Of a DNA stretch of 64,000 nt, positions 1 to 64,000 are shown piece after piece. Positions within the stretch are counted from its first letter, which is position 1, and each line of letters opens with the position of its first letter. This DNA is from Caulobacter flavus (GTDB lineage: Bacteria > Pseudomonadota > Alphaproteobacteria > Caulobacterales > Caulobacteraceae). The stretch is taken from the NCBI RefSeq assembly GCF_003722335.1, contig NZ_CP026100.1:5368001-5432000 (forward strand), read 5' to 3'. Position numbers and translations under genes: made by a program. The notes beneath the pieces are model-generated. The model worked only from the letters and a program-made list of their open reading frames with translations. It had not been told where the DNA came from and did not search any database.

Positions 1-1139
1 CCCAGGCCGCGCTCAGCCAGGCCCAGAAGATGGAGGCCATCGGCCAGCTGACCGGCGGGGTGGCGCACGACTTCAACAACCTGCTGACGGTGGTCATCGG
101 GGCCCTGGATGCGGTGCAGCGCCATCCGGACGACGAGCGCCGACGCGACAAGATGATCGACGCGGCGATGACGGCCGCCCGTCGCGGCGAGAAACTGACC
201 CAGCACCTGCTGGCCTTCGCCCGCCGCCAGCCGCTCAATCCCGAAATCTGCCGCGTCGACCGCCTGATCGCCGAGAGCGAGGCCCTGCTGCGCCGCGCCG
301 TGGGCGAGGTGCTGCCGCTGAAGCTCAGCCTGGGCTCTGGCACCCGCACGGCGCGGATCGACGCCGGCCAGTTCGAGGCGGCCCTGCTGAACCTGGTGGT
401 CAACGCCCGAGACGCCAGCCCGCCGGGCGGAACGATCGTCGTGGAGTCAGGCCCCGAAACCCTCGACAAGCCGCGCGGCGAACTGAAGCCAGGGGCCTAC
501 CTGCGCGTCTCGGTGCGCGACGAGGGCAAGGGCATGGACGCCGACACCGTCGCCCGCGCCTTCGAGCCGTTCTTCACCACCAAGGCTTCGGGCAAGGGCA
601 CGGGCCTTGGCCTGTCGCAGGTCTACGGCTTCGTGCGCCAGAGCGGCGGCGAGGTCGAGATCGCCTCCAAGCCGGGCCAGGGCGCGACGGTGTCGATGCT
701 GCTGCCGGCCAGCCACGAGGGCGCGATCCTGCAGGAGGCGCCGGTCGCGCCGCCCGCCCCGCGTCCGGGCGTCGAGGTGCTGCTGGCCGAGGACGACGTT
801 GAGGTCGGCGACCTGGTCGAGGCCATGCTGATCGAGCTGGGCCACAACGTGCGGCGGGCCGGCGACGCCGACGAGGCGCTCAGCGTGGCCCGCGCCCATC
901 CCGACCTTGGCCTGCTGGTCACCGACGTGATGATGCCGGGCGACAAGAGCGGCGTCGACCTGGCCGCCATCCTGTCGGCCGAGCGGCCCGAGCTGCCGAT
1001 CCTGCTCAGTTCCGGCTACACCGGCCAGGAACTGGCGGAAGCCCGCGCCGCGCCATGGCCCCTCCTGCGCAAGCCCTATGCGCTGGACGCCCTGGTGCGG
1101 GCCATAGACCAGGCCTTCGAGACCCGCCGCCCGCATTGA
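1..1139 (+). CDS. Hybrid sensor histidine kinase with C-terminal receiver (5' end outside window)
   Basis: The frame is open from base 3, so the N-terminal sensor part lies upstream of the window. Visible parts, in order: a HisKA dimerization helix with the H-box GGVAHDFNN; an HATPase_c domain with N-box [11 protein letters not shown]1 box DEGKGMD and G2 box [10 protein letters not shown]; and a receiver domain of about 115 residues with the phosphoacceptor Asp in VTDVMMPG and the conserved Lys in LRKPYA. The AHDFNN H-box is typical of PAS-containing hybrid kinases. The protein should autophosphorylate on His and pass the phosphate to its own receiver Asp. The signal cannot be inferred because the sensor region is missing. 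A methionine at base 30 lies inside the H-box helix and is not a plausible start. Confidence 0.9.
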
Positions 1140-1201
1140 TCGGCCCTTGGACGTCCGGGAAGGCTTTTGCGCGTCTCGGCGGGATTTTTCGTCCGCATGC
1201 T

Positions 1202-1228
1202 TTGCATTCGGGGAACGAGCAGCTATAT
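1202..1228 (+). promoter_or_regulatory. Candidate nadA promoter
   Basis: TTGCAT (1202-1207) and GCTATAT (1222-1228) resemble Caulobacter housekeeping -35 and -10 elements with a 14-base spacer. They sit just upstream of the first operator-like palindrome before nadA. The -35 match is only partial; the position relative to the operator is the main support. Confidence 0.35.
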
Positions 1229-1239
1229 GTGGATAGCCC

Positions 1240-1262
1240 CTTATGCTCACTTTCAGCATAAG
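1240..1262. promoter_or_regulatory. Operator-like palindrome 1 upstream of nadA
   Basis: Perfect 8-bp inverted repeat CTTATGCT/AGCATAAG with a 7-bp spacer. Its core ATGCTCA-CTT-TCAGCAT recurs 75 bp downstream. It sits about where the transcript should begin, as expected for a repressor site. From memory, alphaproteobacterial NAD-synthesis genes are controlled by the NadQ repressor at palindromes of this general kind; the assignment to NadQ is inference. Confidence 0.65.
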
Positions 1263-1317
1263 CCGCGACGCCGGACGGAGCCGCAACCTTTGCCCGGCGT
1301 TTTTTGAGGCCCAGGAA

Positions 1318-1334
1318 ATGCTCACTTTGAGCAT
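1318..1334. promoter_or_regulatory. Operator-like palindrome 2 upstream of nadA
   Basis: Perfect 7-bp inverted repeat ATGCTCA-CTT-TGAGCAT, a second copy of the motif at 1240-1262. It ends 13 bp before the nadA start and abuts the ribosome binding site (AGAGAGGA, 1336-1343), so a bound repressor could block transcription. It also shows that the upstream in-frame ATG at 1243, which lies inside palindrome 1, is not the real start. Confidence 0.65.
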
Positions 1335-1347
1335 AAGAGAGGACGAC

Positions 1348-2433
1348 ATGGCCGACGGTTTCGCGCCCCTCGCCTTCACCGCCGACGTCGAGGCGGAAAC
1401 CGCCGCCGTCTGGGACAAGGTCAAGCACCACGTCACCCCGATGGAATGGCGTCTGCACGCGCCGCTGATCTCGGAGATCAACCGGATCAAGCGCGAGAAG
1501 AACGCCGCCATTCTGGCCCACAACTACATGACGCCGGACATCTTCCACGGCGTGGGCGACTTCGTGGGCGACAGCCTGGCCCTGGCCAAGGAAGCCGCGA
1601 AGTCGGACGCCAAGATCATCGTCCAGGCCGGCGTGCACTTCATGGCCGAGACCAGCAAGGTCCTGAGCCCCGAAAAGAAGATTCTGATCCCCGACCTGAA
1701 GGCCGGCTGCAGCCTGGCTTCGTCGATCACGGGCGCCGACGTGCGGCTGATCAAGCAGCGCCATCCGGGCGTGCCGGTGGTCACCTACGTCAACACCACC
1801 GCCGACGTGAAGGCCGAGACCGACATCTGCTGCACCAGCGCCAACGCCGTGCAGGTGGTCGAGTGGGCCGCCAGGGAATGGGGGACCGACAAGGTCATCC
1901 TGATCCCCGACGAGTTCCTGGCCCGCAACGTCGCTCGCCAGACGGACGTCAAGATCATCGCCTGGGCCGGCCACTGCGAGGTGCACAAGCGCTTCACCGC
2001 CCAGGACATCGCCGACATGCGCGCGGCCTGGCCCGGCGCCGAGGTGCTGGCCCACCCCGAATGCCCGGCCGAGATTCTCGAGGCCTCGGACTTCGCCGGC
2101 TCGACCGCGGCGATGAACGACTACGTCGCCGCGCGCAAGCCCGCGCAGGTGGTGCTGATCACCGAATGCTCGATGGCCAGCAACGTCCAGGCCGAAAGCC
2201 CGGGAACCCAGTTCATCGGCCCCTGCAACATGTGCCCGCACATGAAGCGGATCACGCTGCAGAACATCTATGACGCCCTGGTGCACGAGCAGTACGAGGT
2301 CACGGTCGACGCCGATGTCCTGGATCGCGCCCGCCAGGCCGTGCAGCGAATGATCGACCTGCCCCCGCCCGCCGCGCCCGCCCGCTACGACCTCGTCAAG
2401 GCGCGCCACCACGTGGACGTGGAGCTGATTTAG
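1348..2433 (+). CDS. nadA: Quinolinate synthase NadA
   Basis: Condenses iminoaspartate with dihydroxyacetone phosphate to quinolinate, the second step of de novo NAD synthesis, in the cytoplasm. The 361-residue product has the expected family length. The three conserved cysteine regions that bind the 4Fe-4S cluster are visible: [21 protein letters not shown] and [10 protein letters not shown]. Other family blocks include [24 protein letters not shown] and AHPECP. The start at 1348 (MADGFAPL) follows AGAGAGGA. The frame stays open to 1243, but that extension would translate through two operator-like palindromes. First gene of nadA-nadB-uma2-nadC; NadB downstream makes its oxygen-sensitive substrate. 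Confidence 0.96.
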
Positions 2434-2436
2434 AAG

Positions 2437-2578
2437 CCCTTCCCCCTCGATGGGGGAAGGGTTGGGATTGGGGGTGATGCGGACGATCCGCCTCTCCCTA
2501 TTCCCTTCGTCTTCCTCGGATGGCTGAACCACCGCGTTCACCCCCATCCCCGGCCCTTCCCCCATCGAGGGGGAAGGG
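2437..2578. repeat. Intergenic inverted repeat with perfect 25-bp arms, nadA-nadB
   Basis: Arms at 2437-2461 and 2554-2578 are exact reverse complements. Each is also a hairpin on its own (CCCTTCCCCC facing GGGGGAAGGG). The flanking inner bases also pair in part (GGGGGTG near 2470 with CACCCCC near 2540). It fills most of the gap between two co-oriented operon genes. The C-run/G-run style matches the other GC-rich palindromes in this window, but the core (TCGA) differs from those at 18309, 40368 and 55597. Confidence 0.8.
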
Positions 2579-2591
2579 AGTGGAGTGCGAG

Positions 2592-4124
2592 ATGATCGAA
2601 CGCGTAGACTTCGACGGCCCCGTCATCCTCGGGGCGGGCCTCGCCGGCCTCAGCGCGGCGCTCGCGGCCAAGACGGCGCTGGTGCTGTCGCCGACGCCGC
2701 TGGCGACCGGCTGTTCCAGCGCCTGGGCGCAAGGGGGGCTCGCCGCCGCCCTCGCCGGCGACGACACCCCGTCGCTGCATGCCGCCGACACCATCGCCGC
2801 GGGCGCGGGCCTGTGCGACGGCGAGGCCGTGGCGCTGCTGACCCGCGAGGGTCCCGCCGCCGTCCGCGACCTGGCCGCCCTGGGCGCGCCGTTCGATCGC
2901 AAGCCTCCCCTGGAAGGACAGGTTGTCGGCGACTTCGTGCTCAGCCTGGAAGCCGCCCACTCCAAGGCCCGCGTCGCCCGCGTCGGCGGCGACGGGGCCG
3001 GGGCGGCGATCATGGCCGCCGTCGTGGCCGCGGTGCGTGCGACCCCGACCATCGAGGTCCGCGAAAACGCCCGCGCCCGCCGCCTGCTGCAGGACCAGAC
3101 CGGCCGCGTGGTGGGCGTGCTGGCGGAGATCGCCGGCGACCTCGTCGAGGTTCGCGGCCGTGCGGTGATCCTGGCCACCGGCGGCGTCGGCGGCCTCTAC
3201 GCCGTCACCACCACGCCCGCCCAGGTGCGCGGCGAGGGCCTGGGCCTGGCCGCCCTGGCCAGCGCCGAGATCGCCGACCCCGAGTTCGTGCAGTTCCACC
3301 CCACGGCCATCGACATCGGCAGGGACCCCGCCCCCCTGGCCACCGAGGCCCTGCGCGGCGAAGGCTCGATCCTGCGCAATACGGACGGCCGCGCCTTCAT
3401 GGCCGACTACCACCCGGCCAAGGAGCTGGCGCCGCGCGACGTGGTGGCCCGCGCCATCCACGCCGAGCGCGCCGCCGGCCGCGGCGCCTTCCTCGACGCC
3501 ACCACGGCGGTTGGCGCCCACTTCCCGCACGAGTTTCCGGCCGTGTTCGAGGCCTGCCAGAGCGCGGGCGTCGACCCGCGCCGCGAGATGATCCCCGTGA
3601 CGCCCGCCGTGCACTACCACATGGGCGGGGTGGCCACCGACCTGGACGGCCGCGCCAGCCTGCCGGGTCTCTACGCCGCCGGCGAATGCGCCTCCACCGG
3701 CGTGCAGGGCGCCAATCGCCTGGCCTCCAACAGCCTGCTGGAAGCGGCCGTGTTCGGCGCCCGCGCCGGCCGCGCGGCCGCCACCGAGGTCGAGACCGGC
3801 GGCGAGCCGGTGTCGCTGGTCCCCTTGCCCGACCTGCCGGACGCCGCGTTCCAGGCCCTGCGCCGCGCCATGAGCCGCGACGCCGGCGTCATTCGCGACG
3901 CCGAGGGCCTTGGCCGCCTGCAGGACGAAGTGGCGACGCTGGAAGCCGCGCACGGTCCCTGCCCGCCCCTGGTCGCCGCCCGCCTGATCGTCGACGCCGC
4001 CCTGGCCCGCCAGGAAAGCCGGGGCGGTCACTATCGCGCCGACTTTCCCGAAAAGGCCGAGCCGATCCGCACCTTCGTCACCCTCGACGCCCTGCCCGCC
4101 GGTTTGCGCCACGCCGCCGAATAG
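2592..4124 (+). CDS. nadB: L-aspartate oxidase NadB
   Basis: FAD enzyme that oxidizes L-aspartate to iminoaspartate, the first step of de novo NAD synthesis. The 510-residue product opens with the dinucleotide-binding motif GAGLAGLSAA, followed by SSAWAQGG, QFHPTA with an arginine-rich active-site region (LRGEGSILRN), HYHMGG and the C-terminal FAD contact GECASTGVQGANRLASNS, all typical of the succinate dehydrogenase/aspartate oxidase family. The start at 2592 (MIERVDFD) begins just before the Rossmann strand. The frame is open to 2520, but that extension crosses the right arm of the inverted repeat. Lies between nadA and uma2. Confidence 0.96.
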   Translation: MIERVDFDGPVILGAGLAGLSAALAAKTALVLSPTPLATGCSSAWAQGGLAAALAGDDTPSLHAADTIAAGAGLCDGEAVALLTREGPAAVRDLAALGAPFDRKPPLEGQVVGDFVLSLEAAHSKARVARVGGDGAGAAIMAAVVAAVRATPTIEVRENARARRLLQDQTGRVVGVLAEIAGDLVEVRGRAVILATGGVGGLYAVTTTPAQVRGEGLGLAALASAEIADPEFVQFHPTAIDIGRDPAPLATEALRGEGSILRNTDGRAFMADYHPAKELAPRDVVARAIHAERAAGRGAFLDATTAVGAHFPHEFPAVFEACQSAGVDPRREMIPVTPAVHYHMGGVATDLDGRASLPGLYAAGECASTGVQGANRLASNSLLEAAVFGARAGRAAATEVETGGEPVSLVPLPDLPDAAFQALRRAMSRDAGVIRDAEGLGRLQDEVATLEAAHGPCPPLVAARLIVDAALARQESRGGHYRADFPEKAEPIRTFVTLDALPAGLRHAAE

Positions 4125-4153
4125 TGGTACGTAAGGCGAACGGAGACGCGACC

Positions 4154-4780
4154 ATGAGCACGACCTTCGGTCCATCTGGCAGCCCGTTCGACCGGTCGGC
4201 CGAAAGCATGGCCGAGCACGGCGTGACCGAGTTCCTACTGACCGTCGACGACCTGGAGACCATGGTCCGGGCCGGTGTCTTCGATCGCGACGATGCGACC
4301 CGCGTAGAACTCGAAGACGGGAGGCTGGTGCGGATGTCTTCGGAGTCGATGCCCCATGCGCGCGCCGCCGCGCGCCTGTCGCTGGCGCTCAATCTGGCCC
4401 TTGCCCGCCTGGACCTCACAGAGCGCTACGAAGTGCTCAACGGCGGAACCGTCCGCGTTTCGGAAACCTCCGCCTTCGACCCCGACGGCGCTGTGATCGC
4501 CCGCGACGCCGAAGCGTTCTTTCTCCGCCCCGACCAAGTCTTCCTGGTCATCGAGTCCTCGCTCGCCACCCTCAAGCGCGATCTGGGCTCCAAGAGCCGC
4601 TCCTACGCCGCCGCCGGGATCGCCGAATATTGGGTGATCGACGTCAAGCACGCCAATCTCCACGTCTTCCGTCGCCCGTTCGACGGCGATTGGACCGAAC
4701 GCCTGACCCTTACCGCCGACGACAGCGTCTCGCCGCTGTTCGCCTCCGACGCCGACATTGCCTTGAAGAGCGTATCTTGA
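4154..4780 (+). CDS. Uma2 family (DUF820) restriction-endonuclease-fold protein
   Basis: A 208-residue protein of the Uma2 family, which has a PD-(D/E)XK nuclease-like fold. Visible family blocks: RVELEDGRLVRMSSES, the acidic position in SAFDPDGAVI, FLVIESSLATLKRDLGSKS, and SYAAAGIAEYWVIDV (family form: YARAGVPEYWLVD). The usual acidic residue and lysine of the fold appear as the Glu of VIESS and the following lysines. No well-established cellular function is known to me. It starts 29 bp after nadB and overlaps the nadC start by 4 bp, so it is almost certainly co-transcribed with NAD synthesis genes, which is an unusual home for it. Confidence 0.82.
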   Translation: MSTTFGPSGSPFDRSAESMAEHGVTEFLLTVDDLETMVRAGVFDRDDATRVELEDGRLVRMSSESMPHARAAARLSLALNLALARLDLTERYEVLNGGTVRVSETSAFDPDGAVIARDAEAFFLRPDQVFLVIESSLATLKRDLGSKSRSYAAAGIAEYWVIDVKHANLHVFRRPFDGDWTERLTLTADDSVSPLFASDADIALKSVS

Positions 4781-5637
4781 CCGTCCTGCCCCGTATCGAG
4801 CCGCTGCCCGACCTTCTCGTCCGCCCCATCGTCGATCTGTCCCTGGCCGAGGATCTGGGCCGGGCCGGCGACATCACCGGCCTGGCCTGCATCGAGCCCG
4901 ACGCCCGGCTTTCGGTGGTGTTCGCCAGCCGCCAGGACGGCCGGGTCGCGGGCCTGGCCTGCGCCCGCCTGGCGCTCGCCGCCCTCGACCCGACCGCCAG
5001 CTTCGAGGTCGTCACGCCCGACGGCGCGGACGCGGCGCCAGGCACCGTGCTGGCGCGCGCCGAGGGCAATGCGCGCGCCGTGCTGGCGGCCGAGCGCACT
5101 GGCCTCAACCTCCTGGGCCGGCTGTCGGGCATCGCCACCCTCACGCGGGCTTATGTGCGCCTGGTCGAGGGCACGGGGGCGACCGTCGTCGACACCCGCA
5201 AGACCACGCCGGGCCTGCGCGCCCTGGAAAAGTACGCCGTACGGTGCGGCGGCGGGGTCAATCACCGCTTCGGCCTCGACGACGCCATCCTGATCAAGGA
5301 CAACCATGTCGCCGCATGCGGCGGCGTGGGGGAAGCCGTCCGCCGCGCCCGCGCCTTCGCCGGACATCTGGTCAAGGTCGAGGTCGAGGTCGACGGCCTG
5401 GACCAGCTGGAAGACGCGCTGAAGCACGGCCCCGACGTCGTCATGCTCGACAATTTCAGCCTCGACGACCTGAAGACCGCCGTCGCCCTGGCCAAGGGCC
5501 GGGCGGTGCTGGAGGCCTCGGGCGGGGTAAACCTGACCAGCGTACGCGCCATCGCCGAGACCGGGGTCGACGTGATCAGCGTCGGCGCCCTCACCCACTC
5601 GGCGCCGGTGCTCGACATCGGCCTGGACGCGGCCTGA
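4777..5637 (+). CDS. nadC: Nicotinate-nucleotide pyrophosphorylase (carboxylating) NadC
   Basis: Converts quinolinate and PRPP to nicotinate mononucleotide with loss of CO2, the third step of de novo NAD synthesis. Family blocks: AEDLGRAGDITG near the N-terminus, ERTGLNLLGRLSGIAT, DTRKTTPGLRALEKYAVRCGGG (split as DTRKTTPG and EKYAVRCGG), HRFGLDDAILIKDNH, KVEVEVD, LEASGGVN and DVISVGALTHS. The start is taken as TTG at 4777, overlapping the uma2 stop by 4 bp and preceded by GAAGAG; this gives 286 residues, a normal length. There is no in-frame ATG between there and the conserved AEDLG block. Last gene of the operon. Confidence 0.95.
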   Translation: MTVLPRIEPLPDLLVRPIVDLSLAEDLGRAGDITGLACIEPDARLSVVFASRQDGRVAGLACARLALAALDPTASFEVVTPDGADAAPGTVLARAEGNARAVLAAERTGLNLLGRLSGIATLTRAYVRLVEGTGATVVDTRKTTPGLRALEKYAVRCGGGVNHRFGLDDAILIKDNHVAACGGVGEAVRRARAFAGHLVKVEVEVDGLDQLEDALKHGPDVVMLDNFSLDDLKTAVALAKGRAVLEASGGVNLTSVRAIAETGVDVISVGALTHSAPVLDIGLDAA

Positions 5638-5661
5638 ACGACCGCGTCCGCCGGAGCGGCC

Positions 5662-7263
5662 CTAAGGCCTGGGGATCGCCTGGTTGAAGTTGAACACCCG
5701 GTCCGGGTCGGCCTTGGCCTTGACGGCCTTCAGCCGGTCCAGGTTGCCGCCGTAATAGGCCGTGGCGAAGTAGTCGGCCCTGGTCGGGTCGTTCGACAGC
5801 GAGGGGTCGGCGAAGTTCTGGTAGGCGCCGCCTCCGGCGCGCGGCCACATGGCGTTGTAGAAATCGTCCTGCCAGGCCCGGTTGGAGTCCAGCAGGATCT
5901 TGTTGTGGCTGTCGCCCTCGCTCCAGTAGAGGCCCACCACCATCAGCCAGCGACTGTCGCGGTGGACGAAGGCGGTGTCGGCGGGCTTGGGCGCGTTGAT
6001 CGCCCCGCCGGTCTGGAAGAAGCGCAGGTCGCAGTAGCCGTTGACCCCGGGCCACTGGCGCAGGCGCCTGAAGCCCAGGGCCAGGTCCTCCAGCCCGAAC
6101 TTCGGATTGTTCACGAAGCCCGAGCGCTCCTGGTAGAAGGTGGCGAAGCCGTCCTCGTGCAGGAAGTCCTGCGCCGCCCAGTAAGGCAGTTCGTTGACGC
6201 CCGCCCCGCCGGTCGGCTGGGCCGCGTCGAGCACCGGCTTGAGGATCTTCAGCAGCTCGTCGCGCGGGCCGTCGTACTGGCCCAGCACGCTGATCGGCAC
6301 GTCGTAGCCGGCCTTGTACTGCAGCGGCGTGATCGCCCCGAACGACACCCGCGAGCCCAGCTTGCCGGGGGCGGCGTCCAGCGCCTCCATCAGCATGGCG
6401 CCCAGCGCCTCGACCGAGACCTTCGGGCGGATCTCGGGCGTGCGGCTCCAGCTGAGGTCGAACACGGTGACGACCTTGTTCTTCACGTCGAAGGTCTTGA
6501 GGGCGAACTCGGTGCTGACGCCGAAATTGCCGCCGCCGCCGCCCTGGCTGGCCCAGAACAGGTCGGCGTCCAGGCGATCGGGAGACTTGGCCAGGAGGCG
6601 GCGCTGGGAACCGTCGGCCAGCACGATCTTGCTCTCGACCAGCTGGTCGCAGGCCATGCCGTGGGCGCGCATGTTGAAGCCGATGCCGCCGCCCAGCAGG
6701 AAGCCGGCCGCGCCCACCGACGGGCATCGGCCGTGGGTCACGGCCCGGTCGTTGGCCCGCAGCAGGCGGTAGAGGTCGCGGTTGCGGGCGCCGGCCCCGA
6801 ACCGGGCGACGCCGGTCGTCCTGTCGTAGACGGCGTGGTTGATCAGGCTGGTTTCGATCAGCAGGCCGTCGGTGACCGAATAGCCGGCGTAGGAGTGGCC
6901 GCCGCCGCGGATGATCGGCCGGATCTTGTTCTCGCGCGCCCAGCGGACGGCAAAGCCCACCTCGTCGGCCGAGGCGCAGCGGGCCACGCCCTGCGGCAGG
7001 GTGTGGGCGTAGCGCAGGTTGTTGGGCAGGGCGATCACCTGGTAGTCGGCGTCGCCCAGGCGCAGCACCCGGCCCGAAAGCACCTTGGCCAATTGCGCCC
7101 AGCGGGCGTCGGACGGGCCGCCCGGGGCGGGCGTCGGCGGCAGGGCGCCCAGGCGCGGCGACAGCGCCATGGCCGCCTGCGGCGCGAGGGCGGCGCTGGC
7201 CGCCAGAAAGCCGCCCGCGGCCAGGAAGTCTCGCCGGCTGGCGAAATAGCGCTTGGTCTGCAT
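5662..7263 (-). CDS. Tat-exported FAD-binding oxidoreductase, berberine-bridge type
   Basis: A 533-residue flavoprotein of the FAD_binding_4 plus BBE family, which oxidizes alcohols, sugars or related substrates with oxygen. The N-terminus SRRDFLAA is a twin-arginine export signal, ending near AAMALS. The FAD site includes IRGGGHSYAGYS, whose His is the usual 8-alpha-histidyl attachment point, and GRCPSVGAAGFLLGGG, whose Cys matches the second, 6-S-cysteinyl attachment; bicovalent FAD is therefore likely. The C-terminal DPDRVFNFNQAI is the BBE tail. The start at 7263 follows GGGGGAG. The substrate is unknown. Preceded on the same strand by a small lipoprotein gene. Confidence 0.88.
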   Translation of the reverse strand: MQTKRYFASRRDFLAAGGFLAASAALAPQAAMALSPRLGALPPTPAPGGPSDARWAQLAKVLSGRVLRLGDADYQVIALPNNLRYAHTLPQGVARCASADEVGFAVRWARENKIRPIIRGGGHSYAGYSVTDGLLIETSLINHAVYDRTTGVARFGAGARNRDLYRLLRANDRAVTHGRCPSVGAAGFLLGGGIGFNMRAHGMACDQLVESKIVLADGSQRRLLAKSPDRLDADLFWASQGGGGGNFGVSTEFALKTFDVKNKVVTVFDLSWSRTPEIRPKVSVEALGAMLMEALDAAPGKLGSRVSFGAITPLQYKAGYDVPISVLGQYDGPRDELLKILKPVLDAAQPTGGAGVNELPYWAAQDFLHEDGFATFYQERSGFVNNPKFGLEDLALGFRRLRQWPGVNGYCDLRFFQTGGAINAPKPADTAFVHRDSRWLMVVGLYWSEGDSHNKILLDSNRAWQDDFYNAMWPRAGGGAYQNFADPSLSNDPTRADYFATAYYGGNLDRLKAVKAKADPDRVFNFNQAIPRP

Positions 7264-7301
7264 CGTCTCCCCCTTGTTGTCTCGAGATGGTTGGCCGCCG
7301 C

Positions 7302-7652
7302 TCAGAGGCAGTCGGCCGCCGCCTTGCGCAGGTCGGGCGCGCCCGCCGGACGTCCCGGATCCAGCATCAGCTTCTCTTCGCCCGACAGACCGGCGCGCGC
7401 CGCGTCGAAGCCGTCAGAGCGGCCGCGCGCGTGGTCCTCCAGCGCCGTCATCGCCGCCGGCGACAGCTGGGCCTGCAGGAGGTTGGAGGCGCAGGCGCAG
7501 CCCACCCGGTCGAGTTTCAGCCCGAACACCGCCAGCTTTCCGTCCAGGCAGGCCCTGGTCACCGCCTCGCGCTGGGCCGCCGGCGTGCCGGCCTCGACCC
7601 GGGCGCAGGCGCCCAGACCCAGCACCGCCAAAATCGTCAGAATCGTACGCAT
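7302..7652 (-). CDS. Small putative lipoprotein, unknown function
   Basis: A 116-residue product with a short hydrophobic N-terminus ending in the lipobox LGAC, so a membrane-anchored lipoprotein is predicted. The mature part has a Cys pair in GCACASN, a Cys in TRACLDG and a C-terminal Cys (AADCL), suggesting disulfides. I do not recognize the family. It lies 38 bp upstream of the FAD oxidase gene on the same strand and could be co-transcribed with it. It is divergent from the sugar dehydrogenase gene, with a 199-bp gap between them. Confidence 0.65.
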   Translation of the reverse strand: MRTILTILAVLGLGACARVEAGTPAAQREAVTRACLDGKLAVFGLKLDRVGCACASNLLQAQLSPAAMTALEDHARGRSDGFDAARAGLSGEEKLMLDPGRPAGAPDLRKAAADCL

Positions 7653-7851
7653 GCTCTTCCCCTACCCAGCCAGGGTGGCGATGCACGCATCGGTTTTATG
7701 TGAAAATTATAACGCGAAGCGGGTTTCTCCGCCCCTCGGGTGCCGTCGCGGAAAGTGTTTGCGAAACCACCATTGCCACCGGTGTCTTCCTGGCTCATCT
7801 AGGCGCTCGGGCGGGCCTCAAGACCCGCCGGACCATTATCGAGGCGCCTCC

Positions 7852-9303
7852 GTGACCACCGACACCGCCGCCGCCAGCCAGGCCCTGCGCCTCTCGGCCA
7901 CCAGCTTCCCGGCCGCCCTACCCGGCGTGGCCCTGCCGGCCTACGACCGCGACAAGGTGGAGATCGGCGTGGTCCACTTCGGTCCCGGAGCTTTTCACCG
8001 CGCCCACCAGGCCTTCTATTTCGACCAGCTGCTGGCCAGCGATCCGCGCTGGGGGATCTGCGCCGTCTCGCTGAAGAGCCCTGGCGTGCGCGACGCCCTC
8101 TCGCCGCAGGACGGGCTCTACACCCTGGCCCAGCTGGATCATGAGACCAGCTTCCGGGTCATCGGCTCGATCATCGAAGTGCTGGTCGCGCCGGAAGACC
8201 CCGAGGCCGTGTTCGCCCGACTGGCCGCGCCGCAAACCCGCCTCGTCACCCTGACCGTCACCGAGAAGGGCTACACCCTGACCGGCGAGGGCAAGCTGGA
8301 CACCGCCCACCCCGACATCGTCCACGACCTGGCCTCGCCCGGCCGTCCGGTCAGCGCGGTGGGCTACATCGTCGAGGGCCTGCGCCGACGCTTCGCTGCC
8401 GGCCTGCCGCCCTATGCCGTGGCGGCCTGCGACAACCTCGCCGACAACGGCTGGCGGCTGAAGGCGGCAACGGTGGCCTTTGCGGAAGCGCTCGATCCGG
8501 CCCTGGCCTCGTGGATCGAGCAGAACGCCGCCTTCCCGCGCACCATGGTCGACAGCATCACCCCCGCCACCGACGACGCCCTGCGCGCCCGCGTGCAGGC
8601 GGCCACTGGCCTCTTCGACGCCTGGCCGATCCAGCGCGAGGCCTTCACCCAGTGGGTGGTCGAGGACGTGCTGGGCGCCAACGCCCCCGATCTGGGCTCG
8701 GTCGGCGTGACGCTCACCGACGACGTGCGCGGTTTCGAGCGAGCCAAGCTGCGCCTGCTGAACGGGGTGCACTCGACCCTGGCCTATGCCGGCCTGCTGA
8801 AGGGCCACGAGACGGTGTTCGAGGCCGTGAACGACCCCGCCCTGGAGGCCCTGGCCCGCGACCTGATGGCGCAGGACATCATCCCGACCCTGACCGCGCC
8901 GCGCGGTCTGGACCTTGCCGCCTACGCCGAGGCCATCCTCGACCGTTTCCGCAATCCAGAGATCCGTCACCTGCTGAGCCAGATCGCCTGGGACGGCTCG
9001 CAGAAGCTGCCGTTCCGTATCCTCGGCACGGTGAAGGACACGCTGGAAGCCGGCCGTAGCGTCGAGCGCCTGGCCGTGCCGATCGCCGCCTGGTTCCACT
9101 TCCTCAAGACGCGCGCCGCCGAGGGCGCGGCCGTCACCGACCCTCTGGCCGACCGCCTGCTGGCCGTGGTCCAGGCCCTGCCGGGCGACGTGAAGGGCGA
9201 CGTCGCGGCCTTCCTGGCGGTCGAGGCGGTGTTCCCGGCGGAACTGGCGGGCGACGCGCGGTTCGTGGCGGCGGTCGAGAAGGCCTACGGCGAACGCGTC
9301 TGA
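7852..9303 (+). CDS. Mannitol dehydrogenase family oxidoreductase (mannitol 2-dehydrogenase or fructuronate reductase)
   Basis: A 483-residue NAD(P)-dependent polyol dehydrogenase of the long-chain mannitol dehydrogenase family. The N-terminal nucleotide-binding domain has VVHFGPGAFHRAHQA. The C-terminal domain carries the family Lys-Asn-His active-site motif as KLRLLNGVHST. Typical members interconvert mannitol and fructose, or fructuronate and mannonate (UxuB); sequence alone does not separate these. GTG at 7852 is chosen as start: it follows GAGG (7841-7844), gives a family-normal length, and no in-frame ATG precedes the conserved Rossmann strand. No other sugar-use genes adjoin it. Confidence 0.85.
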   Translation: MTTDTAAASQALRLSATSFPAALPGVALPAYDRDKVEIGVVHFGPGAFHRAHQAFYFDQLLASDPRWGICAVSLKSPGVRDALSPQDGLYTLAQLDHETSFRVIGSIIEVLVAPEDPEAVFARLAAPQTRLVTLTVTEKGYTLTGEGKLDTAHPDIVHDLASPGRPVSAVGYIVEGLRRRFAAGLPPYAVAACDNLADNGWRLKAATVAFAEALDPALASWIEQNAAFPRTMVDSITPATDDALRARVQAATGLFDAWPIQREAFTQWVVEDVLGANAPDLGSVGVTLTDDVRGFERAKLRLLNGVHSTLAYAGLLKGHETVFEAVNDPALEALARDLMAQDIIPTLTAPRGLDLAAYAEAILDRFRNPEIRHLLSQIAWDGSQKLPFRILGTVKDTLEAGRSVERLAVPIAAWFHFLKTRAAEGAAVTDPLADRLLAVVQALPGDVKGDVAAFLAVEAVFPAELAGDARFVAAVEKAYGERV

Positions 9304-9310
9304 CCCAGAG

Positions 9311-9344
9311 CCGTAAGACCCCCGCTTTCGCGGGGATCTTACGG
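9311..9344. terminator. Bidirectional hairpin between convergent genes
   Basis: Long stem CCGTAAGA-CCCCGC facing GCGGGG-ATCTTACGG with a short loop and one mismatch, placed between the stop of the mannitol dehydrogenase gene (9303) and the stop of the convergent PRC-barrel gene (9357). The position and stem strength suit a shared terminator, although there is no clear U-run. Confidence 0.7.
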
Positions 9345-9356
9345 GTCGTGACGACC

Positions 9357-9725
9357 TTACGGCTTCCAGTCCGGCAGATTGGCCAATTGGTCCTTGGTCA
9401 GCTTGGTGCGCACCAGATAGTCGTTAGGATCGCCCGGCTCGGGCGCGACCGAGACGTCGGCCAACGCCACCACGACCTTCTTGTCGGGACCGACACGGTC
9501 GATCTCGATGACCACGGCGGTCGGCTTGCCGGCGGCGTCCAGCAGCACGTGCTCCACCTCGCCGGCCTTCCTGTTGGCCGAGTCGATGACGTCGGCGTCC
9601 TCGATCTGACCGACGGTGAAGCTGCCCTTGGCGCTCAAGGCCTCGTCGCGGGCGATGGTCGACTGGGCGAAGGCCGCGCCGCCCGCCAGGGCGAAGGCGA
9701 CGGCGGTCAGGGCGATCCGCTTCAT
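9357..9725 (-). CDS. Secreted PRC-barrel domain protein
   Basis: A 122-residue product with a clear signal peptide (MKRIALTAVAFALAGG, cleavage near AAFAQS) followed by one PRC-barrel-like domain (GQIEDADVIDSANRKAGEVE ... PTAVVIEI) covering most of the mature chain. PRC-barrel domains occur in ribosome maturation factors, photosynthetic reaction centres and many periplasmic stress-associated proteins. This exported single-domain form has no defined role that I know. It lies downstream of the sugar transferase gene on the same strand with a 58-bp gap and is convergent with the polyol dehydrogenase gene. Confidence 0.78.
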   Translation of the reverse strand: MKRIALTAVAFALAGGAAFAQSTIARDEALSAKGSFTVGQIEDADVIDSANRKAGEVEHVLLDAAGKPTAVVIEIDRVGPDKKVVVALADVSVAPEPGDPNDYLVRTKLTKDQLANLPDWKP

Positions 9726-9783
9726 GGCGTGTCTCCGTGTTGATGCCCCGAGCCAACGCTCCGTACACGGCGACGTTCCGCCT

Positions 9784-10347
9784 CTAGGCCCTTACGCCCT
9801 TGCCCAGCACCACGGGCGCGACGGTGCCCAGCAGGATCTTCAGGTCGAACAGGAACGAGGCCTTCGCCAGATACTCGGCGTCGAGCGCCACCTTCTCCGG
9901 AATGGCCAGTTCGTCGCGGCCGTTGATCTGGGCCCAACCGGTGACGCCGGGACGCAGCATGTGGACGCCGGCGGCGGTGCGGGCGGCGACGAGGTCGTCC
10001 TGATTGAACAGCGCCGGGCGAGGCCCCACCAGGCTCATGTGGCCGACCAGCACGCTCCACAGCTGAGGCAGCTCGTCGAGGCTGGTCTTGCGCAGGAACG
10101 GTCCGACCGGGGTCAGCCAGCGGTGCGGGTCGTCCAGCAGGTGGGTGGCGACCTCGGGGGTATCGATCCGCATGGTGCGGAACTTGGGCATCGAGAAGAG
10201 CCGGTTGCCCCGCCCCACACGCTGCGACCAGTAGACCGCCGGTCCCGGCGAGGTGGCGCGCACCAGCACCGCCACTACGGCCAGCGGCAGGGCCAGCACG
10301 GCGAGGCCCGCCGCCGACGCGGCGAAGTCGAAGGCGCGCTTCAGCAC
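9784..10347 (-). CDS. Initiating sugar-phosphate (undecaprenyl-phosphate) transferase
   Basis: A 187-residue bacterial sugar transferase of the WcaJ/ExoY catalytic type. It moves a sugar-1-phosphate to undecaprenyl phosphate to begin polysaccharide synthesis at the inner membrane. Visible: the N-terminal hydrophobic hairpin (LKRAFDFAASAAGLAVLAL), QRVGRGNRLFSMPKFRTM, the catalytic LRKTSLDELPQLW and the block SLVGPRPAL, then PGVTGWAQINGR. It lacks the large N-terminal membrane domain of WcaJ, so it is the short form. C. crescentus has related enzymes (HfsE, PssY, PssZ) used for holdfast; which one this matches needs alignment. GTG start only 4 bp after the tipN-like stop codon, implying coupled expression. 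Confidence 0.88.
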   Translation of the reverse strand: MLKRAFDFAASAAGLAVLALPLAVVAVLVRATSPGPAVYWSQRVGRGNRLFSMPKFRTMRIDTPEVATHLLDDPHRWLTPVGPFLRKTSLDELPQLWSVLVGHMSLVGPRPALFNQDDLVAARTAAGVHMLRPGVTGWAQINGRDELAIPEKVALDAEYLAKASFLFDLKILLGTVAPVVLGKGVRA

Positions 10348-10351
10348 GAGA

Positions 10352-13300
10352 TCAGGCCAGGTCGCTGGCCGCCGCGTCGAGCAGCAGATAGGCGCGGCCG
10401 GCTTCCGAGGCCAGCAGGGCCGCCACCAGGAAGCCCTCGCGGTCCTGCTGGGCGGCCTCGCCCACCATGCCGGCGTAGCGGCGCACGAAGCGCTCGGCGT
10501 TGGCCTTCAGGGTGGCGTCGGAGAACAGGCGACGCACCAGGCGGCGGATCGCGGCCGGGGCCAGCTTCTTGACCACCTCCCGGGCGCCTGTCTCGTCGTG
10601 GGTCTGGATGGCGGCGGCGATCTCGTCGATGCGGCCGCGCGGCAGCAGCGCCGACGGATCGATGCCCATGGCCAGGATCTCGCCGGCCAGCTTCTCGCCC
10701 AGGGCCGCGTCGCCCGGCGAGCTGGCCTGCATGTCGCCCAGCAGGTTCTTCCAGCTCCAGCCGCCCTCGTCCTGGACGGGTTCGGGCGGGGCCGGAGCCG
10801 CGCCACGGCCGCCGGCGGCGTCGAACATGGTGCGGAACTCGTCGTCGGTGGCCGTCGGGGTCAGCTTCAGGCGCTGGCGCGGCGGCGGCTCCAGCGGCGC
10901 GAAGTCGTCGCCGGGATAGGGCTGCGGCGGCGGGGTCTGGGCGCGCGGCGGCTGCGGCGCGGGCTGAACCGGCGGCGGCGGAGGCGCCTGGCGCTGCTGG
11001 GGCGGCGGAGCCGGTTGCGGCGCGGGCTGCGGGGCCGGTTGGGGCGCCGGTTGCGGCGGGCGCACCAGGGCCGAGGCCCCGCGGCTCTGCGGCGGCGCCG
11101 CGAAGCTGGGGGTCTGGGCGGCGGCCGCGTTCATCTGGGTGACCGCCTCGCTCAGCATCTCGTAGTTGCGGCGAACGCGGTCCTGGAAGGCCTGGTCGAT
11201 GGCCGCCGTCTCCTCGGCGGTGCGGCGGGCGGCGGCGCGCAGGTCGTCGATGCCCTTCTCGATCTGGGCGCGGACCTCGGCGGCGCGGGCCAGGGCCTCG
11301 CCCGGCAGGGCGGCGCTGCTCTGGCCGGCCTCGACCAGCAGGCGCTCCATCTCGGCGATGGCGCTGCGGGCCGTCTCGACGCTTTCGGCCAGCTTCTGGG
11401 CGGTGCGGGCGCCGGCCTGCTCGACCACCTGGGCCGAGTTCTCGATCAGGTCGCGGGCTTCCTGCATGCGCGACTCGAACACGGCGTCGGCCTTCTGGCC
11501 GGCCGAGAAGGCGATCTCGTTCAGCTGGTCGACGCGGCCGCGCGCGGTCTCTACGCGCAGTTCGACGCCCTCGCCGGCCCGCTGGGCGGCGTCGGTGATG
11601 GCGTTCATGGCGCGGGTCAGCTCGCCCTCGAGGTCGGCGCGACGGTCGACGGCGGCGGCCTCCAGCCGCGCCAGCGCGCCTTGCGTTTCGGCGGCCAGGG
11701 CCTCGCGCTCGGCGCGGGCGGCCTCGGCCATCTCGCGCAGTTGATCACCGGAAGAGACGATCAGGCCTCGCAGCACCTCGGCGCCCATGGCGGCGATGTC
11801 GCCGAGCTCGGAGGCGCCGACGCGGGTGTAGGCCACGAACTCGGTCAGCTGGGCGGTGCGGGTCTCGGTCTCGGAGGAGAAGTCCTCCTGGTCGGCGCGC
11901 AGGGCCTGGGCGGCGGCCACCAGGGCGGCGCGCTGCGAGGCCAGGCTGCGCTCCACGCTGCCGATCTGGTCGCCGACACCCTGGCCGGCGGTCTCCAGAC
12001 GGGCGATCTGGCGCGACAGGTCCTCGGCCCCGACGCGAGCCGCGTCGGACGCCTCGGCGGCGGCGGCGGCCAGGTCGGCGGCGCGGGCGGCGAGCGCCGC
12101 CTCGGCTTCGCGCAGTTGGGTCTCGGCGAGGTCCGAGGCCTCGGCGACCATGCGGGCCTGGCTGCCGATGGCGTCGACCACGGCCGTGGACTGGGTGTCG
12201 AGAGTGGCCGACAGCGCCTGCATGGCGGTGCGCTCGTGACCCAGGCCCTCGGCCAGCTGCTTGGCCATGCGGCTCGACGAATCGGCGGCCTCGACCAAGC
12301 GGGCGGTCTCTTCGGCCAGGGCCTGGCGCAGGGTGACGATGCGCTCGCGGGCGGCGTCGGCGGCGCTGGTCGCCGCGTCGATCTGGCCGCTGAGGGCGTC
12401 GACCACGCCCGTCGCGCCGGCGGCGGCCAGGGTGGCGGGGGTCAGCAGCTGGTCGGTCAGCCGGCGCGCGCGGCGCAGCTCGGCCGAGACGCCCATCGCC
12501 TGGCGCAGCATGTAGGCGGCCAGCAGGATGAAGGCGGCCGGCCCCGCGGCCAGGGCCGCGAACACCGCCATGGTCACCGGCAGCGGCAGGCTCGGGCCGT
12601 AGCCCAGGGCGAACATCACCGGCGCCACGGCCCACAGGGCGGCGACGCAGACGGCAAGGCTCCAGTAGACGCCGCCCGGCATCGGCTTGCGCTCGGCCGT
12701 CTCGGACAGCGCGTGGACCGGACGCTCGGCGGCGGGCGGACGCGCGGCCGGCTCGGACCTGGCCGGCGGTTCGGGATCGGGCCGCGGGGCCGGCGGCTGG
12801 GCGGCGGCCGGCGCGGTCAGGAAGGTGGGCAGCGGCGGCAGGTCGTCGGCGGCCGGCGCGCGCTCGGCCGTCCGCGTGCGGCGACGCGGCTCCGGCGGCG
12901 GGGCGAATTCGGGCATGGGTTCGGGCGGCGGCGGCGCTTCGGCGACGGGTTCCGGCTCGGGCTCGGGCGCCGGCGGGGCGGGTTCAGGCTCGGGCGGCGT
13001 GGAGCCTCGGAAGAACGAGCGGCGGGCGTAGGAGCGGTCCTCGCGCAGCACCGGCTCGGACGGATCGACGGCGGGCTCGGCCGGCGCGGCCGGATCGGGC
13101 TCGGGTTCAGGCGCGGGCTCGGGCGCGATCGCCGAGGTCAGCGGTTCGGGGGCCGGCTCCGGCTGCGGCTCGGGCGGCTGGTAGGACGGCGGACGCGCGC
13201 CGCGCGGCGGCGCGGCCAGGAAGCCCGCCTCCGGCAGGTCGGCGATGTCGAGGTCGTTGTCCGGCTCGCTGATCGGCGCGTCGGGATCGGGCTCGGCGGC

Positions 13301-13408
13301 GACGAAGGGCTCCGACTCGGGCAGGCCAGAAGCAGGCGCCGCATCGTCGCGGGGCGTCTCCACCGGCAGGGTGGAAAAGTCGAGCGGTCGGCGCTTCTTA
13401 GGCTTCAT
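10352..13408 (-). CDS. tipN: TipN-like polarity factor (proline-rich, two membrane spans, long coiled coil)
   Basis: A 1018-residue protein. Residues 1-240 are a Pro/Glu-rich, low-complexity cytoplasmic segment starting MKPKKRRPLDF. Two membrane spans follow at about 247-271 and 277-300, then an Ala/Glu/Arg-rich coiled coil to about 780, a second Pro/Gln-rich linker (PQPAPQPAP repeats) and a conserved-looking C-terminal domain of roughly 150 residues. This matches the published description of Caulobacter TipN, the new-pole birth-scar marker that positions flagella and the division plane; as I recall C. crescentus TipN is somewhat shorter. ATG 13408 is preferred to an in-frame TTG at 13426. 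The sulfate activation genes upstream fit the tipN neighbourhood as I remember it. The identification rests on architecture. Confidence 0.65.
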   Translation of the reverse strand: MKPKKRRPLDFSTLPVETPRDDAAPASGLPESEPFVAAEPDPDAPISEPDNDLDIADLPEAGFLAAPPRGARPPSYQPPEPQPEPAPEPLTSAIAPEPAPEPEPDPAAPAEPAVDPSEPVLREDRSYARRSFFRGSTPPEPEPAPPAPEPEPEPVAEAPPPPEPMPEFAPPPEPRRRTRTAERAPAADDLPPLPTFLTAPAAAQPPAPRPDPEPPARSEPAARPPAAERPVHALSETAERKPMPGGVYWSLAVCVAALWAVAPVMFALGYGPSLPLPVTMAVFAALAAGPAAFILLAAYMLRQAMGVSAELRRARRLTDQLLTPATLAAAGATGVVDALSGQIDAATSAADAARERIVTLRQALAEETARLVEAADSSSRMAKQLAEGLGHERTAMQALSATLDTQSTAVVDAIGSQARMVAEASDLAETQLREAEAALAARAADLAAAAAEASDAARVGAEDLSRQIARLETAGQGVGDQIGSVERSLASQRAALVAAAQALRADQEDFSSETETRTAQLTEFVAYTRVGASELGDIAAMGAEVLRGLIVSSGDQLREMAEAARAEREALAAETQGALARLEAAAVDRRADLEGELTRAMNAITDAAQRAGEGVELRVETARGRVDQLNEIAFSAGQKADAVFESRMQEARDLIENSAQVVEQAGARTAQKLAESVETARSAIAEMERLLVEAGQSSAALPGEALARAAEVRAQIEKGIDDLRAAARRTAEETAAIDQAFQDRVRRNYEMLSEAVTQMNAAAAQTPSFAAPPQSRGASALVRPPQPAPQPAPQPAPQPAPPPQQRQAPPPPPVQPAPQPPRAQTPPPQPYPGDDFAPLEPPPRQRLKLTPTATDDEFRTMFDAAGGRGAAPAPPEPVQDEGGWSWKNLLGDMQASSPGDAALGEKLAGEILAMGIDPSALLPRGRIDEIAAAIQTHDETGAREVVKKLAPAAIRRLVRRLFSDATLKANAERFVRRYAGMVGEAAQQDREGFLVAALLASEAGRAYLLLDAAASDLA

Positions 13409-13606
13409 ACGCAGCCACTGTCCCAAGGCGAACGACGAGGGGGCCTTTTACAGCGACACAGCGCGCAAGCCCCTTCTCCGCGCAGGCGAATAAACCTAGC
13501 CGCGAAAGGCGCCCGCGCATAGCCGGTTGACGCGGTTTTCCCCAAAGCGGGCCGAGTGTTGCGCGATTCTGGCGGGTGTCGCCCCGACGATCCCGGGGCG
13601 GACGGA

Positions 13607-13813
13607 TCAGGCGCGGGCGAGGCGCGCGGCCTGCTCGGGGCAGACGATCTTGGGCGCGGTTTCGAGGCGCGCCGCCTCGCGCGGCGAACGCGCCACGGTG
13701 CGTTCGACCTTCGGTTTGATGATCTTTTCCTCGATCACCACGCCGAACTGGCACAGGGCCGTGGCCGAAAGCCACAGCACGATCGCCGCGAGGAGTTCTG
13801 ACAAGAAGGACAT
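13607..13813 (-). CDS. Small single-span membrane protein, unknown function
   Basis: A 68-residue product with an N-terminal membrane span ([16 protein letters not shown]), a short basic segment ([13 protein letters not shown]) and a Cys near the C-terminus (KIVCPEQ). No family recognized. The start at 13813 (MSFLSELL) has only a weak upstream GGGTAAG. The frame is open far upstream over the divergent cysD start, but that part lacks protein character. It would be transcribed toward the tipN-like gene, with a 198-bp gap. Confidence 0.5.
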
Positions 13814-14090
13814 CGGCTTACCCGTCGATCCGATAGCGCCGTTATGCCGCAATCCATGGCCATGCTCGAATGAACTTTTGGTCATGTTGCCGCAACGGCG
13901 CCCACACAAGCTGACAGCGCCCCTAGATTTCTGCGCCTTGCTCCAGAAGGCCCAGGGACCTAGGTCGCAGGCTCCCCCGGCACTTCGCTTCCCGCCGCCC
14001 GGCGGGGCGAGGTCTTTCTGTTTGCGGACGACCGTCTTGGCCCTTACCCAGCTTGCATCCCAGGCGCCCGCCGTCGCTTCCGAGCCGACC

Positions 14091-15008
14091 ATGCCCGTGA
14101 TCACGCCCGCTCGCCTCACCCACCTGCAGCGCCTGGAAGCCGAGAGCATCCACATCATGCGCGAGGTGGCAGCCGAGTGCGAAAACCCGGTCATGCTGTA
14201 TTCGATCGGCAAGGACAGCGCGGTGATGCTGCACCTGGCCGCCAAGGCGTTCTATCCGTCCAAGCCGCCCTTCCCGCTGCTGCACGTCGACACCACCTGG
14301 AAGTTCAAGGCGATGTACGAGCTGCGCGACAAGATCGCCGAGCAGCTGGGCTTCGACCTGCTGGTCCACAAGAACCCCGAGGCCGAGGCGCGCGGCATCA
14401 ACCCGTTCGACCACGGCAGCGCCCTGCACACTGACCTCTGGAAAACCGAGGGCCTCAAGCAGGCCCTGGCCAAGTACGGCTTCGACGCAGCCTTCGGCGG
14501 CGCCCGCCGCGACGAGGAGAAGAGCCGCGCCAAGGAACGGGTGTTCAGCTTCCGCTCGGCCGAGCAGCGCTGGGACCCCAAGAACCAGCGCCCCGAACTG
14601 TGGAAGCTCTACAACACCCGCAAGCACCCGGGCGAAAGCCTGCGCGTCTTCCCGATCTCCAACTGGACCGAGCTGGACGTCTGGCAATACATCCACCTGG
14701 AGAACATTCCGATCGTGCCGCTCTACTTCTCGGCCCCGCGGCCGGTGGTCGAGCGCGACGGCGCGCTGATCATGGTCGACGACGAGCGCTTCCGCCTTCG
14801 CCCCGGTGAAGAGCCGCAGATCAGGAGCGTGCGCTTCCGCACCCTGGGCTGCTACCCGCTGACCGGCGCCGTCGAGAGCACCGCCTCGACCCTGCCCGAG
14901 ATCATCCAGGAGATGCTCCTGACCACCACCAGCGAGCGCCAGGGGCGGGTCATCGACCACGACCAGTCCGCCTCGATGGAGAAGAAGAAGCAGGAGGGCT
15001 ACTTCTGA
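14091..15008 (+). CDS. cysD: Sulfate adenylyltransferase subunit 2 CysD
   Basis: Catalytic ATP-pyrophosphatase subunit of ATP sulfurylase, which makes adenosine 5'-phosphosulfate from ATP and sulfate. The 305-residue length is normal. Family blocks: [18 protein letters not shown] at the N-terminus, the PP-loop [56 protein letters not shown] and [15 protein letters not shown], ending in a basic [14 protein letters not shown] tail. The start at 14091 (MPVITPAR) gives a normal N-terminus. The stop overlaps the cysN start by one base (TGATG), so the pair is translationally coupled. Confidence 0.96.
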
Positions 15009-16066
15009 TGGCTCACCAGTCCGCCCTCATCGCCGAAGACATCGAAGCCTATCTGGAGGCCCACCAGAACAAGTCGCTGCTGCGCTTCATCACCTGCGGC
15101 AGCGTCGACGACGGCAAGTCCACCCTGATCGGCCGTCTGCTCTACGACAGCAAGATGATCTTCGAGGACCAGATGGCCGCCCTCGAGGCCGACTCCAAGC
15201 GCGTGGGCACGCAAGGCGGGGCGATCGACTTCGCCCTGCTGGTCGACGGCCTGGCCGCCGAGCGCGAGCAGGGCATCACCATCGACGTCGCCTATCGGTT
15301 CTTCTCGACCGACAAGCGCAAGTTCATCGTCGCCGACACCCCCGGCCACGAGCAGTACACGCGCAACATGGTCACCGGCGCCTCGACCGCCGACGCAGCC
15401 GTGATCCTGATCGACGCGCGCAAGGGCGTGCTGACCCAGACGCGCCGCCACTCCTACCTCGTGTCCCTGCTTGGCATCCGCAACGTGGTGCTGGCGGTCA
15501 ACAAGATGGACCTGATCGACTGGGACCAGACGGTGTTCGACGCCATCGTCGCCGACTACCGCGCCTTCGCCGACAAGATCGGCCTGTCGGTCTTCACCCC
15601 GATCCCGATCTCGGGCCTGGGCGGCGACAACATGGCCGTGAAGAGCGAGCACACGCCCTGGTACGACGGCCCGATCCTGATGGACTGGCTGGAGAGCGTC
15701 GAGGTCGAGGACGGCCTGCAGGCGCAACCGTTCCGCATGCCGGTGCAGTGGGTCAACCGCCCTAACCTCGACTTCCGCGGCTTCTCTGGCCAGGTGGCCT
15801 CGGGCATGGTCAAGCCGGGCGACCGGGTCAAGGTGCTGCCGTCGGGCCGCGAGAGCCGGGTGTCGCGCATCGTCACCCTGCCGGGCGACCTTGACCGCGC
15901 CGTCGCCGGCCAGTCGGTGACCATCACCCTCGCCGACGAGGTCGACGTCTCCCGAGGCGACGTGCTGGTCGCCGCCGACAGCCCCTCGGCCGTTGCCGGC
16001 CAGTTCGAGGCCACCCTCGTTTGGATGGACGACGAGCCCCTGCCCCCGGCCGCTCCTACCTGCTGA
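15008..16066 (+). CDS. cysN: Sulfate adenylyltransferase subunit 1 CysN, 5' part of a frameshifted cysNC
   Basis: GTPase subunit that drives ATP sulfurylase. Its 352 residues carry the G-domain motifs [26 protein letters not shown] and NKMDLID, then a beta-barrel domain ([18 protein letters not shown] ... DVSRGDVL). The reading frame ends early at [14 protein letters not shown]. In the alternate frame the expected continuation [15 protein letters not shown] follows at once. The break lies at a run of five C (16043-16047); a sixth C would restore one frame of about 635 codons, the usual length of a CysN-CysC fusion. Either a real one-base deletion, a sequencing error, or recoding. Confidence 0.9.
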
Positions 16067-16914
16067 AGATCGGCGCGCGCCTCGTGGGCGCCAGCGTCAC
16101 CGAGATCAAGCACCGGGTGAACGTCAACACGCTGGAGCACACGGCCGCCAAGCGGCTGGAGCTCAACGAGATCGCCCACGTCAACATCTCGCTCGACCAG
16201 GCGATCCCGTTCGAGGCCTATGCCGACAACCGGGATCTCGGCGGCTTCATCCTGATCGACCGGATCAGCAACCGCACCGTCGGCGCGGGCCTGCTGAACT
16301 TCGCGCTGCGCCGGGCCGACAATATCCACTGGCAGCACACCGACGTCTCCAAGGCCTCGCGCGCGGCGCTGAAGAGCCAGCGCGGCCGCGTGATCTGGCT
16401 CACCGGCCTGTCGGGCGCGGGCAAGTCGACCATCGCCAACCTGGTGGAAAAGCGCCTGCACGCCCTGGGCCGCCACACCTACCTGCTGGACGGCGACAAT
16501 GTGCGCCACGGCCTCAACAAGGACCTCGGCTTCACCGAGGAGGACCGCGTCGAGAACATCCGCCGGGTCGCCGAAGTGGCCAAGCTGATGGTCGACGCCG
16601 GCCTGATCGTGCTGACCGCCTTCATCTCGCCGTTCCGGGCCGAGCGCCAGCTGGCGCGCGAGATCCTCAGCGAGGGCGAGTTCGTCGAGGTGTTCGTCGA
16701 CACCCCCCTGGCCGTGGCCGAGAGCCGCGACGTCAAGGGCCTATACAAGAAGGCGCGCTCGGGCCAGCTGAAGAACTTCACCGGCATCGACAGCCCCTAC
16801 GAGGCGCCCGAAGCGGCCGAACTGGTCATCGACACCACCAAGGTCGACCCCGTCGCCGCCGCCGAGCAGATCGTGGCCTGGCTGGAAGGCGACGAGATCT
16901 CGTACGAGATCTGA
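16021..16914 (+). CDS. cysC: CysN third domain fused to adenylylsulfate kinase CysC, 3' part of a frameshifted cysNC
   Basis: Begins with the missing last CysN domain ([49 protein letters not shown]) and continues into a complete APS kinase: P-loop [58 protein letters not shown], and [17 protein letters not shown]. CysC phosphorylates APS to PAPS. The segment has no good start of its own; the listed 5' end is a TTG in the overlap with the upstream frame. It is best read as the second half of one bifunctional cysNC gene, split by the shift at 16043-16047. If not restored, the kinase might need internal initiation. Confidence 0.88.
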
Positions 16915-16942
16915 GGCGGAGGGAGCGCTGCCTCCCTCCGCC
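16915..16942 (+). terminator. Hairpin directly after cysNC
   Basis: Perfect 11-bp arms GGCGGAGGGAG and CTCCCTCCGCC with a 6-base loop, starting at the base after the cysNC stop. There is no U-run, so it may terminate weakly or protect the mRNA end. The larger inverted repeat at 16943 adjoins it. Confidence 0.6.
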
Positions 16943-17080
16943 TCCCGTCATTCCCGCCCTTGTGGCGGGAACCTCTCTGTCGACCGCAAGGGCAGATGAG
17001 GCGGACTGCTCAGCAGTCCGCTGGCACTTCACCTGCGAGCGGAGCCAGGGGTTCCCGCCACAAGGGCGGGAATGACGGGA
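16943..17080. repeat. Large inverted repeat with perfect 30-bp arms and inner hairpin
   Basis: Arms at 16943-16972 and 17051-17080 are exact reverse complements (starting TCCCGTCATTCCCGCC). The 78-bp centre holds a second perfect hairpin at 17001-17021 (GCGGACTGCT/AGCAGTCCGC). It lies between the convergent cysNC and MFS genes. The outer TCATTCCCG pattern resembles, but is not identical to, the TCATCCCGG elements at 37783 and 43510. Confidence 0.8.
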
Positions 17081-17091
17081 GCTATTGAAGG

Positions 17092-18258
17092 CTAAGCCCC
17101 CGCCTTCACCCGAGCGCTGCGGCCCAGCACCAGCGCGCCGCAAAGGCCCGCCGCCCCCAGCGCCGCCATCGCCCAATAGCCCTTCACGCTCAGGGCGTCG
17201 AACAGCGGGCCCGAGGCCAGGGTCGCCAGGCCCAGGGTGAAGCCCTGCGACACCGCCGAGTTCAGGGCCTGGGCGGCCGAGGCGCTCTTGGGCGGGGTCA
17301 GGCGCTCGATCAGCTGCAGCGAGGCCAGGAAACTCGCCGCGAAGGTGAAGGCGTGCAGGGCCTGCAGCGGGAACAGCGCCCACAGCGGCGGGGCGAAGGC
17401 GTAGGCGGTCCAGCGGATCACCGCCGCGCCCGCGCCCATGGCCAGCAGCCGCCCCGGGCCAACGCGGCGTCGCCAGGGCTCCAGGAACCACATGAAGCCC
17501 ACCTCGGCGGCGACGCCCACGCCCCACAGCACGCCGATCATCGGCTCGGGGATCTCCTGCCGGCGCCAGAGGATGGTCGAGAAGCTGTAGTAGAAGCCGT
17601 GCGCGCCCTGGATCAGGCCGGCCGTGACCACCGCCAGCACGAACACCCTGTCGGTCAGCAGGCTGCCCAGCCCTTTCCAGCGGTCGCGTCTGGCCGGGGC
17701 CTCGCCCTCCTCGTGCACCCGCTCGGGCGGGATCAGGACGAAGGCCGCCGTCGCCGTCAGCAGGGCCGCGACGGTGATCCAAACGACGATGACCTCGGCG
17801 CCGAGGACGGTCAGCACCACGCCCATGGCGAGGTTGGCGGCGATGAACGCGCTGGAGCCCGACCCGCGCGGCAGGCCGTAGTTGAAGCCATCCAGCCGGG
17901 CCCGGCGCAGCGTGACCACGTCGATCAGCGGCGAGATGGTCGAGAACAGGGTCGCGCCCAGCAGCCAGCAGACCAGCAGCCCCCAGAACCCCGGCGCGAC
18001 CAGCATGGCGAGGTAGGCGCAGGCCGCAGCGACCGCCAGCAGGATCATCGGCGAACGGCGCAGCGAAAAGCCGTCGGCCCAGACCGCCAGCGCCGCGCCT
18101 GTGAACGGCTTGAGCAGCAGCGGCGCGGCAAGCACCGCGCCGATCTCGGCCCCGGAAAGCCCCCTGGCCCGCAGGAAGGTGGCCACGTACGGCAGGCTCA
18201 CCCCGATGACCAGATAGATGGCCACGTAGAACAGGCTGAGACGGGTTACGAGCGGCAT
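17092..18258 (-). CDS. Major facilitator superfamily transporter (MFS_1-like)
   Basis: A 388-residue inner membrane protein with about 12 hydrophobic spans. It starts MPLVTRLSLFYVAIYLVIGVS and contains LPYVATFLRARGLSGAEIG, a pattern seen in the small MFS_1_like/HcaT-type family of proton-driven permeases. A long polar loop near the middle (PPERVHEEGEAPARRDRWKG) separates the two six-span halves. The substrate cannot be told. The stop lies 12 bp from the large inverted repeat and the start faces away from metG, whose stop is about 150 bp upstream on the same strand. Confidence 0.85.
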   Translation of the reverse strand: MPLVTRLSLFYVAIYLVIGVSLPYVATFLRARGLSGAEIGAVLAAPLLLKPFTGAALAVWADGFSLRRSPMILLAVAAACAYLAMLVAPGFWGLLVCWLLGATLFSTISPLIDVVTLRRARLDGFNYGLPRGSGSSAFIAANLAMGVVLTVLGAEVIVVWITVAALLTATAAFVLIPPERVHEEGEAPARRDRWKGLGSLLTDRVFVLAVVTAGLIQGAHGFYYSFSTILWRRQEIPEPMIGVLWGVGVAAEVGFMWFLEPWRRRVGPGRLLAMGAGAAVIRWTAYAFAPPLWALFPLQALHAFTFAASFLASLQLIERLTPPKSASAAQALNSAVSQGFTLGLATLASGPLFDALSVKGYWAMAALGAAGLCGALVLGRSARVKAGA

Positions 18259-18308
18259 GGCCGCTCCGTAGAGCGGTGTGCGGTGAAGGGGAAGGCGTTT
18301 CGCGCGAA

Positions 18309-18406
18309 CCCCCCTCAGTCGCTTCGCGACAGCTCCCCCAGAGGGGGAGCATCTTGCTGACTAGATCCTCCCCCTCCGGGGGAGGTGGCCCGAAGGGCCG
18401 GAGGGC
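18309..18406. repeat. GC-rich palindromic intergenic repeat, family A
   Basis: A composite of small hairpins: CAGTCGCTTCGCGACAG-like, CTCCCCCAGAGGGGGAG, CCTCCCCCTCCGGGGGAGG and GGCCCGAAGGGCC. The same order and nearly the same bases recur at 55597-55693, and a related version lies within a coding sequence at 40368-40485. It fills the gap between metG and the MFS gene. Confidence 0.8.
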
Positions 18407-20116
18407 CTACTCCGCGCCGCCGAACCGCGCGGCCCACTCGGCGATCATGTCGTCGTCGATCTTCTTGAACAGCACTTCGGGCGCGCGCACGGCCTGGCCG
18501 GCCGGCACCGTCGAGAGCTCGGCGGCGACGTCGGCCGTCGGCCAGGCGGGCGGCCAGGCCTGGGCGAAGGCCTCGCCGATCTTCTCGGCGGCGAACGGGA
18601 TGAACGGCGCGGAGATGCGGGCGTAGAGCGCGGCCAGGTTCAGGGCCGTGCGCACGATGACGGCGGCGCGGTCGCGGTCGGTCTTGATCGCCGTCCAGGG
18701 GGCGGCTTCCTGCAGGTACTCGTTGCCGACCACCCACAGGGCCCGCAGCGCCTGGGCGCTCTTGCGGATCTCGATGGCGTCCATCTGCTCGGAAAGGTCG
18801 GCCAGGCGCGCGGCGACGTCGGCGTAGAGCTTCTCCTCCAGCGGACCAGGCTCGCCGCCCTCGGGCACGAGGCCGTCGAACTTGCTCTCGTTGAACTTCA
18901 GGATGCGGTTGACGAAGTTGCCCAGCACGTCGGCCAGGTCGCGGTTCACGGCGCTGGCGAACTGCTCCCAGGTGAAGGCCGTGTCGCTGCCTTCCGGCGA
19001 GTTCGAGGTCAGGTACCAGCGCCACAGGTCCGGCGGCAGGATGTCGAGCGCCGCGTCCATGAACACGCCGCGCTTGTTGCTGGTCGAGAACTTGCCGCCG
19101 TACCAGTTCAGCCAGTTGAAGGCCTTGAGCATGTCGACGCTCTTCCACGGCTCTTCCGAGCCGAGAATGGTGGCCGGGAAGCTGACGGTGTGGAACGCGA
19201 CGTTGTCCTTGCCCATGAACTGGACGTAGCGGACGTCGTCGGCGCCGGCGTCGGTGCGCCACCACGAGCGCCAGTCGCGATCCGGCGCGGCCTCGGCCCA
19301 TTCCTGGGTGGCGGCGATGTATTCGATCGGGGCGTCGAACCAGACGTAGAAGACCTTCTCCTCCATGCCCGGACGCGGCAGGCCGTCCTTGGTCACCGGC
19401 ACGCCCCAGGCCAGGTCACGGGTGATGCCGCGATCGATCAGGCCCTCGTCCAGATGCTTGTAGGCGATCGACTTTGCCAAGGTCGGCCAGTCGGGGTGGC
19501 CGTCCACCCAGGCGCGGATGCGATCGGCCATCTTGGTCTGAAGCAGGTAGAGGTGCTTGGTGTCGCGCACCTCAAGGTTCCGCGAGCCCGAGATCACCGA
19601 GTACGGATCCTTCAGGTCGGTGGGATCGAGCAGGTTGCCGCAGTTGTCGCACTGGTCGCCGCGCGCCTTCTCGAAGCCGCAGTGCGGGCAGGTGCCCTCG
19701 ATATAGCGGTCGGGCAGGAAGCGGCGGTCGTCGATCGAGTAGACCATCTGATCGACCCGCTCCTCGATCAGCCCCTGGGCCTCCAGCACTTCGGCGAAGT
19801 GCTGGGTCAGGCGATGGTTCTGCGGCGAGGACGAGCGGCCGAAGTGGTCCCACGACAGGCCGAAGGCGCGGCCCACGTCATGCTGCAGCACGTGCTGCTC
19901 TTCGCAGTAGGTCGCCACGTCCTGGCCGGCGGCGGCGGCGGCCAGTTCGGCCGGGGTGCCGTGCTCGTCGGTGGCGCAGATGTAGAGGGTGTCGTGGCCC
20001 CGGGCCCGCTGGAAGCGCGCATAGGCGTCGGCCGGCAGCATCGAGCCCGCGAGGTTACCCAGGTGCTTGATGCCGTTGATGTACGGCAGGGCCGAGGTGA
20101 TCAGGATGCGGGCCAT
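18407..20116 (-). CDS. metG: Methionyl-tRNA synthetase
   Basis: Class I aminoacyl-tRNA synthetase that charges tRNA-Met. The 569-residue product starts [21 protein letters not shown], with the HIGH-type motif as HLGN. The zinc-binding insert holds two Cys pairs (CPHC and CDNC). The KMSKS loop appears as KFSTS, a known variant in this family. [14 protein letters not shown] and [12 protein letters not shown] are catalytic-domain blocks, and the anticodon-binding helical domain follows. There is no C-terminal EMAP-type tRNA-binding domain. The start at 20116 is chosen over an in-frame start at 20167 because the conserved N-terminal strand begins there. Single gene, divergent from the deacetylase gene. 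Confidence 0.97.
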
Positions 20117-20292
20117 GGGACGGGGCGTCTTTCCGGGGACGAACAAGAAACGAAGAGGCGTCCGCATATAGAAGCCCCCGCGCCGAAGGGAAAGCTTCGC
20201 GGCGCGCCCGCAACCGGACGGATCGCCAAATGACGGGCTCGCGCGTCGGGCGTTTTCGGGTTTGGATGTCTGCGTGCTGGACTGGAGGCCTC

Positions 20293-22086
20293 ATGACCCG
20301 CCGTCGCCTGCCGCTGCTGCTGCTCGTTCTCGCCGTGCTGCTGGCCGGCGGGTGGTGGTGGCAGCGCGAGCGGCCCGATCCGGCGGTGATGCACGTCTTC
20401 CCCGGCGTGCGCGGCCCGGCCAAGGCGTCCAAGATCGTCGAGCCGCCGCGCACCCGCATCGCGCAGTTCGACAGGGGCGGCCCGCACCGCCTGGCGATTC
20501 TGGTCACCGACCCGCAGTCGGGGTGGCTGGGCCTGGTTCGCGGCTTCCGCGCCCACGGCGTGCCGATCACCGTCACCCAGGATCCCGCCAAGGCGCTGAC
20601 CCACAAGGTGGTGCTGGTCTATCCGATCGTCTCGGGCCGGGTGCTGAGCGCCGAACAGCTGCGGGCCCTGGCCCAGCACGTACGCGACGGCGGCACGGTG
20701 CTGGCCTTCAACCTGGCCGGCGGCGGCCTGGGCGAACTGTTCGGCGTCGGCGAGGGAACCGAGGCCTCGTCCCGCCTGCGGCTGCGCTGGACCAGGACGA
20801 CCGGAGAGCCCGAGAGCGACGAGATCGTCGTCTCGTCCACCGGCGAGGCCAAGGTTTCCAGCGTGGGCTATGCGCCGGGAACGGCGGATGTGGCCGCCCG
20901 CTTCGACGACGGATCGGTCGCGGCCGCCTGCCGGCGGGTGGGCGGGCAGGCCTGCGTGCTGGGCGTGGACCTGGGCTCGCTGGCCCAGCGGGCCATGAAC
21001 GGCCGCGCCGAGGCCCTGGCCCGCCGCTACGTCAACGGCTACGAGCCCTCGCTGGACAGCCTGTTCCGCTGGGTGCGCGACCTCTACGTGGCCGGCGAGC
21101 CGATGCCCTGGCTGGTCTCGACCGCCCCGGCTGGCCGCGAGGTCTCTATCCTGTTTACCCACGACGTCGACTACGGCCCGTCGGTGCACAACGCCCTGGC
21201 CTATGCCGACGCCCTGAAGGCGCGAGGCGTCCGCGGCACCTTCTTCGTCCAGACCAAGTACATGAGGGACTACAACGACAAGGTGTTCTTCGACGACGCC
21301 GCCGTGGCCGACGTGAAGGGCCTTCTGGCGCGCGGCCAGGAGGTGGGCAGCCACACCGTCGCCCACTCCCGCGAGTTCGAGCGCATGGACCTGGGCAGCG
21401 GCCGCGAACGCTATCCGCGCTATCGCCCGTTCGTCGAGACCGACACCAAGGTTCGCGACGCCACCATCCTGGGCGAACTGCGGGTATCGAAGTTCCTGCT
21501 CGACCGGCTGGCGGGCGCGGACGTGGTCTCGTTCCGCCCGGGACGCCTGGCCTATCCCTTCACCCTGCCCCAGGCGCTGAACGCCAGCGGCTATCGCTAT
21601 TCCTCGTCGATCACCGCCAACACGGTGCTGACCCACCTGCCCTTCCAGCTGACCGACGGGCGGGCCGACGGGGCCCTGCAGCCGGTGTTCGAGTTCCCCG
21701 TCGCCGTCGAGGACGAGGAGGCCCCGCCGCTGCTGCAACGGCTGGACGCGGCCGACGCCCTGGTGGCCCGGGTCGCGCGCGACCGGGGCGTGGCCACCGT
21801 GCTGATCCATCCCAACGTGGTCGGCGACAAGCTGGCGTTCGAGACCGCCCTGGCCGACCGCTGGAAAGGGCGGGCCTGGATGGGCTCGACCCAGGCCTTC
21901 GGCGACTGGTGGACGGCGCGCGACGCCCTGGACCTCGACGTCGAGCCGCGCGGCGCCGGCTGGCTTCTGACCGCCAGGGCGCCGAAGGGCGCCGCGGACG
22001 TCGAGGTCGTCCTGCCCAAGGCCGCCAAGGGAAGCACGACGCTGCGCCTGCCGCCCGGCGGCCGGGCGACCGTGGCGATCCCGTGA
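20293..22086 (+). CDS. Membrane-anchored polysaccharide deacetylase (NodB-like)
   Basis: A 597-residue exported protein. It has an N-terminal signal anchor (RRRLPLLLLVLAVLLAGGWW), then an N-terminal domain of about 250 residues resembling a ThuA/glutamine-amidotransferase-type fold (HRLAILVTDPQSGW ... AQHVRDGGTVLAFNLAGG). A NodB-type deacetylase domain follows, with the metal-site motifs THDVDYG, SHTVAHS and FRPGRLAYPF, and then a C-terminal beta segment. It likely removes acyl groups from a cell-surface or exported polysaccharide. ATG 20293 follows GGAGG (20284-20288). It overlaps the GH16 gene by 4 bp, so the two enzymes are probably made together and act on the same glycan. Confidence 0.83.
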   Translation: MTRRRLPLLLLVLAVLLAGGWWWQRERPDPAVMHVFPGVRGPAKASKIVEPPRTRIAQFDRGGPHRLAILVTDPQSGWLGLVRGFRAHGVPITVTQDPAKALTHKVVLVYPIVSGRVLSAEQLRALAQHVRDGGTVLAFNLAGGGLGELFGVGEGTEASSRLRLRWTRTTGEPESDEIVVSSTGEAKVSSVGYAPGTADVAARFDDGSVAAACRRVGGQACVLGVDLGSLAQRAMNGRAEALARRYVNGYEPSLDSLFRWVRDLYVAGEPMPWLVSTAPAGREVSILFTHDVDYGPSVHNALAYADALKARGVRGTFFVQTKYMRDYNDKVFFDDAAVADVKGLLARGQEVGSHTVAHSREFERMDLGSGRERYPRYRPFVETDTKVRDATILGELRVSKFLLDRLAGADVVSFRPGRLAYPFTLPQALNASGYRYSSSITANTVLTHLPFQLTDGRADGALQPVFEFPVAVEDEEAPPLLQRLDAADALVARVARDRGVATVLIHPNVVGDKLAFETALADRWKGRAWMGSTQAFGDWWTARDALDLDVEPRGAGWLLTARAPKGAADVEVVLPKAAKGSTTLRLPPGGRATVAIP

Positions 22087-22889
22087 AGCGCCTGCTGCTC
22101 GCCTTGGCGATGGCGGCCCTGGCCTCGCCCGCCTTCGCCGCGCCCCGGCTGATCTGGTCGGACGAGTTCGACGGCGATCAGCTGGATCCGGCCCGGTGGA
22201 CGGCGGCGACCGACTGCTGGGGCGGCGGCAACGAGGAGCGCCAGTGCTACACGCCGGCCAACGTCTCGGTCTCGGGAGGGGTGCTGCGGCTGAACGCCCG
22301 CAAGGAGCGCGCGTCGGGCTCGGCCCGTCGCGACGGCGGCCCCCGCGTGAGCCGCGACTACGCCTCGGGCGGGGTCAGCACCAAGGGGCTGGCCTCGTTC
22401 CGCTACGGCCGCATCGAGGTGCGCGCCAAGCTGCCGCTAGGCCAGGGGCTGTGGCCGGCGATCTGGATGCTGCCCGAGCACGACAACTACGGCCCCTACC
22501 CGCTGTCGGGCGAGATCGACATCGCGGAAGCGGTGAACCTTGGGGTGCGCTGCCGATCCTGCCGCGACCGGGTGCGGGCGGCGGTGCATCATGGCCCGAC
22601 GCTGCAGGCCAACCGCAGCGACTCGGCCGACACGGCCCTGGGCGACCTGACGGCCTTCCACGTCTTCACGCTGGAATGGACGCCCGATCGGCTGACCTGG
22701 CGGCTGGACGGAAAGCCTTACTTCACCCGCCCGGGCGGGCGCCCCTTCGACGAGCGCTTCCACCTGATCCTCAACCTGGCGGTTGGCGGACGGTGGGCGG
22801 AAGTCACGGGCCGGCGCGGCGTCGACGACGCCGCCTTGCCCGAGAGCCTGCTGGTGGACTGGGTGCGGGTGTACGCCCTGGACGACTAG
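22083..22889 (+). CDS. Secreted GH16 family glycoside hydrolase (endo-beta-glucanase type)
   Basis: A 268-residue enzyme with a signal peptide (KRLLLALAMAALASPAFA) and one GH16 jelly-roll domain. The catalytic signature is GEIDIAEAV, containing the nucleophile and acid/base glutamates. Family blocks include LIWSDEFDGDQLDPARW, YGRIEVRAKLPLGQGLWPAIWMLP (in two parts) and FHLILNLAVGGRW. GH16 enzymes cut beta-1,3, beta-1,3-1,4 and related glucans or galactans; the extra Cys pair in RCRSCRDR may mark a subgroup. GTG at 22083 overlaps the deacetylase stop (GTGA), indicating translational coupling. Confidence 0.9.
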   Translation: MKRLLLALAMAALASPAFAAPRLIWSDEFDGDQLDPARWTAATDCWGGGNEERQCYTPANVSVSGGVLRLNARKERASGSARRDGGPRVSRDYASGGVSTKGLASFRYGRIEVRAKLPLGQGLWPAIWMLPEHDNYGPYPLSGEIDIAEAVNLGVRCRSCRDRVRAAVHHGPTLQANRSDSADTALGDLTAFHVFTLEWTPDRLTWRLDGKPYFTRPGGRPFDERFHLILNLAVGGRWAEVTGRRGVDDAALPESLLVDWVRVYALDD

Positions 22890-22929
22890 CGCCCCCGGCT
22901 CCAGAAGGGGATCAAGGAACCGGGGGCGC
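22889..22929. terminator. Hairpin after GH16, between convergent genes
   Basis: Arms GCGCCCCCGG (22889-22898) and CCGGGGGCGC (22920-22929) are perfect complements around a 21-base loop. They lie immediately after the GH16 stop and before the convergent EF-hand gene end. No U-run is seen. Confidence 0.55.
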
Positions 22930-22957
22930 GCCCCCCAAGGGCGTCTCTACCCGTGGA

Positions 22958-23419
22958 TCAGTTGGTGTCCGCGGCCACCGGATCGGCGGCCGAGACCGTG
23001 CCGTCCTTGTTGGTGTCGTGGGTCACGAACATCCGCCAGCCCGAATAGGCGAACTCGGCCGGGGTGATGCCGCCGCTCTTGTCGCTGTCGAGCACGCCGA
23101 AGCGCACGTCGGCCTGACGCATCTGGCGCACGCGCTCTTCTTCCTTCTTCTCGGCCGTCTCGGTCGAGCCGGCGAGGCGCTTTTCGAGCCGGCCCTTGAA
23201 CTCGCCGACGTACTCTTCCTTGGAGAGCACGCCGTTCTTGTCGGCGTCGATGGCCTTGAAGAGCTGCTCGCGGGTGATCACGAACTCTTCCTTGGTGACG
23301 ACGCCGTCGCCGTTGACGTCCTGCTCCTTGATGAAGGTGTCGCGGGCGTGCGAGGCGGCCAGGGCCGGGGCGGAGACGGCGGCCAGGACGGCGGCCAGGA
23401 TCAGGGTGTTGCGGATCAT
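22958..23419 (-). CDS. Secreted EF-hand calcium-binding protein
   Basis: A 153-residue product with a signal peptide (MIRNTLILAAVLAAVSAPALA) and four EF-hand loops: DVNGDGVVTKEEF, DADKNGVLSKEEY, DSDKSGGITPAEF and the shorter DTNKDGTVSAAD. A charged helix (AEKKEEERVRQMRQ) links the two pairs. Ca2+ binding in the periplasm is predicted. It lies 8 bp downstream of the DUF4198 gene on the same strand, so the two form an operon. The frame remains open far upstream, but the signal peptide fixes the start at 23419. Confidence 0.85.
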   Translation of the reverse strand: MIRNTLILAAVLAAVSAPALAASHARDTFIKEQDVNGDGVVTKEEFVITREQLFKAIDADKNGVLSKEEYVGEFKGRLEKRLAGSTETAEKKEEERVRQMRQADVRFGVLDSDKSGGITPAEFAYSGWRMFVTHDTNKDGTVSAADPVAADTN

Positions 23420-23427
23420 GTCGGCTC

Positions 23428-24210
23428 TCAGCGCAGGGATTCGAAGGTCAGGGCGTAGGTGTGGCTCTGGCCGGGCTGGCCGGCGGCGGCCGGGGCGACG
23501 CGGTAGCGGGCCTGCACTTGGTAGACGCCCGAGCGCTCGGGCTTCAGCTCGAAGCGGCCCTGGGCGTCGCTCTTGACGGTGACCGGGGCGTTCTTGACGT
23601 CGGCGTAGCGGTCGCTGCCGGCGCTCAGGGTGATTTCCTGGCCGGCGACCGGCTTGCCGTCGTACAGCACCACGAACTTGGCCGGCTGGCCGGTGGTGAT
23701 GTCGCTGGGGTGGGTGATCGCCTGGAACTCCAGGCCCTTGCCGACCGGAGCCAGCGCCGCCGTGCTCGGCGCGCCGCGGGTCACATAGACGTCGGCGGTG
23801 GTGATGCTCTGCATGTCGACCACTTCCGCGCCGGCCGGAGCCTTGCCCGGCTCGAGGAACTCCCACTCGCCCTTGATCAGCACGGCCTTGCCGACGCGGC
23901 CGGCGCGCTGGCCGGTGGTGATGCGGTAGGTGCCGGCCGTCTCGACGGGGGCCTCGACCAGGGCAAGTTCGCGCAGATAGGTCGGGGTCAGGGGCTTGCG
24001 CACGCCGTCGGGGCCGACCACCGCGTAGGCGTCGGACTTCATCACCACTTCCGGCGTGAAGAAGCTTTCGGTGAACGAGCCCTGGACGATCACGACCTTG
24101 CGGTCCGAGACGTCGAAGGTGCTGGGCAGCATGTAGGGCGAATGGGCGTGCGCCAGGCCGGACAGGCCAAGGCCCGCCAGCAGCGCCGCCGAAGCGAGCA
24201 TGGTCTTCAT
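23428..24210 (-). CDS. Periplasmic DUF4198 family protein
   Basis: A 260-residue exported protein with signal peptide MKTMLASAALLAGLGLSGLAHA followed at once by HSPYMLPSTF, a His near the mature N-terminus as is usual in DUF4198 proteins. The C-terminal half has an Ig/CNA-B-like block (GQPAKFVVLYDGKPVAGQEI ... VTVKSDAQGRFEL), and the protein ends HTYALTFESLR. DUF4198 proteins are often encoded beside TonB-dependent receptors and are thought to take part in metal (Ni/Co or Fe) uptake; that is context, not proof. Start 24210 follows GAGGGGGATT. First gene of a two-gene unit with the EF-hand gene, divergent from the receptor. Confidence 0.8.
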   Translation of the reverse strand: MKTMLASAALLAGLGLSGLAHAHSPYMLPSTFDVSDRKVVIVQGSFTESFFTPEVVMKSDAYAVVGPDGVRKPLTPTYLRELALVEAPVETAGTYRITTGQRAGRVGKAVLIKGEWEFLEPGKAPAGAEVVDMQSITTADVYVTRGAPSTAALAPVGKGLEFQAITHPSDITTGQPAKFVVLYDGKPVAGQEITLSAGSDRYADVKNAPVTVKSDAQGRFELKPERSGVYQVQARYRVAPAAAGQPGQSHTYALTFESLR

Positions 24211-24329
24211 CGGAATCCCCCTCAAGGACGATCGGTGCGTGGCCAAGGCTCCTATTGCGGATGAATCTAAGAATCAATTGCAAATAACTTGACCCGATCG
24301 CCAGACGGTCGTAGCTCCCCATCCAACGA

Positions 24330-24346
24330 ATGCGAACAATTCGCAT
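24330..24346. promoter_or_regulatory. Palindrome in the divergent DUF4198/TonB receptor promoter region
   Basis: ATGCGAA-CAA-TTCGCAT, perfect 7-bp arms, lies 30 bp before the TonB receptor start and about 120 bp before the DUF4198 gene. Its position and AT-rich surroundings suit a metal-responsive repressor (Fur-like) site. It is not a textbook Fur box, so the regulator is uncertain. Confidence 0.5.
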
Positions 24347-24375
24347 CTGAGGCCGACTACCGGGGGTTATTTCCT

Positions 24376-26610
24376 TTGTCTCGCAACAAACTCGTCTGTT
24401 TCGCCGCCGCATCCGCCGGCGCCCTGCTCTCCGCCACGGCGGCCTTCGCGGCCGACGCGCCCTCGGCCGACGTCGCAGAAGTCGACAAGGTCACGGTCAC
24501 CGCCACGCGCAGCGAGAAGTCGGTGCTGGACGCGCCCGCGACCGTCACCGTGACGACGAGCCAGGAGATCGAGGACGCCCTGGTCAACGACGTGAAGGAC
24601 TTGGTGCGCTTCGAGCCGGGCGTCTCGGTGCGCAGCGCCCCGTCCCGCTTCACCGCCGCCGGCGCCTCGACGGGCCGCGACGGCAACGCCGGCTTCGCCA
24701 TCCGCGGCCTCGAAGGCAACCGCGTCCTGATCATGGTCGACGGCGTGCGCGTGCCCGACGGCTACGCCTTCGGCGCCCAGGCCGCCGGCCGCGGCGACTA
24801 TGTCGACGTCGACGTGCTGAAGTCGGTCGAGATCGTGCGCGGCCCGGCCTCGGCCCTCTACGGCAGCGACGGCCTGGCCGGCTCGGTCAGCTTCTTCACC
24901 AAGGACCCGGCCGACATCCTGCAGGGCAAGAGCTTCGCCGGCCGCGCCCGCGTCGGCTACAGCTCGGCCGACGAAAGCTGGAGCGAAAGCGCCCTCGTCG
25001 CCGGCGCCAGCGGCCGCTGGGAAGGCCTGCTGGCCTATACCCGCCGCGACGGCCACGAGACAGAGACCCAAGGCACGGCCGCCCTGCGCGACGTGCGCCG
25101 CACGGTCGCCAACCCCGAGGACAACAGCTCCAACGCCGTGCTCGGCAAGCTGGTGTTCAACCTCGACGACCGCAACAAGTTCTCGCTGACCGTCGACCAC
25201 CTCGACCGCGACATCGACTGGAACGTGCTGTCGGCCATCGCCTATGTCGCTCCGAACACGACGCCGGCCTCGACCGCCGTGGTCGGCCTGACCGCCTTCG
25301 ACAAGATGCGCCGCGACCGCGTCAGCCTGTCCCACGCCTTCACCGGCGGCCAGGGCCTGATCCAGACCGCCCGCACCACCCTCTACTACCAGGACAGCAC
25401 CACCCGGCAGTTCTCGGCCGAAGACCGCTACACCGCCGCCGACCGCACCCGCGACGCCAAGTTCGACAACGAGGTGTTCGGCGGCGCGATCGAACTGACC
25501 AGCCTGGCCAGCCTGGGCGGGGCCGAGCACCGGTTCGTCTGGGGCGCCGACGCCTCGCTGACCCGCCAGCAGGGCCTGCGCGACGGCACCGTGCCGCCGG
25601 CCGGCGAGACCTTCCCCAACCGCGCCTTCCCGACCACCGACTACACCCTGGTGGGCGGCTACGTGCAGGACGAGTTCTCGGCCGGTCCGGTGACCTTCTA
25701 TCCGGCCCTGCGCTACGACTATTACAAGCTGGATCCGAAGAACGACCCGCTGTTCACCGCAAACACCGCGGTCGGCCAGAGCGACTCGCGTTTCTCGCCC
25801 AAGCTGTCGGCGGTCTGGCAGGCCACCGACCTGATCAGCGTCTTCGCCAACGCCGCCACCGGCTTCAAGGCCCCCGCCCCCTCGCAGGTCAACAACGGCT
25901 TCTCCAACCCGACCAGCTTCTACACCGCGATCGCCAATCCGAACCTGAAGCCCGAGACCAGCCAGACCTTCGAGCTGGGCTTCCGCCTGCGCCAGCCGAC
26001 CTGGAACATCAGCGTCACCGGCTTCACCGGCAAGTACGACGACTTCATCGAGCAGGTGCAGGTCAGCGGCTCGTTCCGCCCGACCGACCCGGCGGTGTTC
26101 CAGTTCGTCAACCTGGCCGAGGCAGAGATCAGCGGCGCCGAGGCCCGCGGCGAGGTGCTGATCGCCGACAACTGGCGCCTGATCGGCGCGGCCTCCTATG
26201 CGCGCGGCTTCTCGACCAACACCGCCGGCGTCAGCACGCCGCTGCAGTCGGTCGATCCGGCCAAGTTCACGGCCGGCCTGTCCTACCGTGATCCGGCCGG
26301 TCGCTTCGGCGCCCAGGCCAGCGTCATGCACGTCCAGAAGAAGTCGTTCGACAGCCTGGGGGTCACCTGCACGGGCGGCTGCTTCGCCCCGCCGGCCTTC
26401 ACCACCGTCGACGTCACCGCCTACTGGAACCTCACCCAGGCCGTCACCCTGCGCGGCGGCGTCTTCAACCTGACCGACGAGAAGTACTGGTGGTGGTCGG
26501 ACGTGCGCGGCCAATCGGCCGCCGCCTCGGCCACCGTTCCGGCGGTGATCGTCGACGGCTACACCGCCCCGGGCCGCAACTACAGCGTCTCGCTGGCGGT
26601 CAAGTTCTAG
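24376..26610 (+). CDS. TonB-dependent outer membrane receptor (haem/hemoglobin receptor-like)
   Basis: A 744-residue receptor: signal peptide (CFAAASAGALLSATAAFA), a TonB-box-like DKVTVTATRSE just after it, a plug domain (TSQEIEDALVNDVKDLVR, GFAIRGLEGNRVLIMVDGVR, VEIVRGPASALYGSDGLAGS) and a beta-barrel ending in the aromatic residue of VSLAVKF. The plug wording is closest to the hemoglobin/transferrin/lactoferrin receptor group. The ligand may be haem, another iron complex or another metal chelate. TTG 24376 is chosen as start because it follows CGGGGGT and directly precedes the signal peptide. Divergent from the DUF4198/EF-hand pair. Confidence 0.88.
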   Translation: MSRNKLVCFAAASAGALLSATAAFAADAPSADVAEVDKVTVTATRSEKSVLDAPATVTVTTSQEIEDALVNDVKDLVRFEPGVSVRSAPSRFTAAGASTGRDGNAGFAIRGLEGNRVLIMVDGVRVPDGYAFGAQAAGRGDYVDVDVLKSVEIVRGPASALYGSDGLAGSVSFFTKDPADILQGKSFAGRARVGYSSADESWSESALVAGASGRWEGLLAYTRRDGHETETQGTAALRDVRRTVANPEDNSSNAVLGKLVFNLDDRNKFSLTVDHLDRDIDWNVLSAIAYVAPNTTPASTAVVGLTAFDKMRRDRVSLSHAFTGGQGLIQTARTTLYYQDSTTRQFSAEDRYTAADRTRDAKFDNEVFGGAIELTSLASLGGAEHRFVWGADASLTRQQGLRDGTVPPAGETFPNRAFPTTDYTLVGGYVQDEFSAGPVTFYPALRYDYYKLDPKNDPLFTANTAVGQSDSRFSPKLSAVWQATDLISVFANAATGFKAPAPSQVNNGFSNPTSFYTAIANPNLKPETSQTFELGFRLRQPTWNISVTGFTGKYDDFIEQVQVSGSFRPTDPAVFQFVNLAEAEISGAEARGEVLIADNWRLIGAASYARGFSTNTAGVSTPLQSVDPAKFTAGLSYRDPAGRFGAQASVMHVQKKSFDSLGVTCTGGCFAPPAFTTVDVTAYWNLTQAVTLRGGVFNLTDEKYWWWSDVRGQSAAASATVPAVIVDGYTAPGRNYSVSLAVKF

Positions 26611-26665
26611 GCCCTCAAGGGGTCCTAACCGAGACACGCGGTCGTAATGTTGCGGCGACCGCGTG

Positions 26666-26720
26666 GCCCCGTCCTCCTCCGCGCCATGTCGGCCCGGCGC
26701 CTGGAGGACGGGGCGTTTTA
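26666..26720 (+). terminator. Intrinsic terminator after the TonB receptor
   Basis: Perfect 12-bp arms GCCCCGTCCTCC (26666-26677) and GGAGGACGGGGC (26703-26714) followed by GTTTTATT. A second hairpin (CACGCGGTCG 26635-26644 with CGACCGCGTG 26656-26665) directly precedes it. The two stems lie within 110 bp of the receptor stop. Confidence 0.8.
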
Positions 26721-26848
26721 TTGTCTGGAGCACGCTTCAGCGCCCGCCTTCGCGGCGTCGCAAAAAGAACCGGAAAACGTCGTCGCATCGCCCGGGACAA
26801 GCGCGCCGACCCCTGCTAGCAACGGCGCATCGGCAAACGGGAGTTCGC

Positions 26849-27454
26849 ATGCTGCGCCGCCTCTACGACTGGGTCATGGGCATGGCCGCCTCGCGTCACG
26901 CGCCCGCCAGCCTGTTCGCCGTCTCCTTCGCGGAGAGCTCGTTCTTCCCCGTGCCGCCCGACGTGATGCTGGCCCCCATGGTTCTGGCCCGGCCCGACCG
27001 CGCCTGGCGCTACGCGGCCATCTGCACCCTGGCCTCGGTGCTGGGCGGCATCCTCGGCTACGCCATCGGCTACTTCCTGACGCCGGTGGGCCAGTGGATG
27101 ATGGCCGCCACCGGCCACGCCGGCGGCCTCGTCGAGTTCAAATGCTGGTACGACAAGTACGGCGTCTGGGTGATCCTGGCCAAGGGCCTGACGCCCATCC
27201 CCTACAAGCTGGTGACCATCGCCTCGGGCCTGGCGGCCTTCAGCTTCCCCATGTTCATCTTCGCCTCGGTCGTCACCCGCGGCGCGCGCTTCTTCCTCGT
27301 CGCCTTCGTGGTCAAGAAGTTCGGCCCCGCCCTGCTGCCGGTGATCGAGCGCCGCCTGGCCCTGGTGGCCGGCGGTTTGATCCTGCTCCTTGTCATCGGC
27401 CTCGCCGCGAGCCATTTCCTGGGAGGAAGCAGCGGAGGCGCGTGCGCCGTATGA
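26849..27454 (+). CDS. YqaA/DedA-family membrane protein
   Basis: A 201-residue inner membrane protein of the SNARE-associated/VTT (DedA-like, YqaA) family. Visible: FAVSFAESSFFPVPPDVML at the N-terminus, GGILGYAIGYFL, then KYGVWVILAKGLTPIPYKLVTIASG, the family signature with its Gly and Pro residues. These proteins are linked to lipid scrambling and envelope homeostasis. ATG 26849 follows GGGAG. The stop overlaps the dsbB start by 4 bp (ATGA), so the genes are translationally coupled. Confidence 0.87.
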   Translation: MLRRLYDWVMGMAASRHAPASLFAVSFAESSFFPVPPDVMLAPMVLARPDRAWRYAAICTLASVLGGILGYAIGYFLTPVGQWMMAATGHAGGLVEFKCWYDKYGVWVILAKGLTPIPYKLVTIASGLAAFSFPMFIFASVVTRGARFFLVAFVVKKFGPALLPVIERRLALVAGGLILLLVIGLAASHFLGGSSGGACAV

Positions 27455-28005
27455 CCACCGACACCCCGGCCGTGACCACCGGTCCTCTCGTTCCCAAGCG
27501 TCCGCCCCTGGCGTGGATCGCCAAGCACTGGCCGGTCCTGGCCTTCGCCGCCAGCGCGATCATGCTGGGCGCGGCCCATGCGTTCGAGAGCTTCGGGGGC
27601 CTGGCGCCCTGCCACCTGTGCTTGAAGCAGCGCGAGGTCTACTGGATCGCCGGAACCGTCGGCCTGATCGCCACCGTCCTGCAGCGTACGCCCCTCTGGG
27701 AGCGCCTGCGCGCGCCGGCCCTGTGGCTTCTGGGCGCGATCTTCCTCTACGGCGCGGGCCTGGCGGCCTTCCATGCCGGCGTCGAATGGAAGTGGTGGCC
27801 CGGCCCCACCACCTGCACCGGCGGCGGCGTCGCCACCTCCGGCGACCTGGTGGCCATGCTGAAGGGCGCCAAGATCCAACCTCCGATGTGCGACAAGGCC
27901 GCCTGGGTGTTCCTGGGTCTGTCGATGGCCGGCTGGAACGCCCTGGTCTCGCTGGGCCTGGCCGCCGCCTCGGCGTTCAGCGCCCTGCGTTCGAAGGAGG
28001 CCTGA
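27451..28005 (+). CDS. dsbB: Disulfide bond formation protein DsbB
   Basis: A 184-residue quinone-dependent oxidase of DsbA, in the inner membrane. Four membrane spans, the first periplasmic Cys pair CHLC (APCHLCLKQRE) and a second Cys pair in the next periplasmic loop (TTCTGGG and PPMCDKA) match DsbB. The conserved Arg following the first pair (KQRE), which contacts quinone, is present. Start overlaps the YqaA gene stop. The coq7 gene begins 2 bp after the dsbB stop; both depend on ubiquinone, which may explain the grouping. Confidence 0.88.
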   Translation: MTTDTPAVTTGPLVPKRPPLAWIAKHWPVLAFAASAIMLGAAHAFESFGGLAPCHLCLKQREVYWIAGTVGLIATVLQRTPLWERLRAPALWLLGAIFLYGAGLAAFHAGVEWKWWPGPTTCTGGGVATSGDLVAMLKGAKIQPPMCDKAAWVFLGLSMAGWNALVSLGLAAASAFSALRSKEA

Positions 28006-28007
28006 AC

Positions 28008-28577
28008 ATGAGCGCCGAACAGAAGGCCGTTCCGCCCCGCCCGGGTCGCGGCGCCCAGGCCGCGCGCCTTGCCGAGATCCTGCGCGTCGACCAGGCCGGC
28101 GAACTGGCCGCGGTCCACATCTATCGCGGCCAGCAAGCCGTGATGAAGCACGCCCGCGGCCGCGAGCGCATCGCCGAACAGCTGAAGGAGATGGAGGGCC
28201 ACGAGCAGGTCCACCTGTCGCGCTTCGACGAACTGCTGTCCGAGCGCAAGGTGCGACCGACCCTGATGTCGCCCCTGTGGCGGCTGGCGGCCTTCACCCT
28301 GGGCGCCGGTACGGCCCTGATCGGCGACAAGGCCGCCCACGCCTGCACCGAGGCCGTCGAGTCGGTGATCGAGAAGCACTACGCCGGCCAGATCGACGAG
28401 CTGAAGGACCGCGACCCGGCCCTGGCCGCCGAGCTGTCCAAGTTCCGCGACGACGAGCTGATGCACCGCGACCTCGCCGTCAAGGAAGGCGCCCACGAGG
28501 CTACGGCCTATCCCCTGCTCAGCGCCGTCATCCAGACCGGCTGCAAGGTGGCGATCAAGATCAGCGAGAAGATCTGA
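28008..28577 (+). CDS. coq7: Demethoxyubiquinone hydroxylase Coq7
   Basis: A 189-residue di-iron monooxygenase that hydroxylates the ubiquinone precursor in a late step of ubiquinone synthesis. The ferritin-like carboxylate bridge is seen as ILRVDQAGELAAVHIY (Glu), EMEGHEQVH (ExxH), EAVESVIEKHY (Glu) and KFRDDELMHRD (Glu and His). Two membrane-associated hydrophobic helices (AAFTLGAGTALIG; YPLLSAVIQTG) are typical. Start 28008 follows a strong AAGGAGG. Third gene of the yqaA-dsbB-coq7 unit. Confidence 0.94.
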   Translation: MSAEQKAVPPRPGRGAQAARLAEILRVDQAGELAAVHIYRGQQAVMKHARGRERIAEQLKEMEGHEQVHLSRFDELLSERKVRPTLMSPLWRLAAFTLGAGTALIGDKAAHACTEAVESVIEKHYAGQIDELKDRDPALAAELSKFRDDELMHRDLAVKEGAHEATAYPLLSAVIQTGCKVAIKISEKI

Positions 28578-28678
28578 CGCTTCGTACGCGGCTTGCGGCG
28601 CGCCCCTGCGTCGCCCCACCGGCTTGGCCTTCGAGCCGACCTCCCCTACCGATGAAACAGTCCGTCGCGGGGAGTCGC

Positions 28679-30433
28679 ATGTCCGTTTCACCAGTCCGAG
28701 CCCTGGCGCTGGTCGCCGCCCTGCCGCTGCTGGTCGCCGCCGCCAAGGCGCCCAAGCCGCCGCGCGCCGCCCCCACCGCCCAGACCCTGGCCACCGGCGG
28801 CGCGCTTAAGCCCGACCAGGCCGGCGTGCATATCGAGCACGTCGACCTGGCTATCGAGGTGTTTCCGCAGCGCAAGTCCATCGCCGGCGAGGCCGTGCTG
28901 GCCCTGCGCGCCGACCGCGACCTGCCGGTGATCGTGCTGGACCTCGACCGCGAACTGCCGGTCTCGGCGGTGTCGCTGGACGGCCGCGAACTGGCGCCCA
29001 CGGCTTGGCGCAATCCCGACGGCCGCCTCTCGATCACCCCGCCCGCTCCGATCGCGGCCGGCCACACCACCGCCGTGCGCATCCGCTACGCCGGCGTGCC
29101 CGTCGAGGCCAAGCGCGCCCCCTGGGACGGCGGCTTCGTCTGGACCAAGACCCCCGACGGGCGCCCGTGGATCGCCACCGCCGTCCAGGGCGAGGGCTGC
29201 GACCTGTTCTGGCCGTGCATCGACCATCCGACCGGCGAGCCCGATCTGGTCGATCTGCACATCACCGTTCCCGAGGGCCTGTCGGCGCCGTCGGGCGGAA
29301 TTCTGATCGACGTCACCCAGGCCGGCGGCGGCAAGCGCACCTTTCACTGGCGGATGAAGACGCCGAACACCTACGCCGTGGCTCTCAACGTCGGGCCATA
29401 CGTCCAGCTGACGGCGGCCTATCGCAGCCGCTTCGGCGACAGCTTCCCGATCGAGTTCTGGGCCATCGAGGGCAACGAGGCCAAGGCCCGCGGCCTGTTT
29501 TCCCAGTTCGCGCCGATGCTCGACTTCTACGAAGGCATGATCGGCCCCTACCCGTTCCGCAGCGAGAAGATGGGCGCGGTCGAGACCCCGCACCTGGGGA
29601 TGGAGCACCAGACGCTGAACGCCTACGGCGCCGGCTACGCCCAGGAGATCTACGGCTTCGACTGGCTGCTGGAGCACGAACTGGCCCACGAGTGGTTCGG
29701 CAACCAGATGACCAATGTCGACTGGGACGACATGTGGCTGCACGAGGCCTTCGGCACCTACATGCAGCCGCTCTATTCGCAGTGGCTGCACGGCGACATG
29801 GAATACATGGTCCGGCTGAACGAGATGCGGGTGAAGAGCTTCAACAAGTTCCCCATCGTCTCGGGCAAGCCGATGGAGGAGGAAGCCGTCTACGACGCCC
29901 AGGTCGGACCGGGGACCGACATCTACTACAAGGGCGCCAACATGCTGCACACTCTGCGCGGCCTGATCGGCGACGAGGCGTTCTTCACGGCCACCCGCGT
30001 GCTGGTCTATGGGCGGCCCGATCCGAAGCCCGGCAACTTCGCGCCGCGCTACGCGGTGACGAACGACTTCATCAAGGCCGTCAACGACGCTACGGGCGCC
30101 GACTACGGCTGGTTCTTCGACGCCTATCTGCGCCACGCCGCCCTGCCCGACCTGATCGAGACACGCGAGGGCGACGATCTGGTGCTGGCCTGGAAGACGC
30201 CCGCCGGGCGTTTCCCGATGCCGGTCGAGGTCAAGGTCGGGGGCAAGCTGGTGACCCTGCCGATGGCCGACGGTACAGGCCGGGTGCACGTCGGCGACAC
30301 CGTCCCGGTGATCGTCGATCCCGGCTCGAAGATCCTGCGCCGCCAGCCCTATCTCGAGGCCTACCACGCCTGGAAGACGGCCAAGGACGCCGCCGGCAGG
30401 GCCGGCGCTCAGCCGGTCAATCCGAAGCAATAG
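28679..30433 (+). CDS. Secreted M1 family metallopeptidase (aminopeptidase)
   Basis: A 584-residue exported zinc peptidase. The signal peptide is SPVRALALVAALPLLVAAAKA. The N-terminal beta domain carries VHIEHVDLAIEV. The catalytic domain has the substrate-binding GMEHQ (PHLGMEHQTLNAYG), the zinc site HELAHEWFGNQ with the third ligand Glu in LHEAFGTYM, and the catalytic Tyr region DIYYKGANMLHTLR. It is shorter than full-length aminopeptidase N because it lacks the large C-terminal helical domain. It likely degrades peptides in the periplasm. Start 28679 follows GGGGAG. Confidence 0.92.
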   Translation: MSVSPVRALALVAALPLLVAAAKAPKPPRAAPTAQTLATGGALKPDQAGVHIEHVDLAIEVFPQRKSIAGEAVLALRADRDLPVIVLDLDRELPVSAVSLDGRELAPTAWRNPDGRLSITPPAPIAAGHTTAVRIRYAGVPVEAKRAPWDGGFVWTKTPDGRPWIATAVQGEGCDLFWPCIDHPTGEPDLVDLHITVPEGLSAPSGGILIDVTQAGGGKRTFHWRMKTPNTYAVALNVGPYVQLTAAYRSRFGDSFPIEFWAIEGNEAKARGLFSQFAPMLDFYEGMIGPYPFRSEKMGAVETPHLGMEHQTLNAYGAGYAQEIYGFDWLLEHELAHEWFGNQMTNVDWDDMWLHEAFGTYMQPLYSQWLHGDMEYMVRLNEMRVKSFNKFPIVSGKPMEEEAVYDAQVGPGTDIYYKGANMLHTLRGLIGDEAFFTATRVLVYGRPDPKPGNFAPRYAVTNDFIKAVNDATGADYGWFFDAYLRHAALPDLIETREGDDLVLAWKTPAGRFPMPVEVKVGGKLVTLPMADGTGRVHVGDTVPVIVDPGSKILRRQPYLEAYHAWKTAKDAAGRAGAQPVNPKQ

Positions 30434-30514
30434 TCATCTTCCGTTGACCGTGTTCCTTCACGGTTTGCGAGGCATGCGGCCTTAGGACTCAGGGCTCCAC
30501 CGCGAGCCGAGCCC

Positions 30515-31036
30515 ATGCTGACGCCCAACCATGTCGTTATCGCCGCCAAGGCCGTGCTGTTCCTGGGAGCGGCCGCGGCCGTGACCCTGATGCTCGGCCC
30601 GTTCCAGGGGCTGGAAGAGGCCTTCGGCCTCAGCGACAAGGCCGCGCACGCCCTGGCCTTCGGCGGCCTGACGGCCGTGGCTTTCCTGGCCTTTCCGAAG
30701 ATGCGCCGCAACGACTTGGCGATCGCCGCGATCCTGCTGGGCGCCAGCGCCGAGATCGCCCAGCTGTTCGCCCACCGCAGCGCCAGCTTCACCGACCTGG
30801 CCGCCGACGTCGCCGGCATCGCAGTCGTCTATCTGGCCAGCCACATCGAGGCGGTGCGTCGCGACGCCCGCGAGCGCGGCGCCATGCGCTTTTCCGACAT
30901 CTCGGCCCAGAAGCAGCGCCGCCGCCGTCGCAAGAGCGGCGTCGTCATGCCGGCCGCGTCCGTCGCAGCAGAGGGCGAAGCCGCTCGTGGCAGCTTCGCC
31001 TCCCGCGCCGCCTCGCGCTTCCCGCGCGAGGCCTGA
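30515..31036 (+). CDS. VanZ-like membrane protein
   Basis: A 173-residue protein with about four membrane spans in its first 110 residues. It has the VanZ-like features SDKAAHALAFGGLTAVAF and AEIAQLFAHRSASFTDLAADVAG, where the H-x-x-x-F and F-x-D-x-x-x-N/D positions of the family are visible. The C-terminal 60 residues are a basic, probably disordered tail (KQRRRRRKSG) and differ from typical VanZ. The function of this family outside glycopeptide resistance is unclear. It follows the M1 peptidase gene by 81 bp. Confidence 0.75.
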   Translation: MLTPNHVVIAAKAVLFLGAAAAVTLMLGPFQGLEEAFGLSDKAAHALAFGGLTAVAFLAFPKMRRNDLAIAAILLGASAEIAQLFAHRSASFTDLAADVAGIAVVYLASHIEAVRRDARERGAMRFSDISAQKQRRRRRKSGVVMPAASVAAEGEAARGSFASRAASRFPREA

Positions 31037-31042
31037 TCCCCG

Positions 31043-31327
31043 TCAGGTGATCCGCTTGACGCTGACCGGGTCGCTGCCCGGAAAGCTCTCTTCCAGGCCC
31101 TCGTCGAGAAGGGCCTCCTGACGGCTTTCCGAGCACTCGACCTTGTCGGCCAGCTGGTCGTGCTTCTCGTTCTCGGCCAGCGGCTTTTCGGCCAGCTTGG
31201 CGTGCGGCGCCTCGATATGGCGGTCCTCCGGGCGCAGCTTGCCCTCGGCCGCGCAGTCGGCGGTGGTCGCCGAGGTGCCGTGCGTGAAATGGCGGCCGTC
31301 TTCCTGATGATGCCTGTGACCGATCAT
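31043..31327 (-). CDS. Small protein with C-terminal ESFPGSDPVS motif
   Basis: A 94-residue, highly charged protein rich in His, Glu and Lys and with no membrane segment. The C-terminus LDEGLEESFPGSDPVSVKR matches a short conserved motif (form: LDEALEESFPASDPPS) that recurs at the ends of many small uncharacterized proteobacterial proteins. No function is established that I know. Start at 31327 (MIGHRHHQ) follows GGGAGAAA. The gene is convergent with the VanZ-like gene (6-bp gap) and divergent from the hydrolase gene. Confidence 0.68.
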   Translation of the reverse strand: MIGHRHHQEDGRHFTHGTSATTADCAAEGKLRPEDRHIEAPHAKLAEKPLAENEKHDQLADKVECSESRQEALLDEGLEESFPGSDPVSVKRIT

Positions 31328-31440
31328 GACCGGTTTCTCCCGTGCTTCGCCCATGGGGGCGTCGGGAGATAAACCCCCGGGGCGCGGCCAGGGTTGCTCC
31401 GCCTCCAGACAAGCGCCGCGAAGCAGGCTATGCAAACGCC

Positions 31441-32298
31441 ATGCAAAAGCCGCTCACTTTGCTCGCCTGCCTTTTGCTGGGCGCCTGCGCTTCGACGCCC
31501 GCGCGCGGACCCGCGCCCGATCGCGCCCCTGCGCCCAAGCTGGCGGTCGAGACGCGCAGCTACGCGACCACGCCGCTGGCCCCGACGCCGGCCGACCTGC
31601 CGCCGGCCGAGGCCTTCGCCGCCGCCAGCTTCACCGCGCCGAACGGCGTGCGCCTGCCCTATCGCCTGCTCTCGCCGGCGACCAAGGAAAAGCTGCCGCT
31701 GGTGGTGGTGCTTCACGGCTCGGGCGCGCTGGGCCACGACAACAAGGCCCAGATGGGCCCCTTCGTGCGCAGTTGGGCCCGCCCGGGTACGGCCAAGACC
31801 TTCCCGGCCTACGTCCTGGCCCCCCAGGCCCCGATCCGCACCGCCAACTACGCCAAGGGCGCCGACCGCCTGCTGGCCTCGCGCCCCGGAAACAGCCTGC
31901 CGGCCATCCTAGCCCTGATCGACGACCTGTCGGCCCGCCTGCCGATCGACACCGACCGCATCTACCTTGTCGGCTTCTCGATGGGCGGTTCGGCGGCGAT
32001 GAACGCGGCCGCCCTGGAGCCGGGCAAGTTCGCCGCCGTCGCCGCCTTCTCCGGCGTGCCGCCCGAGCGGGCCCTGGCGGCCAAGGTCGCCCCGACCCCG
32101 GTTCTGATCGTCCATGGCGACAAGGACCGCGAGAACCCCTACGCGCCGGATCTGGCCTGGGCCGGCGCCCTGGCCGACGCCGGCGGTCACGTGCGGTTCG
32201 TCTCCTATTCGGGCATGGCCCACCTGGTGCCGCCCGACATGGTGCACGACGACGCCTGGCGGGCCTGGCTGTTCTCGCAGAAGCGCAAGAAGGACTAA
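31441..32298 (+). CDS. Alpha/beta hydrolase lipoprotein (esterase/phospholipase-like)
   Basis: A 285-residue exported hydrolase. Signal peptide with lipobox LLGAC (residues 11-15 or so) predicts a lipid anchor. The alpha/beta fold shows LPLVVVLHGSGALGHDN (oxyanion strand), the nucleophile elbow GFSMGGS, the acid in VLIVHGDKDREN and the catalytic His in SGMAHLVP. The general pattern is that of the PHB-depolymerase/dienelactone-hydrolase-like esterases. Substrate unknown. Its stop overlaps the convergent M19-like gene stop by 4 bp. Confidence 0.85.
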   Translation: MQKPLTLLACLLLGACASTPARGPAPDRAPAPKLAVETRSYATTPLAPTPADLPPAEAFAAASFTAPNGVRLPYRLLSPATKEKLPLVVVLHGSGALGHDNKAQMGPFVRSWARPGTAKTFPAYVLAPQAPIRTANYAKGADRLLASRPGNSLPAILALIDDLSARLPIDTDRIYLVGFSMGGSAAMNAAALEPGKFAAVAAFSGVPPERALAAKVAPTPVLIVHGDKDRENPYAPDLAWAGALADAGGHVRFVSYSGMAHLVPPDMVHDDAWRAWLFSQKRKKD

Positions 32299-33386
32299 GC
32301 CTTCCAGGTCTGCGCGAACACCCGCTGGAAGTTGCCGCCCAGCACCTTGTCGACCACCCGCGCGCCGTAGCCCCGCCTGCGCAGTTCGTCCGCGATGACC
32401 GAGAACCGGTCGGCGCGGTTCAGGCCGACGACGAACGGCGGCGGCCCCTCCCCCGGCGCGGCCACCCCGTCGGCCTTGCGCCGCGCCAGGCTCTCGTTCC
32501 ACTCGGCCATGCTCTCGGGCGAGGTGTCGAAGGGCCACAGGGTGGCGTCGCTGCCGATGCCGACGTGGTCCTCGCCGCACACCTTCAGCGCATGGCCGAG
32601 GTGGGCGAAATAGACGTCCAGCGAAGGCTGGGCCGTCGGGTCCCTCAGATAGGACAGCTCGTAGATCCCCATCACCCCACCGCGCTGGGCCAGGGCGCGC
32701 ATCAGCCGGTCGGACTTGTTGCGCGGATGGACGTGGACGGCCGCCGCGCCGGCATGGGTGATCAGCACGGGCTTCTTCGACGCCGCCACGGCCGCCAGGC
32801 TGGAGAGCTCGTCGCTGTGGCTGACGTCGACCGTCACGCCCAGGGCGTTCATCCGCTCCACCGCGCGGCGGCCCAGCTCCGTCAGACCCGTGGACGGCGA
32901 CGACATCGTGCCCGACGCGAACGGCGTGGTCCTGTTGTAGCTGAGCCCCATGACCAGCACGCCGGCCGCGCGGAACTGGTCGATGGCGGCCAGATCGCCC
33001 TCCAGCATCTCCGCGGCCTCGAACGAATAGATGATACCGAGCCGCTGCGTGGCCTGGGCGCGGGCGAAGTCGGCGACGGAGGCGACCTTGAGATAGAGGT
33101 CGGGATTGAGCGCCACGGCCTTGTCGAGGACGGCGATGGACTGGGCGGTCTGCTCCCGCGTCTCGCCGCCCGATCCGCCGATGGTCTGCTTGGCCGCCGT
33201 CAGGCCCGAGGCCCTGACCATGTCGCGCGTCGCTTGGTCCAGCGGCTTCTCCGGATCGATGGGCAGCACCAGGTTGCCGTTGATGGCCAAGCCCCGACCG
33301 GCGGCGGATGCGGCTCCCGACATTCCAGCGCAGGCCGCCAGCGCGCAGCCGGCCGTTCCCAGAAAGATGCGACGCGTGGTGCTCAT
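32295..33386 (-). CDS. M19 (renal dipeptidase-like) protein with altered active site
   Basis: A 363-residue exported protein: a Tat-like/lipoprotein signal (TTRRIFLGTAGCALAACAG) and a TIM-barrel resembling membrane dipeptidases. Conserved: Glu in YSFEAAEML, His in VDVSHSDE, His in ITHAGAAAV with HPRN, and Asp in GIGSDATL. Not conserved: the first metal motif His-x-Asp (family DGHND) reads NGNLV, and the catalytic His block (family LTHN) reads LSYN. So it may bind only one metal, act on another substrate or be inactive. A perfect palindrome lies just upstream of its start, after the marR gene. Start ATG 33386 follows GGGGGAA. Confidence 0.8.
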   Translation of the reverse strand: MSTTRRIFLGTAGCALAACAGMSGAASAAGRGLAINGNLVLPIDPEKPLDQATRDMVRASGLTAAKQTIGGSGGETREQTAQSIAVLDKAVALNPDLYLKVASVADFARAQATQRLGIIYSFEAAEMLEGDLAAIDQFRAAGVLVMGLSYNRTTPFASGTMSSPSTGLTELGRRAVERMNALGVTVDVSHSDELSSLAAVAASKKPVLITHAGAAAVHVHPRNKSDRLMRALAQRGGVMGIYELSYLRDPTAQPSLDVYFAHLGHALKVCGEDHVGIGSDATLWPFDTSPESMAEWNESLARRKADGVAAPGEGPPPFVVGLNRADRFSVIADELRRRGYGARVVDKVLGGNFQRVFAQTWKA

Positions 33387-33403
33387 GGTTCCCCCGAAGG
33401 AAT

Positions 33404-33423
33404 ATACGTAGGCGCCTACGTAT
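33404..33423. promoter_or_regulatory. Perfect 20-bp palindrome, probable MarR operator
   Basis: ATACGTAGGC followed by its exact reverse complement, 18-37 bp upstream of the M19-like start and 5 bp after the marR stop. MarR dimers bind palindromes of this size. The site could control a promoter for the M19-like gene lying at the end of marR. Confidence 0.7.
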
Positions 33424-33427
33424 CCAT

Positions 33428-33934
33428 TCAGCCCCTAGGCTCGTCCAATGAAATTCCCTCCATGATCCGCTCGAACATCGAGCGGCGGTCCAGGGCGTCG
33501 TCCAGCCGATCGAGCAGGCGGACGATGTCGCCGGCCTCGGCGTCCAACTCGCGCGCGGCGGCGTTGAACGCGTCCCACAACGGCGTCAGCCGGGCGACCA
33601 TGTCCCGCCCCTGCTCGGTCAGCTCCAGCAGTCTGCGCCGCCCGTCCTCGGCCGAGGCGCGGGAAACGACCAGGCCAGCCTTCTCCATCGAGCGGCTGGC
33701 CTCGCTGACCGAGACGTGGGTGATGCGCAGGATCGCGGCGATCTCACCGACCCCCATAGGCCGATCATGCTCGGAGAGCTGACGCAGCGTGCCGTACCAG
33801 CGCTGTTCGAACCGGATTCCCTGGGCGGCGTAGACGCGCGAGCCGTCGCGATCGATCCGCTCGGACGCGCGCCGCAGGCGAGCCGCCAGGGCTTCGCCGC
33901 CGAAGCCGCGGCTGTAGTCTTCGGGATCGGACAT
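33428..33934 (-). CDS. MarR family transcriptional regulator
   Basis: A 168-residue winged-helix DNA-binding protein. The helix-turn-helix region is GVGEIAAILRITHVSVSEASRSMEKAGLV (given in two parts: MGVGEIAAILRIT and HVSVSEASRSMEKAG), and the wing is ASAEDGRRRLLELTEQG, all typical of MarR. N- and C-terminal helices (LRRASERIDRDG; LDRLDDALDRR) form the dimer interface. It lies directly upstream of the M19-like gene on the same strand, separated by 41 bp holding a perfect palindrome, so it probably controls that gene. Confidence 0.88.
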   Translation of the reverse strand: MSDPEDYSRGFGGEALAARLRRASERIDRDGSRVYAAQGIRFEQRWYGTLRQLSEHDRPMGVGEIAAILRITHVSVSEASRSMEKAGLVVSRASAEDGRRRLLELTEQGRDMVARLTPLWDAFNAAARELDAEAGDIVRLLDRLDDALDRRSMFERIMEGISLDEPRG

Positions 33935-34003
33935 GGCGCAATTCGCTGACGGAGGAACGAACCCTCCTTCTGGGCCATCCGCGCGCCAGAGCCTAGAGGC
34001 CGC

Positions 34004-34279
34004 CTAGAGCCCCGCCCGCGTCAGGGCCTCGCGCACCACGTCCGGCGCGTGGTCGATGACCCTCAGATAGGCCAGCATGGCCGCGTCGGGGCGCGCCTCG
34101 CCATGCTCGAGCTCGCTGAGCACCGGCAAGGGGATGGCGAAGGCGCGCGAGAACTCGGCTTGGGAGAGGCCGCTGCGCCAGCGCACCGCCTGCACGAGGG
34201 CCCGGGACGAGCGGACCTCGCTGGGCGCGGCCTGGTCGTCGATGGCGATGTCGGTGGTGGTCAGGCGCGCTGCGGCCAT
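34004..34279 (-). CDS. XRE-type helix-turn-helix regulator, antitoxin-like
   Basis: A 91-residue DNA-binding protein. The Cro/C1-type HTH is AVRWRSGLSQAEFSRAFAIP followed by VLSELEHGEARPD, close to the HigA/YiaG group where the HTH often serves as an antitoxin. The C-terminus APDVVREAL is also typical (family form: dPevv.eal). No RelE/HigB-like toxin gene is next to it; the gene upstream encodes an exported Cys-containing protein. It may therefore be an orphan regulator. Start at 34279. Confidence 0.75.
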   Translation of the reverse strand: MAAARLTTTDIAIDDQAAPSEVRSSRALVQAVRWRSGLSQAEFSRAFAIPLPVLSELEHGEARPDAAMLAYLRVIDHAPDVVREALTRAGL

Positions 34280-34395
34280 AGGATCGCTCCCTTCGCTGCT
34301 CTTCTCCCCGGCCGCTCCTCTATACGCGTTCGATTGCACAAATTCGACGGCGCGACGTCGCCAATGCGACGGTTCGGCGGCGGCTTGACCGGGCC

Positions 34396-34857
34396 TCAGC
34401 CCTGTGGCTTGGCCAGCAGGGCGCGCGCCTTGACCTCGACCGCCTCGACGCCCTTCAGCGGATCGCCGGCGTCGTCGAGGATGTTGGAGAAGCGCTTGAG
34501 ATCCTGGGTCGAGATGCGCTTGATGCGGCGATCGCGCGCCCATTCCATGCCGATCAGCTGACCCAGCCTGCACGCTTTCGGAAGAAGCGCCGGCTTCTCG
34601 GCCGGGCCGCCCTTGACCAGCAGCTTGCTGACGATGTCGTTCCAGTTGGGCGAGCCGGGGAAGCACAGGTTCAGGTCCTGGCAGTTGCCGGTCCAGAACC
34701 GCTTGTACCAGCGGGCGTGGGTCTCGTCCTCGAACCGCAGGCCGCGCGTGGGCTGGACCACGTTCAGGCAATCGCCGCGCACGAACTCCTGCGCGGACGC
34801 CGAGCCGGCCAGCAGGCCGGCAAGCAAAAGGGCCGTCGCCCCCGTACGAAACGCCAA
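34396..34857 (-). CDS. Exported four-cysteine protein, unknown function
   Basis: A 153-residue product with signal peptide MAFRTGATALLLAGLLAGSASA. The mature domain has four Cys (GDCLN, GNCQD, NLCFPG, KACRLG), enough for two disulfides, and aromatic-rich segments (HARWYKRFWTG). The C-terminal helix (GVEAVEVKARALL) is amphipathic. I do not recognize the family. It lies 46 bp downstream of the DinG-type helicase gene on the same strand. Confidence 0.65.
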   Translation of the reverse strand: MAFRTGATALLLAGLLAGSASAQEFVRGDCLNVVQPTRGLRFEDETHARWYKRFWTGNCQDLNLCFPGSPNWNDIVSKLLVKGGPAEKPALLPKACRLGQLIGMEWARDRRIKRISTQDLKRFSNILDDAGDPLKGVEAVEVKARALLAKPQG

Positions 34858-34903
34858 GTCTTCCTCCTAGAATCCTCCCCCACGGAGGATGCTCACGGCT
34901 CGT

Positions 34904-37717
34904 TTAATCGCGCGCTTCGGACAGAAATGCGGCCGTCGCTTCAATGACTTCCACGAGCGTGAGTCGCTCGATGGTCACCCCTTCGGGCAGACTTGAAAAG
35001 AGCCTCGTGGGCGCGGCCGCGTCGAGCATCACGAAGACGCCCCGGTCCTCGGCGCGGCGGATCAGGCGACCGAAGGCCTGGCTGATGCGGGCGCGGGCTA
35101 TGGAGTCGTCGTAGCCCTTGCCGCCGAACTTGGTCCGGCGCGCCTTGTGCAGGATGTCCGGGCGCGGCCAGGGCACGCGGTCGAAGACCAGCAGGCGCAG
35201 GGAGCGGCCCGGCACGTCCACGCCATCCCGGATCGCATCGGTGCCCAGAAGGCAGGCGTCCTCCTCGGCGCGGAAGATGTCGACCAGGGCGCCGGCCTCC
35301 AGCGGATCGACGTGCTGGGCGTAGAGCGGCAAGCCCTTGTCGGCCAGGGGCGCGGCGATGCGCTCGTGCACGGCCTTGAGCCGGCGGATGGCGGTGAACA
35401 GGCCCAGCGCCCCGCCATTGGCGGCCAGGAACAGCTCGCGCATGGCCGCCGAGACCTGGCGCGCGTCCTCCTTGTTGACGTCCGTGACGACGAAGGCGCG
35501 GGCGTTCTTCTCGTAGTCGAAGGGCGAGGCCAGGCGCAGCACCTTGGGCGGCTGCGGCAGGCGGGCCGCGCCGGTGCGCATCTCGGCCAGGGCGAACGGG
35601 TCTTCCAGGGCCGGGTCCACCAGGGTGGCGCTGGTCACCAGCACCCCGTGGGCGGGCGAGAGCACCGCTGCGCGCAGAGGCTCGGTCGGATCCACCCAGT
35701 GGCGGCGGCAGGCGGCGTCGACGACGCGGCCATAGAGGAAGGTGGCCTCGAACCAGTCGACGAAGTCGGGATCGTCCTCGGCGTCCTCGTCGATGGCCTT
35801 GAGGATCGAGCGCCAGGCCGGCAGGGTCATGCGCGCCCGTCGGTCCAGGCCCCGCAGCGCGCCCTCGATGCGGGCGCGTTCGGACGGGCCCAGGTGCTCT
35901 GCGTCCTCGTCGAGCACGTCTTCCAGCTGGCGGGCCAGGGCCAGCAGCGGCGCCTCGACCCCGGCCAGGGCCCGAGCGGCCTCGCCGGCCCGCTCGCGCA
36001 CCAGATCCACGGCCGGGCGGGCGGCGCACTGCAGGCCCTGCTCGGCCCCGCCGCGTTCGCTGGACCGCGCCCGCAGCTGCTCGATGACGGCCACGAGATA
36101 GTTCTCGATCGGGCCGATCGGATTGACCTGGCCGTCCGGCGGCGCGATGCGGCCCGACCAGCCCTCGCCCGGCAGGGCGGTGGCGGCCTGGATCACGGCG
36201 CTCAGGGCCTGGCGGGCGCTTTCCTTGTCGCCCAGGATGTCGAGCAGCCGGGCCTCCAGCCCCCTGCCCCGCCGCCCGCGCCCCTCGGGACCACGGATCC
36301 AGCGGCGCAGCTCGGCGGCCTCCGCGCCCGACAGGGCGGCGGAGAAGGCGCTGTCGGCGGCGTCGAACAGGTGGTGGCCCTCGTCGAACACCACGCGCTT
36401 GACCGCCGTGGTCTCGTTGTCGCCCTTCAGGCCCCGCGCCGTGCGCGCGCCGTCGAAGGCCGCCTGGGTCATGACCAGGGCGTGGTTGGCGATCACGAGG
36501 TCGGCGCGCTTGGAGGCTCGCACGGCCTTTTCGATGAAGCAGACGCGGTAATGCTGGCAGCCGGCGTGGATGCACTCGCCCCGGCGGTCGACCAGGTTGG
36601 CGGCGCTTGCCTGGGCGGACGGCGGCACGGCGAACAGGGTCGGCAGCCAGGCCGGATAGTCGCCGCCGGTCATGTCGCCGTCGCGGCTGACCCGGGCCCA
36701 GCGCGCAGCCAGGGCCAGGCCCACCAGGTCGCCGTTGCCAAGCTGGGCGCTGTTGACCTGCTCCTGCAGGTTCAGCAGGCACAGGTAGTTTTCCCGCCCC
36801 TTTCGCACCACCGCCTTGCGGGCCCGCACCTGCGGGTCGGGATAGATGGCGGCGCTCTCGCGCTCGATCTGGCGCTGCAGGGCGCGGGTATAGGTGCTGA
36901 TCCACACCGACGGCCCGTTGGCCTCGGCCCAGACGCTGGCGGGGGCCAGATAGCCCAGGGTCTTGCCGACGCCCGTGCCGGCCTCGGCCAGCATCATCCG
37001 CGGCTCGCCTTCACGTTCCCTGGGCTGGAAGGCGAACGAGGACTCGCGGGCATAGGCGTCCTGGGCCTCGCGCACCTCGTCGAGGCCCGCGCGGCTCAGC
37101 AGCGACTTCAGCCGTTCGGAGGCGACCTCGGGATCGATCGGGCGCGACAGCGGCTCGCCGACCGGCGCCTGGTCCTCCCACTCCACGAGGCGGCTCCAGA
37201 CGTCGAGGCCCGAGCTTCTGAACTGGTTGCCGACCGGGACCGAACGCAGCGCGCCGACCACCGCCGGTCCCCAGGACCAGCCGGCGCGGGCCAGGGTCTC
37301 GGCCACGGCCAGGGCCTCCTCGCGCGACGGACGCGGCGTCAGGGCCAGTTCGCGCAGCAGGACGTCGGCCGCCTCGCGCAGGGTCTGGGCCTGGGCGGCG
37401 GGACCTCGCGGCTCGGGCAGGCCCAGCGCCATGGCCAGGCCCACCGACGACGGCGCGCAGAAGGTGGCCGGCCGGGTGAAGGCATAGAGCTCCAGCACGT
37501 CGAATATGCCGGGATAGCGCAGCGGCGCGTGCAGGTTCAGGCGCTTGGCGGTCATGGCCGCGTGGGCCACCAGCACCGGCCCGTGCTCGAAGAGGTCGCG
37601 CGCGTCCGGCGGCCGGATCAAGCGGCCCTCGCCCGTCCCGTCGGCCAGGCCGGCGCGCGGACCGGGCAGCACGACCAGGGCCGGGGCAAGATCAAGACTC
37701 GGGGGAAGCGCGCTCAC
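34904..37717 (-). CDS. DinG/XPD-type ATP-dependent DNA helicase with N-terminal exonuclease-like region
   Basis: A 937-residue superfamily 2 helicase. Walker A is AEAGTGVGKTLGYL and Walker B/DEAH is VVFDEGHHLFD. The four Cys of the iron-sulfur cluster are seen in ENYLCLLN and ECIHAGCQHYRVCF. C-terminal motifs include VLVTSATLVDP, ACLLGTDAIRDGVDVPG and QAFGRLIRRAEDRG. The N-terminal 200 residues hold PVLVAHAAMTAKRL and GIFDVLELYAFTRP, reminiscent of the DnaQ-type exonuclease domain of some DinG proteins, but without clear DEDD catalytic residues. It probably resolves R-loops, G-quadruplexes or recombination intermediates. Confidence 0.87.
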   Translation of the reverse strand: MSALPPSLDLAPALVVLPGPRAGLADGTGEGRLIRPPDARDLFEHGPVLVAHAAMTAKRLNLHAPLRYPGIFDVLELYAFTRPATFCAPSSVGLAMALGLPEPRGPAAQAQTLREAADVLLRELALTPRPSREEALAVAETLARAGWSWGPAVVGALRSVPVGNQFRSSGLDVWSRLVEWEDQAPVGEPLSRPIDPEVASERLKSLLSRAGLDEVREAQDAYARESSFAFQPREREGEPRMMLAEAGTGVGKTLGYLAPASVWAEANGPSVWISTYTRALQRQIERESAAIYPDPQVRARKAVVRKGRENYLCLLNLQEQVNSAQLGNGDLVGLALAARWARVSRDGDMTGGDYPAWLPTLFAVPPSAQASAANLVDRRGECIHAGCQHYRVCFIEKAVRASKRADLVIANHALVMTQAAFDGARTARGLKGDNETTAVKRVVFDEGHHLFDAADSAFSAALSGAEAAELRRWIRGPEGRGRRGRGLEARLLDILGDKESARQALSAVIQAATALPGEGWSGRIAPPDGQVNPIGPIENYLVAVIEQLRARSSERGGAEQGLQCAARPAVDLVRERAGEAARALAGVEAPLLALARQLEDVLDEDAEHLGPSERARIEGALRGLDRRARMTLPAWRSILKAIDEDAEDDPDFVDWFEATFLYGRVVDAACRRHWVDPTEPLRAAVLSPAHGVLVTSATLVDPALEDPFALAEMRTGAARLPQPPKVLRLASPFDYEKNARAFVVTDVNKEDARQVSAAMRELFLAANGGALGLFTAIRRLKAVHERIAAPLADKGLPLYAQHVDPLEAGALVDIFRAEEDACLLGTDAIRDGVDVPGRSLRLLVFDRVPWPRPDILHKARRTKFGGKGYDDSIARARISQAFGRLIRRAEDRGVFVMLDAAAPTRLFSSLPEGVTIERLTLVEVIEATAAFLSEARD

Positions 37718-37782
37718 GGGTGTGGATTAACACTTCGCGCCGGGGAAACGAACGGGGAACTCCCATTCCCATTCCAAAAGCT

Positions 37783-37929
37783 CGTCATCCCGGTCGGAGC
37801 GCGCAGCGCGTAGAGCCGGGACCCAGGGGACGCCGCTTTGCGCCGGCGACCGCAAGGGCGGCGAACCCAAGCGCTGCGTCCAGTCCCCCTTGGGTCCCGG
37901 ACAGCCGCTGCGCGGCTTCCGGGATGACG
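37783..37929. repeat. Palindromic intergenic repeat, family B
   Basis: The ends CGTCATCCCGG (37783-37793) and CCGGGATGACG (37919-37929) are exact complements. The inner region repeats the pattern CGCGCAGCGCG and GGGACCCAGGGG with its partner CCCCTTGGGTCCC, so the whole can fold into a long imperfect stem. A second element with the same ends is at 43510-43623. It lies between the helicase gene start and the M28 peptidase stop. Confidence 0.8.
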
Positions 37930-37942
37930 GAAGGAGGTATCG

Positions 37943-39616
37943 CTACTTCCGCTGGCTGGCGCTCTCCGCGCGGACCGGCTTGAACTCCGAACCCGCGTTC
38001 CAGTCGGGCCAGACGCGCGAATTGGCGATCGCCTTGCCGGCTTCGTAGACCAGGGCCACGTCCTGGGCCGCGCCGCGCAGGTCCCAGTCGGCGCTCCAGG
38101 CGTCGCAGGGCTGGTGGTAGCAGCGGCTGGTGTAGTCGGCGACCCAGGCGTCGCCGGCCGCGCGGCCGCCGTTCAGCAGGTCGGCCCCGCCGCCCAGGCC
38201 CATCACCAGCAGCACCGGCACGCCGCGCTTGGCCAGCGAGAAGTGGTCGGCGCGGTAGAACAGCGCCCGTTCCGGCTTGGCGTCAGGCGTCACGGTGCGG
38301 CCCTGCGCGGCGGCGGCCTTGGCCAGCCCCTGCTCCAGCTCGTTCTGGCCCGCGCCGACCAGCACGATGTCCTTGGCCGGCCCGGCGGTCTGCAGCACGT
38401 CGAGGGTGTAGTTGGCGGCCATCTTGCCCAGCGCGGCGTCACCGGCCTTCACCGCGTAGTATTCCGAGCCCAGCAAGCCGCGCTCCTCGCCCGTCCAGGC
38501 GGCGAAGACGATCGAGCGCTGCGGCGCCGGGCCCTGCTTGAAAGCGCGGGCGACCTCGATCACCCCGGCCACGCCGATGGCGTCGTCGGCCGCGCCCGCG
38601 CGGATCGTCTTGCCTTGCGCGTCCGGCGCGCCGACGCCGTAGGCGTCCCAGTGGGCGGCGTACATGATGCTCTCGTCGGCATGGGTCGAGCCGGGCAGGC
38701 GCGCGACGACGTTGTGGCTGACCATCGGCTCGTGGGCCACCTTGTAGGCGGCCGAGAAGGCCGCGCCCTTCAGCGCCACGGGCTTGAACGAAGGATCACG
38801 GGCCGAGCGCTTCAGCGCCTCGAAGTCCAGGCCCGAGCGCTTGAAGAGGTCGACGGCCACGTCGCGCTGGATCCAGCCCTGCAGCTGCAGCTTCTCCTTG
38901 GCCGGATCGGCGCGGACGATGTCGTAGCCCTCGCCGTTCGAGGCCTTGACCGTGCTCCAGCCATAGCCGGCGCCGAGGGTCTCGTGGACGATCAGCGCGC
39001 CGACCGCCCCGCGCCGCACGGCCTCTTCGTACTTGTAGGTCCAGCGGGCGTAGTAGGTGGCCGCCTTGCCGCCGAACTTGCCATAGGCCGGCTCGCCGGC
39101 TTCGGCCTCGAGGTCCGGGTCGCTGATCAGGAAGACGGCGACCTTGCCCTTAAGGTCCACGCCCTTGAAGTCGTCCCAGCCGCGTTCGGGAGCGCTGACG
39201 CCGTAGCCGACGAACACGAGGGGGGCGTCCTTGATCGCCACCTTGTCGACCGGCAGCAGGGTCATGACCTGGGCCTGGTCGCCCTGGGCCAGGGTCATGG
39301 CGCCGCCGGCGGTGGAGAAGCTCATCGCCACCGGACCGTCGATGCGGGTGTGAACCAGCGGCACCTTCTGGGTGTAGGCGCCCGCGTCGCCCGCCGGCTC
39401 CAGGCCCAGGGCCTTGAACTGGCCGGCGATGTAGTCGGTGGTCTTCTGCTCGGCCGGACCGCCCGGGGCGCGGCCGAGGAACTCGTCCGAAGCCAGCACG
39501 CGGGTGATCTCCGACAGGCGCGCCGGATCGATCGGGCCGCTGTCGACCGTCTGCGCCAGGGCGAGGCCCGGCAGAGCCAGGGCGGCGGTCAGCAGAAGGG
39601 CGGCGCGGCGGGACAT
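37943..39616 (-). CDS. Secreted M28 family zinc peptidase with PA domain
   Basis: A 557-residue exported peptidase: signal peptide MSRRAALLLTAALALPGLALA, a PA-type insert (DAPLVFVGYGVSAPERGWDD ... KGKVAVFLISDPD) and the M28 catalytic domain. The co-catalytic zinc ligands and base are in YAAHWDAYG (His), AGAADDAIGVAG (Asp), TGEERGLLGSEYY (Glu-Glu), YTLDVL (Asp) and RCYHQPCD (His). Family members are aminopeptidases or glutamate carboxypeptidase-like enzymes. The C-terminal Cys pair around the last ligand (CYHQPC) may form a disulfide. Confidence 0.9.
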   Translation of the reverse strand: MSRRAALLLTAALALPGLALAQTVDSGPIDPARLSEITRVLASDEFLGRAPGGPAEQKTTDYIAGQFKALGLEPAGDAGAYTQKVPLVHTRIDGPVAMSFSTAGGAMTLAQGDQAQVMTLLPVDKVAIKDAPLVFVGYGVSAPERGWDDFKGVDLKGKVAVFLISDPDLEAEAGEPAYGKFGGKAATYYARWTYKYEEAVRRGAVGALIVHETLGAGYGWSTVKASNGEGYDIVRADPAKEKLQLQGWIQRDVAVDLFKRSGLDFEALKRSARDPSFKPVALKGAAFSAAYKVAHEPMVSHNVVARLPGSTHADESIMYAAHWDAYGVGAPDAQGKTIRAGAADDAIGVAGVIEVARAFKQGPAPQRSIVFAAWTGEERGLLGSEYYAVKAGDAALGKMAANYTLDVLQTAGPAKDIVLVGAGQNELEQGLAKAAAAQGRTVTPDAKPERALFYRADHFSLAKRGVPVLLVMGLGGGADLLNGGRAAGDAWVADYTSRCYHQPCDAWSADWDLRGAAQDVALVYEAGKAIANSRVWPDWNAGSEFKPVRAESASQRK

Positions 39617-39746
39617 GGGCGAACTCCGGAAACTTGCGGGCCGACCCTAGGAAGCTCCGCCTGGATACGCAAACTTCGCACGGCGTTCGGCGGCTAATGT
39701 CGATTCCCCGCCAGAAACAGAACAGGAACATGCTATAGCCACCGCG

Positions 39747-42314
39747 ATGGTTCCGGCCGACCTTCTTCCCCCGCGCTTTTCCCAGTGGTTCGCCGCCCGC
39801 GGCTGGTCTCCGCGCGCCCACCAGCTGGCGATGGTCGAGAAGGCCAAGGCCGGTCGCGACGCCCTGCTGATCGCGCCCACGGGCGGCGGCAAGACCCTGG
39901 CGGGCTTCCTGCCCAGCCTGATCGAGCTCCACGAGCGTCCGCCGCGCAACACGCCGGCCGGCATTCACACCCTCTACATCTCGCCGCTCAAGGCCCTGGC
40001 CGTCGACGTCGAGCGCAACCTGATGACGCCGATCCGCGAGATGGGCCTGTCGATCATCGCCGAGAGCCGCACCGGCGACACCGGCGAGAGCCGCAAGGCC
40101 CGCCAGCGCATCCGTCCGCCCGACATCCTGCTGACCACGCCCGAGCAGCTGGCCCTGTTCTGCGCCTGGGAGGGCGCGCGGGAATACTTCGCCGACCTCT
40201 CCTGCGTGATCGTCGACGAGGCCCACGCCATGTGGCCGTCCAAGCGCGGCGACCTGCTGGCGCTCGACATCGCGCGACTGCAGCTGTTCGCCCCCCGGAT
40301 GCGCCGGGTGGGCCTGTCGGCGACGGTGGACGATCCGGACCTGGTGCGGCGGTGGCTGGGCAGAAATCCTCCCCCTGTGGGGGAGGTGGCGCGCAGCGCC
40401 GGTGGGGGGACGGTTTCAGCTGTTCGAACGCCTGAACACTCCCCCCCTCCGATCGCTACGCGATCACCTCCCCCACAGGGGGAGGTTCCTTTCTCCGTCG
40501 ACCTCGTCCTAGGCTCCGGCGGCGCCCAGCCGGTCGTGGAGGTCCTCGTCTCCGGCGGGCGCGTGCCGTGGGCGGGGCACACCGCCCAGCACGCCATGGC
40601 CGAGGTCTACGAGATCATCGCCGCCAGCCGTACGGCGCTGGTGTTCGTCAACACGCGCTTCCAGGCCGAGTTCGCGTTCCAGGAGCTTTGGAAGCTCAAC
40701 GACGAGGGCCTGCCGATCGCCCTGCACCACGGCAGCCTGTCGGCCGAGCAGCGGCGCAAGGTCGAGGCCGCCATGGCCCGGGGCGAGCTGCGGGCCGTGG
40801 TCTGCACCTCGACGCTGGACATGGGCATCGACTGGGGCGACGTCGACCTCGTCATTCAGCTGGCAGCGCCCAAGGGGGCCTCGCGGATGGTGCAACGGAT
40901 CGGCCGCGCCAACCACCGCCTGGACGAGCCCAGCCGCGCCCTGTTCGTGCCCGCCAGCCGGTTCGAGATGCTGGAGTGCCGGGCGGCCGCCGACAGCATC
41001 CTCGAAGGCCACCTCGACGGCGAGCCGGCCCGCGTGGGCGCCCTCGACGTGCTGGCCCAGCACGTGATGGGCTGCGCCTGCTCCGAACCGTTCAAGCTGC
41101 TCGATCTCTACGACGAGGTCCGCACCGCCGGCCCCTATGCCGACCTGTCGTGGGAGGATTTCGAGACCGTCGTCGATTTCGTTTCCACCGGCGGCTACGC
41201 GCTTAAGACCTATGATCGCTTCCGCCGGATCGTCGAAGACCAGGACGGCTTGTGGAAGGCCCGCAACGCCCAGGTAATCCAGCGCCACCGAATGAACGTC
41301 GGCGCCATCGTCTCGCCGGCGGTCGTCAATGTGAGGATCGGCGGCGGCCGCAGACCCATGGGCGGGCGCAAGATCGGCGAGGCCGAGGAGGGCTATTTCG
41401 AACAGCTGACACCCGGCGACACCTTCGTGTTCGCCGGCCAGGTCTGGCGGTTCAACAGCCTGGTGGGCGCCGACGCCTACGTCTCGCCCGCCCCGGCCAA
41501 GGACCCCAAGATGCCCAGCTGGGGCGGCTCGAAGTTTCCGCTCTCGACCTATCTGGCCGGCCGCGTGCGCAAGATGATGCACGACGAGGCCGAGTGGACC
41601 GCCCTGCCGCCCGACGTGCAGGAGTGGATGGCCTACCAGAAGGCCCGCTCGATCATCCCCGACGAGGACGAGATGCTGCTGGAGACCTTCCCCCGCGGGA
41701 AGCGGTTCCACATGGTCATCTATCCGTTCGAAGGGCGCCTGGCCCACACCACGCTGGCCATGCTGCTGACCCGTCGGCTGGACCGGCTGGGGGTCGGGCC
41801 GCTGGGCTTCGTCTGCAACGACTACGCGCTGAACATCTGGTCGCTGAAGCCGATGGACGACCTGGATCTTCCCGATCTGTTCGACCAGGACATGCTGGGC
41901 GACGACCTGGAGGACTGGCTGAACGAGAGCTTCCTGATGAAGCGCGCCTTCAAGGCCTGCGCCCTGGTTGGCGGGCTGATCGAGCGGCGCTATCCAGGCG
42001 AGGAGAAGTCGGGCCGCCAGGTGACCTTCTCGACCGACCTGATCTACGACGTGCTGCGCAAGCACCAGCCCGACCACCTGCTGCTGCGCTGCGCCCGGTC
42101 CGATGCGGCGACCGGTCAGCTGGACGTGGCCCGCCTTGGCGATCTGCTGGCCCGCATCAGGGGCCGCATCCGCCATGCGGCGCTGGACAAGGTTTCGCCC
42201 TTCGCCGTGCCGATCATGCTGGAGATCGGCCGCGAGCGCGCGCCCGGCGACGCGGCCAGCGACATGATCCTGGCCGAGGCGGAGGAAGACCTGATCGCGG
42301 AGGCCCTTTCCTGA
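39747..42314 (+). CDS. lhr: Ligase-associated DNA helicase (Lhr family), with repeat-encoded insert
   Basis: An 855-residue superfamily 2 helicase of the ligase-associated DEXH-box group. Motifs: APTGGGKTLAGFLP (Walker A), YISPLKALAVDV, IVDEAHAMW (DEAH form), GLSATVDDPDLV, ALVFVNTRFQAEF, VVCTSTLDMGIDWGDVD and QRIGRANHRLDEP, then the C-terminal winged-helix and Lhr-specific domain (DEMLLETFPRGKRFHMVIYPFEG, split here by family blocks DEMLLETFPRG and FHMVIYPFEG). About 40 residues rich in Pro/Gly (NPPPVGEVARSAGGG ... SPPPQGEVPF) between the SAT motif and the second RecA domain are encoded by a palindromic repeat at 40368-40485. The pdeM gene follows 13 bp later. Confidence 0.92.
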   Translation: MVPADLLPPRFSQWFAARGWSPRAHQLAMVEKAKAGRDALLIAPTGGGKTLAGFLPSLIELHERPPRNTPAGIHTLYISPLKALAVDVERNLMTPIREMGLSIIAESRTGDTGESRKARQRIRPPDILLTTPEQLALFCAWEGAREYFADLSCVIVDEAHAMWPSKRGDLLALDIARLQLFAPRMRRVGLSATVDDPDLVRRWLGRNPPPVGEVARSAGGGTVSAVRTPEHSPPPIATRSPPPQGEVPFSVDLVLGSGGAQPVVEVLVSGGRVPWAGHTAQHAMAEVYEIIAASRTALVFVNTRFQAEFAFQELWKLNDEGLPIALHHGSLSAEQRRKVEAAMARGELRAVVCTSTLDMGIDWGDVDLVIQLAAPKGASRMVQRIGRANHRLDEPSRALFVPASRFEMLECRAAADSILEGHLDGEPARVGALDVLAQHVMGCACSEPFKLLDLYDEVRTAGPYADLSWEDFETVVDFVSTGGYALKTYDRFRRIVEDQDGLWKARNAQVIQRHRMNVGAIVSPAVVNVRIGGGRRPMGGRKIGEAEEGYFEQLTPGDTFVFAGQVWRFNSLVGADAYVSPAPAKDPKMPSWGGSKFPLSTYLAGRVRKMMHDEAEWTALPPDVQEWMAYQKARSIIPDEDEMLLETFPRGKRFHMVIYPFEGRLAHTTLAMLLTRRLDRLGVGPLGFVCNDYALNIWSLKPMDDLDLPDLFDQDMLGDDLEDWLNESFLMKRAFKACALVGGLIERRYPGEEKSGRQVTFSTDLIYDVLRKHQPDHLLLRCARSDAATGQLDVARLGDLLARIRGRIRHAALDKVSPFAVPIMLEIGRERAPGDAASDMILAEAEEDLIAEALS
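40368..40485. repeat. Family A-type palindromic repeat inside the lhr coding sequence
   Basis: Perfect 21-bp inverted arms at 40368-40388 and 40465-40485 (CCTCCCCCTGTGGGGGAGG and its complement), with GGCGCGCAGCGCC after the left arm and CGATCGCTACGCGATC before the right arm. The layout resembles the intergenic elements at 18309 and 55597. It does not break the helicase frame and is translated as a low-complexity loop. Confidence 0.85.
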
Positions 42315-42327
42315 TGGTGACGCCCTG

Positions 42328-43035
42328 ATGACGAGGTTCCAGTCCAGCGACTGCGGCGGCCTGGCGGTGCTGGTGGCCCAGCGCCTGGTGCTGCTGCGCG
42401 GCTCCGGCGCCCTGTGGCTGGAGCAGGAGCGCGCCCTGGTGGTTGCCGACCTGCACTTCGAGAAGGGCTCGTCCTACGCCGCGCGCTTTGGCCAGATGCT
42501 GCCGCCCTACGACACCCGCGAGACCCTGACGCGCCTCGAAGCCGAGGTCGTCGCCCTGGCCCCCGCGACCCTGATCTTCCTGGGCGACAGCTTCCACGAC
42601 GGCGCGGCCGAGGATCGCCTGGCCGCCGACGACGCGGCGCGCCTGCGCGCCCTCTCCGTCGGCCGCGACCTGATCTGGGCGGTGGGCAACCATGACGCAG
42701 ACGGCCCCCGCGCCCTGCCCGGCCAGATCATGGACGAGCTGTCCATCGGCGGGCTGATCCTGCGCCACGAGCCAGAGCCCGGCGTCCAGCCCGGCGAGGT
42801 GGCCGGCCACCTGCATCCAGCCGCTCGCGTCTCCAGCGGCCGCGGCAGCGTACGCAAGCGCTGCTTCGTCACCGACGGCCAGCGCCTGATCCTGCCCGCC
42901 TTCGGCGCCTATACCGGGGGTCTCAACATCCTCGACCAGGCGTTCTCGAACCTGTTCGCCGCCCCGCCCCTGGCCGGCGCTCTGGGCGGAAAGCGGGTGC
43001 ACGCAGTGGGTCCACGCTCGCTGCGGCCGGACTGA
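42328..43035 (+). CDS. pdeM: Ligase-associated metallophosphoesterase PdeM
   Basis: A 235-residue calcineurin-like phosphoesterase of the ligase-associated DNA damage response group. Metal and catalytic motifs are VVADLHFEKGS, FLGDSFHDG, AVGNHDADGP, ILRHEPEP and AGHLHPAAR. In other bacteria pdeM is found next to lhr and often to a DNA ligase and a beta-CASP-type exonuclease gene, and PdeM is a manganese-dependent phosphodiesterase. Here only lhr accompanies it. Its start lies 13 bp after the lhr stop, so the two are one operon. Confidence 0.93.
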   Translation: MTRFQSSDCGGLAVLVAQRLVLLRGSGALWLEQERALVVADLHFEKGSSYAARFGQMLPPYDTRETLTRLEAEVVALAPATLIFLGDSFHDGAAEDRLAADDAARLRALSVGRDLIWAVGNHDADGPRALPGQIMDELSIGGLILRHEPEPGVQPGEVAGHLHPAARVSSGRGSVRKRCFVTDGQRLILPAFGAYTGGLNILDQAFSNLFAAPPLAGALGGKRVHAVGPRSLRPD

Positions 43036-43047
43036 GGCAAGCTTCAC

Positions 43048-43072
43048 GCTGGGATCGCTGACGCTCCCAGCG
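43048..43072 (+). terminator. Hairpin after pdeM
   Basis: Arms CGCTGGGA (43048-43055) and TCCCAGCG (43065-43072) are perfect complements around a 9-base loop, 13 bp after the pdeM stop, followed by GCGTTTGCC. A plausible weak intrinsic terminator, also lying 39 bp before the next gene. Confidence 0.55.
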
Positions 43073-43111
43073 GCGTTTGCCCGGAAACGTCCACCCGGGA
43101 GACCCCGCCTC

Positions 43112-43453
43112 ATGCGCCCGCTGATCCCGAGCGTCGCCGCCCTTCTGGTCCTGTCGGCCTGCGCGACCCATCCCGCGCCCCGCGACACCGTCGCCAAGCT
43201 CGACGCCAGCAATCCACGCTACGAGAGCGCCAAGTGCCGCAAGGCCCGCGCGGAGGCCGAGCAGTACAACGAGCACCGCATCGTGCGCGCCGTGGTCGGG
43301 GTCGGCGGCAACGTGGTCATGCCCTTCGCCGGCGCGGCGGCGGGCGGCGCCCTGACCCACAGGCTGGAGAAGAAGAAGGCCAAGCTGAACCACGCGGTGG
43401 CCAGAGCCTGCCTGGACGATCCGCTGGCCCGAAAGGCCGTGGCGGCGCGCTAG
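43112..43453 (+). CDS. Small putative lipoprotein with glycine-zipper-like segment
   Basis: A 113-residue product with a lipoprotein signal (PSVAALLVLSAC, lipobox LSAC). The mature part contains AVVGVGGNVVMPFAGAAAGGAL, a small-residue-rich segment like the glycine zippers of some envelope proteins (described here in two parts: VVGVGGNVV and PFAGAAAGGA), followed by basic HRLEKKKAKLN and a Cys (RACLDD) that could pair with the earlier SAKCRKA. No family is recognized. Likely located at the inner or outer membrane. Confidence 0.65.
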   Translation: MRPLIPSVAALLVLSACATHPAPRDTVAKLDASNPRYESAKCRKARAEAEQYNEHRIVRAVVGVGGNVVMPFAGAAAGGALTHRLEKKKAKLNHAVARACLDDPLARKAVAAR

Positions 43454-43509
43454 AGCGTGAACTTAATTGAGCGGGATATCGGATCCAAGAAATTCAGTCA
43501 TTTATCACT

Positions 43510-43623
43510 CGTCATCCCGGAAAGCGCGAAGCGCTTGTCCGGGACCCGGGGGCCGGCGCAATGCAGGTGGCCCCTGGGTCCCGGCTCGACGGTCCGCTAC
43601 GCGGCCCTCCGGCCGGGATGACG
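43510..43623. repeat. Palindromic intergenic repeat, family B
   Basis: Ends CGTCATCCCGG (43510-43520) and CCGGGATGACG (43613-43623) match the element at 37783-37929. Inner parts again carry GGGACCCGGGGG and its partner CCCCTGGGTCCC, plus GCGCGAAGCGC. It lies between the lipoprotein gene and the convergent DUF3429 gene. Confidence 0.8.
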
Positions 43624-43655
43624 AGCAGAATTGTTCGCGTAATTGAGTACGGACC

Positions 43656-44117
43656 CTAGAGCGCCAGCGCCTGTTCCAAGGAGAAGGCCAGGGAAAGCGC
43701 CGCGCCGGTGGTCAGCAGCGTGCGCAGGCGGGGCCGCCAGGCGGGCCCCTCGTGGCTGGTGACGTCCCACAGCCATTGCAGCAGGAACACGAACAGGAAG
43801 CCGGAAAGCTGCCAGGCCGGGCCGAAGCGCTCGGCGCCCAGCATCAGCGCCACCCCGGCCAGCGGCGGCAGCAGCGACAAGCCCAGCGTCGCCCAGCGCG
43901 GACGGACATGGTCGATCTCGAGCCCGCAGCGCACGCCGCCGAGATAGGACAGCATGGCCGTCGAATAGGCCAGCAGCGCCACCAGCGCCGGACCGCGCTG
44001 GCTCTGGGGGCCGTAGCAGAACAGGCCGGACGCGATGACGAAGGGCGCCAGCGTGCAAAGGCCGAACACCCATACGGCGCGCGGAACAGGCACGCGTTCG
44101 GTCACGTGGTCCGTCAT
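43656..44117 (-). CDS. DUF3429 family membrane protein
   Basis: A 153-residue inner membrane protein with about five hydrophobic spans. Family-like features are RAVWVFGLCTLAPFVIASG at the N-terminus, YSTAMLSYLGGVRCGLEI in the middle and WRPRLRTLLTTGAALSL at the end. DUF3429 proteins are uncharacterized. The gene is convergent with the lipoprotein gene across the family B repeat and stands alone, with podJ ending 245 bp upstream on the same strand. Confidence 0.75.
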   Translation of the reverse strand: MTDHVTERVPVPRAVWVFGLCTLAPFVIASGLFCYGPQSQRGPALVALLAYSTAMLSYLGGVRCGLEIDHVRPRWATLGLSLLPPLAGVALMLGAERFGPAWQLSGFLFVFLLQWLWDVTSHEGPAWRPRLRTLLTTGAALSLAFSLEQALAL

Positions 44118-44305
44118 CAGCTCGTTACTCCTCCGGCAGGCCCGAAGGCCTTCCCCCCGCCCCGTTCACGATCGTCGGCGTCCCGGCCGACCGCGCAAAC
44201 CCTAGTCCAAACCGACCCCGAGATTGTTTCACCCGGCCCGATTTGCGTCGAAACGGTGACTATTACCGAGGTCGGCGGCCAGGTCCACGCTGGAAGTGGA
44301 CGGCA

Positions 44306-44337
44306 AAACGCCCCCGGAGCGGGCTCCGAGGGCGTTT
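44306..44337 (-). terminator. Intrinsic terminator of podJ
   Basis: Read on the minus strand, AAACGCCCTCGGAGC and GCTCCGGGGGCGTTT form a long GC-rich stem followed by T residues (GCGTTTTGCC). It starts 25 bp after the podJ stop. Confidence 0.8.
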
Positions 44338-44362
44338 CAGGATCTGCGGGCGGCGGCGCCGG

Positions 44363-47356
44363 TCAGCGCGCGAAGGCCGACAGGCGGTTCAGGGTCTCGC
44401 CGTCCAGGGCGCCGGAGGCCGGCAGGTTCTGGTCGCGCTGGTAGGCCTGGACAGCCATGCGCAGGGCCGGAGACGACACGCCGTCCTTGGGGCCCTGGTA
44501 GTAGCCGAGGCTGGACAGGGCGCGCTGGGCGGTGGCCGTGCCGGCCGACGGCGCGGCGGCGGTCGCCACCTGGGTCGTGCGCGGCGCGGCGGCCAGGCGC
44601 GAGCGGAAGGCCTCGGCCGAGCGCTCGGCGATGCGCTGGCTTTCCGGGGTCAGCTGGCCGCGCAGGGCCGAGGCGCGGGCCCGGGCGTCGGCGTCGCCGG
44701 CGCGGGCCGCGATCAGGTACCAGCGATAGGCTTCGGCCGGGTTCTGGGCGACGCCACGACCGTTCTCGTACAGCTGGGCCAGGTTGAACTGGCTGTCGAC
44801 CAGGCCGGTCTCGGCGGCCTTGCGGAACCAGTTGGCGGCCGTGGTCAGGTTCTTGTCGCCGCCGTCGCCGCGATAGGCGAACAGGGCGATGTTGTGCATG
44901 GCGCTAGGATCGCCGCCCTGGGCCGCGCGCTCGTACCAGCGACGGGCCTCGGCCAGGTCCTTCCTGACGCCGCCCTCACCCATCTCGGCCATCTTTGCGA
45001 GCAGGAACTGGGCCTTGGGCTGGCCGAGATTGGCGGCCTTGCGCAGCGGAGCGAGGCCGCCGCGGTCCTTGGCTTCCAGCCGGCTGACCGCCTCGGCGAA
45101 CAGGGCCGAGCCCTCGTCGACGGCGGCGGGGGCCGGAGCCTCGGGCTCGGCGGAGGCCGCGCCGGTCGAGGCGGCGGGGGTCACCACGGCCATGGACACG
45201 CGCGGCTGGGCCGGAGTGGTGTCGGCCTCGCGGGTCTTGATCTCGATATCGGTCGCGCGACCGGCGATGGCGCGGGCCACGCGGTCGTTCAGCGGACCGT
45301 CGCTGTCCTTGGGCAGCAGGGTCAGGCCGGCCGTGCCGACGCCCAGGGCCGCGGCGCCGGCCGAGACCAGCAGCGCGGTGACCAGGGTCGACGAGGACGT
45401 GCGCTTGTCCTTCTTCTGCAGCGCCTTGCCGAAGCCGGCGAACAGCGACTTGGCGGCGGCCTTGTCGGCCTTGGTCTTCGCCTTGGCCTTGGTCTCGGCG
45501 CCGGCGGCCGCGGCGCGGGCGGCGGCGCGGGCCTGCTCGATCACCTCGCGGGTCGACAGGGCGCGGGCCGGAGCCGGCGGCAGTTCGGGCTCGGGATCGA
45601 AGGCGTCGGCCTCGAACGACGGCGCCTCTATGCGCGGCGTGGCGGTAAAGCCGTCGGCGGCCTCGAAGTCCTCGTCGGCGAAGCCCGGGGCCTGCGGTTC
45701 CTCGACCGGGAAATCGGCGTCGAAGCCGCTGGAAGCCGACCAGCCGGTATCCACCGTCGCGGCCGGAACCGGCGCCGACACGGCGACCGGCGAAGCGGCG
45801 GGCGCCTGGAAGCTCGGTTGCGGGAAGGCCGGCTGCTCGAACACGTCCTCGGAGACGGTCTCGCCGCCGAACGAGAAGCGATCGGTTTCGAACGGCGACG
45901 GGGCCGGCGCGGCAGGGCGGACCGGCGCGGGGGCCGGGGTCTCGGCCAGGCGGCGCTGGGCGTCGGCCAGCCGGGTGTCGATCTTCTCGCGGGCCTCGTC
46001 GAGCAGGCGCGCGGTGCGCTCTTCCGACTGGCGGATGCGGTCGATCAGTTCCTGCGAGCTGCGTTCGGCGCGCTGATTCAGGCGATCGGTAACCCTAACC
46101 ACCTGATCGCCGACGTCGTCGATGGCCAGGGCGTTGCGACGTTCCGAGGCGCTGATGCGCTCGGCCAGCTTCTCGGTGATGCGGGCGATCTCGACGCCCA
46201 GCTTCTCCAGTGCCTGGGCCTGGACGCTGTCGGCGCGATTGAGCTTGTGCTCGACGCTGGAGGCGATGCGGGCCACCTCGCCGCCGACCTGCTCGATGGC
46301 GTTGGCCTGGCGGGCTTCGGAGGTCTGGATGCGGCGGTTGAAGGCGTCGGCCAGGCCGACCACTTCGCGGCCCATGCGCTCGATGGCCTGGGCCGAGCGC
46401 TGCTCGGCGGCCTGGATGTGGGCGGTCATCTCGCCCAGCTTGCGCTCCATGCGGTCGAAGCGGCCGTCGGCCGTCTCGCGCAGCTTGGCGGCCATCTCGA
46501 CGCGAGCGGCCTCCATCTTGGCCGACAGGCTTCCGGCCAGTTCTTCGAGACGCTTCTGGGCGCTGCCGCCCTCGCCTTCGACGGCCGACAGGCGGGTGTC
46601 CAGGGCCTGGAACGAGCCGCCCAGCTGCTGCAGCGCCTCGGCGGTGCGGGCCTCGGCGGCTTCCAGCCGTTCCTGCAGGCGGGCGACGACCTCGTCGACC
46701 AGACCGGCGGCGGGCGCCGCGTCGCGCGCGGCGACCTTGGCTTCCAGGGCGGCAAGGGTCTCGCGGGTGCGGCTCTCGCCTTCGTAGAGATGGTTGGCCA
46801 CGCGGCCGACGGCGCTTTCCAGCGCGCGCAGGGCCTCGGCCGAGCGCGGGCCGGCGGCCTCGTTCTCGATGCGGCGCAGGCGCTCGGCGTTGCGGGTCTG
46901 CTCGGTCTTGATCTCGTCGGCCAGGCCTTCGAAGCGGGCGGCGACGGCGATCTGCTCGCGCTCGGAATGCGACAGCCGCTGCAGCGCGCCGCGCACGGAC
47001 TGGTCGATGCCGGTGATGGCCTGGGCCGAACGGGCCTCGGCGGCCTCGATGCGCTGGGTCAGACGGTCGAGCGCCGTCGCCATGCGGCCCACCTCGTCGG
47101 CGGGATGCTCGGGCGCCTCGATGCGCGGCGGCGCCTCGGCGCGCTCGGCTTCAAGGTAAACGGAGCGGCCGTTCGAACGACCAGTATCGTTAACGGGATC
47201 GGCGGGAGGCGCGTCGAAACCGGCGGAATCACCCTCGATGATCATCCGGTTCAACCACTCGCCAAGGGTCATGCCCGAGCGACGGGCCAGGTCCTTGGCG
47301 ACCTCCCGTGCTTTCGGGTCAATTCCCTTTACGCTCCATGGAGCTGCAGCAGTCAT
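44363..47356 (-). CDS. podJ: Polar organizer protein PodJ
   Basis: A 997-residue polarity scaffold. The N-terminus (WSVKGIDPKAREVAKDLARR, SGMTLGEWLNRMI) is the conserved PodJ start. A long coiled coil of repeated helices follows to about residue 450, then a Pro/Phe-rich segment, a basic stretch (KAKAKTKADKAAAK), one membrane span near 655-683, Sel1/TPR repeats at about 760-880 (ARRWYERAAQGGDPSAMHN; AANWFRKAAETG; AYRWYLIAARAGD) and a peptidoglycan-binding domain at the C-terminus (ALSSLGYYQGPKDG). In Caulobacter PodJ localizes to the new pole, recruits PleC and pilus/holdfast factors and is cut in the periplasm. Start ATG 47356 follows GGGGAGAG. Confidence 0.93.
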   Translation of the reverse strand: MTAAAPWSVKGIDPKAREVAKDLARRSGMTLGEWLNRMIIEGDSAGFDAPPADPVNDTGRSNGRSVYLEAERAEAPPRIEAPEHPADEVGRMATALDRLTQRIEAAEARSAQAITGIDQSVRGALQRLSHSEREQIAVAARFEGLADEIKTEQTRNAERLRRIENEAAGPRSAEALRALESAVGRVANHLYEGESRTRETLAALEAKVAARDAAPAAGLVDEVVARLQERLEAAEARTAEALQQLGGSFQALDTRLSAVEGEGGSAQKRLEELAGSLSAKMEAARVEMAAKLRETADGRFDRMERKLGEMTAHIQAAEQRSAQAIERMGREVVGLADAFNRRIQTSEARQANAIEQVGGEVARIASSVEHKLNRADSVQAQALEKLGVEIARITEKLAERISASERRNALAIDDVGDQVVRVTDRLNQRAERSSQELIDRIRQSEERTARLLDEAREKIDTRLADAQRRLAETPAPAPVRPAAPAPSPFETDRFSFGGETVSEDVFEQPAFPQPSFQAPAASPVAVSAPVPAATVDTGWSASSGFDADFPVEEPQAPGFADEDFEAADGFTATPRIEAPSFEADAFDPEPELPPAPARALSTREVIEQARAAARAAAAGAETKAKAKTKADKAAAKSLFAGFGKALQKKDKRTSSSTLVTALLVSAGAAALGVGTAGLTLLPKDSDGPLNDRVARAIAGRATDIEIKTREADTTPAQPRVSMAVVTPAASTGAASAEPEAPAPAAVDEGSALFAEAVSRLEAKDRGGLAPLRKAANLGQPKAQFLLAKMAEMGEGGVRKDLAEARRWYERAAQGGDPSAMHNIALFAYRGDGGDKNLTTAANWFRKAAETGLVDSQFNLAQLYENGRGVAQNPAEAYRWYLIAARAGDADARARASALRGQLTPESQRIAERSAEAFRSRLAAAPRTTQVATAAAPSAGTATAQRALSSLGYYQGPKDGVSSPALRMAVQAYQRDQNLPASGALDGETLNRLSAFAR

Positions 47357-47521
47357 GCGAATCGCTCTCCCCGCACCTGGGGACCCACGCTAGTCACCGA
47401 TTCCTAGCGTGTAAACGCGACGGTAAACGCTAGATTTAGCGTTCCTGTGGACAGGTTAACAGACACAGTTACCAAGGTATGTACAGATGATTTGGTTCCC
47501 ATGGGTTAATGCGTATTAACC
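47357..47521 (-). promoter_or_regulatory. podJ upstream control region with cell-cycle-type motifs
   Basis: GANTC methylation sites at 47359-47363 (GAATC) and 47399-47403 (GATTC). A DnaA-box-like TGTGGACAG is at 47446-47454. Palindromes AACGCTA-GATT-TAGCGTT (47426-47443) and GGTTAAT-GCGT-ATTAACC (47504-47521) are present; the latter and GGTTAAC at 47454-47460 contain CtrA-like TTAA half sites, but the spacing is not the canonical 7. From the literature, podJ is controlled by DnaA, GcrA/CcrM methylation and CtrA in C. crescentus, so the motif set fits. Confidence 0.5.
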
Positions 47522-47558
47522 TATTGCCAGGCCGATTGTCGCAGGCCATCTGCGCGCC

Positions 47559-47771
47559 ATGGACATGATCCCGACCCTGATCGCGGCCGCGACGACGACC
47601 GCCCTCACCGTGCTGTTCGGCTGGCTGGGCGCGCGTCCTTCCAATCCCGCAAAGGGCCCGCGCATGGCGCCGTGGCGTCCCTTGATGATGGCGACGGCGG
47701 TGGCGACCATGCTTCTGGCCGCTCACGCGCTCAATCTTCTGGGCTTTAAGACGGGCGACCCGCGCTACTAG
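47559..47771 (+). CDS. Small two-span membrane protein, unknown function
   Basis: A 70-residue product with two hydrophobic segments (TLIAAATTTALTVLFGWLGA and MMATAVATMLLAAHALNLLG) joined by a short Pro/Lys loop (RPSNPAKGPRMAPWRP). No ribosome binding site of note precedes the ATG. The last 26 bp overlap the end of the convergent MprF-like gene. The clear membrane character supports a real gene, but the weak start signal leaves doubt. Confidence 0.55.
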   Translation: MDMIPTLIAAATTTALTVLFGWLGARPSNPAKGPRMAPWRPLMMATAVATMLLAAHALNLLGFKTGDPRY

Positions 47772-49404
47772 GCCGCGGCCTTTTCGTCAGGCCCGACATG
47801 CCGCCGGACGACAGGAGGCCGATGTCGGCGAGCAGAAACGGGATCGCCCAGCGGCGAGGCGCGGCAATGTAGCGCGGCTGCCAGACGGGGTCGTACTTGT
47901 CCTTGTAGCGGCGCACGCCCTGGAAATTGTAGATGCCCTCGCCGCGCTCGTAGAGCAGCCGGCCCACGCGCGACATGATCGGGGCCAGCGGACGGTCGTC
48001 CAGGCCCGCCAGCGGGGCCATGCCGAACTCGAACGCGGTGTAGCCCTCCGCCTTGCCCCACTGCAGGAGCTCGACGAACAGGTAGTCCATGATGTTCTTG
48101 GGCGCCTCGTCGGAGTAGCGCATCAGGTCCATCGAGAACGACGCCTTGTGGGCCGTGGTCCACAGCGTGGCGAACGCCACGATGCGGCCTTCCGAGCGCA
48201 CCAGGGCGACCGGGAACTCGGCGACGTAGCGCGGATCGAAGCCGCCCATCGAGAAGCTCTTCTCGCCGCCGGCGTGGTGGGCCAGCCAGGCGTCGGAGAT
48301 CACCCGCAGCTCGGCCATCACGGTCATGGCCGCGCCGGCCGGCAGCACCTCGAAGGCCGCGCCGCCCTCGCCGGCCTTGCGCCAGTTGCGGCGCAGGACC
48401 TCGCGACGGCGACCAGCCAGCGAAAAGCTCTCCAGCGGCACGATGGCGCTTTCGCCGGTCTTCTGGATGGCCAGGCCCAGGTCGACGGTGTCGGGCAGGT
48501 CTTCCGGGCCCAGGGCGTAGAAGCCCGCGCGGGCCGCGTGGGCGTCGGCCAGCTCGCGGAAACGCCAGAACAGCTCCATGCGCTCGTCGTGACGGCCGAT
48601 GGGCGGACCCAGGGCGATCCACGAGCGGCGGCGCACGCCGAACATCAGGAAGCTCTCGCCCGAGGCCGAGAACAGGAAGCGCTTGTCGCCTAGCAAGGCC
48701 AGATTCGAAGCCGGCTCGGCGGCTTCGGCCTTGGCCAGGATCGCGCGCACCCGGTCGAAGTCGGGGTCGGTGTCGTCGACGACCGGCGGGGTGGCCGGGG
48801 TGGCGATCAGCCGCCACACGCCGATGCCCATCAGCACCACCGCCGCGGCGATCGACGAGCGGATGGCCCGCGCGGCCTCGCGGTCGCCCATGATCCGCAT
48901 CCACGAGCGGTCGGCGTATTCGACGTGGTTGAACATCCACCAACCCAGGAACGCCGCCCCGCCGATGGCCGCGGCCGCCGACAGCAGCCAGCCGGGCGTG
49001 ATCTCCATCCGCGACAGGGCCGCCTTGCGCGGGAAGGCCTCGTGGAACGGCAGGATGGCTACGAAGAAGGCGGTCAGGGTCGCCGTCTCTTCCCAGTTCA
49101 GGCCCTTGAAGATCGCCAGCACCGCACCGGCCGCCAGCATCACCAGGCTGGCCCACCAGGCCGCGTCGAGCCGCGCGCGCAGGCCGAAGGCCAGCAGAAC
49201 CAGCACCAGGCCGATGATCGACGAGACGAAGTGGCTGATCTCGATCAGCGCCGAGGGGGCGAAGGCCAGCAGGATGGCGAAACGCGTCGGTTCCGACGGC
49301 GTCGCGCCCGACGCCAGCAGCAGCACCCCGGCCGAGGCGGCCAGGATGGCCGCGAGAGTCGGTGCGACCGCCAGAGCGGCGGGTCTCAGTTCTGGCGCGG
49401 ACAT
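47746..49404 (-). CDS. Short MprF-like phosphatidylglycerol aminoacyl-transferase (DUF2156)
   Basis: A 552-residue membrane protein. The N-terminal 220 residues have about six spans. The rest is the DUF2156/LPG-synthase C-terminal domain, with two GNAT-like halves: DKRFLFSASGESFLMFGVRR, WIALGPPIGR, REVLRRNWRKAGEGGAAFEV, GFDPRYVAEFPVALVRSEG, MDLMRYSDEAPKNIMDYLFVE and FEFGMAPLAGLDDRPLAP, ending with GIYNFQGVRRYKDKYDP (each as a separate block). Full-length MprF is about 840 residues, so the flippase half is much reduced. The enzyme probably adds an amino acid to phosphatidylglycerol using aminoacyl-tRNA. Start 49404 is chosen because the spans begin there. Confidence 0.82.
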   Translation of the reverse strand: MSAPELRPAALAVAPTLAAILAASAGVLLLASGATPSEPTRFAILLAFAPSALIEISHFVSSIIGLVLVLLAFGLRARLDAAWWASLVMLAAGAVLAIFKGLNWEETATLTAFFVAILPFHEAFPRKAALSRMEITPGWLLSAAAAIGGAAFLGWWMFNHVEYADRSWMRIMGDREAARAIRSSIAAAVVLMGIGVWRLIATPATPPVVDDTDPDFDRVRAILAKAEAAEPASNLALLGDKRFLFSASGESFLMFGVRRRSWIALGPPIGRHDERMELFWRFRELADAHAARAGFYALGPEDLPDTVDLGLAIQKTGESAIVPLESFSLAGRRREVLRRNWRKAGEGGAAFEVLPAGAAMTVMAELRVISDAWLAHHAGGEKSFSMGGFDPRYVAEFPVALVRSEGRIVAFATLWTTAHKASFSMDLMRYSDEAPKNIMDYLFVELLQWGKAEGYTAFEFGMAPLAGLDDRPLAPIMSRVGRLLYERGEGIYNFQGVRRYKDKYDPVWQPRYIAAPRRWAIPFLLADIGLLSSGGMSGLTKRPRPSSAGRPS

Positions 49405-49594
49405 CAAGACCCCTGAACGGCGAATCCCGGACCGGGAAACGTCATCGGCGCTTCTATAACGCGTCCGCGACGTTCTCGTCGCGCACGGCGATGCGAACGA
49501 TCGTTTGAATCGACTTGCTCCCAGCGTTCCGTGGCGTAGTCTGCTGCCCGAAGCGGGCCGCCAAGCGCCCGGCACGATCCAGGGAGAGCCCGCC

Positions 49595-50803
49595 ATGGCC
49601 GACTTCGGCGCCACCGAACTCGACACCTTCCGCGTCGAGACGCGCGCCTGGCTGGAGGCCAACTGCCCGCCGTCGATGCGCACGCCCATGACGGACGAGA
49701 AGGAAGCCCCCTGGGGCGGCCGCAAGGCGGAATGGAAGAATCCCGACGCCAAGCTCTGGCTCGACCGCATGGCCGAAAAGGGCTGGACCGCGCCGATGTG
49801 GCCCAAGGCCTATGGCGGCGGCGGCCTGTCGAAGGCCCAGAACAAGGTGCTGGAGCAGGAACTGCGCCGCATCAAGGCCCGTCCGGCCCTGATGAGCTTC
49901 GGCGTCTGGATGCTGGGCCCGGTGCTGCTGGAATACGCCACCGAGGAGCAGAAGCAGCGCTTCCTGCCGTCGATCGTGCGCGGCGAGACCCGCTGGTGCC
50001 AGGGCTACAGCGAGCCCGGCGCCGGCTCCGACCTCGCCAGCTTGCAGACCAAGTGCGAAGACAAGGGCGACCACTGGCTGATCAACGGCCAGAAGGTGTG
50101 GACCAGCTACGCCGACCAGGCCGACTGGATCTTCTGCCTGGTGCGCACCGATACGTCGAAGAAGCACGAGGGCATCTCGTTCGTGCTGTTCGACATGACC
50201 TCGCCGGGCGTCGAGGCCCGGCCGATCAAGCTGATCAGCGGCTCCTCGCCGTTCTGCGAGACCTTCTTCGACAACGTGAAGGTTCCGAAGGAGCAGTTGG
50301 TCGGCAAGGTCAACGGCGGCTGGGAGATCGCCAAGCGGCTTCTCCAGTACGAGCGCCAGAACATCAGCGCCTCGGGCTTCGGCGGCGGCGCTGGCCTGGA
50401 CGTGGTCGAGGCGGCCAAGACCCACGTCGGCGTCGACAGCGAAGGCCGCATCGCAGACGGCGACCTTCGGACCCGCATCGCCGCCCACAAGATGGACGCC
50501 CACGCCTTCCTGCTGACCGTGCGCCGCGCCGAGGCGGAGTCCAAGACCGGCTCGGGTCCTAGCGCCGCCGTCTCGATCATCAAGTACGCCGCCGCCAAGA
50601 TGAACCAGGAGCGCACCGAGCTGCTGGTCGAGGCCCTGGGCCTGCAGGGCCTGGGCTGGGAAGGCGAAGGCTTCACCGCCGACGAGATCGCCGCCCTGCG
50701 CTCGATGCTGCGCGCCAAGGGCAACTCGATCGAGGGCGGGACCAGCGAGGTCAATCTGAACGTCGTCGCCAAGCGCGTGCTTGGCCTGCTGGATCACCAG
50801 TAG
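49595..50803 (+). CDS. Acyl-CoA dehydrogenase family protein (subunit 1)
   Basis: A 402-residue FAD flavoenzyme that introduces a double bond next to a CoA thioester. Visible: LDRMAEKGWTAPMWPKAYGG, RWCQGYSEPGAGSDLAS (FAD/substrate contacts), NGQKVWTSYADQADW, and the C-terminal FAD-binding region AKGNSIEGGTSEVNLNVV. The catalytic Glu is not obvious by eye. ATG 49595 follows AGGGAGA. The gene order acyl-CoA dehydrogenase, DsbA-fold isomerase, acyl-CoA dehydrogenase resembles heteromeric acyl-CoA dehydrogenases of sterol or aromatic degradation operons. Confidence 0.9.
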   Translation: MADFGATELDTFRVETRAWLEANCPPSMRTPMTDEKEAPWGGRKAEWKNPDAKLWLDRMAEKGWTAPMWPKAYGGGGLSKAQNKVLEQELRRIKARPALMSFGVWMLGPVLLEYATEEQKQRFLPSIVRGETRWCQGYSEPGAGSDLASLQTKCEDKGDHWLINGQKVWTSYADQADWIFCLVRTDTSKKHEGISFVLFDMTSPGVEARPIKLISGSSPFCETFFDNVKVPKEQLVGKVNGGWEIAKRLLQYERQNISASGFGGGAGLDVVEAAKTHVGVDSEGRIADGDLRTRIAAHKMDAHAFLLTVRRAEAESKTGSGPSAAVSIIKYAAAKMNQERTELLVEALGLQGLGWEGEGFTADEIAALRSMLRAKGNSIEGGTSEVNLNVVAKRVLGLLDHQ

Positions 50804-50850
50804 GATGATCAACCTCTCCCAGAGGGAGGGGCCCGTCGCACGATGACCGG

Positions 50851-51471
50851 ATGCTGGCCATGATCGAGTTCTGGTACGAGTTCGCCTCCACCTACTCCTA
50901 CCCCGCCGCCATGCGGGTGGAGGATCTGGCCGCCCAGGCCGGGGTGGCGGTGCTGTGGCGGCCGTTCATCGTCGGCCCGCTGTTCAACGAGCAGCAGGGC
51001 CTGACCGACAGCCCGTTCAACGCCTTTCCGGTTAAGGGCGACTACATGTGGCGCGACCTGCAGCGGGTCTGCGACCGCGAAGGCCTGCCGCTGCACCATC
51101 CCAGCCAGTTCCCGCGCAACAGCTTGCTGGCCGCGCGCGTGGCGATCTGCGGGCTGGAAGACGGCTGGACGCCGGCCTTCAGCCGCGCCGTCTACCAGGC
51201 CAACTTCGTCGACGACCTCGACATCGGCAGCCCCGAGGTTCTGGCCCCGCTGATCGCCGGCGTGGGCGCGGGGCCCGAGCACGTGCTGGCGGCCGCCGGT
51301 TCGGCGCCGGTCAAGGACCAGCTGAAAGACCACGTGCGCCAGGCCCGCGAGCGCGGGCTGTTCGGCGCGCCCTCCTTCGTCACCGCCGACGGCGAGCTCT
51401 TCTGGGGCAACGACCGTCTCGAACAGGCCCTGGAATGGGCCGCCCGCCATCAAGATCCGGAGCAAGCCTGA
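50851..51471 (+). CDS. DsbA-fold 2-hydroxychromene-2-carboxylate isomerase family protein
   Basis: A 206-residue thioredoxin-fold protein of the HCCA isomerase/kappa glutathione transferase family. The first strand IEFWYEFASTYSYPAA carries the catalytic-type Ser of FASTYSY, and the cis-Pro loop is RGLFGAPSFVTADGELFWGNDRL (blocks GLFGAPSFV and FWGNDRL). In this family glutathione assists isomerization of aromatic breakdown products. It sits between two acyl-CoA dehydrogenase genes, 1 bp before the second. A start at 50860 is also possible; neither has a strong ribosome binding site nearby. Confidence 0.85.
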   Translation: MLAMIEFWYEFASTYSYPAAMRVEDLAAQAGVAVLWRPFIVGPLFNEQQGLTDSPFNAFPVKGDYMWRDLQRVCDREGLPLHHPSQFPRNSLLAARVAICGLEDGWTPAFSRAVYQANFVDDLDIGSPEVLAPLIAGVGAGPEHVLAAAGSAPVKDQLKDHVRQARERGLFGAPSFVTADGELFWGNDRLEQALEWAARHQDPEQA

Positions 51472-51472
51472 C

Positions 51473-52606
51473 ATGGCCGTCCTGACCGAAGAACAGACGA
51501 TGCTGCGCGATGCCGCCAAGGCCTGGTCGCAGGAAAGCGCGCCGGTCTCGGCCCTGCGACGCTTACGCAACGAGGGTTCGAAACAGACCTTCGATCCGGC
51601 CGCCTGGAGCGAGATGGGCCAGATGGGCTGGGCCGGCGTCGTCGTGCCCGAAGCCTACGAAGGCTCGGGCTTCGGCTATCTGGGCCTGGGCCTGATCCTG
51701 GAGGAGACCGGCAAGACCCTGGCCGCCTCGCCGCTCCTCTCCACCGCCCTGATCGCCGCCTCGGCGCTGGAGCTTGGCGGGTCCGACGCCCAGAAGGCTG
51801 CCTGGCTGCCGAAGATCGCCACGGGCGAGGCGGTCGCCACCCTGGCGATCGACGAGCACGCTCACCACAACCCCGCGCGCATCGCCCTGACCGCGACCAC
51901 AAGCGGCGAAGGTTGGGCCCTGAACGGGACCAAGACCTTCGTGCTCGACGGCGAGGCCGCCGACCTGCTGATCGTCGCCGCCCGCACCGGCGGCCAAAGC
52001 GGCGACACCGACGGGATCACCCTGTTCCTCGTGCCGGGCGACGCCCCGGGCGTGACCCGCACCCACCTGTCGCTAGCCGACAGCCGGGGTGCGGCCCGCA
52101 TCGCCTTCGACGGCGTCACGGTCGGCGCCGACGCAGTGCTGGGAGAGACCGACAAGGGCTGGGCGATCCTCGAACCCGTGCTCGACCGCGCCTATGCCGG
52201 CCTGGCGGCCGAGATGCTGGGCACGGCCAGCGCCGCCTTCGAGATCACGCTGGACTACCTGAAGACCCGCACCCAGTTCGGCCAGGTCATCGGCACGTTC
52301 CAGGCCCTGCAGCACCGGGCCGCCAAGTGGTTCACCGACCTGGAGACCACCCGCTCCTGCGTCGAGGCCGCGCTGGAGGCCCTGGACGCCGGCGCCGACG
52401 CCCGCGCCCTGTCCTCCCTCGCCAAGGCCAAGGCCAGCGAGGTGCTGCACCTGGCCTCCAACGAGATGGTCCAGATGCACGGCGGCATCGGCATGACCGA
52501 CGAGCACGACTCCGGCCTCTACATGAAGCGCGCCCGCGTGGCCGAGGCCCTGTTTGGCGGGGCCTCGTTCCATCGCGACCGCTATGCCCGGCTGATGGGC
52601 TTCTAG
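51473..52606 (+). CDS. Acyl-CoA dehydrogenase family protein (subunit 2)
   Basis: A 377-residue acyl-CoA dehydrogenase. Visible: EMGQMGWAGVVVPEAYEGSG, ALNGTKTFVLDGEAADLLIV, DRAYAGLAAEMLGTASAAFE, TRTQFGQVIGTFQALQHRAA (the conserved R-x-Q-F-G block) and the C-terminal MVQMHGGIGMTDEHDSGLYM, which binds FAD. It starts one base after the isomerase stop. Paired with the dehydrogenase at 49595, it could form a mixed alpha2beta2 enzyme as known in actinobacterial steroid degradation. Its stop overlaps the convergent methyltransferase gene by 4 bp. Confidence 0.9.
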   Translation: MAVLTEEQTMLRDAAKAWSQESAPVSALRRLRNEGSKQTFDPAAWSEMGQMGWAGVVVPEAYEGSGFGYLGLGLILEETGKTLAASPLLSTALIAASALELGGSDAQKAAWLPKIATGEAVATLAIDEHAHHNPARIALTATTSGEGWALNGTKTFVLDGEAADLLIVAARTGGQSGDTDGITLFLVPGDAPGVTRTHLSLADSRGAARIAFDGVTVGADAVLGETDKGWAILEPVLDRAYAGLAAEMLGTASAAFEITLDYLKTRTQFGQVIGTFQALQHRAAKWFTDLETTRSCVEAALEALDAGADARALSSLAKAKASEVLHLASNEMVQMHGGIGMTDEHDSGLYMKRARVAEALFGGASFHRDRYARLMGF

Positions 52607-53259
52607 AGCTTCAGCGACAGCTCGACGTCCTCGGCGAACGGCACCGACAGGTAGCCCGCCGCCGGGGACCGCACCCGCGCCAGGTAGTCGGGCGCGTAGT
52701 CGGCGTTGTCGGCCACGATCAGTGCGCCGGGCCGCAACCGGCTCTCGACCAGGGCCAGGATCTCCGGATAGAGCGCCTTGGCCCCGTCCAGCAGCACCAG
52801 GTCGATGGTCTCGGGCAGGTCGCTCGCCAGGGTCTCCAGCGCGTCGCCGGCGCGGATCTCCACCAGGTCGGCGACGCCGCCCGCCTCGAGGTTGGCCTTG
52901 GCCCGCGCCACCTTGGACGGCTCGAACTCGCTGGTGATCAGCAGGCCGCCGCCGTTGTCGCGCAGGGCCGCGGCCAGGTGCAGGGTCGAAATCCCGAACG
53001 AGGTTCCGAACTCGACGATCGTCCGCGCCCGGACACCGCGAGCCAGCATGTAGAGCAGGAGACCCGTCTCGCGCGACACGGCCAGCGGCGCGTCCTTCAA
53101 CAGGCCGTAGAGGTCGATGTAGTCGGTCTTGCTGCGCATCAGCCGCGTGCGCTCCTCGGCCGACATCGCGGCTGCGGCGGGCATGTCGCGGGGCGCTTCC
53201 TCCTCGGCGAACAGCCGCTCCAGCAGCGGCGCGATCGGGTCTTGGGTCAGGGTGGTCAT
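52603..53259 (-). CDS. SAM-dependent O-methyltransferase
   Basis: A 218-residue class I methyltransferase. The SAM-binding strand is IVEFGTSFGISTLHLAAAL, with following acidic contacts in LLITSEFEPSK and EIRAGDALETL. The catalytic-metal-type block LVLLDGAKALYPEIL and DNADYAPDYLARVRS resemble the O-methyltransferase (catechol/caffeoyl-CoA type) group. Substrate unknown. Start 53259 (MTTLTQDP) is chosen because the frame upstream crosses the divergent tetR promoter. It is divergent from the TetR gene, with a 94-bp shared control region. Confidence 0.83.
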   Translation of the reverse strand: MTTLTQDPIAPLLERLFAEEEAPRDMPAAAAMSAEERTRLMRSKTDYIDLYGLLKDAPLAVSRETGLLLYMLARGVRARTIVEFGTSFGISTLHLAAALRDNGGGLLITSEFEPSKVARAKANLEAGGVADLVEIRAGDALETLASDLPETIDLVLLDGAKALYPEILALVESRLRPGALIVADNADYAPDYLARVRSPAAGYLSVPFAEDVELSLKL

Positions 53260-53306
53260 GGGGGTGTTCCGTGCCTCGTTCGGCGCGCGGTTGCGCCGGC
53301 CCCGAA

Positions 53307-53341
53307 AATGCGAATAATTCGTCAGGTTTCCTATTCGCATT
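53307..53341. promoter_or_regulatory. Inverted repeat in the divergent methyltransferase/tetR region, candidate TetR operator
   Basis: AATGCGAAT (53307-53315) and ATTCGCATT (53333-53341) are exact complements. The left half also holds a smaller palindrome CGAAT-A-ATTCG (53311-53321). The site is 12 bp before the tetR start and about 47 bp before the methyltransferase start, so one regulator could act on both. Confidence 0.6.
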
Positions 53342-53353
53342 GCCCGACCGCGC

Positions 53354-53992
53354 ATGACCGCTCCATCAAGTCCCCGGATTTCCTCGCGAAAACAGCCGCA
53401 GCAGGCGCGCTCGACCGAGCTGGTCTCGGCCATACTGGAAGCGGCCGCTCAGGTTCTGGCCCGGGAGGGGGCCAGCCGGTTCACCACCGCGCGGGTGGCC
53501 GAGAAGGCCGGCGTGAGCGTCGGCTCGGTGTACCAGTACTTCCCCAACAAGGCCGCGATCCTGTTCCGGCTGCAGAGCGACGAATGGCGCACGACCACCG
53601 GCCTGCTGCGCGACATCCTGCAAGACCAGGCCCGTCCGCCGGCCCGGCGCCTGCGCGCCCTGGTCCATGCCTTCGTCCGCTCCGAATGCGAGGAAGCCGG
53701 GATGCGCACGGCCCTGTCCGACGCCGCCCCGCTCTATCGCGACGCGCCCGAGGCCCGCGAGGCCAAGGCGGCCGGCGCCGGCATCGTCCACGCCTTCATG
53801 ACCGACGCCCTGCCGGGGGCCCCGGAAGCGACCCGCACCATGGCCGGCGACCTGATCACCTCGACCCTCGCCCAGGTCGGCAAGGGCTTTTCCGAAGTGC
53901 CCCGCGACGAGGCCGAGATCACCGCCTTCGCCGAGGCCATGGCCGACATGTTCGAGGCCTATCTCGAACGGCTCAGCCAGGCTTCGCCCTAG
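53354..53992 (+). CDS. TetR family transcriptional regulator
   Basis: A 212-residue repressor-type protein. The N-terminal HTH is ILEAAAQVLAREGASRFTT, ARVAEKAGVSVGSVYQYFPN and KAAILFRL, a clear TetR signature. The C-terminal ligand domain (LRALVHAFVRSECEEAGM ... MADMFEAYLERL) is divergent as usual. It is divergent from the O-methyltransferase gene, with an inverted repeat between them, so autoregulation and control of the methyltransferase are likely. The ligand is unknown. Confidence 0.9.
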   Translation: MTAPSSPRISSRKQPQQARSTELVSAILEAAAQVLAREGASRFTTARVAEKAGVSVGSVYQYFPNKAAILFRLQSDEWRTTTGLLRDILQDQARPPARRLRALVHAFVRSECEEAGMRTALSDAAPLYRDAPEAREAKAAGAGIVHAFMTDALPGAPEATRTMAGDLITSTLAQVGKGFSEVPRDEAEITAFAEAMADMFEAYLERLSQASP

Positions 53993-54048
53993 GAACCGCC
54001 CCCTCGCCGGCCGGTTCTCCTGCCTTACCGCAAAGCGCAGGAGCCGCC

Positions 54049-54552
54049 ATGAGCACCGATCCCCAAGACAAGGCCGACGTCGAAAAGCGCCTCTGGAAAG
54101 AGGTGGAGCACGCCCGCTTCGGCATGCTGGGCCTCGTCAACAGCCATCAGCACTACCAGCCGATGACCGCCTTCGCCGAGCCCGAGACCGGCCAGATCTG
54201 GTTCTTCACCCGCGACGACACCGATCTGGCCCAGGCCGTGGCCGGCGACGGCGGCGACGCGATGTTCGTGGTCCAGGCCAAGGACGGCGACTTCCAGGCC
54301 TGCATCGGCGGCCGCCTGAGCCGCGACCACGACACCGCCCGCATCCAGCGCTGGTGGTCGCCGATCGTCGCCGCCTGGTATCCCGACGGCAAGGACGATC
54401 CGCACCTCACCCTGCTTCGCCTCGACGCCCGCGACGCCGAGCTGTGGATCTCCAAGGGCGGCGCCGTGCGCTTCGCCTGGGAGATCGCCAAGGCCAACCT
54501 CACCGACCGCCGGCCCGACCTGGGCGACCGAGCCCATCTCGGCATTGCCTGA
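54049..54552 (+). CDS. Pyridoxamine 5'-phosphate oxidase-like (general stress protein) family
   Basis: A 167-residue split-barrel flavin-binding-type protein. It follows the general stress protein 26 pattern: EKRLWKEVEHARFGMLGLVN, PMTAFAEPETGQIWFFTRDDT, FVVQAKDGDFQACIGGRLS, RWWSPIVAAWYPDGKDDP and LWISKGGAVRFAWEIAKAN (separate blocks). The HxP and WFFT positions fit FMN binding. Such proteins lack pyridoxal chemistry and their role is unclear. Start 54049 follows GGAG. It stands downstream of tetR by 57 bp on the same strand. Confidence 0.82.
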   Translation: MSTDPQDKADVEKRLWKEVEHARFGMLGLVNSHQHYQPMTAFAEPETGQIWFFTRDDTDLAQAVAGDGGDAMFVVQAKDGDFQACIGGRLSRDHDTARIQRWWSPIVAAWYPDGKDDPHLTLLRLDARDAELWISKGGAVRFAWEIAKANLTDRRPDLGDRAHLGIA

Positions 54553-54582
54553 GTCAGCCCACGGACAGTACCAGCCTCCGAA

Positions 54583-54607
54583 CCGCGCCGGACGGCCTCC
54601 GGCGCGG
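54583..54607 (+). terminator. Hairpin after the stress-protein gene
   Basis: Perfect 10-bp arms CCGCGCCGGA and TCCGGCGCGG with a 5-base loop, 31 bp after the stop. No U-run follows. Confidence 0.5.
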
Positions 54608-54684
54608 CGACCGGTTGCAATCGCCCGCCGATACGACCGGCCACCGTTGATTTCTTTCTAGTTTCGCGGCGGGTCAACAGTCTT

Positions 54685-54700
54685 TGTCGGGAACCCGACA
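54685..54700. promoter_or_regulatory. Perfect palindrome in the crp upstream region
   Basis: TGTCGGG-AA-CCCGACA lies about 160 bp before the crp start, within a 310-bp intergenic stretch (54553-54862) that is more AT-rich than its surroundings. It could be a regulator site or the base of a leader hairpin. A GANTC site (GATTC, 54855-54859) is just before the start codon. Apart from the hairpin at 54583 I see no other structure in this stretch. Confidence 0.4.
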
Positions 54701-54862
54701 TAACGCTAAAGCTCGCAGATTTTCCCGCAATGAGAGCCACAATATAGCCTTATCTCGATTAAACGCCGGCCCACTCTGCATTGCGTCGGCTACCTGACAG
54801 CGCCGCACCCGAGTCCTGCCTATAGCTTGCAACCCTTGCCGCAAGCCGGCGTTCGATTCGCC

Positions 54863-55582
54863 ATGACAGGGCCTCTACATCCCTTGAAGAACCGTCTGCT
54901 CGCTTCCCTGCCCCCCGAGGATTTCGGCTACATCGCCGCCCAGCTGTCCCATCAGGACCTGGAGAAGGGGAAGCTGCTGTACGACCCCGGCGATCAGATC
55001 GACACGGTCTACTTCCCGCACGACTGCGTCATCTCGCTGATGACGCTGATGGAGAACGGCGCGGCCATCGAGTCGGCCACCATCGGGCGCGAAGGCGGCC
55101 TGGGCCTGATGGCGGCGATCTCGCCGCGCCAGTCGCTGTCGCGCGCCATCGTTCAGGCGCCGGGCGGGGTCTCGCGCATCAGCGCCGCGGCCCTGCGCGA
55201 AGGCGCCGAGCGCAGCGCCGTGCTGCGCGACCTGATCGAGCGCCACAACGAAGCCCTGTTCGGCCACGCCATCCAGTCGGTGGCCTGCAACGCCCTGCAC
55301 GCGGTGGAGGCGCGCTTCTGCCGCTGGCTGCTGGGCTTCCGCGACCGCATAGACGTCGACACCATCAGCCTGACCCAGGAATTCCTGGCCGACATGCTGG
55401 GCGTGCAGCGCACCACGGTCACCGCCGTGGCCGGCGCCCTGCAGGCCAAGGGGCTGATCCGCTATCGCCGCGGCGTCGTCGACATCCTCGACCGGGCCGG
55501 CCTCGAAGCCATCGCCTGCGAATGCTACGGCGCGGTGCGCAAGGGCTATGAGCGGCTGCTGCCGGAACCGTTCGGGTCTTGA
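54863..55582 (+). CDS. Crp/Fnr family transcriptional regulator
   Basis: A 239-residue regulator: an N-terminal cyclic-nucleotide-binding-type beta-roll (YDPGDQIDTVYFPHDCVISL ... ATIGREGGLGLMAAI) and a C-terminal Crp-type winged helix (LTQEFLADMLGVQRTTVTAVAGAL, QAKGLIRYRRGVVDILDRAGL). The beta-roll lacks the cAMP-contact pattern of Crp and the Fnr Cys cluster, so another signal is likely. ATG 54863 is chosen over a TTG at 54827. It stands alone; the AT-rich leader suggests its own promoter. Confidence 0.87.
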   Translation: MTGPLHPLKNRLLASLPPEDFGYIAAQLSHQDLEKGKLLYDPGDQIDTVYFPHDCVISLMTLMENGAAIESATIGREGGLGLMAAISPRQSLSRAIVQAPGGVSRISAAALREGAERSAVLRDLIERHNEALFGHAIQSVACNALHAVEARFCRWLLGFRDRIDVDTISLTQEFLADMLGVQRTTVTAVAGALQAKGLIRYRRGVVDILDRAGLEAIACECYGAVRKGYERLLPEPFGS

Positions 55583-55596
55583 TCGCCTACGGCGAT

Positions 55597-55693
55597 CCCC
55601 CTCAGTCGCTCTGCGACAGCTCCCCCAGAGTGAGAGCACCCGCGGCATAGATCCTCCCCCTCTGGGGGAGGTGGCCCAGAGGGCCGGAGGGGG
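55597..55693. repeat. GC-rich palindromic intergenic repeat, family A
   Basis: Same order of hairpins as 18309-18406: CCCCCTCAGTCGCT, CTCCCCCAGAG, TCCTCCCCCTCTGGGGGAGG and GGCCCAGAGGGCC. A separate hairpin GATCGCC-TAC-GGCGATC (55581-55597) directly precedes it at the crp stop. Confidence 0.8.
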
Positions 55694-55723
55694 TCGTGGC
55701 TGGCCTCATATCGCCCAAGCAAA

Positions 55724-55756
55724 AAAGGCCATCGCCCCGGGGGGGCGATGGCCTTT
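55724..55756 (-). terminator. Intrinsic terminator of pyk
   Basis: Perfect stem AAAGGCCATCGCCCC/GGGGCGATGGCCTTT with a 3-base loop. On the minus strand it is followed by six T residues, on the plus strand by TTTCTCTTG, so it may serve both pyk and crp. It begins 20 bp after the pyk stop. Confidence 0.88.
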
Positions 55757-55776
55757 CTCTTGTCCGGAAGTCGGCT

Positions 55777-57207
55777 CTACCGCTTGCGCACCGGGAACGG
55801 CGCATGCGCCAGGCGCAGCAGGTTGGCCGCGCCGGGTGCGCCGAACGGCGTGCCGGCCACGATCAGGATGCGCTCGCCGGGCTTGGCGAGGTCCAGTTCC
55901 AGGGCCCGGGCGGCGGCGTCGGTGGTGACGACCTCCAGGCTGTCGGGCTGGGCGCTGACGCGCGGCTCCACGCCCCAGACCAGGGCCATGCGACGCACGG
56001 CCTCGATCTTCGGCGACAGGGCCAGCACCGGCTGCAGCGGCCGTTCGCGGGCCAGGCGGCGGGCGGTGGCGCCCGTGGTGGTGAAGGCCACCAGGCACTT
56101 GGTCGAGCCCGACTTGGCCGCGCCGGCGGCGGCGACCACCAGCACGTCGGCGTCCTCGTCGACGTGCGGCTGCTCGGCCTGCATCAGCTCGGGCCAGCGC
56201 GGGTCGCGTTCGACGCGCTCGATGATGCGGTTCATCATCGCCACCGACTCTTCGGGATAGTCGCCGGCGGCGCTTTCGGCCGACAGCATCACCGCGTCCG
56301 CGCCCTCGTACACGGCGTTGGCCACGTCGGAGGCCTCGGCGCGGGTCGGGGTCGGCGAGCTGGTCATCGACTCCAGCATCTGGGTGGCGACAATCACCGG
56401 AATGCCGCGCTCACGGGCGGCGCGCAGGATTTCCTTCTGCGCCACCGGCACCTCTTCCGGCGCCATTTCGACGCCAAGGTCGCCGCGGGCCACCATGACG
56501 CCGTCGCACAGGTCGAGGATCGGACCCAGGGTCTGCAGCGCCTGCGGTTTCTCGATCTTGGCCAGCACGGCCGCGCGCCCTTCGACGATGCGGCGCAACT
56601 CGGCCATGTCTTCCGGGGCCTGCACGAACGACAGGGCGATCCAGTCGACGCCCAGGCGCAGCGCGAAGGCCAAGTCCTCGCGGTCCTTCGGCGTCAGGGG
56701 CGACATCGGGATGATGACGTCCGGCACGGCCACGCCCTTGCGCTCCGACAGCTTGCCGCCGTTGACGACCGTGGTGTCGGCGTAGCCGGGGCCGGCTTGC
56801 GTCACGGTCATCCGCAGCTTGCCGTCGTCGAGCAGCAGGGTCGCGCCCGGCTTCATCGCCGTCAGGATTTCGGGATGGGGGAGATGAACCCGCGTTTCGT
56901 CGCCCGGGGTCGGATCGGAATCGAACCGGAAGGCCTGGCCGGGCTTCAGCTGAACCGGACCGTCGGCGAACTTGCCGACGCGCAGCTTGGGCCCTTGCAG
57001 ATCGGCCAGGATGCCCAGCGGACGGCCGACCACCGCCTCCGCCGCGCGGATGGCGGCGTAGACGGCGGCGTGGGTCTCGTGAGCGCCGTGGCTGAAGTTC
57101 AGGCGGAAGACGTCGGCGCCAGCCTTGGCCAGCTTGACGATCATCTCCGGCGAACCCGAGGCCGGGCCGATGGTGGCGACGATGCGGGAACGACGCGCGC
57201 GGATCAT
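55777..57207 (-). CDS. pyk: Pyruvate kinase
   Basis: Final enzyme of glycolysis, transferring phosphate from phosphoenolpyruvate to ADP. The 476-residue length is normal. Motifs: RARRSRIVATIGPASGS at the N-terminus, FRLNFSHGAHETH, LADLQGPKLRVG, the active-site Lys in VLAKIEKPQAL, DGVMVARGDLGVEM, IVATQMLESM and the ADEVANAV-type block ASDVANAVYEGADAVMLSAE. The C-terminal domain contains CLVAFTTTGATARRLARERP. Start 57207 (MIRARRSR). It lies 28 bp downstream of the GH3 glucosidase gene on the same strand, so sugar release and glycolysis may be co-expressed. Confidence 0.96.
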   Translation of the reverse strand: MIRARRSRIVATIGPASGSPEMIVKLAKAGADVFRLNFSHGAHETHAAVYAAIRAAEAVVGRPLGILADLQGPKLRVGKFADGPVQLKPGQAFRFDSDPTPGDETRVHLPHPEILTAMKPGATLLLDDGKLRMTVTQAGPGYADTTVVNGGKLSERKGVAVPDVIIPMSPLTPKDREDLAFALRLGVDWIALSFVQAPEDMAELRRIVEGRAAVLAKIEKPQALQTLGPILDLCDGVMVARGDLGVEMAPEEVPVAQKEILRAARERGIPVIVATQMLESMTSSPTPTRAEASDVANAVYEGADAVMLSAESAAGDYPEESVAMMNRIIERVERDPRWPELMQAEQPHVDEDADVLVVAAAGAAKSGSTKCLVAFTTTGATARRLARERPLQPVLALSPKIEAVRRMALVWGVEPRVSAQPDSLEVVTTDAAARALELDLAKPGERILIVAGTPFGAPGAANLLRLAHAPFPVRKR

Positions 57208-57235
57208 GCGGCCGCTCCTTTGTCAGTTTGGGGGA

Positions 57236-59719
57236 TTATTTGGGACAGAAAGCGTCGCCCTCGTTGGACGCCAACTGGATTTCGGTGACCGAAATCGTCA
57301 GCGGCCCCGAGGTGCTCAGGCCGAACGGAGACGAAACGTGCGCCATCTGGGCGCCCGCCGCCTGGAAACAGGAAAGTTTGATCTTGGCGGATCGCCATTC
57401 GCCGATTTTCGAGCCTGACAACGTTGACGTTACGTCTAGCCTCCCACCGCAGGATTCGCCACAACCGACAGTCAGATAAACCGGCGCAACAGGCGCCTTG
57501 TCGACTCGCCACCTCACGAGCACCGCCATGTCGCCGGTCGTCTGGCGCGACAGGTCGACGGGCGGCCCCTGCACGGCCAGAAGGCCTTCGCCCTCCCCGC
57601 TCCAGGTCGCCTGGCGGCCGTTTTCCTGGGCTCCGGCGTCGATCGTCTTGACCGCGCCCGCACCCGAGAAGCTCAGCATCCACGGGGCCGGCACGCGGCC
57701 GGCCACGAAGTAGCGGTCGACGCTGGCGGCGGTTCCAAGGTCGCCAGCGCTCTCCGACAGCTGCGCCACCTTGGCCGGCTGGGCGTAGGACAGGCCGTAG
57801 CCATAGGCGAACTGCGGGTCATAGCCCTTGTCGCCGCGGTTCAGCGGCCCCTGGTCGGCGCGCTTGGGCCAGCTGAACGACAGCTTGCCGGTGAAGTCGC
57901 GCCTGGACTTGCCGTCCTTGCCGGCCACCAGCACGTCGGCGACGCCGCCGCCTTCCGAGCCCGGCAGCCAGGCGGCCACGAAGGCGTCCGAGGCGTTGAT
58001 CTCGGGGTTCACCCACAGCGGACGCCCCGACAGGAACACCGACACCACCGGGATCCCCTGGGCCTTCAGCGTCTTCAGCAGCTCCAGGTCGGTCTTGCCG
58101 CCGGGCTGATAGGCCAGGTTGGCCACGTCGCCCTGGAACTCGGCGTAGGGATCCTCGCCGAACACCACGATGGCCACGTCGGGCTTGGCGCCGGCGAACT
58201 TGCCGTCCGTTGCCAGGGTGGCCTTGCCGCCGGAAGCCTCGACAGCCTCCTTCAGGCCGCCCCAGATCGACTGGCCGTTGGGGAAGTCGCTGTTCTTGTT
58301 GCCCGTGCCCTGCCAGGTCAGGGTCCAGCCGCCCGAGGCCTTGCCGATGTCGTCGGCGGCGCCGGCGACCAGCACGTTGGCTCCCGCCTTGATCGGCAGC
58401 ACGCCGTCGTTCTTCAGCAGCACCAGCGACTTGGACACCGCCTCGCGGGCGACGGCGCGGTGGTCGGCCGAGCCGAGACGATCGAACTTGCCCTGCACCT
58501 GCGGCGCGACGCGATCGAACAGCCCCGACTTGACCTTGACCCGCAGGATGCGGCGCACGGCGTCGTCGAGACGCGCCATCGGGATCTCTCCCGACTTCAC
58601 CTGCTTCAGCGTGTTCTCGTAGAGGCCCTTCCAGCTGTCGGGAGCCATGTACATGTCGAGGCCCGCGTTCATCGCCTGCGGGCACGAGACGTTGGAGCAG
58701 CCCTGGAGCTGGCCGTGGGCGTTCCAGTCGCTGACCACGAAGCCCTCGAAGCCCATCCGCTTCTTCAGCACGTCGGTGATCAGGGTCTTGTTGCCGGTGA
58801 TCTTCTGGCCGTTCCAGCTGGAGAACGAGGCCATCACCGTCAGGATGCCGGCGTCGATGCTGGGCGGATAGCCCTGGGCGTGCACCGCGACGAGCTCCTG
58901 CTCGGAGATCACCGCATTGCCCTGGTCGCGGCCGTCCTGGGTGCCGCCGTCGGCGAGGAAGTGCTTGGCGCTGCCGGCGATACGGCCCGGCGCGATCGGC
59001 TTGCCGGGCTCGAGCTTGCCCTGCAGGCCCAGGGTCATCGGCCCCGAATAGCTGGCGACGATCTCAGGATCCTCGCCATAGCCCTCGTAGGAGCGGCCCC
59101 AGCGGTCGTCGCGCGGCACGGCGACCGTCGGGCCGAAGGTCCAGTCGCCGCCGACCACCGCCACCTCCTCGCCGGTGGCCTGGCCGATGCGCTCGATCAG
59201 CGCCGGATCGCGCATGGCGCCCAGGCCCACGTTGTGCGGGAAGATCGTCGCGCCGACGATGTTGTTGTGGCCGTGCACGGCGTCGATGCCGAACATCAGC
59301 GGGATCGGCGTGCGACCCGGGCGCTTGGCCAGGGCCTCCTTGCGATAGGCGTCGACGAGGTCGGTCCAGGCCTTGGGCGTGGCGCGGTCATTGCCGTCGG
59401 GCGCCGAGTTGCCGCCGGCCAGGATCGAGCCCAGCGGATAGGTCGCCAGATCGGCCGGCGTCATCGAGGCGATGTCGCCCTGGATCGTCTGGCCGACCTT
59501 TTCCTCGACGCTCATCTTGCTCATCAGCTGGGTGATGAAGGCCTCGGTCTTGGCGTCGGTGATGCTGGCCGGGCTCTTGGCCGCCGGCCACAGTTCGGGA
59601 TGGGCGGTCGTTCGCGGGGTCGTCGCGACCAGACTCGGCTCGGCCGCCAGCGCCGGCAGGGCCAGGCCCACGGTCAAGGCCAGCGACGAGGCGCGGAGGA
59701 GCGGACGGCGAAGCTTCAT
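57236..59719 (-). CDS. Secreted GH3 family beta-glucosidase with C-terminal carbohydrate-module-like extension
   Basis: An 827-residue exported beta-glucosidase. The signal peptide (LRRPLLRASSLALTVGLALPALA) fixes the start at 59719. The GH3 N-terminal barrel shows IPLMFGIDAVHGHNN, VAVPRDDRWGRSYEGYGEDP, AKHFLADGGT and the nucleophile region GFEGFVVSDWNAHGQ (Asp of SDW). The C-terminal GH3 domain follows (VSKSLVLLKNDGVLPI; VVFGEDPYAEFQGD). The last 170 residues (DRYFVAGRVPAPW ... AFCPK) form an ExoP-type galactose-binding-like module. It likely hydrolyses beta-glucosides imported by the TonB receptor of this locus. The 5' leader is unusually long before the preceding gene. Confidence 0.92.
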   Translation of the reverse strand: MKLRRPLLRASSLALTVGLALPALAAEPSLVATTPRTTAHPELWPAAKSPASITDAKTEAFITQLMSKMSVEEKVGQTIQGDIASMTPADLATYPLGSILAGGNSAPDGNDRATPKAWTDLVDAYRKEALAKRPGRTPIPLMFGIDAVHGHNNIVGATIFPHNVGLGAMRDPALIERIGQATGEEVAVVGGDWTFGPTVAVPRDDRWGRSYEGYGEDPEIVASYSGPMTLGLQGKLEPGKPIAPGRIAGSAKHFLADGGTQDGRDQGNAVISEQELVAVHAQGYPPSIDAGILTVMASFSSWNGQKITGNKTLITDVLKKRMGFEGFVVSDWNAHGQLQGCSNVSCPQAMNAGLDMYMAPDSWKGLYENTLKQVKSGEIPMARLDDAVRRILRVKVKSGLFDRVAPQVQGKFDRLGSADHRAVAREAVSKSLVLLKNDGVLPIKAGANVLVAGAADDIGKASGGWTLTWQGTGNKNSDFPNGQSIWGGLKEAVEASGGKATLATDGKFAGAKPDVAIVVFGEDPYAEFQGDVANLAYQPGGKTDLELLKTLKAQGIPVVSVFLSGRPLWVNPEINASDAFVAAWLPGSEGGGVADVLVAGKDGKSRRDFTGKLSFSWPKRADQGPLNRGDKGYDPQFAYGYGLSYAQPAKVAQLSESAGDLGTAASVDRYFVAGRVPAPWMLSFSGAGAVKTIDAGAQENGRQATWSGEGEGLLAVQGPPVDLSRQTTGDMAVLVRWRVDKAPVAPVYLTVGCGESCGGRLDVTSTLSGSKIGEWRSAKIKLSCFQAAGAQMAHVSSPFGLSTSGPLTISVTEIQLASNEGDAFCPK

Positions 59720-60042
59720 GACGGGGCCCTTGAAAGCGAAAATCCGGAAAAGATCGGCGCGGCGAGCCCGCCGCGCCGGAGTGGGAGCAACCCCTTGCAG
59801 GAGGGGTCTCCAGCTGACGCTCGCGGTCGGAGGGGGGACCGACGGCCGCAAGCGGCATCCCATCGACGAAAGAAACGTCGACGCTGGAGTGGGATGAATG
59901 GCGAAAGCGGAACTGAGCCTCGGCGCGGTCGCGCGCCGGTCGGCCCGAACGGTTTCCTTCCCTGGTTTCGTTGCGCGACCACCTCGCTCGCCGCCGTTGG
60001 GCGCGTCGCGATAGCGGTCACATCGATCAGACACCATTTCTT

Positions 60043-60054
60043 GACAGCGCTGTC
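60043..60054. promoter_or_regulatory. LacI-type operator candidate upstream of the GH3 gene
   Basis: Perfect palindrome GACAGCGCTGTC (extended TGACAGCGCTGTCT) with the central CG typical of LacI-family sites. As I recall, Caulobacter sugar operons use similar operators (for example XylR sites with AGCGCT cores). It lies 324 bp before the GH3 start, in a 380-bp stretch (59720-60099) without genes. I saw no LacI gene within the window. Confidence 0.6.
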
Positions 60055-60099
60055 TATCCTCTTTTTGCATCCGTCATTTCGAAGGCGTCGGCCCGCCCT

Positions 60100-61605
60100 T
60101 CAGGCCGCGGGTCGCCGTCGCCCGGCCACCAGGTCCAGCGCCGCGTCGTGCGCAGGCGCGGCCTGGACGATCTCGGCCACGCGTCGCCGCCAGCCCGACA
60201 GCCCCTCGCGCACCTGGGACAGGTTCGACAGACCGACCAGCGGGTCGTAGGCCGCCGGCCGCACGCCCATGCCCTCCAGCACGTAGAACCAGGACAGCTC
60301 GGTGAAGAGCTCGGTCGGCCGGTGCGGAATGCGCCCCGTGCCCCGATAGAGCGCCAGCCGCTCGGCGAGGTCGGGCGGCAGGGCCGCCGCCGCGCGCTCG
60401 CGCCAGAACGGCTCGTCACGCCGGGTCGGCTGGTAGTGCAGCACGATGAAGTCGCGCGCGGCCTCGTACTCGGCGACCAGGGCGGCGTTGTAGTCGGCGA
60501 TGTTGGCCGCGTCGAAATCCTTGTCGGGAAAGTGGTCGAGCAGCTTCATCAGTCCGCTGGTCACGAAATGGATGCTGGTCGACTCCAGCGGCTCGATGAA
60601 CCCGGAAGCCAGGCCAAGCGCGATCACGTTGCGGTTCCAGAACGCCTTGCGCCGGCCGCCGGTGAACTTCAGGACGCGCGGCTCGGTCAGCAGCTTGCCG
60701 GCCTCGCGCTCCAGATCGGCCAGGGCCTCGTCGTCGCTGACATGGGCGCTGGAATAGACGTAGCCGTTGCCGGTGCGATGCCGCAGCGGGATACGCCAGC
60801 GCCAGCCGGCCGGACGCGCCGCGGCCTGGGTGAAGGGCGGCGGATTGGCGTCGCGCACGGTCAGGCCGGCGACCGCCCGGTCGCACGGCAGGAAGGCGCT
60901 CCAACCCTCGTAGCCGGTCTTCAGCGCGCCCTCGATCAGCACGCCTCGGAAGCCCGAGCAGTCTATGAAAAGATCGGCCGCCAGCCGCTCGCCGCCCTCC
61001 AGGACCAAGGCCTCGACAAAGCCGTCGTCTTTCAGGGTCGCGCCCTCGACCCGCCGCTCCAGCCGGCGCACGCCGCGCTGTTCGGAGTAGGTGCGCAGGA
61101 ACCTCGCCACCAGGCCGGCGTCGAAATGCAGGGCGTGGCGCATGCCGCCCAGCGGCCCCTGCCCTTGCCCGTCGGCGAAGGCCATGCGGCCCGCATCGCC
61201 CAGGGCCGTGGCCAGGCTGTAGGCCTCGACGCGGGGATCCTCGCCCGCCGCGCGCAGCCGATGCCACATGTGATGGAAGGGACGCCGGTCGACCGACGGG
61301 CCGAAGGTTCCGAACGGATGCCAGTAGCGTTCGCCGAGCACGCGCCAGTCGTCGAAGCGGATGCCCAGCTTGAAGCTGCCCTCGGTGGCGGCCATGAACT
61401 GGCCCTGGTCGATCTCGAGCAACCGCAGGAAGTCGACGATCGGCGGAATGGTCGCCTCGCCCACGCCGACGGTGGGGATCTCGGCGCTCTCGACCAGGGT
61501 GATGGTCGTTCCCGTGCCGCGCAGCACCTGGGCCAGCACGGCGGCGGCCATCCAGCCGGCGGTGCCTCCGCCCAGTATGGCGATCGAGCCGATGGCGCGA
61601 TCCAT
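60100..61605 (-). CDS. Tryptophan-halogenase family flavoprotein
   Basis: A 501-residue FAD-dependent enzyme of the tryptophan halogenase (PrnA-like) fold. Motifs: AILGGGTAGWMAA (FAD), VGVGEATIPPI, the position of the catalytic Lys in SFKLGIRFDDW, FIDCSGFRG, the halogenase signature PAGWRWRIPL and the Glu of FIEPLESTSIHF. In Caulobacter and Xanthomonas, genes of this family regularly stand beside TonB-dependent receptors and glycoside hydrolases, where the true substrate is unknown and probably not free tryptophan. Start 61605 follows GGGGAGG. It lies downstream of the TonB receptor, upstream of the GH3 gene. Confidence 0.88.
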   Translation of the reverse strand: MDRAIGSIAILGGGTAGWMAAAVLAQVLRGTGTTITLVESAEIPTVGVGEATIPPIVDFLRLLEIDQGQFMAATEGSFKLGIRFDDWRVLGERYWHPFGTFGPSVDRRPFHHMWHRLRAAGEDPRVEAYSLATALGDAGRMAFADGQGQGPLGGMRHALHFDAGLVARFLRTYSEQRGVRRLERRVEGATLKDDGFVEALVLEGGERLAADLFIDCSGFRGVLIEGALKTGYEGWSAFLPCDRAVAGLTVRDANPPPFTQAAARPAGWRWRIPLRHRTGNGYVYSSAHVSDDEALADLEREAGKLLTEPRVLKFTGGRRKAFWNRNVIALGLASGFIEPLESTSIHFVTSGLMKLLDHFPDKDFDAANIADYNAALVAEYEAARDFIVLHYQPTRRDEPFWRERAAAALPPDLAERLALYRGTGRIPHRPTELFTELSWFYVLEGMGVRPAAYDPLVGLSNLSQVREGLSGWRRRVAEIVQAAPAHDAALDLVAGRRRPAA

Positions 61606-61650
61606 GGCGTTTCCTCCCCGTCCGCGCCCTCTTGCGGGACGCGTGTCAGG

Positions 61651-61691
61651 AAAAGAGCCGGCGGCGGGCTCGCAGACCGTCCGCCGCCGGC
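61651..61691 (-). terminator. Hairpin between the TonB receptor and the halogenase-like gene
   Basis: Perfect 11-bp arms GCCGGCGGCGG (61657-61667) and CCGCCGCCGGC (61681-61691); on the minus strand the stem is followed by CTCTTTTCC. It starts 11 bp after the receptor stop and may reduce, rather than fully block, read-through into the downstream gene. Confidence 0.65.
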
Positions 61692-61701
61692 GTGAGAGGA
61701 C

Positions 61702-64000
61702 TTACATCCCCAGCTTGAACCGCGCGCCCAGCACGATCCGGCGATCGGCGGTGGCATAGCGGAACGGCAGGTTCTCCCACTGCAGGTAGCGGCCGGTGGG
61801 CTCCTCGGTGAGGTTGATGCCCTCCAGCACGATCTTGATCGCCGGAGTCACCTGGTAGCCGACCTGGGCGTCGAGCTGGCCATAGGCCCGCTCCCACGTA
61901 CCCAGGCTGTGGCGGTCGGTGCCCGAGCCGAACGAGAAGTCGCCCTGGTAGCTCTTGTCGCGCCAGGCGTAGGAGACGCGGGCCTCAAAGCCGTGCCCCT
62001 CGTAGAAGCCCTGCAGGTTGAAGGCGTGCTTGGCCACGCCCGGGATCGGCAGGTTGTCGTCGTAGTCGTTCGACTTCGAGGTCTCAGAGTCGGAGAAGGT
62101 GTAGTTGGCGTTGAAGCCGAACCCGTTCTCGAAGGCGTACTGCGCCGCCAGTTCGACGCCCTTGATACTGCCGCCGTCGCCGTTCACCGGCGCGGTGTAG
62201 ACGCCCAGGGTCGCCCCTTCGACCGAACCGTCGGCCACGGTGCGCGGCACGGTGTCGGTCTGGATGAACGAGTCGACGCTCTTGTAGAAGAACGCGCCCG
62301 AAACGATGCCGCTACGCCCGATGTAGCGCTCGTAGGCGATGTCGAACTGCGAGGCGCGGTACGGGTCGAGGTCCGGGTTGCCGCCGCTGCCGTTAGTGTA
62401 GAGGAAGCGGTTGAGGTTCGGACCCGGCGTCGAGCTGCGGGTGAAGTTGAAGGCCGAGCCCTGGCCCAGCTGGAACAGGTCCTGGCGCGACACGACCCGG
62501 GCCGCCGACACGCGCACCTTGTCGCTGTCGTTGATGTCGAACACCGCGCTCGCGCTGGGCAGGACGTCGGTATATTCGCGGGTGGTCTTGATGGCGTCCG
62601 GATTGCCGATGACGCCGTTCCAGCTGTCGGTGCCCCAGTACCAGGGCGTGGTCGGGGTGCCGCTGGAGTCGATGGTCAGCTCGGTGCGGACCACGCGGAC
62701 GCCGGCGTTGACGTGATAGCGGTCGTCGGAACCGCCCAGGTCGACCATGCCATAGCCGGTCGTGGTGCGCTCCTTGATCCGGAACGACTGGATCGGATCG
62801 GCGAACTTCTGGAACGGGGTCGACGAATAGAGGTTCGACAGCCAGGCGACCGGGTTCTCCATCAGGCTGCGCTTCTGGAACAGCGCGTTGATGCCGCCGA
62901 CGGTCAGGGTCTCGAACCGCTCGGGATTGCTGGCGGCGGTCTGGTACGGCGTGATCAGCGCCGGCGAGGCGCCGAAGCGGCCGTCGTCGGTGGCGGTCTG
63001 GCCGCAGTTGGGACGGCCCGGCGTGCCGGCGGGCAGGCCGCACGACTTGAAGCCGATGGCGCCGTCCTGGAAGTAGCCGTAAGGCGTCCAGTCCTGGCCG
63101 AAGGACCGGCCGTTCAGCTCGCCCTTGCCCGAATAGTCGGCCAGCAGCTGCCAGAATTCCGAGTCGATCTTGCGCTCGGCGTAGCGGACGCCGGCGGTGA
63201 TCACCAGGTCGCCGCTTTCACCGAACTCGGGACGGAACTTCAGGTCGCCGCGGATCGAGGTGTTGTCGATCTGGGTGTCCTCGCCGAACACCCAGTGCGA
63301 TTTGGCGAACACGCTGGAGGGCGTGGTGAACTGCGCCGCGTTGGCCGGGGTGAACTTGGGATTGTCGCCGTTGGCGTAGCTGTAGGTGAAGGTCGCCGGC
63401 GCGGTGGCGTTGGGCACCAGGCCTGCGGCCGTGCCGTTGCGCACGGTGTACTGGGTGTAGCGCACGTCGTTGTTGGCGCTGGCGCTCTCGTAGTCGGCGG
63501 TGGAGTAGGCCGCGCGCACGCTGCCGGTCACCCGCCCGCCGTTGTCCCAGTTCAGGGCGACCTGGAAGTTGTCGGTCTTGGCTTGCGAGTCCTGCAGGTA
63601 CGAGGTGCCCTCGGCCGAATTGGCGGTGACCGTGCCGCTCTGCAGCACGCCGTTGCCGTCGACGCTGGCGCCGGCCGCGTAGGTGGCGTTCTCGTTGGCG
63701 AACGGGAACTTGATCGAGGCTTCGCTGGTCTTGATCTTCAGGTCCGAGTGGAACCAGTCACCGGTCAGCTGCAGCGAGTCGGTCAGGGCGAAGTCGAGGT
63801 TGATCGACGCGCCGAGACGCTTGCGCTCCTGGTCGCGATAGGTGGCGTAGCGGTACTCGGGCGACCACACGTCGAGCGTGCCGCCGCCGACCACCGGCCG
63901 GTCGTTGAACGCCCAGCCGCCGCGGTTCTCGCCGCCCAGCACGTCGGTGTGGATCTCGGTCTTGTCGTAGGACAGCGTGCCCAGCACGGCGAAGCGGTCG
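61702..64000 (-). CDS. TonB-dependent receptor, Xanthomonas/Caulobacter type (N-terminus outside window)
   Basis: At least 766 residues of an outer membrane receptor; the frame is open to the window edge, so the signal peptide and plug domain lie beyond 64000. The visible part is barrel: DLVITAGVRYAERKIDSEFW, VNAGVRVVRTELTID, SDKVRVSAARVVSRQDLFQL, NPDLDPYRASQFDIAYERYI, FFYKSVDSFIQ and the C-terminal RRIVLGARFKLGM. These blocks are typical of the large TonB-dependent receptor group used for glycan import. With the halogenase-like and GH3 genes downstream it forms a beta-glucoside or glucan uptake locus. A valine at 63987 is not a real start. Confidence 0.92.
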   Translation of the reverse strand, partial: DRFAVLGTLSYDKTEIHTDVLGGENRGGWAFNDRPVVGGGTLDVWSPEYRYATYRDQERKRLGASINLDFALTDSLQLTGDWFHSDLKIKTSEASIKFPFANENATYAAGASVDGNGVLQSGTVTANSAEGTSYLQDSQAKTDNFQVALNWDNGGRVTGSVRAAYSTADYESASANNDVRYTQYTVRNGTAAGLVPNATAPATFTYSYANGDNPKFTPANAAQFTTPSSVFAKSHWVFGEDTQIDNTSIRGDLKFRPEFGESGDLVITAGVRYAERKIDSEFWQLLADYSGKGELNGRSFGQDWTPYGYFQDGAIGFKSCGLPAGTPGRPNCGQTATDDGRFGASPALITPYQTAASNPERFETLTVGGINALFQKRSLMENPVAWLSNLYSSTPFQKFADPIQSFRIKERTTTGYGMVDLGGSDDRYHVNAGVRVVRTELTIDSSGTPTTPWYWGTDSWNGVIGNPDAIKTTREYTDVLPSASAVFDINDSDKVRVSAARVVSRQDLFQLGQGSAFNFTRSSTPGPNLNRFLYTNGSGGNPDLDPYRASQFDIAYERYIGRSGIVSGAFFYKSVDSFIQTDTVPRTVADGSVEGATLGVYTAPVNGDGGSIKGVELAAQYAFENGFGFNANYTFSDSETSKSNDYDDNLPIPGVAKHAFNLQGFYEGHGFEARVSYAWRDKSYQGDFSFGSGTDRHSLGTWERAYGQLDAQVGYQVTPAIKIVLEGINLTEEPTGRYLQWENLPFRYATADRRIVLGARFKLGM

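Follow-up and report, generated by a model that had tools for sequence, protein, structure and literature searches.

Palindromic repeats exchanged at an in-frame site of a Caulobacter helicase gene, and a possible link to DUF559 nuclease genes

How does a palindromic repeat come to lie in frame within a conserved protein gene, and what is found at the same site in related species? This question was raised by a locus in a 64,000-nucleotide stretch of the Caulobacter flavus genome (contig NZ_CP026100.1, positions 5,368,001 to 5,432,000 of the forward strand), hereafter called the window. Rickettsia palindromic elements (RPE), which are palindromes of 105-146 bp, occur both between genes and in frame inside protein genes, and a reference title in the same source concerns protein-coding palindromes of Wolbachia, according to the accessible part of that text (PMC2229807).

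A palindromic element inside the helicase gene

The element occupies positions 40368..40485 (+ strand) of an open reading frame at 39747..42314 (+, 855 aa). The gene product was assigned to the ligase-associated DEXH helicases (Lhr family) by the profile TIGR04121 (1068 bits against a cut-off of 850), by the Pfam domains DEAD, Helicase_C, WH_Lhr and DEAD_assoc, and by its fold, for which the top PDB match was M. smegmatis Lhr (5v9x, TM 0.70 by query). The gene of the ligase-associated endonuclease PdeM follows at 42328..43035 (+; TIGR04123, 217 bits). The original prediction had described a 118-bp element with perfect 21-bp arms in frame in lhr, and this observation was confirmed. The arms at 40368-40388 and 40465-40485 are 21 nt each, 100% complementary and separated by 76 nt; the frame stays open throughout and about 40 residues are encoded. 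When the window was shuffled 40 times (first-order Markov), the longest pair of inverted arms found within 300 bp measured 12-16 nt.

As read from the sequence, the element consists of two converging half-units of 42 and 46 bp, each with a strong and a small hairpin. The left one (40368..40409, +) contains the hairpin CCTCCCCC-TGT-GGGGGAGG, then the small hairpin and then GGTGGGGGG; the right one (40440..40485, -) is inverted. They flank a 30-bp spacer (40410..40439, +), the position at which a long copy outside the window carries a DUF559 gene. With up to three mismatches allowed, the arm pattern was matched six times in the window (0.01 expected by chance). The likeness that had been claimed to the intergenic repeats near 18309 and 55597 holds for the half-unit but not for its arrangement: the units at 18312..18405 and 55597..55693 diverge, with the big hairpins central, whereas the lhr units converge with the big hairpins outside. 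No Rfam family reached its gathering score in the window. Two further intergenic palindromes were observed there, one between convergent genes at 16942-17081 with 32-bp perfect arms (GTCATTCCCGCC type) and one at 2437-2578 with 25-bp perfect arms of another sequence.

The element belongs to a genome-wide palindromic repeat, as had been proposed, which we call family A (all family letters are our own naming). The exact arm pattern CCTCCCCCNNNGGGGGAGGYG was matched 117 times in the 5.66-Mb genome (5,659,202 bp, one contig) and its reversed control not once; the arms are thus not absent elsewhere. Among the 100 of 117 arm places that were listed, converging arm pairs lay 86-108 bp apart in ten cases and 418 bp apart in one. 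A census was made on 102 genome stretches around copies (two of them without a hairpin by regular expression), and the coding potential of the flanks was taken from a codon model trained on the window. It covers family A only and a part of its copies, at 113 non-overlapping places, with one long copy (L220) counted twice. At 6 of the 113 places both flanks were coding on one strand and in one frame, and of these the frame stayed open through the repeat in the helicase copy alone; the copy L206 was stop-free across, but the best frames differed on its two sides. The search for arm copies within genes that the original prediction had suggested thus returned a single place (1/113) that is intragenic and open in one frame, and intragenic copies of family A are exceptional in this genome. 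The flanking genes were convergent at 39 places, divergent at 2 and tandem at 24, and at least one side was non-coding at 48; neighbouring gene pairs in the window (our own gene prediction) were 9 convergent, 8 divergent and 34 tandem. Eight A copies (L004, L006, L008, L019, L021, L022, L029 and L030) end at TCCCCC and are bordered by TCGTTGCATAATGGGGTAAAAC or CTGTTGCGAAATTCGGAACGTCGAA on either strand, as if nested in that other repeat.

Repeats called CIR were reportedly described in Caulobacter by Chen and Shapiro in 2003. In the accessible part of a later paper, CIR are described as intergenic, about 110 bp long and built with two inverted-repeat arms; CIR1-4 carry GANTC, and CIR are said not to be found intragenically (PMC2229807). 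The lhr element is a Caulobacter repeat of similar size with two inverted arms as well. Unlike CIR1-4, it is intragenic and contains no GANTC site (5 of 28 other family-A copies of the genome do), a separation made by description and not by sequence.

The effect of the insert on the protein was examined with AlphaFold2 (43-row alignment; mean pLDDT 80.2, pTM 0.81). The pLDDT fell below 50 at residues 211-247, between a helix (197-204) and a strand (251-255). The insert is predicted to be a disordered Pro/Gly-rich loop between the two RecA domains, in agreement with the earlier view that about 40 such residues are tolerated as a loop. The helicase gene itself is under strong constraint: over 22,702 codon pairs from eight close species, 705 differences fall on the first codon position, 415 on the second and 3913 on the third. 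Those close relatives that bear a name are Caulobacter.

Occupants of the helicase site and of intergenic slots

The site, delimited by the end of the helix that follows the SAT motif and by the strand VDLVLG, was compared across the genus. Some helicase match was present in 75/75 genus genomes, and the gene was taken from 68 (G037, G054, G055, G060, G063, G066 and G067 were left out). An in-frame site was obtained from 64 of the 68; the others had a frameshift (G072), a run of N (G027) or a contig break at the site (G028 and G064). The site held 108-177 bp in 36 of the 64 sequences, 39-66 bp in 9 and at most 36 bp in 19, and the insert length was a multiple of three in all 64. Families were labelled by alignment to representatives, except for L042 and L081 (the B and E representatives) and L061 (C; best score 18.2), which were set by hand. 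There were 26 A-type inserts (A1, A2 and D), 8 of family B, 1 of C, 3 of E, 19 near-empty sites and 7 without a label.

An insert present only in C. flavus, at an otherwise gap-free site, had been expected. This part did not hold: at least 108 bp of different repeats occur in 36/64 Caulobacter sites, and further repeats occur in selected loci of other genera. Orthologues with unrelated DNA at the site, which had been named as evidence against an insertion, do exist literally. However, this DNA consists of other palindromic repeats in the same slot, so that the case for insertion is strengthened. The earlier interpretation is therefore partly supported overall, and the occupant of the slot has been exchanged repeatedly.

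The exchange is not random on the tree. With merged labels, 20 changes were counted on the 68-row gene tree, as few as in the lowest of 200 shuffles (mean 25.9); the occupants are thus partly inherited. The merged count was used as the conservative one because the split of A1 and A2 is fuzzy; a count on the first hand labels, with A1 and A2 split, had given 31 changes and was dropped. Full versus empty sites required 10 changes (shuffle mean 16). For A versus B, 8 changes were needed for the 8 B rows, much as with shuffled labels (mean 7.4, maximum 8). A spread of family B by recombination through the flanks was also considered and is unsupported, as the flanks do not group the B carriers: the best match of the B-insert flanks was an A carrier in 6/8 cases with 60 bp, 7/8 with 120 bp and 8/8 with 240 bp, and the flank tree again gave 8 changes for eight B inserts.

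Reduced and compound occupants were found as well. In the one-contig genome G072, a one-hairpin remnant of the element (L077) shifts the frame; this is a deletion within the element, and the helicase gene looks broken there. L070 and L074 are one-hairpin remnants that are in frame, and in L035 an A2 element appears by eye to stand beside a leftover arm. A second in-frame insert was observed near helicase residue 536 in four species from different parts of the tree (L082, L095, L099 and L100; 78 bp above the usual length). It carries AAAACCGG-TTCCACTTTTGCTGA, a motif which we take to be typical of alphaproteobacterial intergenic repeats.

Outside the genus, the 20 loci of other Caulobacteraceae genera were picked for matches spanning the site and therefore give no frequency. 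They mostly held other palindromes, including a complex one (L275) and another sequence family (L270); L282 showed no clear palindrome at the site. The genome groups g7 and g3 are probably Phenylobacterium and Brevundimonas-like. The named Phenylobacterium loci L127, L129, L132 and L134 carry helicase inserts, and the named Rhizobiales orthologues have no such insert.

Intergenic copies were followed in the same manner. Four convergent intergenic sites with an A element in C. flavus (of five qualifying; L213 was left out) were traced in eight close relatives, of which 7/8 were matched for the slot L013. All 31 orthologous sites hold a palindromic element, the best family being A in 17, F in 11 and C in 3, so that 14 are not A. 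The sequences of L284 and L290 end short of the right flank, and a single hairpin is visible in L290. By eye, a C-like element lies within F at L313 and C lies in an F remnant at L294. Near 9303, a further slot was filled by differing palindromes or by one-hairpin remnants in 7/8 relatives (L320 is without a clear one), and an ordinary terminator near 22889, taken as a control, was conserved in all four relatives aligned across it (5/8 matched). The slots are thus conserved as occupied places, whereas their content frequently changes. No empty orthologous site occurred among the 31, and for this reason neither an insertion junction nor a target duplication was observed.

Long copies enclosing DUF559 genes

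Family-B arm pairs 424-425 bp apart recur in eight of 26 genomes. Each of these long copies (L328-L335, 447-448 bp) contains a DUF559 gene between its arms (PF04480, E 2.6e-31 for the L330 copy), and all eight lie at one orthologous locus with flanks 87-96% identical. Family A has such a copy in the C. flavus genome itself: L220 (C1:2032025-2032463) encodes a DUF559 protein (PF04480, 9.8e-28) with 44% identity over 82 residues to the B one; a relative of known structure is the endonuclease-like protein 3hrl (E 7.4e-14). The units of L220 resemble the lhr units, the left half-unit 40368..40409 resembling its left unit. DUF559-coding copies with the same units thus exist in two families (L220 and L328-L335) and would be candidates for the autonomous parent that a MITE has, but the B spacers do not match: of 14 spacers, 1 and 3 matched the ends of the long B copies for two motifs. 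An origin of the short B copies by simple internal deletion of the long copy is therefore unsupported.

REPIN and RAYT systems consist of two inverted palindromic units with a spacer, in many short copies, and one resident long copy. The elements described here likewise have two inverted units and a spacer, and the long B copy resides at one orthologous locus in eight species. Unlike in REPINs, the long copy carries a DUF559 nuclease. A RAYT as the driver was rejected, since no Y1_Tnp match (RAYT-type, PF01797) was obtained at E<=0.001 in the C. flavus genome; a control search gave matches in C. vibrioides.

DUF559 relatives were also found in 42 plasmid records, of which 21 were fetched, picked to span taxa. 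In 14 of these 21 loci, inverted arms flank the DUF559 gene with scores above every local control, and an arm forms a self-hairpin with a stem of at least 6 in 13 of the 14. The arm-flanked loci come from six Sphingomonadales records, Sinorhizobium meliloti, Azospirillum lipoferum, four Deinococcus and two cyanobacteria. Arms above control were absent in the other 7/21, alphaproteobacterial loci included: Azospirillum brasilense, A. argentinense, Sinorhizobium sp. K101, Shinella, Methylobacterium, Photobacterium and Picosynechococcus PCC 7002, which ties its control at 12. Several plasmid DUF559 genes are located within a gene cluster, with members of that cluster on both sides (pnt, suf, paa, hpa). 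In two cyanobacterial plasmids (L367 and L368) they lie between arms containing CCCCTAAATCCCC, presumably a common cyanobacterial repeat.

The DUF559 domain places these proteins with the Vsr-type endonucleases of the PD-(D/E)XK superfamily, as it does VsrA. The DUF559 protein VsrA of C. crescentus was interpreted by its authors as a mismatch-repair enzyme, and the string 'palindrom' does not occur in the accessible part of that text (PMC12907096). In a search outside which most subscription journals lay, none of the matches listed connected palindromic repeats with DUF559 or with very short patch repair, and none showed a Caulobacter case of in-frame palindromes; these negatives are weak evidence of novelty. 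The connection of DUF559 genes with the movement of palindromes is a strong lead.

Explanations for the exchange

The reading phase of the inserts bears on how they arrived. One phase is common to 25/25 A inserts tested (of 26; L057 was left out) and one to 8/8 B inserts, all of which read ...GEG...; by eye, L268, a B-like insert outside the genus, uses a different phase. The used phase is open at the helicase in 25/25 A and 8/8 B by definition. The other two phases were open in 14 and 6 of the 25 A inserts and in 5 and 4 of the 8 B inserts, and intergenic copies had about equally open phases (28, 32 and 32 of 49 oriented copies). The single phase in the tested A and B inserts is more readily explained by an inherited junction or by selection than by insertion at random. 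A family-B element was also observed in frame in a second DNA-repair gene, the UdgX / TIGR03915 gene of two relatives (L336 and L337), in the same P-rich phase.

The helicase insert resembles RPE, being a palindrome with terminal inverted repeats that has intergenic copies and lies in frame in a conserved gene, and we call it a variant of protein-coding palindromes. It is unlike RPE in its taxon (compared by description only), in the exchange of the occupants of one site between species, and in the longer copies that enclose a DUF559 gene.

Our explanation, which we consider probable, is that slot occupants are exchanged by a system like that of REPINs, in which a DUF559 protein takes the place of the RAYT transposase. 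The lhr element is a short non-coding member of family A with two inverted double-hairpin units. A slot, whether between genes or inside one, would keep an occupant over long periods, but the occupant itself would change: an incoming palindrome, frequently from a different family, would be inserted into the resident one or displace it, and deletions between the arms would give rise to one-hairpin remnants. In the helicase, purifying selection would remove every outcome that breaks the frame or introduces a stop. Long resident copies exist for at least families A and B, and in them the units surround the gene of a DUF559 (Vsr-like, PD-(D/E)XK) nuclease. We infer that this nuclease is the mover; it may act on the hairpins by cutting at palindromes, and repair would then copy units into the break, a putative cut-and-copy replacement in which DUF559 would have the role that RAYT has for REPINs.

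The constancy of phase, at 25/25 A and 8/8 B inserts tested, also speaks against the alternative to which we give a minor but real chance, namely that an unrelated insertion mechanism acts everywhere, that the disordered loop is one of few coding places where inserts survive, so that several families gather there independently, and that DUF559 is a passenger that likes palindromes. The disorder predicted by AlphaFold, the several dissimilar families at the site and the near-empty sites in 19/64 agree with such tolerance. However, only 1/113 family-A places examined in C. flavus is intragenic and open in one frame, so that a short loop filled in 36/64 would lie far above the general density. 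Family B is moreover rare, its exact arms numbering 0-12 in each of 26 genomes, and the only two exact B arms of G059 are those in its helicase.

That B occupies the site where it is rare genome-wide is also awkward for a single ancient insertion in the Caulobacteraceae ancestor, homogenised by gene conversion with palindromes elsewhere and followed by no new insertion. Such an origin is consistent with the filling of the site by differing repeats in selected loci of several genera, with the constant phase within Caulobacter and with the one architecture that A, D and F share in our reading. We nevertheless think it rather improbable, as conversion is hard to see at the little identity between the dissimilar sequences at the site (B, C, E and L270). 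Finally, a benefit of the flexible Pro/Gly-rich loop or of an mRNA hairpin to the helicase, with any palindrome favoured, would suit the high occupancy and a phase that yields P/G/S-rich rather than Arg-richer readings, but it is very doubtful, because 19/64 species with at most 36 bp retain the gene, the remnant in G072 (L077) shifts the frame and intergenic slots behave alike.

The exchange of slot occupants by a DUF559-dependent system is our probable reading. A wider proposal, which we find slightly easier to doubt than to accept, is that DUF559 (Vsr-like) genes framed by double-hairpin units may form a widespread mobile class, with examples here from Alphaproteobacteria, Deinococcus and Cyanobacteria, and with short derivatives that would be the abundant GC-rich palindromes homing to, and replacing each other at, fixed slots, including in-frame slots in DNA-repair genes. 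If our explanation of the exchange is right, free-living bacteria would have protein-coding palindromes whose history of exchange can be traced species by species, and a Vsr-like nuclease would be a candidate driver for abundant GC-rich palindromes where no RAYT-type gene is found. It would also suggest a role of DUF559 proteins other than mismatch repair, and the helicase loop would be a part of a protein that mobile DNA has repeatedly rewritten while the gene was retained.
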